This document shows, in pieces, positions 1-64,000 of a DNA stretch of 64,000 bases; positions within the stretch are counted from its first letter, which is position 1; each line of letters begins with the position of its first letter. The translations under genes were made by a program, and so were the position numbers. Source of the stretch: Caenorhabditis elegans (taxonomy: Eukaryota > Nematoda > Chromadorea > Rhabditida > Rhabditidae). The notes beneath the pieces are model-generated. The model did no database searches, had not been told where the DNA came from, and was given only the letters and a program-made list of their open reading frames with translations. The stretch is from the NCBI RefSeq assembly GCF_000002985.6, contig NC_003283.11:9982001-10046000 (forward strand). Direction: 5' to 3'.

Positions 1-675
1 CAGTACATCACCGAAGAAGAGCATGCCGTATCAGTAGAAGATATTCCAGATTTTGCTTCCAAAAAGTAGGTCTTGAAGCTTTTCTGAATATTTTCTATTT
101 CAACTCTTCATCCTTCCAGAAATGTGTATGGAACCAGCTTCAACGTTCGCAACGGAATCATGTCTCGTCCACCTCGTTTCGAATTTGCTCGTCACGATCA
201 ACGCTGGATCGATTCATGTGTATCCATGGCATACGAGAAAGACAAGACATTGAAAGAATTGATCACACTGGGAAAGTTGACAACAACTGTCAAGGCTGGA
301 GCCAAAATTGAATTCAGAACCAAATTCACGGATGTTCATATTCGAAGTGCGGATGAAATTAACTTGATGGAGACACATGACATCCAACAGATAATCCGTG
401 ATGCATTGAATTCAAAGCGTCTCGCCGTGGTTCTCTTTGGTATTGGGAAAGACGGAAAAGTTACTGGATGCCACATGGGTCCTGGTCAACAAGATAATCT
501 GCGTCTTGCTCTGGATACTGCTGTTCAAACCGAGTTTGCACCTCCAATTGAGAATATTCTCGACGTAGTTGACATGAACTTCGTTCCAGTTGAAGAAATG
601 GATGAGACGTTTCTGATTGTCATTCGAGTGAAACAACTCCGTAATCAAGTCTATCGTTTAGAATCATCTGTTTGA
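1..675 (+). CDS. Schlafen/AlbA_2-like domain protein, 3' end only
   Basis: This is the 3' part of a gene that begins before the window. Exons are 1-65 and 120-675; the donor is at 66 and a TTCCAG acceptor ends at 119, and the join keeps the frame, which is open from base 1. The last ~200 residues resemble the Schlafen/AlbA_2 fold: a KIEFRTKF strand with a conserved-looking Glu, a V-LFGIGKDGKVTG strand-turn like the 'G-DD-G-V-G' core of the family, then a LALDTAV helix and an EETFLIVIRVK-like final strand. Schlafen-like proteins of nematodes include tRNA or piRNA-precursor endonucleases, but I cannot assign a substrate here. The next gene starts 204 bp downstream on the same strand, so an operon is possible. 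The fold assignment is from pattern recognition only; the exon structure is well supported. Confidence 0.72.
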
Positions 676-879
676 AGTTGTTAATCTTCTGTTTTTGTTT
701 TGTTCGTTGTTTCGCTTAATATCGCCTCCATTATATCTGTATCATGAAGTTTTGTACCAATTTCTGATTGTTGTTTAACGATATTCGTAGTATTCCTGCA
801 TGTGATTTGCTATTTTTATTTTTGAACGGTCGGTTAATTTTGAACAAAACAAGCAATTTGATTCCAGATAAATCAGATC

Positions 880-1885
880 ATGTCTCGAAAATGCACAATT
901 CGCTACGGAACCTCAATAATGCCAAGTTTTGCGAAGCTCATAGATGTTGCTCCTCCAACGGAAGCGGAATTTAATAATCCGTGCCTATTTCCCGAGAAAC
1001 GAATTGCTGAGAATTCTGAGACTTCAACTCTCCGACGACCTTTTCTTTCAGCAATCCTTTCTGCGATCAGTGACCAAAAAGCATTATATTTGTGGCAGAA
1101 AGCAAAAATTGACGAAATGGGATTGAGTGCATTCAAATCAAGTATGACGGAAAGAATGTCACTGGGAACCAAAACTCATACAAAAGTTGAAGAGATGCTA
1201 AAATTAGGACACCACGAGTCAAAATTGAATAATCTTGTAATTATTGAATGCATTAAAAACACTGCAAAAATATTTATCTGGTCAATTTTCAGATCGATAA
1301 TGAGAAAAATGCTGCTATCAGAAATTTCATGAAAAGTGCAATGCCCGTTATTCTGGAAATACAGGATCCGCAGAATGCAATTTGTGAGAAGAAAGTCAGG
1401 CATCCAACATTGGCGTATCAAGGAAGATTTGATGCAGTTGTCAAGTACAAGTTGGTGACGCGGACGTTTTCAAGTTTTGATTCACATATCAGCTGATTTC
1501 AGAGATTATTGGAACATATTAGATTGGAAAACTACTCCGGCACGATCCTCGTTCAGCACACAGCGCGAGGATAGTTTATCCTACACAAGCTATGTCCGTC
1601 AACTGGCTGCATACGCTTCTGCGTTTAATCATGATGTTAGATTTGAAAATCTACCTTTTGTAAGATGATGCTAGTTTTACGCTGAAAAAATTTTAATTGT
1701 AGGTGAAGCAAGGAATATTGGTTAGTCTGAAAGAAGATGGGTCACCTGCTGAAGTTTATCAAATATCTGAAGATGAAATGATGAGGACATTAGAAGAAGT
1801 CACAGAGAAACTGAATGAATTCTGGTGCAAAGTGACATCCGCCAATCAAGTTAATATTGATTTGGCGTATAAGCCCCCAAAATAA
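880..1885 (+). CDS. mgme-1: MGME1-like mitochondrial exonuclease, PD-(D/E)XK family
   Basis: Exons 880-1236, 1293-1450, 1503-1659 and 1703-1885 join in frame to a 284-residue protein. The nuclease core is readable: GRFDAV with Asp166, then ILDWKTT with Asp179 and Lys181 (the D-x-K metal-binding motif), then a RecB-type Q-x-x-x-Y motif at Gln205-Tyr209. This order and the spacing match MGME1, which trims single-stranded DNA flaps during mitochondrial DNA replication. The N terminus is basic and could serve as a targeting sequence. An ATTCCAG acceptor-like site lies about ten bases upstream of the ATG, suiting trans-splicing. The upstream gene ends only 204 bp away. The symbol comes from orthology by eye; the family call is firm. 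Confidence 0.85.
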
Positions 1886-1910
1886 TTGGAAAATGTGATG
1901 TTTTTCTATA

Positions 1911-1916
1911 AATAAA
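1911..1916 (+). terminator. Poly(A) signal AATAAA of the MGME1-like gene
   Basis: A canonical AATAAA lies 26 bases after the stop codon at 1885. The convergent gene on the minus strand ends at 2064, so the two 3' ends are within about 180 bp of each other. Confidence 0.7.
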
Positions 1917-2063
1917 TATTCTCACAACTCTTTTTCATGTTTTATATAATACAAAATGCACATCAAGCAGAAAAATTTCAACATAAAGTTTACACCAGAA
2001 GTGAATTTAGGGATGAAGAGGAACCAAATTACGTAAATACAAAAGTATCGAAACATGATAGAT

Positions 2064-4277
2064 TTAACACTTCGAGCACAGGCCCTTGGCTTCGGTGAGA
2101 AGCTCTTTCTCGTTATCGTTGGTAGGGGTGATTTTGAGAGCCTGCTCAAAGAATGGCTTGGCAGCAGCCTTGTCTCCCTTTTGATGAAGAGCTTTTCCGA
2201 GGTAAACCGTGTTTTCAATCCAGTCTGGATTGATTTCATGAGCTGCTTGGAAGTCGGCGATAGCCTCCTCGACAGTGGCAGTTGGTGGCTCAGAGTACAG
2301 AAGTGCAGCAGCTTTGCGTTCAAACCACGAAAGATTGGCTACTGAAAGAGCCCAACGACCACGCAGATGAAGAAGAGCATCTTCCTTTGGCTGGATAGAG
2401 ATGGCACGATCGAGATATTCCTTACAGTGTTTTCCCTCCTCAATCTTTTCCTTGGTTCCAAGGTACTCGGTGACCTTTCCCGACATCAATGCAGCCCAGC
2501 GAGCAGCCAAGAAGTTGTTGGAATCGGTGTTCCAGGCTTCGGTAGCGTACTTCTTTCCTTCAACGATGATGTCCTTTCTCTTGTCCTTCTCAACACGATT
2601 TCCAATTTCGTTACAGAATTTGGCCAAGCGCCAAAGAACATCAATGGACTTCTCTCCAGCATCGTATCTCTGCAAATTTAAAATTATATTTTATTGTTTA
2701 AATATATAAATGAACAGTCTACCTTCTTTAAAGCATCATACCCCTCCTGGACGCGGTCTGTTCCGAAAAGAGCATCAAGATCTTCGAAGGACATTGTTTT
2801 TGAATGAGCGGTGGTCTGAAATCAAATAACTTTTCGTTAAAAAGAGAACTTAAATATTTCTTATCATTTTGAATTGCCAGCAATCAGGCAAAGCTAAGGC
2901 ATTTCGGAGGAAAGAAAATGAAAGAAGAAAAAAGAGAGCAAATTCGTATCAAAAATGGGAAGACAACAGAAGACGAGAACAGCAGTTTTGTGTATACTGA
3001 TTCACGAGCGCTACGCGAGAAAGAAGAGAGTGACGGCTGTCAGAGGAAATAGGCAGTTAGAGATGTTCTTTATAGGCTACACACAAACAAAAAATGTTTG
3101 GAAGCACAGAATTCGTTCGAGAATATTCAAATGAATCATAGAAAATATATGTAAAAGTTAAAGAATATAAACTTGATATCGCTTTGCTAAAGATAACTTT
3201 GAAATGTTCAAATCTAAAAGTTTTACAGATATTTTCTGGCAACAAAAGATGGGAACAAAGTATAAGGTCCAGCATATTCTAGGGTTTTTTTCGAGAGAAG
3301 AAAGTCGGAAAAAGAAGACAAAAATACTCCAACTGACCTGCGATAAGGATCTGCTGAGCGATTTTGAGTCACCAAATGCGCGGTCGTCAGTGTACCTGCA
3401 AAAACGATTGAAAATTTTGTTGGTCAAAAAAAACAAGATTTTGATCTACCATGGTGGGTGAGTCATCGAAAAATATAAGTCTAGATGTTTTTTACCTGGC
3501 ATCACAAATCGACAGAAATTGAATAATTATTAGTGACAAGATAATAATAGAATTCATTGTTGAAACAGAACTCAAGAGAAATGCAGACGTTTTCTCTCTC
3601 CCAAAAATCTTGTCTCACAAAGTGTAAAGAAGTTTCTTGGGAGCTCACGAGAACAGATTATCAGATGTAAAGGGTGACATCGGGCAAGAGTTGACGTCAT
3701 TATTTATAGAGATCTATCTTATCTTTTCAATTTATGATTGTGGAGATTTTTAATCTTATCATTCTGATTTCTGGATCTATTATTGACATCTTTGGCAGCA
3801 AATGATTACCAATCTTCTTCGGCGTCTCCATACTCTGAATCTGAAGTAATCGAAGTCCAGCTTCTGGTCCTTGACATTTGTTTGTAGGTAGAAGGACGGC
3901 TATTACTCGCTTCTGAAAAATATATAATTTATATTTCTACTTTTTTTCAATTACCTAATTTGAAAGATACAGTCTTGAGAGCTCCACTACTCAAAGAAGT
4001 TCGAAGTGCGCGTTGACTTTTGATTTCATCGTACATGGTTTTCAGCAGAGTTTCGAGATCGTCAACTTTGGCACTAAAATTATTTTTTCTGAAACAACTT
4101 TCGTACTTCATTTTGATACCCTAGAACCTCGGTCATCATCTGAAGTCGTTCGATTTCGACGATATTTCGGTCATCTTTTCTTGCATAGTATAGAAATATA
4201 CCTACAGCCGCACCTGTGGCTGCTGTTATTCCCACATATTTCCATACAGTTTCAGAACTTGTAGACGGCGTAGTCAT
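2064..4277 (-). CDS. rmd-2: RMD-2, regulator of microtubule dynamics family
   Basis: Exons on the minus strand, in reading order, are 4120-4277, 3955-4073, 3810-3912, 3338-3395, 2723-2815 and 2064-2669; all junctions keep frame and give 378 residues. The N terminus has a hydrophobic segment (residues about 12-31, [19 protein letters not shown]) followed by a short charged, probably coiled-coil stretch. The C-terminal two thirds is the TPR-like RMD domain with the signature [19 protein letters not shown]. Vertebrate RMDN1-3 have the same layout of membrane anchor, linker and TPR domain; RMD proteins associate with spindle microtubules. A second in-frame ATG at 2794 begins a 225-residue form without the anchor. 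A CTTAACAG acceptor touches the first ATG, as expected for a trans-spliced message. C27H6.4 is my recalled locus name. Confidence 0.88.
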
Positions 4278-4435
4278 CTGTTAAGCTTAGAAAATACCAA
4301 TGGCTCACTGATTTAGAAGTATAAAGATTCAGGCAAGAACCGGACCGTTATGACACGTGACAAATTTTATAGACAACTGGAGTGTAAGAGATGGAAAAAG
4401 AAAAGAAGAAAAGCAAAGTGACATCGGGGAGGAAG

Positions 4436-4441
4436 TTTATT
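4436..4441 (-). terminator. Poly(A) signal of the MYG1-like gene (AATAAA on minus strand)
   Basis: AATAAA on the minus strand lies about 100 bases after the MYG1-like stop codon at 4537. A U-rich stretch follows, and the next acceptor and ATG (rmd-2) are about 150 bases further on, the spacing typical of nematode operons. Confidence 0.6.
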
Positions 4442-4536
4442 GAACGTAATAAAATATCAAAGGATCACTGAAATATCAGCTGGACAAATTCAAACAAAAC
4501 AAATGAAAACAGTAATTAATTTTAGATAGATTAGAT

Positions 4537-5752
4537 CTAATTACCCAATTTAGCTTTTTTCACTGGATTCTCTTCTCCTATTTCGAGAGCTTTCCGTGCC
4601 ATGGCAATTGCTCCTTCACGAGTCAGATTTCCTCCAATGAATCCGGAAATGTGGACAAAGACTCCGCCTGGGATTCCACTTTCCTTCGAAAGATCGTCAT
4701 CACGGAGACCACGCCAAGCAGCTGGAAGTGGCATGCGATTCTCGAATGATGACATTTTGTCGACTGGGATTGCTTGAACGCGCCACGAAGCATTGGTAGA
4801 ATCTAGAAAACAGATAATAATTATTGAATTTTAAAAAATTAAATAATTTCTAACCCGAGAACAGAATGTAAGTGATATTATCGTCGGCAATATTCTTCTC
4901 TACTTCAATGTCGAAAAAGTGTTCTTTCCACGGGCATCCACCGTTCTCGATAAGAATGATCCTTCCAGATGCATCAATTTCAAATCGTTTATCCACAGCA
5001 GCTTCGATGATCTCTCTAGCTGGCCACCAAACATTTGCCAAGTACTTCACTGATCGTGAAAACTCTTCACCGATGAATTGCATTGCTTGTTGGAATCGTT
5101 CATCAGCATCATTCTCAGGTTCATTCCAATGGGAATTGAATTGACCAGTACGCGATGAAAGATTTCCTGATGAATGATATCTTGGAACTCCGTCGTATTG
5201 AGAAATCCCGTTATCAATGGCGTCGATTGATTCAACGAATTGCTCGTAGAGACGATGATAGAATAGATCAATCATCGAGGATGACACATTTCCACCAAGG
5301 ATCTGAAGTTAATAGTTTCAAAACAACCTTTTGATTATTGAAAGTTACCTGATTGATGACTTCTCTCCCGTAGTGAGCGTAAACTAATCCTGCAGAGCTT
5401 AGTTTTGTATCAAAGTTAAGCTTCTCTAGAGTACGCATGGTATCAGTGAATCCACGTTGATGATGATCGTATCGTTGTTTTGAATGATCAAAGATTCCAC
5501 CGACATCGACGATAATATCACACTTCTCCAGTTGAGCAGCGTCACGGGTTCTGAAATTACAGATTTCAGAACTCAGCTATAAAATAAATCCTAATAAAAA
5601 AGTGGGTCATTTCGCAAACTTGATAAACATGAAAAATCGAATTACCTTAAAATCGAATGATCCTTGAATTGTGGCAATTGTTTCAGCATGAAACAAGCAA
5701 AAGCCTCATCGCAATGGAATTTTCCGGAGTGAGTACCAATGAGCGATGTCAT
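4537..5752 (-). CDS. C27H6.8: MYG1/UPF0160 family protein (C27H6.8)
   Basis: Exons in reading order are 5646-5752, 5349-5550, 4855-5302 and 4537-4802, giving 340 residues, the usual MYG1 length. Family landmarks are clear: [13 protein letters not shown] near the N terminus, IIVDVGG, the YDHHQRGF histidine pair of the DHH-like metal site, AVDNGISQ-like [16 protein letters not shown], and the C-terminal [12 protein letters not shown]...SGIPG...HISGFIGG. Human MYG1 is a 3'-5' RNA exonuclease found in nucleolus and mitochondria; activity of the worm protein is inferred. The frame is open upstream of the ATG to a CTCTCTGCAG acceptor at about 5789, which probably is the trans-splice site, so I chose the first ATG. 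It lies 290 bp downstream of rde-1 on the same strand. Confidence 0.9.
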
Positions 5753-6042
5753 CTTGTGACCGAACTGTCCAAGAAGTCGTGAAATCACCTGCAGAGAGAA
5801 AACATTTTAAAAATCAAATTACCTATCTTTATGAAACCGTTATCAATAAGTAGTTTAAGATATGATGCTCACGTTCAAAACGAAATTTAGAGGTAATAAA
5901 TAATAAACACAGAATAAATTTCAAGTAATTTATGAAAACGTTAGTCATGGAATGAATTTTTGAAACCGGGCTTTAAAAAAAAGTAAGTACAATATCTACA
6001 ATTGAAAAATTTGATTGAAACGGGCGACACTTTTGCAAAATG

Positions 6043-9000
6043 TTATGCGAACGACATTCCAGGGTACTTCACGTTAGTTTGGAGAAAATGTTCCATTTCG
6101 TGTCGAGTCCGTGGCTGTGCATAGTCACCGATGTAATGTTCCTTGTAAGTTCGATAAAGCTCTTTCGCTTTTTCACATGATAAATGAGCATAATGAACCG
6201 GAACAGGCAACGAGATGGGTTTTCGACATCTAGCAGAGAGAAAAGCAAGTCCGTAGGTCATTTTCTGAAACATTTTTTTATAATAACTATATGCGGATTA
6301 CAAAATCCTAAAATCGCTAACTGCTATTCAAAACGCTTACATAGACTTCATCTTGGCTCATTCCTTTATCGTCATACATAACAGTGTAATGTCCTGGACG
6401 AGATGTACCAAGGACACCATGATGAGATGCCAAGAAAAAATCGAATTTGTATTTCGAAACGATAAGTTTATCCACAGTTGTTCCGGATGATGGGTTCACA
6501 ATTCCAGTTTCTTTGCTTTCTTTCATATCCTCCTCCCATTGTTTAACAGCAGCAACAGCGACATCTGTTTCAGCAGGAGTAAGATCTTTATTGACCACTG
6601 GCTTATCTTTTTCCATTCTTCGAAGCAATCGTGTATTGTGTCTTTTCTGAATCACAATGAACGTGTACTTCGGCTCTGGATCTTCTCCATCCCGTTCCGA
6701 CATGAATTGTTTTACTTCGCTTTTTAAAGATCGAAGCTCATCATGACTAACACGTAGCATCTCCGAATCGCTAACTCCGTCTCGATAGACTACAATATGC
6801 GCTGGTGCTCGATTGTCGTTGTTCTGAAAGTTTACAAAAAAATTAAAAATCCCAGAGATCTTTTAAATACTCAAGACAACTCACTTCTGCGAATTCTCTG
6901 AGCAATTTCACGAACTTTGCTTCCAAAATATCTGTTCTTTCCCGTCCATGAGCCACTGCACGCTCACCGGGACGACATTCTTCTTGAGTCACAATCATAT
7001 TTCGATAGATAGTTCCACCTGGATTGATACTCGCTACTACAGCCGCTATAGAATAATCAATTCCACTGTAGGAGGTTGGATGAGTTACATCAATTCCAAC
7101 ATACATAGTTAATGGCATTGTTTTCCGTCTTTCTTTTTCTTCTGGTGATATTTCTGCAATTTCTGACCAGTCAAGCTCCTGGTTAATACCTCCTAATTTC
7201 GCGTTGATTTTCAATGCAATTTGATAGAAAATTCGTTTTGATCCTTTCTCGTGCCTTAGTGATGCCAAAGCTTTTGTGACTGTTTCAGAAGTAATATGCT
7301 GATTAGCTACACCGATGGTGTGATCGCAATAATGTTTCACAAAACCGTAAGCATTCAGTTGTCGTTTGGAAATGATAATGAACATTAAGACTTTTTGTTC
7401 TTTATCGGGAAGACGTTCAAACATATTCTTCGCTTCTGTTGCGGCTATTTCAAATCTACCGATTCCGGTATTTAGTGTACAATTTTTGTAGAACTGTAAA
7501 TATGATATTTAAAAACTTTCAATTTTCTGAAACTTACGGCATATTCATTTTTCGTCGCGTCGTACATAATAGATTGCGCTCCTCTGTTTTCATTGGCACC
7601 AATTCGTATTCCACGGAACTTGCAACCACCAATTAGTTCGGTGTAGAACTTACTGAAAATATTTCGGAATAATCTACGTAGAAAACACTTACACAACGTC
7701 GTTCTCTTCTAAGCATGGATTTCCCGCTGTTTCGTTGACTACAAAAACAGCACAGCAAAGTTCTTTTTCGGGAACCACATTCAATTGTTTTTCTTGAAAT
7801 CCACGAATCACTGGTGTCATTTTAATTTGTTCATTTACACTATTCACAAGCATTGGCTCTTTCAAAACCTTTCCTGGACATTCGATCATCTGAAGTTTGG
7901 AGCATAATCCAAATCTTTCAACAAAATTTAGCTCTTCAGAAGAGAAATCCAATTCTTTCAGCATTTTTAGGGTATTTTCTTTGTAGTCGTGAGGTTTTCG
8001 TGTAGCTCGCTTTAGAAACTTGTCTTGCATCACCAGATCAATTCGATTCTTGTATCTTTGTGGCTTCTCATGAACTTCAAGATGTTCCATTGGTACAGCG
8101 TATTCTTTTGCTCCACTTTTAACTTTGACTAGTGGTAGGTGGGGAAACTCAATGAACTTTTTGTTTTCCTCATAGATTTTGAACAATGTAGTATCGTACT
8201 TTTTTGCATTTCTTCCTCTGTCCGATTTACCAGTGACTTTATAAACAAGAGAGTTTTCCTCGCACAAATCTAGAAATGTCAGATGTCGTTCTGTCAATCT
8301 CGACCTGAAAATCAATTTGTATATTAATTGTTTGAATAATTTAAACTAACATTTCGTTATCCCAAACTTCTGCGCATTTCAGCTTCAAATTTTCCAATAA
8401 TTGTCGAATTCTTGGCCGCGCGGCTTGTCTGATTGTCATTTTTCCCGCCATCAGTTTTGTTTTAAGATCTTTTCGTACATCATCGTTACACGACTGGGGG
8501 TCGACAATTAGGAGAAGATAATCCAGAAGAGACATTTTCGGTGCATTGTAGAATAGTTTATCGACAACTTCAACAAAAATCACATGATTTTTTATCGCAG
8601 TTTCTCAAACTTACTTGCAAAATTGAGCACAGGTTCACCATCGAACAATTCTTTGATTCCAATGTAAATTCCAAACCATGCTTCGATTCTTGGTGCTACT
8701 TCTAATGATTGTTCGAATCTGTTTGGATCGTGAAACGATTCAGGAACTCGCAGAATTGAATTATTATCGTACACAAAATTTTTCGCGAATTGTCTTAAAA
8801 TATATAAATGAGTTGAGGTGATTATTATTATTATTATTGCAACTCACACTTTAATCTCCTCGTTCACAAAAGGCGCGTAGCGAACTTTCTGGGTCATAAC
8901 ATTCTGAAAGCTAATTTTGTTTGTTATAATGCGTGTTTTTCATAAACCTTCAGGAATTTGTAACTCCGATTCGCTTCTTCGTCTTTTTCCGGATTTTCTC

Positions 9001-9614
9001 GACTAAAGTTCAGGTGAAATTTTTTACGATAGGTAAGTATCATTGTGTATAAGATTTTTTTCTCCAAATCCTTTTCATCTTTTTTCTCCGAATCCTTTTT
9101 TACTACTTTCTCCGAAACCAGCATTTTTGATGTGACAGTGTTCAGTCGACAAACACTATAAACAGTGTCCTTTTCATCAAAAACATAGTCTTCGAGAATA
9201 AAATCTGTCTGCTTCTTCTCATGCCGAAGATGTTGCCAGAAGAGTTTTGCACGATCGGGACTGAAAAATAAAATTAGTTTTGACTAATTTACAAGCACTT
9301 ACATTGGAATTTCTGTCTTTTTTGGGAAAGGTTTTCCTGGTTTTCTATTCAATACTTCCTTTGTCATTTTCACTTCATACTCGTAGTATTCCCGATCGTA
9401 AATTTTGCTGGAGAACTTGAACCAATTTACCAAAAGAAGTACTTTCTTCTCATAGAATTTGCCGTCGCATTTACCAGTGGGCCTCGCAAGCCATTTCATC
9501 TCCTATAATATTAATATCAAACTTATATATCTTATAGCTGCTAATAATTGATCATACCGGATCGAGAGAATGACGATAAAATCCTTTTTCCAATTCGGGA
9601 AAATTCGAGGACAT
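6043..9614 (-). CDS. rde-1: RDE-1, Argonaute of the exogenous RNAi pathway
   Basis: Eleven exons (reading order 9558-9614, 9303-9502, 8948-9260, 8848-8903, 8615-8793, 8351-8567, 7693-8304, 7538-7652, 6885-7493, 6341-6823, 6043-6264) join in frame to 1020 residues, the known RDE-1 length. RDE-1 binds primary siRNAs cut from double-stranded RNA by Dicer and starts silencing. N, PAZ, MID and PIWI regions follow in order. The slicer triad is intact: Asp718 in GIDVTHP, Asp801 in VYRDGVSD and His974 in VHYAHL. The N terminus MSSNFPELEKGFYRHSLDP and C terminus YPGMSFA match the protein as I remember it. A TTTCTAG site about 27 bases before the ATG could accept a spliced leader. It shares its upstream region with trpp-6, which runs the other way. 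Confidence 0.98.
8821..8838. repeat. (ATT)6 microsatellite in an rde-1 intron
   Basis: Six ATT units in a row lie inside the intron between the fourth and fifth rde-1 exons. Nothing suggests a function. Confidence 0.9.
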
Positions 9615-9906
9615 GTTTCATCACTTTGTGGCTGTTGATTATCTAGAAATTACCAATAAACAACGTTTATGATTAAAAAAGAAGTATATTTGATAATTGA
9701 AGATAGAAAAAGTTAAGTTTTAATCTCTAATTAAGTTGAACAGTGTTACAAGGCATTTTTAAGCGAGAAAAAATGTTTTTTGAAAATATTTTTAGCATGA
9801 GGAATGTCGTCATTTGCGCTGTTTCCTCCGCAATACTTCGTCCCCGTGTTTGCAGAACCACTCTTTCCAATTTATTTATTTTTTATTTCCCTTCAAGAAA
9901 TTTTTT
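9615..9906. promoter_or_regulatory. Shared divergent upstream region of rde-1 and trpp-6
   Basis: The 292 bp between the two start codons must hold the 5' control sequences of both genes. A CCCTTCAAG acceptor ends at 9897, ten bases before the trpp-6 ATG, and a TTTCTAG acceptor lies about 27 bases before the rde-1 ATG. No TATA box is evident on either side. Confidence 0.6.
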
Positions 9907-10706
9907 ATGGCGTTTCCTTTTGATATTTTACATTTGGAAATTATCCGTTCAACTTTGGAAAGTGAAAAAGATCGATGTGAAGCAAAGGAAAAGTTTGGAA
10001 CAGTGAGTTTTTCTTGATTTCTGAGTTTCAATTTATTTTATTGGAAATCACTTTTCAGATTATCGATAACTTGAATGGTCCAGCTGATATTGAAAAGTAC
10101 GAAAGCTTAGTTCAAAAAGCTTTTCTTCACGTAAGTTAAATGTTAGAATACGTCTTCCAATGTGTGTTCTTCAGGCAAATGCAGAGACTAAACTTGAGTC
10201 GATCGGATTCAGAGTTGGAAGGCAGCTCGTGGAAAAAGTATCAAAAGAGTCTCCGAAATTGGTCACTGAGTTAGAAGTAAGAATTTTGTGACAAGTTTTA
10301 TCCGGTTGTAATTTAAAAAAATCAGATTGTAAAGTTCATTTGCAAGGATTTCTGGTCATCAGTGTTTGGCAAGCAAGTCGATAATCTCCGCACAAATCAT
10401 CAGGTATATTATTTTTCAAACGATTTTATTTCCAAAACTTATATCTTTCAGGGTGTCTATGTTGTTCAAGATGGAAGATTTACAACGCTGCGAAGTTTTC
10501 CCGAAGGTGATCAATACGTGAAAGAAAGTGGATATTTCCTTGCTTTTCCATGTGGTTTACTTCGCGGAGCCCTTGCTGGTCTTAATATTAGAGTGAGTTC
10601 TTTCTTTTTTTGCGTAATCTACGTTTGTTCGTTTCAGGCAATTGTAACTCCAACAATCGAAAGTGTACCTTCTGTGAAGTTTCATATTCAAGTTCAACCA
10701 AAATAG
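9907..10706 (+). CDS. trpp-6: TRAPP complex subunit 6 (Bet3 family)
   Basis: Six phase-0 exons (9907-10002, 10059-10130, 10175-10276, 10326-10403, 10452-10592, 10638-10706) give 185 residues. TRAPPC6/Trs33 belongs to the Bet3 family and is a core subunit of TRAPP, the tethering complex and Rab exchange factor for ER-Golgi transport. Recognisable features are LHLEIIRSTL at the N terminus, IGFRVGRQLVEK in the middle, [27 protein letters not shown], and the C-terminal FPCGLLRGALAGLNI that ends Bet3 folds. All exons being phase 0 is notable but not rare. The locus number K08H10.9 is recalled, not checked. Confidence 0.9.
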
Positions 10707-10744
10707 TATTTTTCACATGTCAATTAATTTATGGATTTTTGTAT

Positions 10745-10990
10745 ATAGTTTATTTAATTTTTGAGAATAAATAAAGAACACCGGTAACCTTGATGACATC
10801 GAAGTAATAGAAATAGAAGAAAACATTATAATTGAAAAAGTTCATATATTCCCACCGAAGACTATATTTTGGTTACAGGAAACCAAAAACCTAGTTTTGC
10901 ATTTTTGGAAATTTGGTGGAGCAAGTTCGGCTCCAATAAAGGCTGCAGCCGGTCCCATTCCAATGCTAAATACAAAAGTGAATAAAAAGA
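10745..10990 (-). pseudogene. Decayed partial duplicate of the 3' end of the MFS transporter gene
   Basis: Two blocks match the neighbouring transporter gene. Bases about 10745-10885 match its 3' UTR and last exon (about 11634-11790): both carry AGAACACCGGTAAC and CATATAT.CCCACCG on the plus strand. Bases 10899-10985 match part of its fifth coding exon (about 12024-12110) and still translate on the minus strand as FVFSIGMGPAAAFIGAELAPP. In the last-exon copy the PETKG region contains a stop. The intervening exon (11835-11951 in the parent) is missing and the splice sites are lost. No intact frame links the blocks. Confidence 0.8.
10766..10775 (+). terminator. Poly(A) signal of trpp-6 (AATAAATAAA)
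   Basis: Two overlapping AATAAA hexamers lie 60 bases after the trpp-6 stop. They sit at the edge of the duplicated transporter-derived sequence described next. Confidence 0.65.
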
Positions 10991-11130
10991 ATAATTTTAT
11001 AACGAAAACAAGTAGTTACACAGTCGCGATTCTTTGCGTCAAAAACACAAGCGGGCGTGCTCCTTCAAAGGTTACTGTAAGTTAAAACTCGTGGAATTTT
11101 CATCGACTTTTCATAGTTCTTCTCACGATT

Positions 11131-11450
11131 TGTTATTATCAAAATATAAAAACTGTCACCTCAAATTTGACTGCAGCAACGCGCGCGAAATTTTCGCTCT
11201 CGATTCCGCATGCCGTAAAAACAGTTGGGACCACGGTCTCGCGGGTGATGACAGAAGCGGGAGAAGAGAAAACGCTAGAAACATCAGTTTTTGCGTTGTA
11301 TCTTCGCATTTTCTCGTCTCCGGTTTCTGTCACCACCCGCGGGGCCGTGGTTACAGGTGTTTTTACGCCATGCGGAATCGAGAGCAAAAATTTCGCGCGC
11401 GTTGCTGCAGTCAAATTTGAGGTGACAGTTTTTATATTTTGATAATAACA
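11131..11450. repeat. Foldback (inverted-repeat) element of about 320 bp
   Basis: The first ~85 bases (TGTTATTATCAAAATATAAA..., then CTGTCACCTCAAATTTGACT, GCAGCAACGCGCGCGAAATT) recur as their reverse complement at 11366-11450. Inner parts also pair imperfectly (GGACCACGGTCTCGCGGG against CCCGCGGGGCCGTGG). It lies between the transporter gene and its decayed duplicate. Open frames on both strands here are by-products of the palindrome. It resembles the non-autonomous palindromic repeats common in C. elegans; the family was not checked. Confidence 0.88.
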
Positions 11451-11544
11451 TTTTGTTTTTGTTGAAATGTATTTTTTCAATAAATAAATATATTTTCAAC
11501 AAATACTGGAAAAAATGAAAAACTATCCGCAGAAACGAACGTTT

Positions 11545-11611
11545 GAAATTACAGTACTCTTTGTAGGCGCAAAGGACACGCCTACAAAGATACAAAGAGT
11601 ACTGTAATTTC
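11545..11611. repeat. Short perfect hairpin repeat
   Basis: GAAATTACAGTACTCTTTGT followed by AGGCG pairs with CGCC/CCTACAAAG and ACAAAGAGTACTGTAATTTC across a loop of about ten bases. Sequences around TACAGTACTC are dispersed in C. elegans. It is immediately downstream of the transporter gene's 3' end. Confidence 0.8.
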
Positions 11612-11731
11612 AACTAGAAGATTTAAGTTTTTGTATACTACAGTTTACTTATTTTTTTGAGAATATTTAAAGAACACCGGTAACTTTGATGAAATCTAAA
11701 GCATAGGAAAAAGTAAAAACCGTGATATTTA

Positions 11732-13883
11732 TCATTGAAGAAGCCCATATATTTCCACCGGAGATTTTCCTTTGGTTTCAGGAAGGTACCTGAAATAATC
11801 ATAAGGAATTGTTAAACAAGGAATTAAATCTTACATATAAAAATAGGCTGCTGTGATTGTAAGTGGAACAATAAATAACATAAATGCAAATCCGCCAATA
11901 GATTCGACTAGTTGGAGATAAATGATTGGACAAATAAAAGATCCGGCAAATCTGAAATTCAAAAATTCAAATATTAATCTAGTGCAAAATGCAGAAACTC
12001 ACTGTACGGAAGTGCTATAACTCTGCATTTTAGAAATGGTTCCAGGTGGAGCAAGTTCTGCTCCAATGAAGACTGCAGCCGGTCCAATTCCAATGCTAAA
12101 AACAAATGTGAATAATACAAATAATGCCAAAAATGGCCAAGCGAGGAATGAATCTTTCGTAGAGTCGTATAAGAATACCAGGGACATCATAAAAATATTT
12201 ATAAGAGCAAGAACTAAAAGAGATGTGATAAGAAGTGGACGACGGCCAATCTAAATTAAAATGTGATAATAATCCAGTTTAAAAATAATAATTATAGAAA
12301 CCTTATCCATAGCTATGGCAGCTAGTAGTGCTGAAACTATCGATGCAAAACTGCATAAACTGTTTGCCACTGCGGATCCCTCTGGTGAAAATCCAATTGT
12401 TTGTAATAAAAACGTCCCGAAGAATGAGATGGCAACAATACCACTGAAAATTGTATATTCTTGCTATTATGTCGCCTTACAAAATCATTTTATGTCGGGA
12501 TTTTCCGAATATGACTTTTTAAAAAGTTTTTAGGTGTTACGTTTGAAATTTGACATCTGTAATTTAATTCCGAAGGGAACACTGAAAACCCCAAAAAATG
12601 TGTTGGAAAACATAAAAACTGCAAAAAATGGTAGTAAATGGATAAGTTTACCAAACACTCGTGGGTAACAATTACAGGATCTTTTTCTTACCTAAAAGCT
12701 ACTGAAAAGTTGATAGCAACAGCAAGTGACAATGCTTGTGCACATCCCTTATCCTTCAAAATTTGTCGAAGGCTCTTTTCTTTCACTCCATTATCGATAA
12801 TTCTCAAATCTTCCATAATTTTCTTGATATGACATGTTTCACCATAATACACTTTTATAGCCGATTCTCCTTCAGAAATCTTTCCGATTGATAGTAAGTA
12901 TGTAGGACTATCATGGAATGTTGTGATATTTACCAAAATGTGTAGTACACATGGTATTGTTTCAATAAAAAAAATATATTTCCACTGGGTTACTGTTCCT
13001 AGTACATATGGGGTTCCAAGAGTTGCTGCTAAGAGGAATGCACAATTTCCGATGAGACCGCTAAGAGAGTTGGTTAAACCACGGAACTTGGCTGCAAATA
13101 TGGAAAATATTAGTAGTTCAATTTCAAATGATACCTGGACTAATCTCTGTTAAAAATACACCTTGTGCAGATATTCCAATTGCAAATGCAATACCAGAAA
13201 GGATTCTCGAAATAGGTAAAAGTTCACATAATCTCAATGAATATGCCAGACCAAATACTGGCGCAGAGAATAATTGTAAAATAGCAGCCAAAAGAAGACT
13301 ATTTCGTGGCCCAATTGATTGTAATAGGAAAATTGAAATATATGCTCCAATCATGGCTCCAATAAATAAACATCCAGCTAGAGAAGACCATATCAATGAA
13401 AGCTGAGATGATGAGAGTTCATATGAATAACGACTGAAAGTGTGGGAAATGAGGAGTTAGGCAATATTTTCCAAAATGTTTTGAATGAGTGACAAGGTAT
13501 TTTCAAACATAACTTACGCAAAATGAATGTTTCAGTTTTTTCCAAGCCTTATTTAGTTTGATTGGTGTCATTTCAAGAATGAACATTATTAAATGTTTGT
13601 TTGAAACAATTCATTGACTGAAGATAACTTCAAAAATAAGTTTTCAATTTTTATTTCCCTACTACTTTGCGAATTCAGACATCTGAGGTTCAAAATTTTT
13701 AACATACTTTTGTAAATTATCTACTATGAATTGCTGGAGAATTTCAGATAACGGATTGACTGCCGAGATCAAGTATCCAAAATGAAAACCACCGGCAAAC
13801 GTAGCAACTACGGACGTTGCAAGAAGACGTGTAGTCAGATGAGGTGGCGTTTCAAGATTCCGTTCCAAGGGTAACACTTTCAT
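11732..13883 (-). CDS. MFS sugar-transporter-like protein
   Basis: Seven exons in reading order (13666-13883, 13135-13433, 12692-13091, 12302-12443, 12003-12250, 11835-11951, 11732-11789) join in frame to 493 residues with about twelve hydrophobic segments. Sugar-porter signatures are present: GGFHFGYLISAVNP in the first membrane span, the loop motif IGRRPLL after span 8, GPAAVFIGAELAPP, and the C-terminal PETKGKSPVEI motif. The usual span 2-3 motif is weaker (IGPRNSLL). It is therefore a plasma- or vesicle-membrane facilitator of the GLUT/SLC2 type; substrate unknown. A CACTTTTCAG acceptor directly precedes the ATG, so the start is likely trans-spliced. A 3' fragment of this gene was duplicated towards trpp-6. 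Confidence 0.9.
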
Positions 13884-14087
13884 TCTGAAAAGTGAAATCT
13901 TTGGAACAACTTCAACTGAAGTACTCGCTGTATTGAATAACAATAAAAAACTTAAGAATGGAAAAATTGAAAGAAAAGCATGTGTGTCTGAACGTGGGTA
14001 TGGTTGAGGAAATGAAGTGGTGAAAATAGTGATATATTGTGTATGTGTATCGTAAGAAGGGCAGAACTTGTTTCGCTGGTTCTCAGT

Positions 14088-14282
14088 CTATATCAACAAA
14101 ACCGCTGCAAATGCTGATAATGCCAATAAGAAGATTGAAACATATAAGAGATATGATGGAACGATGTTACGGGAACTTTGAAGTTTCTTGTGCCTTCTGA
14201 TGCTCTTTAAACCAACCAGATCTTTGATGGTTGTGCTTAAGTTAAAGGAACTTGCGAATTTCACCAAATTGAATAAGGTGTT
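14088..14282 (-). other. Open frame without ATG ending in a hydrophobic tail
   Basis: On the minus strand a 64-codon frame runs from a TAG at 14283-14285 to a TAG at 14088-14090. It ends in VPSYLLYVSIFLLALSAFAA followed by VLLI, a plausible C-terminal membrane anchor, preceded by a basic stretch (SIRRHKKLQSSR). It has no start codon, and I could not find an upstream exon in phase. It may be a last exon, a relic, or chance. Confidence 0.25.
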
Positions 14283-14290
14283 CTAGATTA

Positions 14291-15093
14291 CTCACTTGTA
14301 GTTACACACCTAGTGCAAAATGTACAAGCTTCATTTGAAACATAAACAGTTAGAGAAAAAATCCACAAAATAAGCGTTTCTTTGAATGGCTCAAATTCGA
14401 TTTTTTTTAAATTCAAATGTTTTGTAGTTTTTATGATTAAAAGTACTTTGCATGATTTTTTCTTTTACTCAATTCTAAACTAATAGTAATAATATTCCAT
14501 CTATCAAACCGCGAGATCTGGCTGAAGCCAGGAAAGGTACAGCACTTACAAGCGCAGAGAAAAATTTTCAGATGGCGATTTCAGGGGTTCAGAGTTGAGT
14601 TCCGCCGCTAAAATTTTTGTGGTGATCTAGGCTAAACATAAGCTTGACATACGTCTCGATTCGAAATCCGGGACTAGATTGACCTACTTTCCTTGTTAGA
14701 GTGATCAGAAAATTTGGAACCTACTGTCAGACAGAAGGTTAGAACTGATAACGTAAATCCCCAAAATTTCAAAATAATTTATAAGCTGCGAAAAAATTTA
14801 TAAATTTTGATCGATCAGTTACAATGAAATATGGAACTTATTCAATTTCTTTCTGTATTTACACTGGTTTGAATTTTACACCCTTTCTCCTTTAAATTAG
14901 CATATTAATTGACAATCGACAGTTTCGCAAAACTTGTGTTTTAAAGGTAAAAAACAAATATGTTTTTACGTGTCCTTTTGGTCCTTGTTAAATTCCGAAA
15001 AAAATACCGTACTCACACTGTTTATAAAAACTTTATTTATTTTCTAATCATTTTGAATTAAATTTTCTACCAAGAAGCGAGTAGCATAAAACT
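14291..15093. other. Intergenic, no gene seen
   Basis: AT-rich sequence between the transporter gene and the kinase-like pseudogene. I see no open frame with usable splice sites and no repeat that I can define. Confidence 0.5.
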
Positions 15094-16481
15094 ATGGATA
15101 AAACGCTTGACGTTACCAACTTATCTCCCGGCACTCAGGTATTTTTTTTTGTTTTTCGGATATCCTCCTCAATTCCAATCCAATTACAGGTGTACAAGTG
15201 GACAATCGACAAGAAAATTGCACAAGGAGATTTCAATTTTATTTACATGTGTAATGGATCCAGCAACATGTCTAATTACAAACAGTTTGCGTTAAAATGT
15301 GAAAGTGCACAGAGCCCTTTGCAGGTGGAATATCAAGCTTGAAAAATGTAAAAATTAAGAATCATATTTCAGATGTTGAAAGTGGAGGCGTATGTTTTAC
15401 AGAAGATTGCTAAACGGGGGTCTCGTCATTTCTGTGACATAGAAGATATTGGAAAGTTTCAAGGAATTCACTACATTGTCATGCATATGATTGGACGAGC
15501 ATTAGTGGTTTGTTTCTTTTGAAGAGGGTTTACATTAGAACCGTTGCAGTTAAAAATATCAAGAATCTATTGTAGTCTGAATGTAAACTCGAAGTGTTCT
15601 TGGCACAGTTTTACGGTTGGGAAAATTCGCAGTTGTTCTTTTTTCCATTTGTTATGACTCAATATTGAAAACTGAGATTTTACAGATGTTCAAAGCTTTT
15701 CACTTTTCAGGACTATATGAAAACCTCCGTGACTGGAGCAATCTCAGTCAATTGTGCTCTCAGCGTGGGAGTTTAACTCATTGAAGCACTCGAAGATCTT
15801 CACAATTGTGGTTATATTCATCGAGACCTAAAACCTTCAAATATCTGTTTCGGACGGAAAGATCGTAACGAACTTGGAAAGTTGTATCTTTTGAGTTTTG
15901 GAATCTCACGACGGTATTTGGATTCTAAGGTAAAAATGCTCAGCGTTCGTAGTTAGTTCTTTATAATAAGTTCAAACAGTGCTATCATGAATTGCGATTT
16001 TTTGTTTAAGAACCAAATGCGAAAAGCTCGCAATCAGGTGGAATTTCGTGGAACCGTCCGATATGCTTCGGTAAATTGCCATCAGCTGCAGGAACTTAAC
16101 AGGAAGGATGATTTAGAATCAGCTCTCTACGTTATTGTTGAAATGATCACTGGACAACTTCCATGGAAAGGTCTTCCAGATGATGCTGCAGTTGCACGAG
16201 TTAAACAACAAAGTCGTCAGCCACATGGAATCACTCAATTCATATGAGAGCACCTTGTCCGATGGAAGAACTCCGTGAAGTGATGATTCTAATTGATTCC
16301 TACAATTATTTCACAGCTCCCGATTACGCTAATATCTGCAACGTGGGTTCTCAACTGTAAATAATTCTGTTGATTTTCATGATGCTTTTAGATTCTTCGT
16401 CGGGCAATGCGCAGAAACCCTCAACCAGAACATCCGTATGATTGGGAACATGGAGGAACTAATTCACTTGGAGATTTTTAA
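15094..16481 (+). pseudogene. Casein kinase 1/TTBK-like kinase, apparent pseudogene
   Basis: Exons 15094-15138, 15190-15324, 15373-15507, 15711-15929, 16011-16342 and 16392-16481 reconstruct a nematode CK1-type kinase. Features seen: a degenerate glycine loop (AQGDFNFIY), the ATP lysine in FALKC, the catalytic loop IHRDLKPSN, RGTVRYAS and the DDLESALYV helix. Three lesions stand out. An in-frame TAA at 15774-15776 sits where CK1 kinases have Gln (GV*LIEALEDLH). The DFG aspartate is serine (LLSFGISR). A frameshift near 16230-16246 ends one frame at TGA 16245-16247 while the family-like sequence (APCPMEELREVM) continues in another. Splice sites are otherwise intact and an AATAAA follows at 16504, so decay may be recent. 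A sequencing error could explain one lesion but hardly all three. Confidence 0.78.
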
Positions 16482-16503
16482 CTAAAATTTCTGTCGTTCC
16501 CTG

Positions 16504-16509
16504 AATAAA
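16504..16509 (+). terminator. Poly(A) signal after the kinase-like pseudogene
   Basis: AATAAA lies 22 bases after the terminal stop codon, suggesting that the locus may still be transcribed. Confidence 0.5.
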
Positions 16510-19117
16510 GAATGTGGCAATTACTATGTTTTCTTTTTTTTTGGAAGTGTTTCCAAATCGTCAAGTTAATTAGAACTGTATATACGGTATTTTCCATATT
16601 AGACTTACACCCCACTGCTCTATTGTATATCGATTGTATTTACAATTAGTTGCATCAAAAATATTTTACAAGCCAAAAATTAATAAATCTTTGCACATAT
16701 TATGTCGATTGACAATTTTTGGCAAAACTGAAGGGAACCGAGATAAGTAGGAAAAGTGAATCAAAGTGAAGCAATGGGTGCAGGTTAAATAGGGAAAATA
16801 TGGTAGTTTGTAACTTTTGAACAAATGTGAAACTACTTGAAATTTTATTTTCTGTTTAAAAACTGGCGCGGTATCGTACATCTAAAAAATGATAATCTAA
16901 TTCTCCTTTATAATTTAACACAATTTTATATATATATTTCCATGCATGTGTCATGTATCAATTTGTCGCAAAGCTCTGAAACTCTTTTTTTTCCCACACA
17001 CCAAAAATGTACTCCATTTGCGTCATTGTGATACCTTTCTTCTCCTTTTTTATAGCTATACGAATACGAAATTTTGTACGGTGTTGATGTAATCGTTCAA
17101 AATAATATCAGTTTTTATTCGGGCAATTTGAACTAATTTACGTTTTGATAACATATGATAAATTGCTTAAGGGTATGTTGGTGTCCTTCTACGCGATGTT
17201 TGTGGTTTGCAAACGCATCTGAAATATTGATGGCCATGAGTATTTTAGAAACGGCTAACGACCTTTTTTGATTCATCACATATTTTCTTTGTGCATGAAA
17301 ATTTTATTATTAGAGATGAAAATATTCTGGTAAAATGTGAAAAGTTCCTATAAAAAGCTTAAAAAAATAAAATTGTATTTTTCTTTCTGATAATATTTTC
17401 CAATAAGTCTATCATGGAGGTAATAATAAATCAAATTTCCAAGTTACACACTCCCATGATAATTTTACGATATATAATAAAAAAGGGAATAATTTTTTTC
17501 CAAAACCTTTTGTGCCATAATTTCAAGTTTTATGATTGTACACATATCTTTTGTAGTGTATATAGTCAGTTTTCTGTGTTTCTGTTCCATTTCTAGCTTC
17601 ACTTTCATCTGCTTTTTATTTGCTCTTTCTTTTTCTTCAGAGCTCTCCGGGGCTGCCGATTCTGATTGCCTTCTTGCCTGACTTCTCCCTGGCAACCAAG
17701 AATATAGGCGGAGTCTATTCCATTCGCTTTCGTTGTTTCGGGATCTTATTTCGCTCAATCTCAATCTCACACCTCTTCATTCGCTCCTTTTTTAATCAAT
17801 TTCATGGATTGGTTTTTGGCACTAAATTGAAATGTACATAAAAGAGTTCTTGGAAGTAATAATAATAAATTAATATAAAGTGTATGTAATCCTATGTAAC
17901 ATATTTTCTTTACCCACAACCTTCCTTTTTGTACAAAAGTTATTAGAAAATATACATTAATTTACAAAATATATACATATTAACTTATTAAGCATCTAAA
18001 TTTCATGTATCTCCAAGAGAGGTTCAACTGAAAACTTGAAAAGAAACAAACCATTTTTTTCCAGAAAATCAAGTATCCTCTAAAAGAGTAAAAGAAAGCA
18101 ACTAGTGAATAAAAAGAAAAATGCAATCAAAGTGAAACAGCCAATGAATGTTTTGCATAAAAGCAGAACGTTCTGAAAACGAAGGCAATAAAAAGTATTT
18201 GCGATATTTAGTAAATTCAATTTTCTTGGATTTCCTCATGATATTTATTGTTTGTCTAGCCATATTCGTAGGCGTTATAAAATAAATTAAAATACAAAGG
18301 AAATGATTGCAAATTGACTTTATGCAAAATTATCTCATTTTAAATGCTTGAAAGCTTCAAAAAATTAATATAAATATTTGGATCTTTTCTTCATTTTGCA
18401 AACCCTTTTTTTAGAGCTTTCAGTTTTCCGACAAAATTAAATTTACTTTCTCGGTCGGTTTTTATTTTGTGATTCCATTAAAGCAGCCACGTAAAACAAT
18501 AAAAACCGAGAAAACCTGATCAACCATTTGAGAGTATTTTATGAAAAACTAAAAAAAAATGATATAAATAATTTAGGAAAATATTTTTCAACGGTATTTC
18601 TATTTCAATTAATTTTATTCAACAGTTAAAATAACGGACGAATTTCAGAAATCTGGAAAACGTTATCATCGTAAACTTACAAGTCTAATAATACAATAGA
18701 TTTTTTATCGTAACTTTTATTTTATATTCTTTGTGACCTGGCATCAATAAATCCAATAAACCTCTACTCTCTCAGAAATTTATTACCAATCATTTGTATC
18801 TACAAATCAACATCATTTTATTCACACGCTCTTTTCGTGGGATTTGCGTCAATCTGAGTTGTTATTTGAAGAAAGTTTATGAGAAATTTTTGTAATTTTA
18901 TTAGATTCAAGGCACGCCAAAAAAAAGCGGTTGAGTGAAATACCAATGTTTCCAACTTCACCTGTTTCGTTTTTGCTCGCCCTCGTTTTAAAATTCATTC
19001 CGCTATAATTGATTTTCAATTTTTGATTTCTATTTGTTTATTACTTTATGATATTATTCAGTTATATTTCGCCCAATTCATCAAACAGAAAACAAAGTGG
19101 CGGGGAATCAAGGAGAA
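16510..19117. other. Intergenic, 2.6 kb without a supported gene
   Basis: AT-rich DNA with T-runs. Around 17590-17800 there is a pyrimidine-rich, less AT-rich patch (TTCTTCAGAGCTCTCCGGGG and following) that looks like promoter sequence rather than coding sequence. An ORF on the minus strand across this patch has no domain and no splice support. The 5' control region of the serine-rich gene at 19118 should lie in the right-hand part. Confidence 0.5.
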
Positions 19118-20564
19118 ATGAATGGCAATTTTGGCCAATATATTAACAACTGTGACAATTTGGATGAGCAAATCAGTGTTACAGATTTCATTAAAACTCT
19201 GAAGAAAGTTAGTTTTAAATTAAAAATGCAAATTACCGTATTTCCTCTATCATTCTTTTTTACAAGACTAATCGTCTCGTATGGGCGCAAGACTATTAAA
19301 ACTTGAATTATTAATAGAGATAACGAAACTTTTTTACTTTTACATACATTTTTCGTGGCTTTAGGTTGAATCGTCCGACACCCTGAATGGTCGAGAAAGT
19401 GTTTCATCAAGTTCATCAACCGACAAACTTTCAAAATTGCCGGAAGATGGTCGTAGAGTTGATAAAAAGAACAGTGCAAACGATTTGCTTCAAACAATGC
19501 GCAAACGATTTGTTCACCGAGCGACGGAGCCAATATTCCACGCCTTACCAGAGGCGCAGGTAAGCAGGTGTGTGCCTCCTCTAACTGCCTTCTATTTGTC
19601 GCATGTTCTTGATGTTGTTGTCTTTTTCAAATGGAATTTGAAACTTGAATCTAAAACTTATTTTTGTCTATTCAAAACCACACACCAATAGGAAAACTGG
19701 GATATTTGCCAATTTTTTGCCAATTTCGGTGAAACTCAATGTAGAACAACTTTTGCATTCAAACCGTAAAGTTTAATGTTTTCCGATTAAGAAACTTCAG
19801 ATTATTGTCTCTAATTTTTATATTTTATTCCTGTTATGAATATATTTAAGACTCAAAATTTTCGAATAATTTTTTTTTCAAATTTAGTACCAACTTGAGC
19901 AAAAACACATCATAGTCTCATTTGTATTTCAGCAATGACTTCATTAAAAAGTGATATTCAATTGAATTCGGTTTCTTCAACCAAAACTGTGAAGTAAAAA
20001 CAGTTTGCTTTATGATTTTTGATACATATTTGTTCTAGATAGTATTAATTTTCAAAAACATTCCAGAGCTTACCATTAGATGTTAGTTATTTAGTGTGCC
20101 TATAGTAAAACACTTAGTTCATTTACCAAACAAAACTCCACCTTTAAGTACCAAAATCTCAATCAGTACAAATTTCCTGATAAAGTTTGAAAATATATTC
20201 ATAATTTTACTTACCATCGGTCATTTTTTAATTGGAAACTCTTAAAATTACTGTACTGAAGCTTGTAATGAAAAACCTGTTTCCAATTTCCCTCATTTCC
20301 TGGTCCACGAGTGAAATTCCGATTAAAACTATCAAAACATCTCAATAAACTTGTTTTCTGTTTCAGGAACGTCGACTCGTCAGCGGAAGGGACTGCGGCA
20401 CTTCCTCCTCGAGTATCAGCCTCGGCAGGAAGCCGAAAGTTTTCGAAGGAGGATGCGGTGCCAACGACGACCTCCTAAAAATGCCAAGTTTTGAGTCGAC
20501 GTTAGACCGGAAAACTGATTCTGATCCAACACTTTCTAAAACTCATAAATACCACGTCTCGTAA
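19118..20564 (+). CDS. Unrecognised small serine-rich protein
   Basis: Exons 19118-19207, 19365-19559 and 20367-20564 are all phase 0 and give 160 residues. I do not recognise the family. The protein is hydrophilic and probably cytosolic or nuclear: an acidic N terminus (NCDNLDEQISVTDFIKTLKK), a serine run (ESVSSSSSTDKLSKL), a basic helix-like segment (LLQTMRKRFVHRATEPIFHA), a second serine run (TSSSSISLGRKPKVF) and a C-terminal PSFESTLDRKTDSDPTLS. No signal peptide or membrane segment. Codon use and clean splice sites argue that it is real. The frame extends upstream to a GTG, but the first ATG is at 19118, below a TCAAACAG possible acceptor. An AATAAA follows at 20634. The 800-bp second intron holds nothing obvious. 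Confidence 0.75.
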
Positions 20565-20633
20565 TCTTTCCTATTCTTAGACAATCATCTAGTCTACGAT
20601 TTCCATATTTCTCGAACAAACAGGCTAATATAC

Positions 20634-20639
20634 AATAAA
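20634..20639 (+). terminator. Poly(A) signal of the serine-rich protein gene
   Basis: AATAAA lies 70 bases after the stop codon at 20564. Confidence 0.6.
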
Positions 20640-22050
20640 TGCATATGTTCATGAATATTTAATATAAATTTCGCTTTTTATTATGTTCTCTCCATTTTCT
20701 CTCCGGCTCCACATGCTTCTAAATACCACTTTTATTCTCAATTGTACTTAAAAATACTACGTTCTTTTCATAAACGTACTTTGTCTGTTACATTACAATT
20801 GGTTCCTTTTGCATTTGCATCTGCATCTGCCATTCGTTTTTTTCATCTTTTTTGCAATGTTAGATCGTTGCTGTCGGAAAGGAAAATGAGATATGAGTGA
20901 CAGAAGAGGGATGTAGTGGACACAAGAGGGTGAGAGAAACCAGTTTGTGGCCGGTACTCTAAACGCACCGGACATCTTCTTCGAATTCTACAAAGAGACG
21001 TCATCTTTTTCAGCGGCTGGCTACAAAATCGACTGACATGATTGTTCTTTCCAATTCTCATTTTAGTTTGTCTTATCGGTTGGAAAAGTAGAACATTTCA
21101 TAAACTAGGTATAGTACTATACATATAGTGATTACATTATTTTTCTTATAGTAAAAACCTGATATCCTAAAGTAATATTTAATCAATTTTAAAGAATGGT
21201 AAACTTTTGAACAATTTTTTGAAACTCCCAATAAATATTGAACAAACGAAACTTATATTATCAATAAGCTTTTTTCAGTTGCCTACTCTCTATGCTAACT
21301 GAAGAACATTCTCTTGTGATTACTATTGTCTTTCAGAGAAGCAGAGAATAAATATAAATATGAACGTTCTGATCAACCATTCTGAATAATGTTAATATTA
21401 ATATATATTCATCTCAATCTTCCAAAAATTCGTCAAGTTAAACCATATATGGTTATGTCTGACTTCTCACCGCCTCCAATCTCTCTTGCATATCCATTGG
21501 AGCGTAAATGCATTGCACTACGTGTACTCCTCTCGGAAACCCCAACAGATAATTTTTTTCGAATCTTTTCAATTTCTTCACCAGCAGCTTTCTCTCAATC
21601 TCTTTTACATCTCATTTTTAAATCCTCTACACCATCATCAATAAGAGCAATAAACATTTGACACCATACAACCATACGTTTGCGTTTTTGAACTTTCTTT
21701 GTCCATTCAATTCGTCTCGTTGATGTCAATCACTCGTCTTTGATAAAATTCTGTCTGTCGCGGACATATTGATGAAAAAACATGTCTGAGCATTATTAAA
21801 ACTAGTCTAAAAATACCAAGCTCAAAGTAGGGAATGCTCTGCTTCACTGGTTGATAAAACTACCATGTGTTCTCCCATGAAAGTATGAAAACTGAAAAAA
21901 AAACAGAGTTGTTATCAGAATAAGAATAACTTATCAGCAATCATAAACTCTCAATTTCACCATATTCGTCTTTCGTTTCTTTCTCACGAATAGTACTTTT
22001 CTCGTTATTTCATAAAATAATTCATGAGAAATTCTCATTTAGAGCTATAT
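20640..22050. other. Intergenic, no gene seen
   Basis: Sequence between the serine-rich gene and the foldback element. ORFs here lack splice support or any recognisable domain. Confidence 0.5.
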
Positions 22051-22410
22051 TACACTCAAAATAATAAAACTGCGTGGCGTGTACTGCAGAAGACCTCATA
22101 TTTAGGCCCCGCCTTTTTCTCGTCCACTCACGGAGAAAAGGCAAAAATTTGGGGACCGACCAATATCAGGCCGCCGACATCCTACGGGTTCCACGCGCCG
22201 CTATGTTTAACTCGCAGCGGGCGGAGACAGCTCACCACGCCCGCTGCGAGTTAAACATAGCGGCGCGCGGAACCCGTAGGATGTCGGCGGCCTGATATTG
22301 GTTGGTCCCCAAATTTTTGCCTTTTCTCCGTGAGTGGACGAGAAAAAGGCGGGGCCTAAATATGAGGTTTTCTGCAGTACACGCCACGCAGTTTTATTAT
22401 TTTGAGTGTA
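22051..22410. repeat. 360-bp near-perfect foldback element with TA ends (Tc1/mariner-type MITE?)
   Basis: Two arms of about 170 bases are almost perfect reverse complements around a loop of about 17 bases near 22219-22235 (GGAGACAGCTCACCACG). The outer ends read TA-CACTCAAAATAATAAAAC and GTTTTATTATTTTGAGTG-TA, so the element is flanked by TA, the target-site duplication of Tc1/mariner transposases. The arms are unusually GC-rich for this region (GCGGGCG, GGCCCCGCC). No transposase frame exists, so it would be non-autonomous. Confidence 0.9.
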
Positions 22411-22967
22411 TTTTAAACTATTTTATTTTCCAATTTTCAATCGAATTCTTTTTTGGTTTTTGCACCCCAAATGGCTGTCACAACTGCTGGTACACATATT
22501 CCTCCATTTATTCACATGTTTCTTTCATTACCAAAGGCTAAAGAAAAATCACATGAATGCAACACTTTCTATTTTACACTATAAACTACAAATTTCACGT
22601 TGTCACACAATTATTATCGTTCTCCTCCTACTTTCTGTTTTTAACCAGTCATTTTTAGGTCAATCTCTCATTCCACTTGTCCTCTTCCCATTTATTTGCT
22701 CTTTTCTCGACTTTCCCGCATCTGTTTATTTGATTGACAAACGGTTTTTTACAGACTTCCCCACACTACCGTTTTCACCAACTTCTTCTTCTTCGTCAGT
22801 TTGATAATATTGTGAAATGTGAAAAAAGCGAACTCCGCCTTCGAGCAACCTCATTCCATTTCCTCTCTATAGAGGAGATCTCTACCCTGCCTAAATCGAT
22901 AATCTGTGATTCTTGAAGTCGGGTTCGCTTCTTTTATTACTCGCGACACATAACGAAAATCAACGTC
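22411..22967. promoter_or_regulatory. Upstream region of uda-1
   Basis: This 557-bp stretch between the foldback element and the uda-1 ATG should contain the uda-1 promoter. It is pyrimidine-rich (TTCACCAACTTCTTCTTCTT near 22777) without a clear TATA box. Confidence 0.5.
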
Positions 22968-25259
22968 ATGCTATTCCCTGCTTTTTCAATTCTTCTCATT
23001 TCCTTTTTCTCACTTTTATCTGTGGTAACAACAAAAACCCAATACTGGTGTCATGGCGACGGAGTTCTAAACAATGTGAGTTTTTTTTGCCTGTTTTCAG
23101 ATCTCAAAATAGAAAAATATCGAACGAAGTCTACGGAAAAACGTTGTTGTTCTTTGAAAGAGATGGATGCAAGCGATACCTTTTTACACAAAGTTTTGCT
23201 TGACCGATGAAAAATCTTTCACAAAAGACAGAGAGAAATGATAAGAAATTGATGCGAAGTTTGTAGCGACATTTTAAAATGAATTTATTTTTAGCAACAC
23301 ACATGTCGATTCTTCACGATAGTAATTGATGCAGGATCCACAGGAACACGATTACATTTATATAAATTTATTCATGATCCCGCAATAGCTTCACATGGTA
23401 TGCCTTTTAAGGTTGAAAAAGAGATATTTCAAGAGGTATTGAATAAGATAAATGTTATATTAACCTTATTTTCAATTTTAAGGTGAAACCAGGACTTTCT
23501 TCGTTTGCGAAATCTCCGAGCTCTGCCGCTGATTCACTGGAGCCACTTCTTCAAAGAGCTCGAAAAGAAGTTCCTCATTTCATGTGGGAAAAGACGCCGA
23601 TCACATTGAAAGCCACAGCTGGGCTACGTCTTCTACCTGGAGATATGGCCGACGATATTCTTGAAAGTGTAGAAGAGCGGATATTTAACAGTGGATTTTT
23701 TGCCGCTTTCCCGGATGCCGTTAATGTAATGCCAGGCAGCGATGAGGGTGTGTACAGCTGGTTCACACTTAATATTCTTCTCGAAACTCTTTTCACCGGT
23801 GAGCTATTTTTTCCATTTTGTTGCCTCTATTTACTTTAGGAGCATCCTGAACAGTGTGTCATTTGAAATTTAGCACGTAGGCTATGCAAGCAAATATCAT
23901 TCAAGATTATCAGGGTCAAATATCAAATCATCAAATAATTTTTAAAAAAAGATTATTTGTTTCGCATTGCGTTGGAGAATCTGCAACAAGTCATTCCGAG
24001 ATAAACCACACTTTTTCAAAAAAGTTTCTAGTTTTCCGTTGACGTCTGAAAATGATTTTCGAACGACTTTCGAAAACAAGAAAAAGAAGAAGAACCGAAG
24101 CATAAATAAAAATGTGATAAGAAATGCGTCACTAGTTTTAATCGAAAATAGTTTAATACATCAAACTAGTCAAATATTACATTTCATTAAAATATCTACG
24201 AGTACGGTATCTAAAACCAAGTATTCAATTAAATCATATTAATAAGTGAAAAACATATTTCAGATGAGCCTACCGTCGGTCATAAGCCAGCAGCACATCG
24301 TTCAGTAGCTGCATTCGATTTAGGTGGAGGATCTACCCAGCTCACCTATTGGCCAAATAATGAAGCTGTTTTTTCGGAGCATGTTGGATATGAACGAGAT
24401 ATAGATTTCTTCGGACATCATATTCGACTTTTCACTCATAGTTTTCTTGGAAATGGATTGATTGCTGCACGATTGAACATTCTTCAATTAGAAACTGATA
24501 ATGAAATCGAATCAACTCATCAATTGATCACAAGTTGTATGCCTGAAGGATATCAGCTGACAGAATGGGAGTATGCATTGAAGTTTTGGAATATCAAGTA
24601 AGAAATGCGTGTTTTGTTGATCATTAAATTAAGTTTTAAATTTTCAGTGGTTCTTCATCGCACTCCTTCGAAAGTTGCTATGGTACCACAAAGAATTTTG
24701 TAGAATCCAGTGAAATCATGCATTTGCGAGAATTGAAGGGATCTCCAGTTTATTTATTCTCGTACTTCTTTGATCGTGCTTTGAACAGTGGACTTGTTAA
24801 AGGAAACGAAGGTGGAAAGATCGAGTTGAGGCAATTCAAAGAAGCTGCGGAAATTGCTTGCCGAAGGGAAAAAACTGAAATCGACGATGGAAGTCACTGG
24901 ATGCCTTGGCAGTGTCTTGATTTGACATATATTTACTCTCTGTTGCGAGATGGATATCAGTTCGAAGATAATCAGCCTCTCGTGGTAAGTCATTATTTCA
25001 ATTATTATATTGCTATGAAAAATAACCTTTTGAAACTAATCCAATCTTGTTTCAGTTGGCCAAGAAAATAAAAGGAATGGAGGTTTCATGGGGACAAGGA
25101 CTTGCATTTGCAACTGCCAACGAGTTTCAGCTAACAGAAGGAGCAATCAAAACTGCACTCTCATCGGAACCAAACTCTACAGTAGTTGACCAGATCTTTG
25201 ATTTAGTGTACTCAGGCACAAATCAAGTACTCTCATATTTTAATATTATTTCCGTCTAA
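22968..25259 (+). CDS. uda-1: UDA-1, nucleoside diphosphatase (apyrase) of the secretory pathway
   Basis: Exons 22968-23075, 23295-23435, 23483-23798, 24264-24597, 24648-24984 and 25056-25259 give 479 residues. It starts with a hydrophobic signal sequence or anchor (residues 1-21). Apyrase conserved regions appear in order: VIDAGSTGTR, KATAGLRLLPG, GSDEGVYSWFTLN, AFDLGGGSTQLTYW and the C-terminal VSWGQGLAFAT. This is the ENTPD5/6 type, which hydrolyses UDP and GDP in the ER/Golgi lumen so that nucleotide-sugar import and glycosylation can continue. The terminal exon reads through NQVLSYF, where an in-frame CAAGTACTC could act as an alternative donor, in line with the two splice forms I recall for this gene. 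AATAAA lies at 25463. Confidence 0.95.
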
Positions 25260-25462
25260 CCTCATCGTCTAATACCTTCAATTCTGTGATTATTTTCCAT
25301 TCCTTACCGTTCTTATTCGGGTAGACCTTTTATGCAACCACATCCTAAACCATCATCGATTCGAAATCAGACTACGAGTTTTCATATGTTCACTTTTGAA
25401 CTATTTTTAAATTTTACCCATGTTATATAATTCATTTAGTTTTGCGGCATTGCCTTGTTCTC

Positions 25463-25468
25463 AATAAA
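25463..25468 (+). terminator. Poly(A) signal of uda-1
   Basis: AATAAA lies about 200 bases after the uda-1 stop codon. Confidence 0.6.
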
Positions 25469-25956
25469 ATACATTCCTTTTCTGTTTTGTACATACATAC
25501 ATCCAAAAGTCAATCAGTTAGGGAAAAACATAGAGAATCTAGTGAACAATCCGAGTGATAAAATATGAAACATTTTATAATTGAAATGTTAACATTTGAA
25601 TATTTGTTGTAAAACATTTTTAGTTTTCCAGTTTAAATAAGTTATTGTATTTGGTAGATTTTACTTTCGTTCAGGGGCTATTAATATTGCGCAATATATA
25701 TAAATATATTGCGAAGAAAGCTGGAATTTTCAATTTGCTAGAAACGTAACTTTTTTTGGCAGCGCTCAATTCTGAATAAGCGTATTTCAATAAATCTATA
25801 AATTTTTGAAAATCTGAAAATCTATCGGTTACCATGATCACAAGATGTCGATTTAGGGGCTCGATTTTCGAAATGGATTTATCGATAGAATCAAGCAAAA
25901 AAGAAATATTACGAAGAAACTAATTTTTTACATTTCCAAAATCAAATTCTAAACAA

Positions 25957-26066
25957 GCGCTACAGTAGTCATTTAAAGGATTACTGTAGTTTTCGATACG
26001 GGATATTTTGCGCGTCAATTATGATGCGCAATACGCATTCTCAGAATTTTATGTTCCCGTAATATG
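25957..26066. repeat. Dispersed C. elegans repeat fragment
   Basis: The segment CGCTACAGTAGTCATTTAAA-GGATTACTGTAGTTTTCG, continuing with GATATTTTGCGCGTCAATTA and CATTCTCAGAATTTTATGTT, is a sequence type I recognise as highly repeated in C. elegans. The copy is diverged and has no coding content. Confidence 0.6.
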
Positions 26067-27688
26067 AGCAGAAAATTGAAAATTGAGGTGCAAAACTAAT
26101 AGAGACATATAGTTTTATTTTCAAGTAGAGGTATGTTTGAGTAAAATATCGAATAATGATAATCACATTACAAAACTTGTCAAAATTTAGTGAAAAGGAG
26201 GACCAGATTTTAAAAGGTAATCATTGCAACATCGAACAAACAAAAATAATACCGTTTGACATTATATCAGTCTTGTACTACAATTGCTCAAATTCGGAAA
26301 GCTGGATCTAAATTTTATATGGTTCTAGATTTTTGTTAACCGATGCAATTTTAAATTAAATCTCCCTATTGTTTTTATTTTAAAAAAAGCTATCATAAAA
26401 TAGTAAAACAAATTAAACCGAGAAATAAATTAATATGGGTGCAAGACTAATAGAGAGAGTACACAATAAGATGAAAGTCTTTCTATTGTATATACATTTA
26501 TCCTGTCCTATTTTCTAAATTAAAAATACACCAAAACGAAATAGAAAATCATTTTCTTCTCACCACCCGTTCAATCTTTCAATTTTTCATTTTTCTCTCC
26601 ATTTTTCGTTCACCACACAAACAAAAAAGTGTACACTGTCATCTTCTCACAGCCAAAATGGCTCTTCGACGAACAGAAATTGGTGAAAGAGATTGTGCTG
26701 CTCTCGAATAAAAATGAATCGTAGCCACTTTCTCTTGACGACTTTTTTCCGTGCATTATTCTGAAAAATATACATTTTTATTGAAAAATCTGTATCTCAA
26801 TTGCTAAAATGTTGAATGTTTCGAAGTTTCATGTTTCTGCTAACTTGATCGAAGCATCCACGATGGTGAAGCGTTGTACACCACGCCCGCCCTTCTTCAG
26901 CGCCTCGTTTCCTTTCTAATATATTTTAGAAAAAAGTCAGTCAAAAGAACTGAGTTTCAGAATGAGGATTCTTTAAAAAATTCTGGAACAAAAAAAATCA
27001 TTCAAGCTAAAATCTCCAAGTTATAAGAAAAAATTAATTTGTTTCAAAAACTGGCCAATCTAACAGAAAGTTGAAAAAAGGAAAACTTGTGTAGTTTTAA
27101 AAAACCGTAACCATTTTTTTCTTTAGTTGGCATATTCTTCATCTCTCAAAAAAAATTGTTGTATAGCAATAAAAATTATTTTTATTGGTTTCTATCATTT
27201 TCCTGAATCTTAATTTTAATAATACATTTGCCTGTTGTATTTCACATCGTAACGAATATTCTATTATTTCCCGTTTCCCGTTCTCTTTTGTCTTTTTGTT
27301 TCTTTTTATTGTTTAATTCAGTTTTCTTGTTTTCTTTTTCTTTACTTACGCCGATGCACAATGACTTCAACGTAGGCATTTCACAGGGCGAAAATTACGG
27401 GCGTTCTCGAAAATTAAGAGGCGTTCTCGTCCCAACAAGTCTGGGTCAATTTCTACGAAACGTTTACTGTTTTGCATACGTGAAAACACTTTTAATAGAT
27501 ATATGCTCGTAATTTCAAATAAACTCGAAATTTGAAACTGTAGAAATCATTCATCATTTTGTCACTCTTTATCTTGTTTGCACATATTCCATTTTTCGAT
27601 TAATCATCGTTACCATCATCATCTATGTACCAATTTTTTATTACAAAAAAAACACTTTTCTACTCAAAGTGTAATCCACTTTCTGCAG

Positions 27689-27730
27689 ATGACCACTGAA
27701 TCATCACTAGAGCCCTCTTCTTTTCGAAAG
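27689..27730 (+). CDS. lea-1: Candidate first exon A of lea-1
   Basis: CTTCTGCAG is followed directly by ATG and 14 codons (MTTESSLEPSSFRK), ending at a GT donor in phase 0. It can splice to 31265 in frame. The acceptor touching the ATG suggests trans-splicing. No longer frame is present, so its support is positional. Confidence 0.55.
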
Positions 27731-30700
27731 GTGTGTAATACACACACATATCGTGTTCCTTGTCTTTCTTCATAGCAGCTCCAATTCATTCATCATTCAG
27801 ACTCTTTTTGATTTTCAATTCTCTTTTTAATTCATTGAATAATCAAATAGAGAACATTCAGAACCACAGACATGAAAAGAATTTAGATTTCAATCTTTGT
27901 CCTTTCCCACTATTTTCCTGTTAGATTAATGGTGTTCTTCGCATGTTTTTCTTATGAATCATCAAAAAACGGCATTGGTTCAATTTTCGAGAATTTTCAT
28001 CGAACTCCCTTCAGATCATAGTTTAGCTGCCGGATATAGAGCCTACTTTTTGCGTCGAAAAATCATTTGCTTCGCATTATTCGTCAAGTAGAGGGGCAAT
28101 AGGGTAGTTAGTATGACGTTTTACTGGAGGAAAATATCTGCAAAATCATCATCATCAACCGGAGTATAAAGTGGAAACAACTATTGAGAAATGTAATATT
28201 CCCACTATAAAAACCAATCAATCTGTACTTCACATTTCAAATTTTAGTGAGCCATTAGCTATTACATAAAAGTTACTGCCTGCCATGATTAGAGGAAACC
28301 TTCTGATACTTATTGTTAGTTTTAGATTTTTAGAAAATAGAAAGGTAGGCATGAAGAATATGTTTCTGAGTCTAACCTAAGAGTCTAAGAGTGAGTTCCA
28401 AGTGTTGTGAAGATTCAAATATAATATGAGTTGTGGTTTTAGTCCATTCTAAGTGTATTTTGACTAAATCTCCACTGACATTATTCAAGTATTAACAGCT
28501 GGTATCTCTTATTCCTTCTATTTTTTCAAGATTTTGTTAGATGGAGAAGAATATTTTGAAATTATTTTCTTTTGCAACATTTGGTTCCAATCTGCTTAAA
28601 ATTTATGAAGTAAGCGAGAAAAAAGGGTATCATGTTTTTTTTGGTAATTCTGAAATGCACACTTTTTAAAATATATTCAAACATTTCCAAATTCAACCAC
28701 AAGACTCTATTATTTGTTCATTCCATTATTTTTTGATTCACATCACCCAATCATCATTTTTTCTTCTGATTCATCAATACAGTTCTCCATTTCCAGAACA
28801 TTCCACAGGAAAGAGGCGGAGCTTATTGTGCCAATAGACCGCCCGTCTTCGTTCCTCCGTGTTCCCCATTTCTCTCAATCGGTCAAACCATTTCCACATG
28901 CCGTTCCTTCCGTCCATTTATCCCGAAATTTCTTCGTTTTTTCATCTCTTTCCTTCTATTTCGGCTCAAAGATCCTTTCATCTGCCTTGTCGGAGATCTC
29001 TTCAAATCCAATGCTCACTCATATCTTCTCGTGCTCCCGAAATCAAAAATGAGAAGCCGATTGCGGGGGTAAAGAGACAGAAAGAGAGATAAAAAGTTGC
29101 TCCCGATACTCAAAATTATTTTTTTTCTCATTTTGTCTTTACCTTTGCACTTTCATTCTGCAAAATCAAGTTTCAAGTTATGTTTTTTTGAAAGTTGATA
29201 AGTTTCGTTTTACTCAAAGTCGCTATCATTTAGTAGAACAGTTATTTGCAATTTTTAGGTATTTATAATGTAGGGTCTCCTTAAACTTCTATATCATTTC
29301 TCGAAAAAAAAAAGACTCCAGAAATGAAAAATCGTGAAACATCAGAGCAATTGTCGTACAGTTGACTAGACTTAAGTGTGAAAAATATAAAGAGACAGTT
29401 GTTTTAGTGAGTTAGCAGAGCTTTAGCGCATAAAATCGGACGTCCCCAGTGTAATTTAAAAAAAGGACGTATGACTAATGACCCAGAAACGAAAGCTCGT
29501 TTGCTTAGTTTTTAAAAGAATGTATATTCAAAATTGTTCAGTTTCTTTGTCTTTTATTCATAGGAACTCTCGAAGTGTTAATGGTGGAGTAGCGCCAGTG
29601 GGGAAATTGTTTTAAAACATGCCGATGGTACCACAATGACCAAATATCATAGTAAAAAAAATTAGAAAATTTTTTAAAATTTTTTTGTGGTTCCATAGGC
29701 ATGTTTTAAAGCAATTTCCCCACTCCACCTTTAACAGAATGAACGCACAAGTTGATTACAGAACTATTTTTGAACAATTTCTCAAATTTATTTTAGTTGA
29801 ACATCTTCTTTTCGCATGAACCGTATTTAATAAATAATCTTATTCACTGAAAATTATTAACAATTGTTCCAGGAAATCACAAATCCTTCATATTTCTTTA
29901 CAAAAACCAACACAGTTCAAATATGTCAAGATCACCATCTCCACCAACCATCACCTTACAGGTAACACAACTTTTATCTAGATAGTTGACAGATGATAAT
30001 ATCCCAATTGAAAATTACCAAATTAGAGTGTGTAATATTAAAATTGTGTATATGAATACAATCCAGTTAGTAGATCCCGTGCTGAAAAACAACAAAGTAT
30101 CGGTAGAATAATTTTATGAGCAAAAAAGGTTTCAAACTTTCTCAGGTCTGATAAAACTTGTCTAATTTCCCAAAAAAAAATTATCGGAGAAACTGATAAC
30201 GTTGATAGGCTTCTTGAAAACGTTTCCAATAACTCCAGTTTTTCCCACTAGGAAAAAGAAACATGATGAGCGTAAGGATTTAGAGTGCTTTCGGTTTTGA
30301 ACTCTCCAGCTGTGTGTGATGTGCTTATGGGAGGGTGGTAAAGAAAGTTCGGGCTCTCAAGTGATGGAATGTCAACACAGATGGGAAAAACAGAGTGAAG
30401 ATGAAGAAGGAATGTTGCGAAAGAAACAATGTTACCATGATTCCACAATGGGACTGTAGAAGAGCTTGCGTACTTTTTTTTTAATTTGATGCTCCTATGT
30501 AGTTATATATTAGTTGAAACACCTGGTGGTGCTCATCTCTGATGATTTGCTTGAAATTCTCTGAAAACGGGAAAACAGTAACCAATTAACATAATTAAAC
30601 TACTAAGTCTTTAAAACCTTCAGCTTCAATGTTACAAAACCATTAGTACATGATAATCTTCCTAATAAGACAAAAAAGATCCAGTTCATCTTCTTATTTT

Positions 30701-33700
30701 TGAAAATTTCAATTGTTTTCATGCCAAAATTTGTATCATTTGACCCTTCCCACCCATTTCGTAATTTTAGTCAACTACTCTGTCACTACCAATTAGCCGT
30801 TTCCCCTCACAATTGATACTGATAACAGATATCAGTACACTGATATCAGCCATTCGGAAACTTTGTCCAAACGGCACGCATTCTCTGAATTCTGTTCTGT
30901 TTACTTTCAAATTTCTGCGAAAAATGTTGTCACTTTCTTTTTTGTGTCCCTTGTTCTCAATTTGAACATCAAAAGACAATACCGCTATGTTTTCTTTTGC
31001 AGAAAAATTGAAAATATAATTGAAGGTTATTTTTAGCATTGTAAAAGTCTAATCAGACTTTTTTAATTTTGAATATAAAAACAATATTATTTTTCCCAAA
31101 AAGCTACCGTTCCCAGTTTTTTCGAAAAATGAGTAAATGAAAACAAATCGAATGTTTTAATCTACAATTTGAAACAACTTATGAAACACCTGAACTATAT
31201 TCAATTTATTTGAATTCACATTCCACCTGTCTTGTTGATCCAATACATTTTTCTTCATTTGCAGCAAGACGAGATGTCCGAATCTGCTGACCACCTTCTC
31301 GATGAATTGAGCAAGAAGCTCGTTGACGAGGTTATCCCAGTTGCACAAGGACAAGTTGGAAACCAGCATTTCGATGAGCCAAAAAGTCAAAAAACGCCAC
31401 CGTCTTCTTTGAATGACTCGTACGCTGAAGAACTACTCGAAGCGAAACTCATCAACACTGATGAGTCCAGCGTAAGTCCTTTTTTGTTCTATTTTACTCC
31501 AACATTTCCAAACGGACAATTTCCTGGTCACCCTCCATTTATTTTCTCTCCATTTCTTCGCTTTCTTTTGCTTTTAAATTCAAACTGACATCCAATCGGT
31601 GGTTTATATTTTATTTTTGCATCCTTGTGTTCCACATCTGTTTTCTGCATCCTCTTCTTGTTGATGCTCTGACCCCTTGCAAAAGCTAATTAGACAAGTG
31701 AAATGCGCGTCGAATCAGCTGGGATTTGAAATGAAAGCTTTAAAATTGGTAGAATAGATATACGGCATTAATTGTTACAGGATATGCCTAGACAATTATA
31801 TCGACCAAAGTTATTTCTTAAGTTATAAAGCAACTTTAGACTATCCCAAAATATATTTCCATCGGGAATTTCAATTTTTTGATCACATTTTTGAAAATTT
31901 AGTTTGACACCGAGAGCAAGAATTGATGCTTAACACAAATCCCTCTTTCATTTCGAAGTTCTTAATAAATCTAAATTGCAAAATAGATTTTATCAGCAAA
32001 TGAGTTTTTTAAATAATAAACAACAAGTGCAAACTTTTCTGCCCATGTCAATCAACAACAAAAAGCTCCTCATGATTCATCAACGCTCAATCAATGTTCA
32101 TTTCTATTTCAAATCTCTTTCCCCTCTGCCCTTTGTCCATGAACCATCACAAGCCATCAAGTCTCTACTACCAGCAGCAATATTATGAAATCAACAGCTC
32201 TCTGTTCTCTCACTGTATCTCTCTCCGCTCCCGTTTTTTTTTGTGTCGAATGTACAACAGCCCAGGGGTGACTAACCCCTCGTCCCCATCAACATTGACC
32301 ACAAAAACATAGGAACAGTTCCTTCCAACATGCACATTTCTTCCCGATTTTACTATTCGAATAATAATAATAACATTTGATAGTGAGTGAGTTGAAAGGA
32401 AAAGTTTAGTTTTCTATTGTGGATATATTTCTGAAGCTATAAATTACAATTCATGAGCAATGCTAGATATTTGTGAGCACCCCTCAATCACTTCATTCAC
32501 CGAACTGACTGGTTTAATTTTCTAAGTATAACTCCTATTCCATGAGGGTCAGCTTATTCAGTTTTTTTGAGAATTGGCACAGGGCATGAGACAGACATAG
32601 GTTGCCTCGAATTCGGAGTTGAAGAAAAAACATTCAGAATGATTGCGTGGCTTCGCATTTTAGAGAAAATTTAAACCGAGAGGTAGCCAAATTTTAATAA
32701 TCCCATTTTAATAGTATTTTTCATAATATTTTTTAAAAGATGACATTTTTATTCCTACCGAGTTTTTCCGTTTATCTTCTGTGGTATTTCGAAATTTTAG
32801 TCTAATAGGAATATTTCAATGCAAAATCCCCATCCTGGCTACTACACCTGTAAATGACAATCAAGCAAGCTTTTCAGCCTACTTTTTAGTTCGAGATACT
32901 GAAGTAGTGGTCTTTAAAAAAACACAATTTCAGCAAATAAATTTACTACTTGATAGCTTTTTTTTTGAAAATTGAGATTTTTGAACCCATCATCTCTTTC
33001 TTTTTTACTGAGATCTCCCCCCGCATAACCTCATGTCGGCTCAACAGAAGTCGATCAGTTCAAATTACGTATCATCGCCATCACATGGATGTTTTTTTCA
33101 AAACCTACTACTGGAATTTTGAAATGTTTTTTGTTTAATTTGAAGATAAAAAGGGCACGGATCATTCTGTAACATCTCTAACGTTTACTCTCCGTTTGAG
33201 ATGTTATTTAATCTCGGTTTCATGCTTCTTTCTGCGTCGCTTGTATTTCAAAATGTTTGCTGTTGGACGAGGTTAGAACAAAAAAAGAAAAAAGAGTTGT
33301 TGTTGTTGCGTGTTCCTTCCCTCCTGGTGCCCTCTTCGTCGTTTTAGTGTCACCCCAACTGATCTGAGGGGAGAAACAGAAATTGAGTAGAAAGTGAGGG
33401 ATAGAGGAGGACCGCCCGCCTTTACACCCCACACACATACATTCGAACTCGTCAACTTTTTTGCTGCTGTTTCCGTTTTGAATGAGACATTCAACTCACA
33501 CCAGAAATCTGTGTTTGTTTCCATGTTTCAGTTTGGGTTTTCGAACTATTCCGGTTTTTTTCCTCGGCATTTTAAGCTGATCGATTTGCAACTATAGGGA
33601 TTATGCAAAATGTCTGATGATTCTAGAGAACATGTTTTCATGAATATGGTTCAGTTAATATTGATCAGATAGTGTTTGCAAATAAATGGAATATGACTAA

Positions 33701-36700
33701 ATTGATTGAGTAACGACTGGTACAGCTGGAGATTTAGAAGTAAAGACTACTGATCAGAAATATTCAGAAAACGTTTTTTAACATCACAACGATCTGAATC
33801 AAATCATGAATCATATTTACATTTCTCATGTGAAATGTTTTTCGTTGAGCCATAAATCTATCTTTCTGTTGGCACCGTTCCAGCTCCATTCATGTTTTAA
33901 GTGTTAAGCCTAGCGAAGCATTGTTGTCGGTTAACTGCTTTTTTTTTGTTTTTTAGTAGTTTGTAGAACCTGAAGCTGTCAGTTAGGAATAGGAAAATGC
34001 ACTTGTCTGCAAAAATGTCAGGAACAAATTTAATAAAAAACTGTAAATGTGTTAGGATAGTTTCTCTCATTTGAGAATTTAATTTAACACATTAAAAAAA
34101 CTGTATTGGAACAAATTACAACCATATGTTGTTTATTCGAACGTGATTTTTCAGTAATTCAGAAAGCTTCATAAACTTAAATTTTCATGTTAAATGGCCA
34201 GTTTTGTTTGATTTGGTATTTGAAGCAAACAAAGTAAATAGGTATCTTGATATCGTTGTGAGACCTAGTTACTATTTGAGAAACAATTTGTACCTCCAAA
34301 GTCACTTTTCAAAAAAAAACCCCCCAATAGTAGTACACTGACTTGTTGCGAGACCAGATTTACCTTTTGGAAATTTTAGAAAATTTATTAGAAACTTTGC
34401 AAGAGCACACGGCAGAATAGTAGCATTTATTTCGTTGAACGTGCATAATTTTAATTTTAATTTTATTACGATTATTACGAACTTTATAACAACTTACCTT
34501 ACCTTCTAAAACCCCCAAACGTATTAGTTAGTGTTACATTCTTATATATAAGGTTTCACCTTCTGTCTGAGGAATAAAAATTATACTGTCATCGGTCCGT
34601 AAACAAGCCATCTTGGCACTGTGCCAGACCAATCACTCAAGGTCAAACCCACTCCTGGCGCTCTTTTCCATGCATTGCGTATACATCGTTCAGAATTTAT
34701 AATAGAGAAGAAAAATGTTTCGAGAATTTTCTACCCTCATTTTGCTATTGTATTATTGTTCGTTATTATTCCAAATTTCAGTATTTCTCATATTCTCATT
34801 AAATTCTAACGTTTAAAATGTTCTTTGTTTGTATTCAACTTTCATTCAAATCTATTATTCAGCTACTACTATTTTTGTTTCTATATGCTATATCTGTGAT
34901 TATCTGAATTTTTATTTCTCAGTTTTTTACTTCTATTTAACTTCTATTTTAACATCTATTTCAAAAAAATCGTAATTTTCATATTCGTATTGTATGCAAA
35001 ATATTTTTCAATTATTCATTTAGAGTGCAATATGGAAAGGTTTATAATAGAGGAAACAACACTAATATGGAAAATACGGTAACTCCTATATGAACCATTT
35101 CCAATTTTGCTTACCTCTCTTAAATTTCTATTAATTATTTTTATTTTTTTTTGCAGTATTTTAATCTTCGATTTTCTGTTCTACAATCTCTTCACTCCTT
35201 CTTCTTTTATATTTCACGCTTCATCATCTTCCACTCCACACTTTAACCTCTTCGCATCACAAATTGAGCTCTTATTTCCTTTTTTGCTTCCGTTCGTGTT
35301 CTTTTTCCAAATATTTCTATTTGCGGGGTTTGCCGGAAGGAAATGACCTCGATTGTTCTCATTTTGACACGCATTTTCCCTACAAAAAAGTACATTGGAA
35401 ACACTTTCAATTAACATTGTTTTTCTTTAAAACTGAATTTCATTTCCTTTCGCTCTTCCTTTTTATCCTATTTATTTTAAAATGCTACACCTTTGCTTAC
35501 TTATGTTTTTCTATTATTTCTATCAGGCCTTGCTGATATTTTTTTCAATTCTATTATTATTTTTCATCTATTCCTATTCTTTTATTTGCTATTCACATGT
35601 AGGTTTCTATATTATGAATTTCCTCACGATAATTTTGGTATTTTCCTAGTTTCAATTCAAAACAATTATCATATTATTTATATATCATATCCTATCACAC
35701 CATGTTCACGTTTTGAAAAAATTATCTTCTCTTATTAAAAATCACTGAAGCTTGTTAGTAAGAAAACTCAAGAGTGTCAATGATAGTAAATTTCTAAAGA
35801 ATGAGAAGTCGAACTTCTAAAAAACTTGATTTTTGGCAAATTTATTCTTGAATTCCTTCTAAAATAATAAGACCTGCCCACTTTCGACCCAATCAGCGTC
35901 AATCAGTTCTCATGTTGGAGGAAATTCAAACTAAAAGATTTTCCCAAAATTGAAAAATCGTGTTCATAAAAGTTGAATTTCGATTATTTTTCTTTTTCTT
36001 TGTCACATTTCTGAATTAAGGGTATTCTAATACAAAAGTTCGATAAATGCTAATCTACCTTTTTTTTATAATAGATGAAATTAACTCTACTAAACTTTTA
36101 GAAACATTAAAACTGGATTTCTTTTCAAGGAAAAATCGGTTGAGAGCATTTGGAATTTTTAGTTTTAAAAATTTTCGGAGTTCATTTAAATTTCAAAGAA
36201 TTTGTTAATTTTCAATGAGTTAATTTTTTATCAGTTCTTATGGAACAAAGAAATATTTCGAATGATTGCTAGAATTCAATGAAAAAACTGTCAAACGCAA
36301 ATTTGATTTCTTGCATCTCTTGCATTTTTAGTTTTCTACCATCCTATTGTTTCATATGCTTAATTTTCTCAAAAATTCTTTTTTGGATTTTTCTGTTCAA
36401 AATTTCGAAATTGCTACAAATTTTAAATTTGAAACTCGCGGTAATTCAAGTCCGCAAACACTCTTCTCCTCGTGTACAGTTTTTGGACAAGTTGTTTATT
36501 GTTTACTTGTTTTTGTTTACTTAATGTTGTTTACATTTAAAAAGAGTAAACAACTTATTCACACTTTCTTTTTTATTTCATTCACTTTATCTGAATATTC
36601 TGCTCTTTTCTTCGTTTTTATTCATTTTCTCCTAATTTTTGGACTCTTCTCAAGCTTTCGCGTAATGTTTCACTCCTATTCTCTATTTTTCCCGGTTCTT

Positions 36701-39700
36701 AACTTTCCTGGCTAGTTATTGAGCAGAATTATTATCTACATAAATTTCTTATATTCTAAATTTTTTTATATTAAGCTCGAAACACTCACTTTTGGTTTTA
36801 TTCCGATATTCGATTATTGATCGCTCTCCTTATGCAGCATCTTCTTCAGCTTCAGAATAGCAATTAGCATAGTAGTTTTTCGAGAAAATTCTAGAAAAGT
36901 CTTGCAGCAATTGCATTGGGAATAGGCGACAGCACTTCTTTCCATTCTCAATAAATAAGCCTTGAGAGCTTTGTTACCCAACAAACATTGTGCTCCCTTA
37001 CTTGTTTTTTTCTATTTTCTAGTGAATCGTATTCTTAGCTCGTATCATCGACCAAAAAAAAAAAAAAAAGCATCAAGAACCAAAAAACAGTCATGCTAGC
37101 CAACGAGTGGACAAAATTATTGGGGAAATCCTCGTGAAGCATCAGAAATGGGCGGGGCGTCTGTTATACTATGTTGTTGTTGTTTCGGTTTTTGAGGTCC
37201 CAAAAATGGGGCGTAACTGTAAACAAGTGGAACAAGTCGTTCTGGAAACGTCCAAAGCTCGCCAGATGGTAATGTCTCAAAGACCAATCATCAATTTTGT
37301 CTGTCCCCTGTATAAAAGGCGGTGCATTTTCATTAGGTTCAACCAAAAATTTCTCTGAAAATTGAACAATTTCCCCCCGCAATTCTCATAATGCTTTCGA
37401 ATCCAAATCTGAAAAGACTGGTCATGAACCAGTGGCGCCCCGCTCAAATTTTGTTACTTGAGCAACCAGGACCATCCAGGCGATTCGTTGAGGTTGGCGT
37501 TTTGATTTAAATTTAGAAGTAGTTTGAAAAATTTGAACCGAAATATTTTCAGTACTAAGTTTACTCATTTTCGAAAACTGTTCTCTTGATGTAAACGTTC
37601 CAAATTTACTTTTTTCAGCTCGCTGGTTGGTCCGAAAATTGAATTGTCGACCCTTTGAGATTAGGTAGAAATTTTGAAAGAAAAATGAATAGAAATCTAG
37701 AGCAGCAAAGTGGCCAGCATCAAAGTAGTTGCCAAATTTTGAATTGAATAGTTAACTTGTAGGAGTTTATAAGTAGTTATTTACAAATCACATCATTTGG
37801 TATCTTCTCGTTTCTAAATTCAAGAATCAGTTCATAGTGCACTAGACCATCAAGTTTTAATAATAACACAATGACGTTTGCACGTCATTCTATTTTGATT
37901 CACCGACTGTCTAGTTGCGAAAACAGATCGAATGCACTACGGTCGTGATAACATAGAGAGTGACAGTCTGAAATTCTATTAGCGCTAGTGAACATATGAT
38001 CTCTTAGCGTTCTCTTATTCAAATAAACAAAGAGAAACAGAAAACAACATCAAAAAAGAGAGTTGAGAAGCTCAAAGACGACTAGCGCACCAATGATCAT
38101 GTTTTTGTTGACACCGTCTCACTTAGATGTCTGCGTCTCTAAGTTGTCTCTTGTGGGAAACCCCCCTTCTCGCCTGTTGACAAGGGGCGGGCACGTGAAG
38201 GCCTTCAGATTGGGGGTAGAATTTTCCTGAATCCACATTTTTTATCATATGAGCTGTGATCGAGGTCGTCGGACAATGTGACTAGTATATAAAGGCTTTT
38301 GCTGTAGTAGATTCACTCATCTTCTTTTATTCATTTCTATTCTTATATTTTCAGAAAAGTTAATACGATCTCTCAAGTAAATATATTTATCTGTAGGATG
38401 TAGCTTCTCTTTAATTTCTAATAAACGAGCGAAACGTCTAGAAACTTTTCATTCAGGCCCACTTTCATTTTTCTTTTTTCCAACTTTCTATAAAATTTTG
38501 TATATCTTCTTCTGAACTCAATAATAATAATTTGTTTATTACAGAATACAACGCACAACAAAATGAGCTTTATGGATAAAGTTAAAGACACCGCCAACAG
38601 CGCCTACGAATCAGTTGAAAATACTGCCGTTGGAGCCAAGGACGGAGTCGTCGGAGCAGTGAGTTTCTGACTTTAATTTCTATATCCAACATTAATTTTC
38701 AGTTCAACACCGTCGGTGAAAAGATTGGTGGAGCCTACGACAGCACCAAGCAATATGCTTCCGACAAAGTCTCTGCTGCCGGAGACTATGCTTCTGAAGC
38801 CGGAAAGAAGGTCGGCGACGCTGAGGATTCTATGATCCAAGGTGCCTACGATGCCAAGGATTCGGCTAAGGAAAGCGCTTCAAACGCTGGAAACAAGATC
38901 TCCAATGCGTTCACATCGTTGAAGGATTCCATCACTGGAGACAACGCTCACAAAACCGGAGAGGCGCTCAATGATAATTACGAATCCGTCAAGGAATCTG
39001 CTTCTGAGGCTGCCGACAGACTCAAGGAGCCAGCACAAAATACCGCTGACAATGCCAAGGATCTTGCCAACCAAACAGGAGAGGAGATGTCTGATGCTTT
39101 CGAGTCTGTCAAGCAACTCACTTCTGACACTGCCGAAAATGCCAAGGAGAATGCCCATGACGCTGCTGACACAGCTAAATCGTACAAAGACAAAGCCGGA
39201 GAGAAGGCTTCGGGAATCCTAGACTCTTTCAAGGCCCATGCTAGTGATGCTAAGGACAGCGTCGAGAACAAGGCTTCAGACGCTTACAACAGTGCCAAGG
39301 ATAAGGCTGGAGATGCTTGGGATTCCACCAAGGATGCTGCCGGAGATGCTAAGGATAAGACCAAGTCTTTCACTGAAAAGGTCGGAGACAAAATCTCGGG
39401 AGCTTATGATTCCGTCAAAGAAAAAGCTTCCGATGTAGCCGACTCTTTCAAGGCCCACTCGACTGACTCAAAGGACAACGTTGAGGTTAGAATATAAATA
39501 TTCCGATCAAAATACTTATTTTTACGTTTTCAGAACAAGGCCGCCGACGCCTACAACACTGCCAAAGATAAGGCTTCCGATGCCTGGGATAAGACCAAGG
39601 ACAAGGCTGGAGAGGCTAAGGACAAAATGGGAGACGCCTGGGACACCACCAAAGACAAAGCCGGTGATGCTTGGGATACCACCAAGGATAAGGCTGGCGA

Positions 39701-42700
39701 TGGAAAAGGAAAGGCTGGAGATGCCTGGGACACCACCAAGGACAAGGCTTCTGATGCTTGGGATACCACCAAGGATAAGGCTGGAGAAGCTAAGGATAAG
39801 ATGGGAGAAGCCTGGGATCATACCAAGGACAAGGCAGGAGAGGCTAAAGACAAAGCTTCCGATGCCGCAGATGATGCTCAGGGCAAGTCTAAATCGATGA
39901 CGGAGAAAATCGGAGATTCCATCTCTGGAGCTTGGGAATCCACCAAGGACACTGCTGTCAGCGCCAAGGACAAAACTGCTGAGGCTGCTGGCAAAGTTGG
40001 AGATTCCATCTCTGGAGCATACGACACCGTCAAAGAAAAGGCTTCCGACATCGCAGATTCCTTCAAAGCCCACTCTACTGACTCCAAGGATAATGTAGAG
40101 GTGAGAATATATAACAATTTCAGCTAAAATTAGAAAAAAGATTTAACTTTTGAAATTGCTGATTGTAATAATATGTTTAACCAATATGTTTTCAGAACAA
40201 AGCAGCAGATGCCTACAACTCTGCCAAAGATAAGGCCTCTGATGCTTGGGACAAGACCAAGGACAAGGCTGGTGACGCCAAAGACAAAGCCGCCGATGCT
40301 TGGGATACCACCAAGGATAAGGCTGGTGATGCTTGGGACTCCACAAAGGACCACGCCGCTGATGCCAAGGATAAGGCTTCCGATGCCGCAGGAGACGCCA
40401 AGGACAAGTCCAAGTCTCTAACCGAAAAGGCTGGTGATGCTATTTCTGGAGCTTACGATTCTGTCAAAGAAAAGGCTTCCGACATCGCGGACTCCTTCAA
40501 GGCCCACTCAACCAACTCCAAGGATAACGTTGAGGTAGGAATTCCTTCATTTGGTAGTAGTTTTTGATCATAAAAATTTATAAATGTCGAGTGTTTGAGC
40601 AATAACAATCTGACTTTTCTGATTTTACGTTTTTCTCAACTTCTAAACCTGCTTAACACCTTGTTTCTCTTTCTAGAACAAAGCGTCTGACGCTTATAAC
40701 TCTGCCAAGGATAAGGCTTCCGACGCCTGGGACAAAACCAAGGACAAGGCTGGCGAGGCCAAGGACAAGGCTGGAGATGCTTGGGACAACACCAAGGATA
40801 AGGCTGGCAACGCTTGGGACTCAACCAAGGACAAGGCTTCTGATGCTTGGGATACCACCAAGGACAAGGCCTCCGATGCCAAGGAATCTGCTGGAGACGC
40901 TGCTGACTCGGCGAAGGACAAGTCCAAATCTATCACTGAGACAATCGGTGATAAAATTTCTGGAGCCTATGACTCCGTTAAGGAAAAAGCTTCTGATGTA
41001 GCTGATTCGTTTAAGGCTCACTCTTCTGATGCCCAGGATACCGTAGAGGTTAGCCACCACAAGTACTTTAATGTTTTCTCTTCCTTCGAATAATTTATTG
41101 TTTAATAATAAAGGAATTGTACATAATTTGAATTGGTCGTGCTTGCTTGTCCTCGATTCCCATTGATCTGTCACAGTAGTCTTGTATTGTCTTGTCTTAT
41201 TGTATATATAACAAGAAATAAAAGATGTCCAGATAAGAGGTTTCAGCAAACATGCAGTTATTTTCTTTCAGATGATTTTTAAATGTGCCTTTAATTAATT
41301 AAATTTAATACGAGCTTGTGAGCCTTGGGGAAAATTAATAATGGCATGTATCTTCAGTGTCCTGAAATAAAAATTATTGCTCAACAAATTCTTTAAAATA
41401 TTGTTGGAATCACACTCACAAAATGTTTTCCCAAGAAAAATTACCAAAACACTCAGACGAAAGAAAATGTATTTGTATTTCCTCAAGACTCACATCTTGT
41501 ACGAGTCTGAATAAAAAATAAAGCAATAATTTTCACTCAAACAATTATTTCGTTTCAGAGTTCCGCCTCCGATACACTCGAGTCCGCCAAGCATCACGCG
41601 TCTGATGCTGCTGATGCTGCCCAAGACGCTTTCGATTCTGTCAAAGAGAAAACTACTGACATGTGGGATTCTGCGAAACATCAAACTTCCGATGCTGGAG
41701 ATTCTGCAGAAAAGCACTTTGATGATGCTGTCGACGCGGCCAAGGATGCTTATGATTCTGCTAAAGACAAGACTTCGGATACACTTGACTCTGTTAAGAA
41801 AGAAGGACAAGAAGCTTCCGACAGTACGAAATCCCTCACTAGTGACGCTGGAGATGCAATTTTGGGTGCCTATGATGCTGCCAAAGAAAAGGCTTCCGAT
41901 GCATGGGAGTCAACTAAGGAAATGGTTTCTGAAGCATATGAACAAGCTGAGAAACACGCTGATGATGGCGCTGATTCTGCTAAGGACTACGTCGAAGATG
42001 CAAAAGACAAAGCTTCCGATGTCTGGGATTCTGCAAAGGATAAAACGTCTGATGTTTTCGACTCTTTAAAGGAACACGGTGAAGATGCTTCTGATAGTGC
42101 CAAGGACCTCGCAAATGACGCAGAAGACGCAATCAAAGATACTTATGATTCGGCCAAAGAAAAAGCTTCCGATGCTTTCGATTCTGCAAAGGAACATGGT
42201 GAAGATGCGCAAGAATCTGCCAAAGAATATTTCGAACAGGCTAAGGAAAAAGCTTCTGACGCACTCGACTCTGCTCAGAAACACGGAGATGACGCTAAGG
42301 AATCTGCTCAGGGATATTTCGAGCAAGCCAAGGATAAGTCATCGGAAATTTGGGATTCTGCCAAGAAGCACGGAGAGGAGGCATCCGACTCTGCTAAAGA
42401 TTACTTTGAACAAGCGAAAGATAAGGCTTCGGATGCTGTGGAATCTGCAAAGAAGCAAGGGGAGGAAACTTCCGACGCTGCAAAAGAACACGCTGATCAT
42501 GCCAAAGGAAAAATTGCCGATGCCTGGGATGCTACCAAAGACAAGGCTGATGACGTGAAAGACACAGCTGGAGAAACATTCGAGAACATCCATCATTCAG
42601 CTACCACGGCTGTGGACGAGGCTAGAGAAAACGCTGCTGCAGCAAAGGACAATGCTTCGGAAAGTGCAGAGTCTACTAAGTATTCCATCGTCGACACTGC

Positions 42701-45700
42701 CAAGGGTATTGCTCATAGTGCCGAGGAAAAGCTCGAGGGAGCTGCTTCTGTTGTTGGAGATGCTGTTCAATACGTCAATGATTCGGCCACTTCAGCTGTC
42801 AGCACCGTTGCTGACTCCGTATCGTCCGCTGTTCACACAGTCGGAGAGAAACTTCACGACGCTGAAGAAGCTGCATCAAATTATATGCACGGAGCACATG
42901 TGAGTTTTATTGATTTCAATTTTACAAGTATCATGCATTCATTTTTATTTCAGAAATCCGCATCGGAAGCTGCCCATGATACTAAGGAAGCAGTTACATC
43001 GAAGGCCGCTGAAGTCGAGGTACGTCTCAAGAATTGTTGCAACTCGTGCTGTTCAATTAGCTGAGCATCACAAGAAAATTTTGTAGCTTGCAAGTAGTGC
43101 TACGTTTTTTTTTCTAAGTGTGTTCATCCTCTATTTAAAATGTTTTCTAAAAATTTTAGTGTGGCCTCATTTTTTCTCCAAATTACTGTTTTTATTTACA
43201 TGTTTCCCTGTCATTCAAGTGTGTTTTTTGTCCTTTGTATGGTTGTCCTTGTCTTACTAACCCTCTATCCTCTATTTTGCAGTGTATTACCTTTTTGTGA
43301 CGTTTTTCTCCGATCTTTCTGCTTGTACTCCTTCGTCCCCCTAGCTTCTGATATTTTCTCATCGTCATCGTCTTCGTCTTGTCAACAGCTTCTTCAGCTA
43401 CTTTCTCTCTGCGTCTACATCGTCTACTACGTTGCTTCACAACCATCACTTCACTTCTAATCTATCCATCTACTTCTACTACTTCTCTCTGTTTTGCTTC
43501 TACACCAACCTCTTATCCACTACCTTCTCATCAGAATGTCGTCAAAAGTTCATTGGGTCAACGCGCGGCTGCTTTGCACGAGAAAAAGAGGGAATTCTTC
43601 TATTCTACTCCTGAGAAGACGTCGACAGTGCCAGTTTTTGTTGAAGATCTAAACGAGCAAACACTGGATGATGTTCCTGATAAAGTGGAAGACATTGTCG
43701 CCGAGGTTGAGGTGGGTAAGGATCAGGAGGATCGGTTCGATATGGCTCGTTTTTCTTAGTTTTCCACTCATCAATACAAAAAACTTACAGTAGAGTTCAC
43801 TTTTGCATCTTGGTATTTTAATATCTTGAGTTGGGTTCCGGCATGATAGATTTATTATTGGGTTGGATTTTTTCGATGTTGGCTCGTTTTTTCTTAAGAA
43901 ACACAAAAAATCTTTACTGGTTTTTAATTTTTAGATGAAACCCATTTTATTTCATATTAGTAGGAAACGTTTTGTTTTTTCGACATTTTCTTGCACGTCT
44001 AGAGTGTGTTAACTGTTGTATTTTAACATTAAATTAAGATTTTTCGATAATTTCCTAACCATTTTAATATCTTCAATATTAATCAACTAAATAGTCTAGT
44101 TTGCTGCCATTCTGGCCTCCCAGCTAACATCCGAAGCGGTAAATGAAGTATGTGGAATTATGCCAACAACTACAGATGATTTCTACACATTTCCATCACC
44201 ATCAACAGCAAAGGTTCAGGTTCCATCCCCAAATGTCTATTATCACACACCTGTTTCATGTTACGTAGAAAAGCCTAATCCACATGTCTTGTCCGCTAAA
44301 TTTCACCACTAAAAAACTAATTTTTCGATTAGAAAAATAATTTGATCATGGAAAAATATGTAATCAATGTTGTCATTTAATACATCTAAAACAACTTTAT
44401 TTCCAACATTTGTCCAATTTTATTGATAATCAGAAATTATTTATATTTTCTTTATTTCAGAAGTCGGCTGCTGATGCTGCGAAGAACACTGCCGATGAAG
44501 CCAAGAAGACAGCCGAACACGTCGAGCAGAAGGTCGATGAGGTATAGAATTGCCTGAAACTAATATTTCAGTGCATACACTGACCTATCAATTTCACAAA
44601 TACACGCTCACAACGCACAGAAAAAAGAAAATTCGAATGCTTGTAAATATTACGGTTGTACATAACTGGTGACCAAAACCCCGTGTGAAATAAAATTTAA
44701 AAAATATGACGGGTTGAGGTCACATATTCTTAGATTTTAAATGTCTTCATTACTTCACAACGCTTTCCGCTGAACAGTTTTCGTGGACACGGAAGACGTC
44801 ATCTTCGTGATCAAAAATGATGAATTTCGCCTTCTATATACATGTATAATGATACGTTTTTCGATAGTTCTTTCAATAATAGCTTTAATGCTCTTGCCTG
44901 ATTTTGTAAATAAAATTCAAAAACTCGTGAAAAGTTATTATTATTAGCCGGATTTTCAGATACACATTTAGAATAAATAGTTAGAAAGACAAATGGAAAT
45001 AAATTGAAAAGAAATACATAAATAAATCTTGAATACAGGCAATTTTAAAAATTTATTATTTAATAGGGTTTATTGTTTTAAATTGAATTTGGAACTTGAA
45101 ATATCAGAACTGATAGTCTGTACCATAAAAATATCATCTACATACATGCGGGAATTGAGACGCAGAGTTTTCAACTAGTGTTAAAAAGACGCACGATTAA
45201 TATCGTGCGACGTCACACTTTTCTGGGAAAAAAATCCCGCAATTGTTGTATATAAAATTAGTAAGAATCTAGGAGCAAATAATTTGAATTCTTATACTTA
45301 CATTCACTCTAAAAACTCAGAATAGCCAAGATATGGGCGGGAACTATTTTCAGTGCAAAATTTTCCGCGAAATACTGCCACCTACAGTAACCCAAGCGTG
45401 ACTTCAATGTTTATATGTTTATTCTTCCCGTTAAAATTATCTGATAATCGAAAATTTCCCTGAATGTGAAGAGAAAATAAAATAAAAAATGAAAAGACAT
45501 TTCTGGAAAAATGTGCTTACAAAATAGGCCCCGCCCACAACTTGTAAGAAAGTATATAATATTTATAAATACGGAAATCTTAAATTTCGAATAAATTAAG
45601 TTAAATTTTCAGAACTTGAAAACTGGAACTCTTCCATCACCGAAAAGTGGAAATACGGACACTCTTCGCTCGACTCGTTCTGAAGGAACCCCTAACAAGA

Positions 45701-45720
45701 GAAGATGCACAATCCTTTAA
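27689..45720 (+). CDS. lea-1: LEA-1, group-3 late embryogenesis abundant protein (multi-isoform)
   Basis: lea-1 is needed for worm tolerance of desiccation, osmotic and heat stress; LEA proteins are disordered, fold into helices on drying and protect proteins and membranes. Shared exons, all phase 0: 31265-31471, 38545-38658, 38703-39485, 39534-40100, 40196-40534, 40677-41048, 41559-42899, 42954-43019, 43535-43711, 44461-44541 and 45613-45720. First exons at 27689, 29923 or 37391 fit in phase, and the internal ATG at 38563 gives the short form. Beginning at 29923 the model is 1397 residues; from 38563 it is 1309. The body is the 11-residue LEA motif (K-DKA-DAWDTTKDKAG) repeated many times, almost all Ala, Lys, Asp, Ser, Glu. 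Exon 43535-43711 is not LEA-like. The C terminus is KRRCTIL, a CaaX box. Real isoform combinations need transcripts; exon boundaries are firm, the locus K08H10.1 is recalled. Confidence 0.93.
29579..29735. repeat. Foldback repeat in a lea-1 intron
   Basis: TTAATGGTGGAGTAGCGCCA-GTGGGGAAATTG followed by TTTTAAAACATGCC recurs inverted at 29685-29735 (GGCATGTTTTAAAGCAATTT, CCCCACTCCACCTTTAA). It is a type of dispersed palindromic repeat common in C. elegans. The two arms are about 50 bases with a loop of about 50. Confidence 0.8.
29923..29961 (+). CDS. lea-1: Candidate first exon B of lea-1
   Basis: ATG plus 12 codons (MSRSPSPPTITLQ) ends at CAG|GTAACA in phase 0 and joins exon 31265 (QDEMSESADHLLDEL) in frame. 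Proline and serine rich. It would give the 1397-residue form. Confidence 0.65.
31265..31471 (+). CDS. lea-1: Acidic N-terminal exon of long lea-1 isoforms
   Basis: TTCATTTGCAG precedes a 69-codon phase-0 exon ending at AGC|GTAAGT. It is not LEA-like: it reads ESADHLLDELSKKLVDEVIP, GNQHFDEPKSQKTPPSSLND and YAEELLEAKLINTDE, with amphipathic helix character. It also contains an in-frame ATG (31274). It joins 38545 across a 7-kb intron, adding NTTHNK before the short-form methionine. Confidence 0.75.
34599..34645 (+). promoter_or_regulatory. NFI-type palindrome flanked by FOXO and NR5-type sites
   Basis: Within 47 bp are GTAAACA (34599-34605, the FOXO/DAF-16 core), TTGGCACTGTGCCAG (34613-34627, matching the NFI consensus TTGGC-N5-GCCA with one outer base off) and TCAAGGTCA (34637-34645, the NR5A/FTZ-F1 monomer site bound by NHR-25-type receptors). 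The stretch is GC-richer than its surroundings, so it may be an enhancer. Confidence 0.4.
36493..36552. promoter_or_regulatory. Cluster of four perfect FOXO (DAF-16) sites
   Basis: TGTTTAC occurs at 36500-36506, 36514-36520 and 36528-36534 and its complement GTAAACA at 36546-36552; a near match TGTTTAT lies at 36493-36499. GTAAACA is the DAF-16 binding element. The cluster is about 2 kb upstream of the short lea-1 start and 840 bp upstream of exon 37391. Confidence 0.6.
36884..36896. promoter_or_regulatory. Perfect three-unit heat-shock element
   Basis: GAAAATTCTAGAA is an exact GAA-nn-TTC-nn-GAA arrangement, the canonical HSF-1 site. It lies about 415 bp upstream of the TATA box at 37311 and 1.4 kb upstream of that at 38286. 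Confidence 0.6.
37219..37318 (+). promoter_or_regulatory. Compact stress-type promoter: FOXO site, HSE, CCAAT, TATA
   Basis: In order: GTAAACA (37219-37225), TTCTGGAAACGTC (37240-37252, two perfect HSE units and a third with one mismatch), CCAAT (37284-37288) and TATAAAAGGC (37311-37320). Spacing predicts initiation near 37340, giving a 5' leader of about 50 bases before the ATG at 37391. Nematode hsp promoters have the same HSE-TATA layout. Confidence 0.6.
37391..37492 (+). CDS. lea-1: Candidate stress-promoter first exon C of lea-1
   Basis: A 34-codon phase-0 exon runs from ATG to GAG|GTTGGC. It joins 38545 in frame. The peptide begins MLSNPNLKRLVMNQWRPAQI and ends PGPSRRFVE. Its first 24 residues have four basic and no acidic residues with interspersed leucines, so a mitochondrial presequence is conceivable. 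Support: correct phase, a donor, and the promoter module directly upstream. I do not know whether an annotated isoform begins here. Confidence 0.6.
38131..38197. promoter_or_regulatory. CTGCGTCTCT motif and E-box upstream of the short lea-1 form
   Basis: CTGCGTCTCT (38131-38140) is a motif over-represented in C. elegans promoters, which I associate with EOR-1 binding from memory. CACGTG (38192-38197) is a bHLH E-box. Both lie within 160 bp of the TATA box at 38286. Confidence 0.35.
38286..38293 (+). promoter_or_regulatory. lea-1: TATA box of the short lea-1 transcript
   Basis: TATATAAA is followed about 30 bases later by a likely start zone, then an untranslated segment near 38355-38374 that ends at CAA|GTAAAT, and the acceptor TTACAG at 38544 in front of the exon bearing the ATG at 38563. 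Confidence 0.55.
44100..44312 (+). CDS. lea-1: Candidate alternative terminal exon of lea-1
   Basis: An AGTCTAG acceptor ends at 44099 and the phase-0 frame stays open for 70 codons to TAA at 44310. The peptide (FAAILASQLTSEAVNEVCGI..., PSPNVYYHTPVSCYVEKPNP) is unlike LEA sequence, with prolines, tyrosines and cysteines. Joining 43711 or 43019 to it keeps frame. It would replace the CaaX ending. A short donor-like GTAAAT inside (after EA) is an alternative reading. Confidence 0.4.
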   Translation, partial: FAAILASQLTSEAVNEVCGIMPTTTDDFYTFPSPSTAKVQVPSPNVYYHTPVSCYVEKPNPHVLSAKFHH

Positions 45721-46358
45721 AATAATTATTCTTCCCATATTCAAGTATTCTCCCAGTGTTTTCTCTTTTCATCCTGATTCATATAAATGTGCTTCTTTTT
45801 CATCCCCAAGATCTGGTATATAAAACAGTAATTTTATCGCTACCCTCTGCATCCCCTCTACTACTGCTTCGCTAAATTGTTGTTGAATTGTTTCAATCTT
45901 TTTGGATTGCCCCGCCAACTATATTTACTATCAGTTTCCTCTGTTAATTCTTTGTTGTAGAAAGAAACAATCTCCCTTCCCCATTCCCATCTGACAAATA
46001 ATATTTACCACTACCAATATTGTGCCTTTTATAGGTTTCTTTTGCTTGCTTTGTTTTTAAAAATTCTACCAATTTTTGCTGAAATTCAGCCAATATCCCC
46101 CTAAATCGTTCAATTGTTTTATAATTCGTGTTCAATTGTAGTAAAATTTAAATAATGTATTTTTATTGACAACGAAAAAATGTTACAGGGTGCAATAATA
46201 CGAAACTAGAAGAATTAGTATAACTAACTATTAGAACAACTAGATACACAAAAAATGAACAACCCGAAACGGAAAGGACACATGAGAATTTGATTTTGTA
46301 ATGTATTTACAAATGAACAAATTGTGACGAGAATGCAAAAAAAATTAATTAAGTTTTT
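45721..46358. other. 3' UTRs of convergent lea-1 and acl-2
   Basis: The 638 bp between the two stop codons is AT-rich with no frame of note. On the minus strand AATAAA at 46162-46167 is the likely acl-2 poly(A) signal; lea-1 has only variant hexamers, such as TATAAA near 45783. Confidence 0.6.
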
Positions 46359-49082
46359 TTACTCAGATTTCTTCCCGTCTTTTGTTTCTCCACGCCGTGT
46401 CGCATTTCGTTGCTGAGCTTCTAGAGTAACTTCCTTATAGGCTGCCAACATAACGTCCCGACACATATCAGACAACTCGCTGACGTCATCAAGAGTGAGC
46501 TGAAAGTTTATTATTTTGTCTTAGTAATTAATCATTTATGTTCAATAGGATACTTTTGAAAAAAAAACCCGGGGGTTTACAATAATCATCAACTCTGAGA
46601 AACAAGTGAATTTTTCCAAAAAAAAACCAAAAAAAATGCGAAAGAAATTTTTTTTTTCAAAAACGAAAATGTTTTTATGCTTGAAACGCTTTTTCGGAAA
46701 ACTTAAATATTTTGACAAAAATTGCACTCCTTTTGTAATTTCGAGTTTGATTTTTTGGAAAAGTATACAATTCAAATGTTTATGAATTTTTCAGTGTATT
46801 AAATTTTTTTGCTCGATTTTTGGTTTTTTGCTCATTTTTTACGAAAAAAAAAGCGAAAAATAATAAAAGTTTAACGTACCCCTTTTGTTGGAATCGCATC
46901 CAGAACTCGAATAACAACTTCTCCATCATTCTTGAAATATCGGCCTGGCTTTGAGTAGAAATCCCGATAGTCTGAGAATACAACTGGAATAATGGGAATC
47001 TGCGCACGAACTGCAATATTGAATGCTCCTTTCTTGAATGGAATGAACCCTCCTTCACGATTTCTTGTTCCTTCCGGAAATACCCAAAGTTTAAGATTTC
47101 TGTTCTTCATTTCAGATGCACAATAATCAACTGAAGCCATCGCACGTTCACGGTTATATCGATCGATGAAGATTGTGTTGGACTGAAAAATTAAAATATT
47201 TGAAAGTGTAACAAGTAATACCGTATTCCCCTTTCCTATAACAACTAGACAACGAGCACCGACTCAATTTCTCTATGGCCACCCATATAAAAAATGTAAA
47301 TTCGTTCCCTTGCAGACAAACAATAGCTTTACGCCGGCGTGTTTGTATTTGTCAAACTCTTTCGAAAATATAACGGAACATTCAGATTTCTAGACACTAG
47401 ACTATGTTTGCGTATGTAAAAAAGCAGTGGGGGACAGAAAGCAACTGACAAAGTAGGCTCCGAGATTGAAGAATGGAACATAGGCAAGAATTCGTTTCAT
47501 CATTACAACACAATTCTTCGGCCAGATTGATGCCATCGATAGAATGTCGAGAGAACTCTGAAAATAATTTTATTATTAGGAAAATATATGTTTTTGAGCT
47601 CCGGAGAGCTCCCGAATTATTTTAAATTCTATTTATTTAGCGTTCCGAAAATTTACTTTCACTTTTTCATTTCTCAATTTCCTTTTCTGATCTTCCTAGC
47701 TTTTTTACAAATCACCACCAACTTGCGCCTTCTCGAATGCTTTTCTGAGTTCTCCCAATCATGTCTAATGAGCTGCTCATCTATACAGTTGGATGAGCAC
47801 ACACACACATACACGAGTCAACGGAGCCAATTGGGCAAGAGCAAAGCTCTAGGAGCTCACTCACACTCCTTTCGATTCCTGATTTCCCCCAGAGGGAGAG
47901 AGAGAGAGAAAAGAAGTCAGGACCTCTCTCTATTTCATTCCTGACTGCTACAACCGACTTCTCATGTTGCATATTGACGCCTTCTGCTTTTACGTGTATA
48001 ACAGACTTGTTTTTTGGACTTTTTATTTTTGAAAAAAAAACAACAATAATTTTAATTCTTCAAAAATCAATTTTTCTCTCCTGAATATTCCGGTAGTAAG
48101 TGTCGATATAAATGCAAATTTCCATTCTCGTTTTTCTTTTTTCTAGAACACCCATCACTCACTCATCATGAAAATGGCCCCCATTTTTTCAAATTCTATT
48201 TTAGTCATACAAAAGTGCATTCTCTCCCACTTCATTTTTATTTTTCTTTGCCACGAAGCCTCAAGAAATGATTAAAATTCTATGCGGGGTGGAGTCAACA
48301 GACCACCATCTCAAATTAGTGATCGTTGAAAGAGAGACATTGAAACATGGCACTGCGGAGCACCAGAAGAAACAAAAAAAAAACGAAGAGAGAAGGCAAT
48401 TTGGATGCGGAAAACTGCCATCATTTAGTACTTTTGTAGCTGGAGAAAAGGGCAGAAGAACTTATTTGAGTTTTTTTTTGTTTCGGTGCCAACGAAATAT
48501 TGATGTTCGGCATTTTACTCAATTTTTTAGCTTTACTGAAAATTTGACCTACCTGATGATTACAAATAACTACAGCCGGACCTTCAACTTGTGTTTTTTC
48601 ATATCCATAGACTGTTGTATGAACACCAGTCCATTTACACCAATAGAAAAACGAGTGAAACACGTAATCAGCACCCTGAAATAATTTTGTTTTATTCTAG
48701 ATTCTATTCCAGATCTATTCTAGATCTTGGAAAAAAAACTGTACAAAATTGCATTTTATTCTCTAAATTTCATGTTCTCGTTTTATCTTTTTTTTCACTG
48801 ATGTTCGGCAGAATGTGTTCCGACATGCATGAAGAACTAACACGTGTTTTCTTTTTTTTTTTTAGATAAAAGTTCATTTTAAATTCCAGTTTCTAAAAAA
48901 ATACTAACCTTCCCATTTAGCCAAGAAGGGATCATTGTAACACAAACTTCCATTCCATGCAATAAAATTGTGAAGTAATAAAACGAAATCCGCATATAGT
49001 AGTGGCATACTGTCGATATGTTATATAAAATGAAGAGAATTGAGAGTAGAAAAAACACGACGATCGACCAGAAGTTCTCCAT
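46359..49082 (-). CDS. acl-2: ACL-2, 1-acylglycerol-3-phosphate acyltransferase
   Basis: Five phase-0 exons in reading order (48909-49082, 48553-48675, 47450-47557, 46880-47182, 46359-46499) give 282 residues, the length I recall for ACL-2 (T06E8.1). The enzyme transfers an acyl chain from acyl-CoA to lysophosphatidic acid to make phosphatidic acid in the ER membrane. The acyltransferase motifs are all present: NHQSSLD with His98 and Asp103 (motif I), FIDRYNRER (motif II), FPEGTRNREGG (motif III) and IPIIPVVFSDY (motif IV). The N terminus carries hydrophobic spans (IVVFFLLSILFILY). Introns are large for this gene size; the 872-bp intron at 47558-48552 has pyrimidine tracts and a GA run (about 47890-47910). 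Confidence 0.95.
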
Positions 49083-49929
49083 TTTCGAAGTTCTGAAAAT
49101 TGAATAATTTCTGTGTAGAGAGCATTTAAATTAACTAAAAGAAAAATAACTGAACTCGTTAAAAATATTTTCGAACTGATAAAATTAAGCCACAAACGGG
49201 TACAAAAATGAAAATTTTATCATCAAGAAATATATTTTTACGAAAAAAGAAAGGTGTACATTGTTCCGTAGAAATTATCTTTTCTCTCTGCTATCTCTCA
49301 AGTCGAATGTTTTTTATGTAGGTTTTCAATTGTAAAGTTCGGCGCCCGGTCGCTCAAAATTTTGAAGCCTAATCACGAGACAAGGTGACCAACAACTAAA
49401 TTAAAAAAAAACAACTAGCAGTCATTTACTGAAAATCAATGATAAATATCTATTGCCCAAACATGAAAATTTCTAATTAGAACATGGAATTTAGAAGATT
49501 ATTTCAAAACAAAAAGTAAGTAAAAGCAAAAAACGCATTTGTCGTAGAATAAAATGCATTGTGTGCATTATAAAGACAAGGTGTTCGCACAATGCAGCCT
49601 GAAAAGAGAGGGAGTTCAAAAATTAGTTTTTTGCGCAGACTTTTTTAAAACCCAAAACGAGAGAGAAAACTTCTCAATCGGTACGAATTTTACAAAAAAA
49701 AACTAAAGGTCGGAAGTGATAAGAAAAAGGGCAATGCGAAAATCGGAGAGAGAGTGAGAATGAGACCATGTGTCATTTTTTATCGTTCGACGGGTACATC
49801 GAGCAAAATGAAAATGTGTGTGCAACTTGATGATTTGTCAAATTGATGGCGAGAATGTGAGTGGGAACATTATAAAAATATTCTAAAATCGAAGAAACAT
49901 ATATATGTAAATTAAACAATTTAATTAAT

Positions 49930-50035
49930 AAATTGTCCGAGTGGAGTACACGGCCGTGTGGCCTAGAAACTTCTTGCGCGGTAATTTAAATTATAATTAT
50001 CTGCGCAAGGATTTCTGGGAACATTGGAGGCACAT
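49930..50035. repeat. Dispersed repeat fragment with GGCCGTGTGGCCTAGAAAC
   Basis: The ACACGGCCGTGTGGCCTAGA core resembles a widely dispersed C. elegans repeat, and TTCTTGCGCGG and CTGCGCAAGGA flank a short AT palindrome (AATTTAAATTATAATTAT). Boundaries are approximate. Confidence 0.4.
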
Positions 50036-53000
50036 AATTTTAAATTGATACATTTTTTGTGAATATTCCTAAACCTAAAAACTTCTAAAAACATTTAGCA
50101 TGTTTTAAAAAATTCTAAACTTCTAAAAAAATAATTACACTTCGTCGTGAGCTTTCCCAAATTCAGAAATTATACCTAATTTCTTTTGAAAGTTGCGCAT
50201 ACACTTCCTTATTTTTTATTTTCAGTATAATACTGTTTTCTCAACTTTCTCAAATTTGAAATACAGAACCCTTGCAAGTGCGCCTTTATGACAATCGACC
50301 TACCACATCGATAACGTTTTTTTTTCTAAAAATGGCCGACTGGCGAGACGACCGAAAAAATGTAATTCGAGAACACACAACACCAGTGCTCCGCGGCTCT
50401 TTTTTGTTCCAATTCTTCCAATTTTTGTTTAAAATTTCCTGTTGAACTTTTGGTTGTGCTGGTTAATTCTAAGTTATCCCCCGTTATATTGATCATAAAA
50501 GATGATGGAAAAACAGAGAAGTAGGTAATAGTCATTGTTTGGGTGGGTAAGTTTTCGATCATCATATTTGCTTTGTATCCCTGTCCGTCTAGTAGCTGCT
50601 GGAGCCGCCCGGGTGGTCTGACGAGAAGTGAGAAGAGAGGAAGGAAATGTGAGCATTGTTATTGTTCTCTTGTGCACAGTATTTGTCGATCAGTTACTTT
50701 CGCTTAAAACTAGAAGTTCAAAGAATTGAAAGGATTACGGTAGTTTAGATTTCACTCTAAACGTTGTATTTACCAATAAATCGAATTTTCAGGAAAATCC
50801 TCAAATATCAAATTACCTTGTAAATAGGCAAACACTTCTTAACGTAGTACCTTCCTTTCATTTTTTGTAAGTATTCTGATTTTTTAGTTTTACGTAGTTC
50901 TCATTTTCTCACGTTTCGTTTGATACAAAATGAAAAAGTTCAGTTTAACAGTAGGTAGGCATGTATGAGGCACGCAGGCCCAGTAAGACCACTTGAATTT
51001 ATTTTGATTTCAAAAACTGCTGTTTATCATAACTATACAATTGTACAGTAACCCATTTATTACCACATCAAAAGTTTAATCAGCCACTCACTGAATGGGT
51101 GGCAATATAAAATTAAAAGTGCCATTTGAAAAGGCCATGTTCTCTATTGTTCCCATTTTTCTGCCCATTTTTATTCAATTTCATATTTTCATGGAGGTAC
51201 CCTCTCTGTTATACATTTTCAATTGACAAGTGTTCATGTAACCTTGCCTAATGTCAAAAAAGTACATACCGTATCCATCATCATTACATTTTTGTTCATG
51301 TAAATTCTCTTCGCAATCATCATTATGACCAATGTTTCAAACTTCAAACGTTCTTTTTTGTAACTTTTCGACTTTTCTCCCAAACTTTTTTGTGTTTCAT
51401 TCTCGGTGCTGGCAGTCTTCAACCATTATTTTACCAAAAATCACACAATCTGATTCTATCAACTTGACTGTCAGTTTGGGAATAAAAAATCCCTGATCCA
51501 CAAAAATTACAAACTATCAAACTACAAAAGTTGCATCTAAACAAGTTTTGAGAAACGTGACAAAACGGAAACCCACTAGACGAAAAGAAATTATCGCGGA
51601 AAAAATGGTCTTTGAACACACATTCCGAAAGTGCAGCTATTAACTACCAAAAAAAAACCTTAAAACGGAGAAGAAACTGAAAAGAAAATGACAAAAATTA
51701 TGAATCTGTCAAAATGACATTCGACCAAGACAACCGAATACCGACTATTTTGTAGGATGTTACAACATGAAAAAATATGCAAGACATTTTGAGAAAAATA
51801 GCGGTTTTGGGAAAAAAAAACTTCTCAATTTTTCGAAGGAAAAAATATATTAGACACCAAAGTTACAACAAGGGAATTTTTATGAACTGATGAAAATTAA
51901 ACTTCGAGACTTTGAAGTGAGTTAGTACTATTAACAACAGTTCCAACCTTTAGATGATCTTCCTCTCAAACATGAATGCTCAAAATAAAATGGTCCTTTT
52001 TTTTAAGAATATATCAAGCTGATTAACTAGAAATGTACCTTTTTCATATGATAGTACAGTAGTATGCGGTGAACTTTGTGTTTAACCGTCTGTTTACTCT
52101 GTAAAATATCCAGAACTGTAAAATTAAAGATACATAGCACGTAGTTTGGCTGCACGAATGTAGACAAGATAGTCAAAATTCAAATAACTGTCATGTTTCT
52201 GAAAATTCTAGTCAATTTTTTGGAGAAATTTCAGTTCAAACTATTCCCTGAACAATTTTGTTGAAATTATATGTTTTCGTTATCTTCCTCTCCGATTTCT
52301 CAGTTTCAGTAATTCATAATAAAAAGAACAAAGCTGCAGAAAATCACAAAAACTTCTCCTCCTCTTATTTCTTCCATTTTTCAATTTTCGTTCGTTTGTA
52401 TTGCTCTTTTGCCTTCACTTTTCCTCCATTTGTCACACATGTTTATGAATATGAGCGATGGATGGATGTGTTGTGTGAATGTGCAATCGGAAGGTCCTTC
52501 TCTCAAAAAACATGCCAACCAGGAAAAAACCAGAGTCTTATTTTTTGTTCAATTTTAAAGTTAGACTTTTCATTTTTGGGTATACATTCACCTATCCGAG
52601 CAGTTCTATTTTTGTTCAAGTTTGGCCAATTTTCAATGCAATTTATTGCTCTATTATTGCCATTTTTCATCAAGTCTGAATGCACAAAACACACAAAACA
52701 ATATTTTTATTTTGAGTTTAGAGCAGAGATGAGCACGAGTTTCGGATGAAGTACATTCGCCGTTAATCACTGTTTACGTAGATCTGTATTTTGCAGCTTT
52801 CCGGTAGCAAACCGCAATACTACAAACCCTTAAAAATGTTGAACACTGAAGATTCAAATTGTTGAGCGTCAACTAATAGTTAGAGAGCGGTTTAGGGTTT
52901 TTTAACGATAAAAACATTTTAATTCTTAAACAAAAAATCTTTTCAACAAATCCATTTTAAGTTTTTTTTCATTTGAAAGTCGTTGTGAGCTGAACAATTT

Positions 53001-56000
53001 TCCTTATTATCTTCAAAAACAGAAAAACCAATTCATAATGCAAATTCATTATAAAACCACGTGATAAGGTATTTCAATAACAGAAAACTGCCTTCATTTG
53101 GTATTATTCAGCAAGGAGCGCTAGTGGTGTCACTTTTGAGATACATGTTTATTGCTACATTCTTCGGACTTACTGAGATATGAAATCACATGTTCTTGAA
53201 AATATATTTTAGGCGATCATATTTTTAGAGAAAGGTACCGAAATTTTCTGTCTTGTATATTTCTCGTATACATCGTTTATTATTTATTTGAACTTATTAA
53301 AAATTTTATTGAAAGAGCGATTGTTTTGAAAAAAAAAGTTATATTATATTTATACAGTTTTAGCATTTTATCTCTCTTAATGTTTATTCAATGAATTGCC
53401 AACTCATATATTATCAACAATGTCTCACAAATCAAGTTCTTCAACGTGTTCAGTGACTGTATGTGCTGTTTGCTATGCAAATTCGCTCAACTGTTCTCAT
53501 ACTTAACGCTAGTCCAGATGAATATTAATAGTGTTTCAACAAAGAGAGATTCCTATGAGAAATTGAGCCAGCTGACTGACTATCCCGCAATTTTATATAT
53601 TTTTCCAAACAATCAACATCTTCTTCAATATAAATATCCATAACAAAACACTTCTCATTTTCCATATTTTGCCCAAAAAATTCGAAAGATCATCATAGGC
53701 GACCAACTCATCCAATTATAATCGGAAAATAGGATAGAGCGAAAGTTATAGTGAGTAAAATAGATGGAGAGTGTACAGAGAAAAGCGAAATTTCTCGAAA
53801 ATTGCGTTCACTAATTGTTGTGGGGTTGTCTTCTTGAAGGAGGCAAAGGAAGGGACAAGATGAGAATTTGAGAGCCTGTAAAATTTATTTGAATTTATTT
53901 GGCTGATTATTTGACCTGTTTTTTTAAATACAAGGTTCTGAAAAATCGATTTGAAGTACTTTTTAATTTCGTTGTCAGATAAAACATGAAAACATATCCT
54001 AGAAAATTATAAATTAAACAAAATCTATAACGATTTATGCACTTATTAAATTTGTATCAAAAATTTCGATTTCCTCAAAGTAACCATTTATTGTATCAAG
54101 ACAGTACAATATTGATTATTTTGAAGAAAGTAGCTGTGGCGATCCTAGCGATTTGTGCTAAAGCTGATTGATGTGTTAATCATATCGAATTATTCGGACG
54201 AGCACACGAATTCAACATTTAAAATTCTCTAACATGCTCCCGATTCTCAGAAATTCGTTCAATTTTCACACATGTTTTTCTATTTTTGTTTTAATGTTTC
54301 TCCGATTAATCTCTCATTCAAAATATTGCTAACCCAATTGAAAGAGTCCATCCGAGAGTTGGCACCGGTCCAACGTTCTTGTCGCCTCTGCGTCCTCTTC
54401 CTGGTCTATCCATTTTGTTTTCTCTGAACCTCTCCCTATCACCTCGTCTCTCGCGCTCCCATCTGTCTGTTTGCCGGGAGACTATGGCGTGTACCTCCTG
54501 GCATCATGCCAAAACCCGTGGGGGCAGCCCCGCAAATGGACGGTACATTCGGGAAGAGTGGGTGACGAAGAGGTGTAAACAAACAAATTGTTATTTGAAA
54601 CTGTTTGAAAGTGATAGAGCTCCGTGCATCAGATTTCAAATAATGTTTATTTTTTGTGATGCGAATATTTTAGGATCATGGTTAATCAAAAATAAAGTTG
54701 CCTTTTAGGTAAGTTAGGTTTTAATGGAAACAATGAAATTTTTTGAATAAAATCGGTCTCGAGCCAATTCGATCACACCTATTTAACAATATTTTTAAAC
54801 TTTTCCAGATCAATTCTAAAACTTACTGAAAACTAACATTGTCCTTTGAAAATGCAATTTGTTGGTGTGCAAATGTTTTTTAGGCTCTTCCTTGATAAGA
54901 CCCATTTTTAAAAGAAAATTTCAATAATCTGCTTGGAGATCCTACTAGTCATTGTCCTACTATTCATATTCACTAAACTTCAATAATCTTTCTCTCCAAG
55001 TTAACTCTCTGCTCAACAACCATTGGCTCGCCTGAAGGTCTGAATAGGCGGTCCCTTGGCACAAGGCCAAAATTGAAAATAGGGGCGGAGCCAAACAGTC
55101 GACAGAGAGGCACCAAGCAATTTTGTTCGTAGTGCCCCGACAGATCGCAAGGCTATCCATTCTTGTTTTTCTGCCAATTTTCAATATTTCCGGTCGTTAC
55201 TATCAGTTTTCGAGATATAATATAGCAGTTTTTTTTAAAATTAAATTGCGATTCGTATCCGTCACTCTTGTTTCAAAATCTCAACATTTTCAGAAATCTC
55301 TCTCGTATTTTCTCTTTTGTATGAAACTTGTACTTTCAGGGATCTTCATTCAGTGGAACAACATTGGACAGGACCTCTTGGATTTGAGGGCAAATCGCAG
55401 AAAACTGGAAGGGTTGAGATGTGAGTTAAATTTTTATGGAGTTAGTGAATGAGATTTAGATCCACCGTTTTAGTTGTTCATTAAAAAATACCAAAATTAA
55501 TTAATTTTCAATTGTTTTCTCATGTATTTTTATGACTGTTCAAAATAATTTCATTTTACTCTTTTTTAAAATTTCATTTTCTGTTAAGAAAAATTAGTAT
55601 TATGGGTATCAGCAAACCAAATAAAAGTTCATTTGAACTTTCACAAGTTAAAGTAATCTAATGAATTAGTACATTCATCATGAGTGTATCTCATCTAAAA
55701 AAAGTCATATTGGCTTTGATTTCAACTTTGATTTCTAGTTTCACCTCTACTGAACCGAATCCCATATTTGTTCTAGAATCCGTATTCCTCTTTTTTTTCA
55801 CAGTCTCATCTCAAATTTCCGAAATTTCATTTCTTTTTTCGATCTTTGTCCAAGATGTTTTTTTTTTGCTTCCTTATTCTTCCTCAGTTTTCCTCAAATA
55901 TTGTTGGCTTGCCGGTCTGAGATTAGTTGAACAAAACGCCACAAGTATATATAAAAGTATGCAACAAGCAACAAAAGTACGCAACAAATCAAAACTAATA

Positions 56001-59000
56001 GATTGATAAATCGGACCCCAGAGGTCTTTCAATACATATGTGTTTGTAGCTCCATTGAAAAGGAAAACTATGCAATTATTTTTCAAGTAAATTAAATTAT
56101 TCTAAAAATCAGAGCTAGTTAATTTATATTTTCCAATTTTTTGCTGATATATTTCTTCTTTCCAATACATCTTGTCCAGCGAAAAATTCCCATTTTTCTT
56201 CAAGAATACAGAGCAATTGAGCAAGAAATTGCAAAGCACGCATACGCAATAATTCAGCTCTCTTCTTTCGCCTTCCAAGCATTTCTTACTTCCCCTATTT
56301 TTGGATTCCGATAAAAAAAGATAGAATGAATGAGGTTTCACAAGAAAAAAGGTTTGAGGTTGATCAACGATTGAGAAATATTGTGATGTTTTTGAGTGTT
56401 TTATTATGAATTTTGCACAGGATCAAAAGTTAAGTGATTATTATTTCTTAGCTTCCAATTTTTTCAAATTCTCAGATTCATGAATGATATCAAAAAATAT
56501 TACCTGGTCCACAAGAGTTTTCAGAAAAAGGCATTTGAATAAGCCCTAAATTTTCTTGTTTCTAATAGTGATTCAGCTTCCATTAAAACAACCAATTTTG
56601 GACATTAAACTTAAAAAATCCTATTTCTTATTTAAAAAAAATCTCTTTCCAGTTGCCTGGAAAGTCGGAGAAACCAATGCTTAAGCTTCGTGGGACCCGC
56701 TATTTTCAAACACCACTGAATCTTATCATCCTCGATTTTCCGAACTTTTACTCTTGTTTTGGGTTTCCATACATATAATGTATCTAATTAAGTAAAAGAC
56801 AATAGAGAACCCTCCAAAACTACTCAAATAGAAACATATACTCTTTGGAATCACAGGTGTCAGCAAGCCGTGATGGGAACCGAGAGCAGCTGGTGCATTA
56901 GTTCGGTATGCGAAAAGAAATGGTACGGAAGAGAGAAAATGGGGTCAAGCAGAAATAAGAGAAACGATGAAGGATTAGATTTGCAATTGGGGATCGTAAA
57001 TGATCGTAAAATTGAGATTTTGTTTCAGTTAAGCTTAGCTAATTGCAACAATTTACAAAGTATGTTATTGTTTGAAATTTGTATTTTTAGCGGATAAAAT
57101 CACAGTACAGAATGAATAAAATAAGCGAGTCGCAGAAAGGAACTCATATTACATATTCATATCCTAAAAAACTCGGATTCAAATTTCCAAAACCAATTTC
57201 ACATAATGTTTTCAATGCTTGAAAGACCAAAAATCTAATTTAATTGTTAACCCTGAAGTTCAGTTTATAACGGCTCATTGGATGAGTTGAAAAAGCAGCT
57301 CGCTTAGGAAGAAAAAAAAGTTTTCGGAACTTTTTCCTGTTCTCTCCGAAAAGAAGTTAGTTGACATTTCTCGCTGACATTGATCTCTGGTAGAGGAAGA
57401 ATAACCTGGGCAGTTGGTGCATCGCTTTTGGTAAAAATAACTCTTGATATGCAGTAGTGAAATTTCCAAGAAAAATTAAAAATATAAGTTGTAGATATGA
57501 AAAATTTTGGTTGTGTTTTCTTCGATTTCTTCGTAAAAAGATATTAAATATCCAAATCGAATGTTGTCGATAATGATAATAATATTTTGGTTTCATTCTA
57601 GATAAATATATAGATAGTTAGTTTTTCGAAAACAAATGTTTTCTTATAATTCGAACTTCGAAAGAAAATTGTTCAATATTATGATTTTTTTCAGGATTCT
57701 CAAAATTTTTAATCACAAATAAACCCTTTTAGAAATCTATGTTTTTACGATTTTCTGATCACGATTCTTGGTAATTACCGTAACCCAATTCTCTTCTACC
57801 TTAGCTCATTGTCATTTTCCTCTTCTTCTCTCAATTATTCCTTCATTCATCCGTTGTCTGTCTCTTTCCCTTCCTCCTTCCCCCGGGTACTAAAAGGGCC
57901 TCAACCGGGCCTTTCTTTGCCTCGATCGGCCTTTATTCCGTCTACTGGTCTCTGCACCCTCCAGGGCCTCGTATGCTTTTTCTCGACACCTTCTCTACCA
58001 CCCTCCACCTCTTCCCATGTTATATTCAGGGTGTTGTGTGTATGTGTGTGCTTCTATTTCTCTAATTCTCTTCATCTCTCCATCGTTTTGCCTCTTCTCC
58101 TTTCGCTCCTCTCCTCCCATCGGCCCGTCGTTTCTGTCTGTGAGTGTCAGTGAGTGTGAAAGTGTGTTTCGATTTTGCTATCTGCTGCTGGCAAAGTGCC
58201 AATTTTATATATTATCAATTATTGGACAGTCTCCAGTAAGTTCTCACAAGGTATCCAGAAGTTTCCCGAGTTTTTAGGCCAAATTTTAGGCGTTTTTAGG
58301 GTACTTTTTACATTAAAACACGTCTTTAACCAGTTTAGAGTATTCAAATCTAGAAATTGAGAAGACCAGTCGATTCAGCAAATTTCAATTAATCAGAATT
58401 ATTTAAAATAGTCAAAGTAGGTTTTATTTCTAAACTAGAAAAAATCGATATAATAATGCGAGACGAAGAGGAGGATGATGCTGACGGGTGATTACGCGCA
58501 CCGTCCATGTCAATTGACCACCAATGTGTTATTTTTCGAAAATTTATGAAATGAGAATGTTGACTCATGAATGGAAGTTTATCTTTCTTTTAATTAAATT
58601 TTCAATCTGGAAGGATAAGAAAAATTGCGTTTGAAAGAAAAAGTTAGCCCTTTATAGAATTCTTGTGTTTAGGTTTTTTCAAACTAACATAAGATTTATT
58701 TTGCACAGTATGTTCTAGAATCCCCTCTTAATAACAACGTGCTCAGGAAAAATGAGATCTCAATAAACCGGGGCAATATCCCCATCCCAATCTACGAGTT
58801 GTTTTGTGCCAGTCTTACTTTGTAAATTGAAAGCCAGACTACTCAATAACACAATGAAATACATCATCATCACGTTATCTTCATTAAAAGTGAGGGAAAT
58901 GATATTGAAATTAGAAAAACACTTTTTGCATTGGGCTGTGACAGTTAGATTGATAACTCAAATATGTGTGCGTGCGCCTTGGAGTCTAGTTATCTTTAGT

Positions 59001-60420
59001 CCTGTGAATCCCGAGAATCGAATATCTTAATGATGAAAAAAACGTTTATTTTCGTATCACTATCAGATTGACTAGACACCTATGCCATGGAAAATTAAAA
59101 AAAGATTAGTTAGTTTTATATGAAAAGGCTCTGCAACTTTTCAAGTCTTGATGTGACAACAGCACGCTTCTTCTTTCTGAAGGACACTGGAATGATATCT
59201 TCCGCAGATCTTAAACTATAATTAATGCTGATCTTTGATTGCTGGTTACCGTAACCACTCTAGTCTCAGATTTTTCAAGATGAGTGAGATTCTCTCGTCA
59301 AAATAAAAAACCTTGGAGCACAGCCAAGATCTCATTTTTCTCGAAAAAAACATCGCTCATCCACGATCTTTTTATCCTATTCCCCTCTGTCGGCAGGCGA
59401 TTTTTTTTGAAGTGAACACACACAAACACCGCTAGTCAAATGGCTCTCAGACCTCCTTCTTCCGTCAAACGATTCATAAAGTGTACATATTTTGGTCCCT
59501 TGTTTTTCTGTCTCAAATCTATCATTTTTACATGCTATTTTTTCACAATTTCTACCTTTTTTCCTCATCTTCTTCCTATGGTTTGTGTCGAAAAGGAGGC
59601 AAAAAGAAACACGATGTGTGTGTGGGGGACTGAAGGGAAAGCGACATTTTCCTCCTCCTCTTTTCCTCCCATCGCTCCCCTTCTACTCGACCGCAAAAAG
59701 CGTGTGTGTGAGTGTATTTGAGTGAATAAAACACTCAAACTCACACACTCACACTCACTAAAACCACTCACTTTTTCTTCTACATATTTTCGACTAGACA
59801 TGGACCACAACCAACCACTTTTTGTGGAAATGAGCTTTGTGAGCAAGTCAGAAAATCACTTCAAACATTTTGAAAATCTTGTAGAGGTACAGTGGACCTC
59901 GACAAAATTCGTAATTCGAAAAGCTTTGAAACTCTATTTCGTTAATAGAAAATTTTAATATGTTAAAAAAATCTGACTATGATACAGTTCAAACAGCGTC
60001 AATGTCTTCAAGAATCATTGAATTTTAAAAAATAATTAAAATTTTTAATTTTAAAAATAATATAAAGATTATTCCAAAACGTTTTTGAGGTTTTTTAGTT
60101 CTATCAACTATTCTCAATGAAAAAAACAGCTGAAATAAACAGTAGCGTTCAAATTAAGATCTTAATCACTCTTTCTTTCAAAAAACTTTACATTCTATCG
60201 TCACGAAATTTTCCAATTTTATGCAAATACTTCATTCCAATTCGAAAAATTCCAAAAATTTTAACTTTCTTGCAATTTCTGTACTACATTATGAAAACAC
60301 GTGGATCTGTCATCTTCTCATTTGTGAGTTGCTCTCTGTTGAGCATCTAGATCTATCGTGGCCCTTCAGAGAGTCAAAAAGTGTGTAGTTTGACATAGTC
60401 CCCACATTTCTGTTGATGCG

Positions 60421-60482
60421 TCTGCGTCTCTTATTATAGACCATAGTGTCTTGTCGCGTCTCGCAAAGGATGAGAGACGCAG
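60421..60482. promoter_or_regulatory. Paired CTGCGTCTC/GAGACGCAG motifs
   Basis: TCTGCGTCTCT at 60421-60431, GCGTCTC at 60456-60462 and GAGACGC inside AGAGACGCAG at 60473-60482 give three copies in both orientations within 62 bp; the last two form a hairpin with an 11-base loop. The same motif occurs in the lea-1 promoter at 38131. It may mark a promoter or enhancer of the gene at 61824. Confidence 0.4.
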
Positions 60483-61823
60483 CATGAGAAACAGTCGTGG
60501 CGAAAAGATTATTGACCGCGAGTCGGGTTACGGTAGGTTTTTGGTGTGAAGCGGTTTGCAAGGGTTCACTTCTAGCCTTCAAAATTATGATAGAACTATG
60601 AAAATTTAATTGTGGAGTATATCGACAATGACGATTCGAATGGCATTATTTTTATTCATGCTAGATACAAATTGTCAATTTGATAAATTCCAAAATTATT
60701 AAACATTTTCTCGAGAAAGTCACTAGACATTTTTTTTGCAATAATAAAATCTTAATTATATGTTACTCAACTTTAGAAAAAATCCGTAACAAGTTTGCTC
60801 TCGATGACTGCAAGTCGAAGAAACTTCCGTCTCTTTTAACTTTCAAAACCTATTTCATAAAATTACTTCACATTCTTGCTGACCTTCATTCAGCGTTAAT
60901 AGTATTTGAAAGTGAAATCGTCCAACTAGTCAGGAAGTAATCTCCAATTTGGGAGAAAACGTTTTAAAATCATAAATTCTTCCAAATTTTCCACAAAGTT
61001 TGAGTGCAGAGTATATTTATTGACAAAGACTATTCGGACTCTATAATTATTATCCGTGCGAAATTATGTTCAAAGCAACTATTAAAGTAAATACCAACTC
61101 AATCTGTTGCAAAAAGTTGTTTCAATGCAGAATAATTTTTCAATCTTCTTTTGCAATAAACATCTGCTTTTAGCGTATCGTATCTGACGTTTTTGGAATA
61201 TTCTGATCAAGAATATTCGTTTGTAATACACTACAAACTATGCGTAACGCACTAAAATCAACTGTAAATCCACATTTTATGACTTTTTACCAACCCACTA
61301 TAAGTGATTTCTCCCAAAACCAGTTCTCGGCCCAACTGTCTGCTGATCAGTGAACCTTTTTTCCACTCTGTCTCGCTTGTTTCTATGTTTTTTTCAATAT
61401 ATGTCTCCACACTCTCATCATACTCCGCCTCTTCCTTTCTCCTCGTGATGATCCATTTCTTGGCGCGTTGCCAACAAACAAACCGCTCCTTCTTCTCTCT
61501 TTTCCTTCTTTTTCTTCTTCATCGCTTTTCTATTCTTTTCATTCTTTGCTTCTTCTCCTTTTTTACATTTCTATTCTCAACACTGTTACTTTTTTTAGAC
61601 ATCAATCGCACACTTTACCTCTTGAAAAATTTGAATATTGTACCATTTTTCCAAAGCATTTTCATCGAATTTTCAGATATGCTGCACGACTAATTTACGA
61701 TTAGCTAGTGAAGCACACTCAAGAAACAACCTACCTCAGGAATATCTGAAAAACACGAATCGAACCGAGCCACGTGGAAAATTCTGAAAATCTGAAAATC
61801 GCAGAAACATAACGGGTAGAACA

Positions 61824-63718
61824 ATGGTCAGCAGACTCACAAAGGCAATGGGAGCGCTCTCTCAACATGATGAGGGTTAGTTGTAAATCGGAGATCAGAA
61901 GAATTGGCTGGCTAGTATGAAAAACTCGAAACGATATCTAGGACATTCTGAACAAATAGTATTGATTTAAAAATAAGGGTAAAAGTACTTCACAAAATAA
62001 AACCTTGAGTCAAGAACTTATATCTTAAACGAATGAAATAATGTTGAACTTCCACATGCTTAGTTCAACTTTGGCATCTGAAAATGATTAGATATAATTT
62101 CAATAACGGTTTCCTGAAAACGCTTTGGCTGTCAAATAAAACATTCATCTGAAACATAACATTTATTCATGACTTCTACTGACTTCATCCCAAGGATTCA
62201 TATGAGAACGTCGAACTCCGACTCAGAACTCGAACGCACTAGAAATCTTTACCTTTGATGCAAAATTACTTCAAATGAAACATAATACTTTCAGATGACT
62301 ACGTACATGACAGTAATGCATCACAGACAGAACAGCGTCGCAAGAGTGCAAGACTCAACAAAAATTCAGATCACGATATGAGTCTCGGCGTTCTTAAGGA
62401 TCCTCATGATTCTGGAACAGAGTCGGATGAAGAGGAATTGCAGACAATTACATCCAGATGCGGTGGTAAGGATCAATTCTTTTTTGAAAATTGAGTTTGA
62501 AGTACTATCAAATTCAAACTTTTTGATCGATTAGAGAACATAATTTTTCTGAACTTCAGGGTATTGCTACGTAAAAATTACAATCTTATGTCCAAAGTGC
62601 ATGGCTGTTCGATTTCTTTTTGAACTTTCATGAAAAAGATGTAATCAACGACAAAAGACTCTTATTTCAATACATATGTATCCCATTCCTTTTCTTCCAA
62701 ATACCACGAGATTTTCTTCATTTCTGTTTTCGAGTAGAGTAGATCAAAAGTCGCCACCACCACTTCCAACGTCATGATTCGCCGGCACAACTAGAGTTCA
62801 ACCGTTCGATAAGGAAGCCTAAAGTCATCAAAAACCTTTCTTTTCATTCTCATTCTCACTCACTATTTTGCTTTTGAGCTAAAAACATATCGAATTTCTA
62901 TTGGGAGAAAAGAAGAATCAACGTAGATGGCGCGACACACACACACATAGGCTCGACTCCTCCTCACTGAGCAAAATGGATGAGGGAAGGAGAATGAGAT
63001 GGAGTGAGAGTGTATAAATATATACAAATATTTGATGTGACATTTCGGTTGTGAGGCAAAAGGAAAAGGATAGTGGGGTCGTGGTGGTGTGGGGGAGGGC
63101 AAAAGATCGACAAGAATCAGCAAAATTTGAAAAATAAATTTGAAGAAGGGATGAATATTGAGGTCAAGATATCCTGACTCGTTTTCGGAAGGTCTTACTT
63201 GAAAACTGATCAATTGAAACAATCCAATTTTTTTTAAATACCGAACAGTTTAAAGGGGAGAAGCTTACGTGATATGTCCTTATTTAGTCAAATATAGTAT
63301 CAAAATCAAACCTTAATGACTAAACTTTCTATTATATGTTGTTCTTAACATATTCATTAGATAAATGATATCAAATAAGCGGGATTAAGCGACTTACATA
63401 CAACTTCTAACATTTTCAATACATGTATTCAATCAGTTTTCTTTATATTTATTCTGATCATCATGATGTTTTGAAGGTTTAGTTTTAATGCTGATTTGGG
63501 GTACTCTAGTGATTGTTCATTAGTTTGCATAGCTGTAACACAAAAAATAACAATGATATTAGCTTTTACCTAGAAAAAGCTTTTTACCTAGAAAAATCGC
63601 AAACTAAATTTTCAGATCCTCTTGAATGTCTCCGTGATTATGACGACTATCTTCATTCGAACCCTCCAAGAGTCTCAGCTTCACCAGCTTGGAAGCGTGA
63701 TCGTGATGAAACGGAAAG
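61824..63718 (+). CDS. N-terminal exons of an unrecognised acidic protein (runs off window)
   Basis: Exons 61824-61875, 62295-62465 and 63616-63718 join in frame; the gene continues beyond 64000. The first ~110 residues read MVSRLTKAMGALSQHDEDDY, then ASQTEQRRKSARLNKNSDHD, DSGTESDEEELQTITSRCGD and PLECLRDYDDYLHSNPPRVS, ending AWKRDRDETER. The mix of an RRKSARLNK basic patch with acidic serine clusters looks like a nuclear or chromatin-associated protein, but no domain is visible in this portion. A CGCAG acceptor lies 24 bases before the ATG, with an in-frame TAG between, so this ATG is a sound start for this form. The locus is probably in T06E8. Confidence 0.7.
62466..63615 (+). other. Intron 2 of the partial gene
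   Basis: The 1.15-kb intron has pyrimidine- and purine-rich tracts (GGTCGTGGTGGTGTGGGGGA near 63077) and a (CA)n run near 62937. Nothing codes here that I can support. Confidence 0.5.
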
Positions 63719-64000
63719 GTTTGTTATTTTTTATAAGAGAAGCCAACTGTTAGAGGTCCTCAACTAAAACCACAACACAGACTCCTAAGATTTATGTTAT
63801 TATCTTTCTTTTTGCGAGAAAAAAGTCGGCAGATTTGTTTTTCTTGACTCTTCGAGCATCCTCGAGCAAAGCACCAGATTGTTGCATTTTCTCGAGAGAA
63901 GACAAATCTTGGAGACGAAATGCAGATTTATCGTGGCTCTGAATCTTGATGAATCGTATAGAGAAATAAGAAGGGGAATGATGGACATTTTGGGAAAAAG

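Follow-up and report, generated by a model that had tools for sequence, protein, structure and literature searches.

The question raised by this locus is whether the DNA at 37219–37492, upstream of the body of a LEA gene of Caenorhabditis elegans, is a second promoter and first exon of that gene, and which protein would then be made. The window is the whole stretch of DNA analysed (64,000 nucleotides, positions 9,982,001–10,046,000 of a contig read as chromosome V), and all positions are counted from its first letter. The gene is presumably lea-1, a name which rests on an earlier sequence-only reading of the window together with the LEA-type repeats in the translation of the locus. The region is tentatively read here, with slightly less than even confidence, as a proximal alternative TATA 5′ end of lea-1, which would give an N-terminally extended, cytosolic or nuclear LEA-1.

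Main start and known isoforms of lea-1

The body of lea-1 opens with ATG 38563, in the exon starting at 38545; this exon and the elements before it are as follows.

38185–38293 (+): main lea-1 promoter, with GGGCGG at 38185, CACGTG at 38192, ATTGG at 38209, a heat-shock element (HSE) at 38219–38231 and TATATAAA at 38286
38355–38376 (+): probably a 5′ UTR exon of the main transcript or else a trans-splice site, with a very strong acceptor
38545–38658 (+): lea-1 exon carrying the main ATG (38563), with an open phase-0 stretch of 18 nt ahead of it

The HSE of this promoter is a perfect three-unit element, while ATTGG represents an inverted CCAAT. In Pfam searches of the LEA-1 body, the segment 38703–39485 (+) passed the cut-off for DUF6781 only and the segment 41550–42896 (+) for YtxH and DUF883, with apolipoprotein models scoring below the cut-off in these segments; no LEA family is found among the matches to either segment up to E = 1. 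Downstream of lea-1, the ORFs at 46871–48696 (−) resemble by eye what is presumably an acylglycerol-phosphate acyltransferase gene.

The gene is described as giving 21 protein isoforms (PMC8773926), and several LEA-1 forms are made by desiccated dauers according to PMC3853187. In PMC8670023, whose isoform map merges the WS278 and UCSC annotations, isoforms K and N have annotated short N-terminal exons (WS278) upstream of the region that was replaced in the gene, and the authors left these exons in place as likely overlapping the promoter region. Alternative upstream starts of lea-1 are therefore already known as a kind; no report of an alternative lea-1 promoter was found among the literature matches listed, and in one set of these matches PMC10802606 is the only one to contain lea-1. 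The full-length lea-1 deletion measures 15.8 kb (PMC8670023), and a locus of this size ending with the candidate last exon (45720) would thus begin near 30 kb, before the distal exon given below.

31265–31471 (+): distal coding exon A (ATG 31274, MSESADHLL...), with donor GTAAGT and phase 0 to 38545

Exon A, which lies 7 kb upstream of 38545 and scores 26.7 bits over 66 codons from its ATG, is the best upstream candidate for a coding exon. The upstream exons of isoforms K and N (WS278, PMC8670023) are short lea-1 N-terminal exons, as the candidate exon C described in the next section would be, and exon A is a stronger candidate than exon C for the annotated K or N exon.

Motifs upstream of exon C

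The region under study contains the following elements.

37150–37155 (+): GC box GGGCGG ahead of the exon C promoter, from the motif scan
37219–37226 (+): DAF-16-type site GTAAACAA, GTAAACA(A), from a sequence match
37240–37252 (+): HSE-like TTCTGGAAACGTC, matching 8/9 fixed bases
37284–37288 (+): CCAAT, from the motif scan
37311–37318 (+): TATA motif TATAAAAG, with a putative start site near 37341 (TTCAACC) placed by eye
37391–37492 (+): candidate first coding exon C, with 34 open codons, donor GAG/GTTGGC at 37493 and phase 0

The FOXO site, HSE, CCAAT and TATA box that the sequence-only reading had placed before exon C are thus all present, the HSE with one of its nine fixed bases unmatched, and its description of an ATG 72 bases past the TATA motif, opening a 34-codon phase-0 frame able to join 38545, is confirmed by the sequence. 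The core promoter motif stands at a fitting distance from the ATG at 37391, and the spacing among TATA, the possible initiator and this ATG is ordinary.

Taken singly, the motifs are unexceptional. The window holds 5 copies of TATAAAAG against 5.1 expected and 10 of GTAAACA against 10.6 expected, both at background level, while CCAAT occurs in 21% of random 100-mers. HSE matches with at most one mismatch number 83 against 49 expected, above all 100 shuffles and at about one per 770 bases, so that this motif is simply common in the window. The combination is rarer. Among 21 TATAAAAG sites in 264 kb, CCAAT lies within 100 bp upstream of three, GTAAACA of three and an HSE (at most one mismatch) of two, and all three motifs are found only at 37311 (1/21), where about 0.007 sites were expected from 9/26,400 random 100-mers, for motifs chosen post hoc. 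Over the whole genome (100 Mb) the DBE-HSE-TATA pattern in the same order and spacing occurs once, and its reversed control not at all; as the pattern was written from this very instance, the count indicates rarity and not function. The looser pair of an HSE dimer and TATAAAAG is not enriched, occurring at 133 places genome-wide versus 276 for the reversed control. The idea that the full stack is a common genomic arrangement was rejected on these counts.

Elements shared with the main promoter

A private stress promoter had been proposed for exon C. That a TATA promoter serves an alternative first exon of lea-1 is plausible, but the privacy of such a promoter is weakened by the main promoter 1 kb downstream, with its perfect HSE, inverted CCAAT, GGGCGG and TATATAAA, and by a cluster of FOXO-type sites upstream of both.

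36499–36553 (three copies +, one −): FOXO-type 8-mer cluster of TTGTTTAC, four copies in 55 bp, with 14-bp spacing among the first three

The two promoters have a GC box, CCAAT, HSE and TATA in common, the HSE of the main promoter being the better one; among the motifs scanned, GTAAACA is confined to the DNA before exon C and CACGTG to the main promoter. The FOXO-type cluster is the densest feature of its kind: four such 8-mers in 60 bp appeared in none of 200 order-3 Markov sequences of 64 kb, and the 17 such 8-mers in 200 kb of neighbouring genome include no triple in 60 bp. Further candidate control sequence is scattered over 36.5–38.3 kb. PMC6089956 names lea-1 as a target of DAF-16 D/F; a word search of the HSF-1 study PMC4975890 (main text) did not find lea-1. 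In the preferred reading, the exon C promoter would probably respond to the stress signals that act on the main promoter.

Coding potential of exon C

With a worm codon table, exon C scores +8.3 bits in its frame and −12.3 and −8.7 bits in the other two, so that the score is positive in exactly the frame that fits 38545. Within 29,001–38,544 (9.5 kb) there are 22 candidates that run in phase 0 from an ATG to a donor scoring 0 or higher and span 10 codons or more; exon C ranks third among them, below exon A (31274–31471) and a shorter form of exon A. The score of exon C was reached by Markov sequence of the same length in 6, 4 and 5 of 200 runs (orders 1, 2 and 3, respectively). Exon C is 48% GC inside a region of 33% GC, and when its dinucleotides were shuffled 20,000 times, 32% of the shuffles had an open frame, and 6.6% of all shuffles (21% of those with an open frame) also equalled or exceeded its coding score. 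As a GC-rich sequence matched by this share of its shuffles, exon C has therefore modest coding support once local composition is allowed for. Neither exon A nor exon C matches any Pfam family up to E = 1, and the genome holds no peptide similar to that of exon C other than itself up to E = 10.

This composition effect bears on the strongest rival explanation, in which no separate transcript starts here, the stretch is upstream control DNA of the main promoter and exon C is a chance open frame. The background counts of TATAAAAG and GTAAACA, the abundance of HSE-like matches, the lack of enrichment of the looser HSE-TATA pair, the shuffle result and the other candidate control sequence across 36.5–38.3 kb all agree with such a reading, which is nevertheless somewhat improbable; against it stand a TATA motif at a fitting distance, a usable donor, a fitting phase and the rarity of the motif stack.

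Predicted splicing of exon C

For the exon C donor the energy of U1 pairing is −5.5 kcal/mol, a strength equalled or exceeded by 4.1% of the 3,078 GTs in the window and about that of five of the eight other lea-1 donors tested (−5.4 to −6.2), of which two more are stronger (−9.3 and −9.7) and one is weaker (−3.0). Position weights rank the same donor, against random GTs, at the 52nd, 91st and 38th percentiles in three weight sets trained on small self-made intron sets (about 78, 94 and 20 effective introns, respectively), hence near or below the median in two of the three, and in the sets giving the 91st and 38th percentiles it scores under the other lea-1 donors tested. Since these weights disagree, U1 pairing was weighed too, and neither a clearly bad nor a clearly good donor was accepted as its description. 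A fourth splice model, which placed the donor in the top 0.14% of random GTs and scored the 38545 acceptor low, was dropped, as it had been built on about 23 introns with an odd codon table and showed no recognisable splice consensus. The donor of exon A scores 3.26 (98th percentile).

Two other acceptors precede 38545, namely the one at 38355 given above and the following.

37619–37664 (+): possible competing exon start with a strong acceptor, TTTTTTCAG/CTCG, its end at 37664 read by eye

The acceptor at 38545 scores 5.81, against 8.78 at 37619 and 10.86 at 38355; AGs as good as the latter two occur at 0.09 and 0.01 per kb per strand, respectively. Joined to 37619, exon C meets a stop after seven more codons (41 aa in total), and joined to 38355 it meets one after two more codons (36 aa in total), while joined to 38545 it reads on in phase 0 as NTTHNK-MSFMDK, the only one of the three joins that yields a LEA-1 fusion. 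The 37492–38545 join must thus skip two higher-scoring acceptors, which the sequence-only reading leaves unmentioned, although scores do not decide use.

As both of these acceptors lead to stops, an untranslated leader is a serious rival: the TATA promoter would be real, its first exon would be spliced to 37619 or 38355, an upstream ORF of 36–41 codons would result, and ordinary LEA-1 would be made from ATG 38563, so that the promoter would alter the timing of LEA-1 production and not LEA-1 itself. The acceptor scores and the modest coding signal of exon C suit this explanation, which is still considered unlikely. The frame-specific coding score of exon C speaks against it, the GT that would close the 37619 exon scores poorly (−6.23) and leaves that exon with no good donor, and 38355 may serve chiefly for trans-splicing. 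The same stops would also truncate the strongly coding exon A, and at least one upstream exon therefore probably skips them.

Proposed alternative 5′ end of lea-1

In the tentatively preferred reading of 37219–37492 as an alternative 5′ end, the TATA promoter at 37311 would direct RNA synthesis from near 37341, and the first exon, ending at 37492, would be spliced to 38545. The predicted product is LEA-1 with a 40-residue N-terminal extension, of which 34 residues would come from exon C and 6 from the former 5′ UTR, and it would most likely be kept in the cytosol and nucleus. The rare stack, the ordinary TATA-initiator-ATG spacing, the coding score confined to the fitting frame and a donor pairing with U1 about as well as most of the other lea-1 donors tested argue for such a start, as do the annotated upstream exons of isoforms K and N, the 21 isoforms and the description of the gene as a DAF-16 D/F target in the papers cited above. 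The two better acceptors, the share of shuffles that do as well and the middling position weights of the donor count against it. The exon C stretch probably adds a further alternative start to a gene with many known versions. If the 37492–38545 junction exists, it could help to explain the large number of LEA forms made from a single worm gene, and would provide a possibly stress-driven promoter to study.

Possible mitochondrial location

The sequence-only reading had further suggested that exon C encodes a mitochondrial presequence, one locus supplying two compartments through promoter choice. Its statement that no acidic residue occurs in the first 24 is nearly right: the acid-free stretch is real but 23 residues long, residue 24 being Glu. 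The peptide has a net charge of +3, and an RRF near its end could by eye suit a processing site. Its hydrophobic moment is 0.456, and shuffling its residues 5,000 times gives a value at least as high in 29% of cases. Prolines stand at positions 5, 17, 26 and 28, and among 1,715 random ORFs 46 (2.7%) match the peptide in basic charge, lack of acidic residues and amphipathicity. A charge of this size and so common a moment leave the presequence unsupported, and as a presequence the peptide is not distinctive. Because of these properties a mitochondrial form of LEA-1 is very doubtful; if true, it would be a one-gene way to protect two compartments during drying, which the evidence does not favour.

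Mitochondrial group 3 LEA proteins do exist. The appeal to Artemia was correct, as AfrLEA3m is described there (review PMC7649794), and RvLEAM is known from the tardigrade Ramazzottius (PMC4326354). These proteins, of which RvLEAM is assigned to group 3, are like LEA-1 LEA proteins of desiccation-tolerant animals, but they are shown in mitochondria in the cited papers, whereas a mitochondrial form of LEA-1 is hypothetical. A parallel to the proposed gene structure is gsr-1 of C. elegans, where one locus gives a second protein form by first-exon choice (PMC13099523); the gsr-1 first exon is stated there to carry a mitochondrial targeting sequence, while exon C bears no good sign of one.

In the available text of the main lea-1 study (PMC8670023), the string 'mitochond' occurs in two reference titles only and nowhere in the main text, so that a mitochondrial LEA-1 goes unmentioned there. 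Tagged LEA-1 is described in the same paper as diffuse throughout the body, a tissue-level statement which therefore says nothing on organelles either way. Forms with upstream exons should carry this tag if those exons are spliced in, because the upstream arm of the tag also served motif replacements that left the exons intact (PMC8670023).

Candidate last exon

At the other end of the gene lies a further candidate exon.

45613–45720 (+): candidate for the last exon of lea-1, continuing 44461–44541 in phase 0 (join read by eye) and ending in ...NKRRCTIL and a stop

The sequence CTIL after basic residues is a CaaX-like prenylation signal. The notion that lea-1 uses its two ends to direct its products, with a stress-driven first exon taking one LEA-1 form into mitochondria and the last exon, with CTIL after KRR, anchoring another to membranes through prenylation, is extremely improbable. 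None of the literature matches names a prenylated LEA protein in its title, and the available text of PMC8226667 contains both 'LEA protein' and 'CaaX'.
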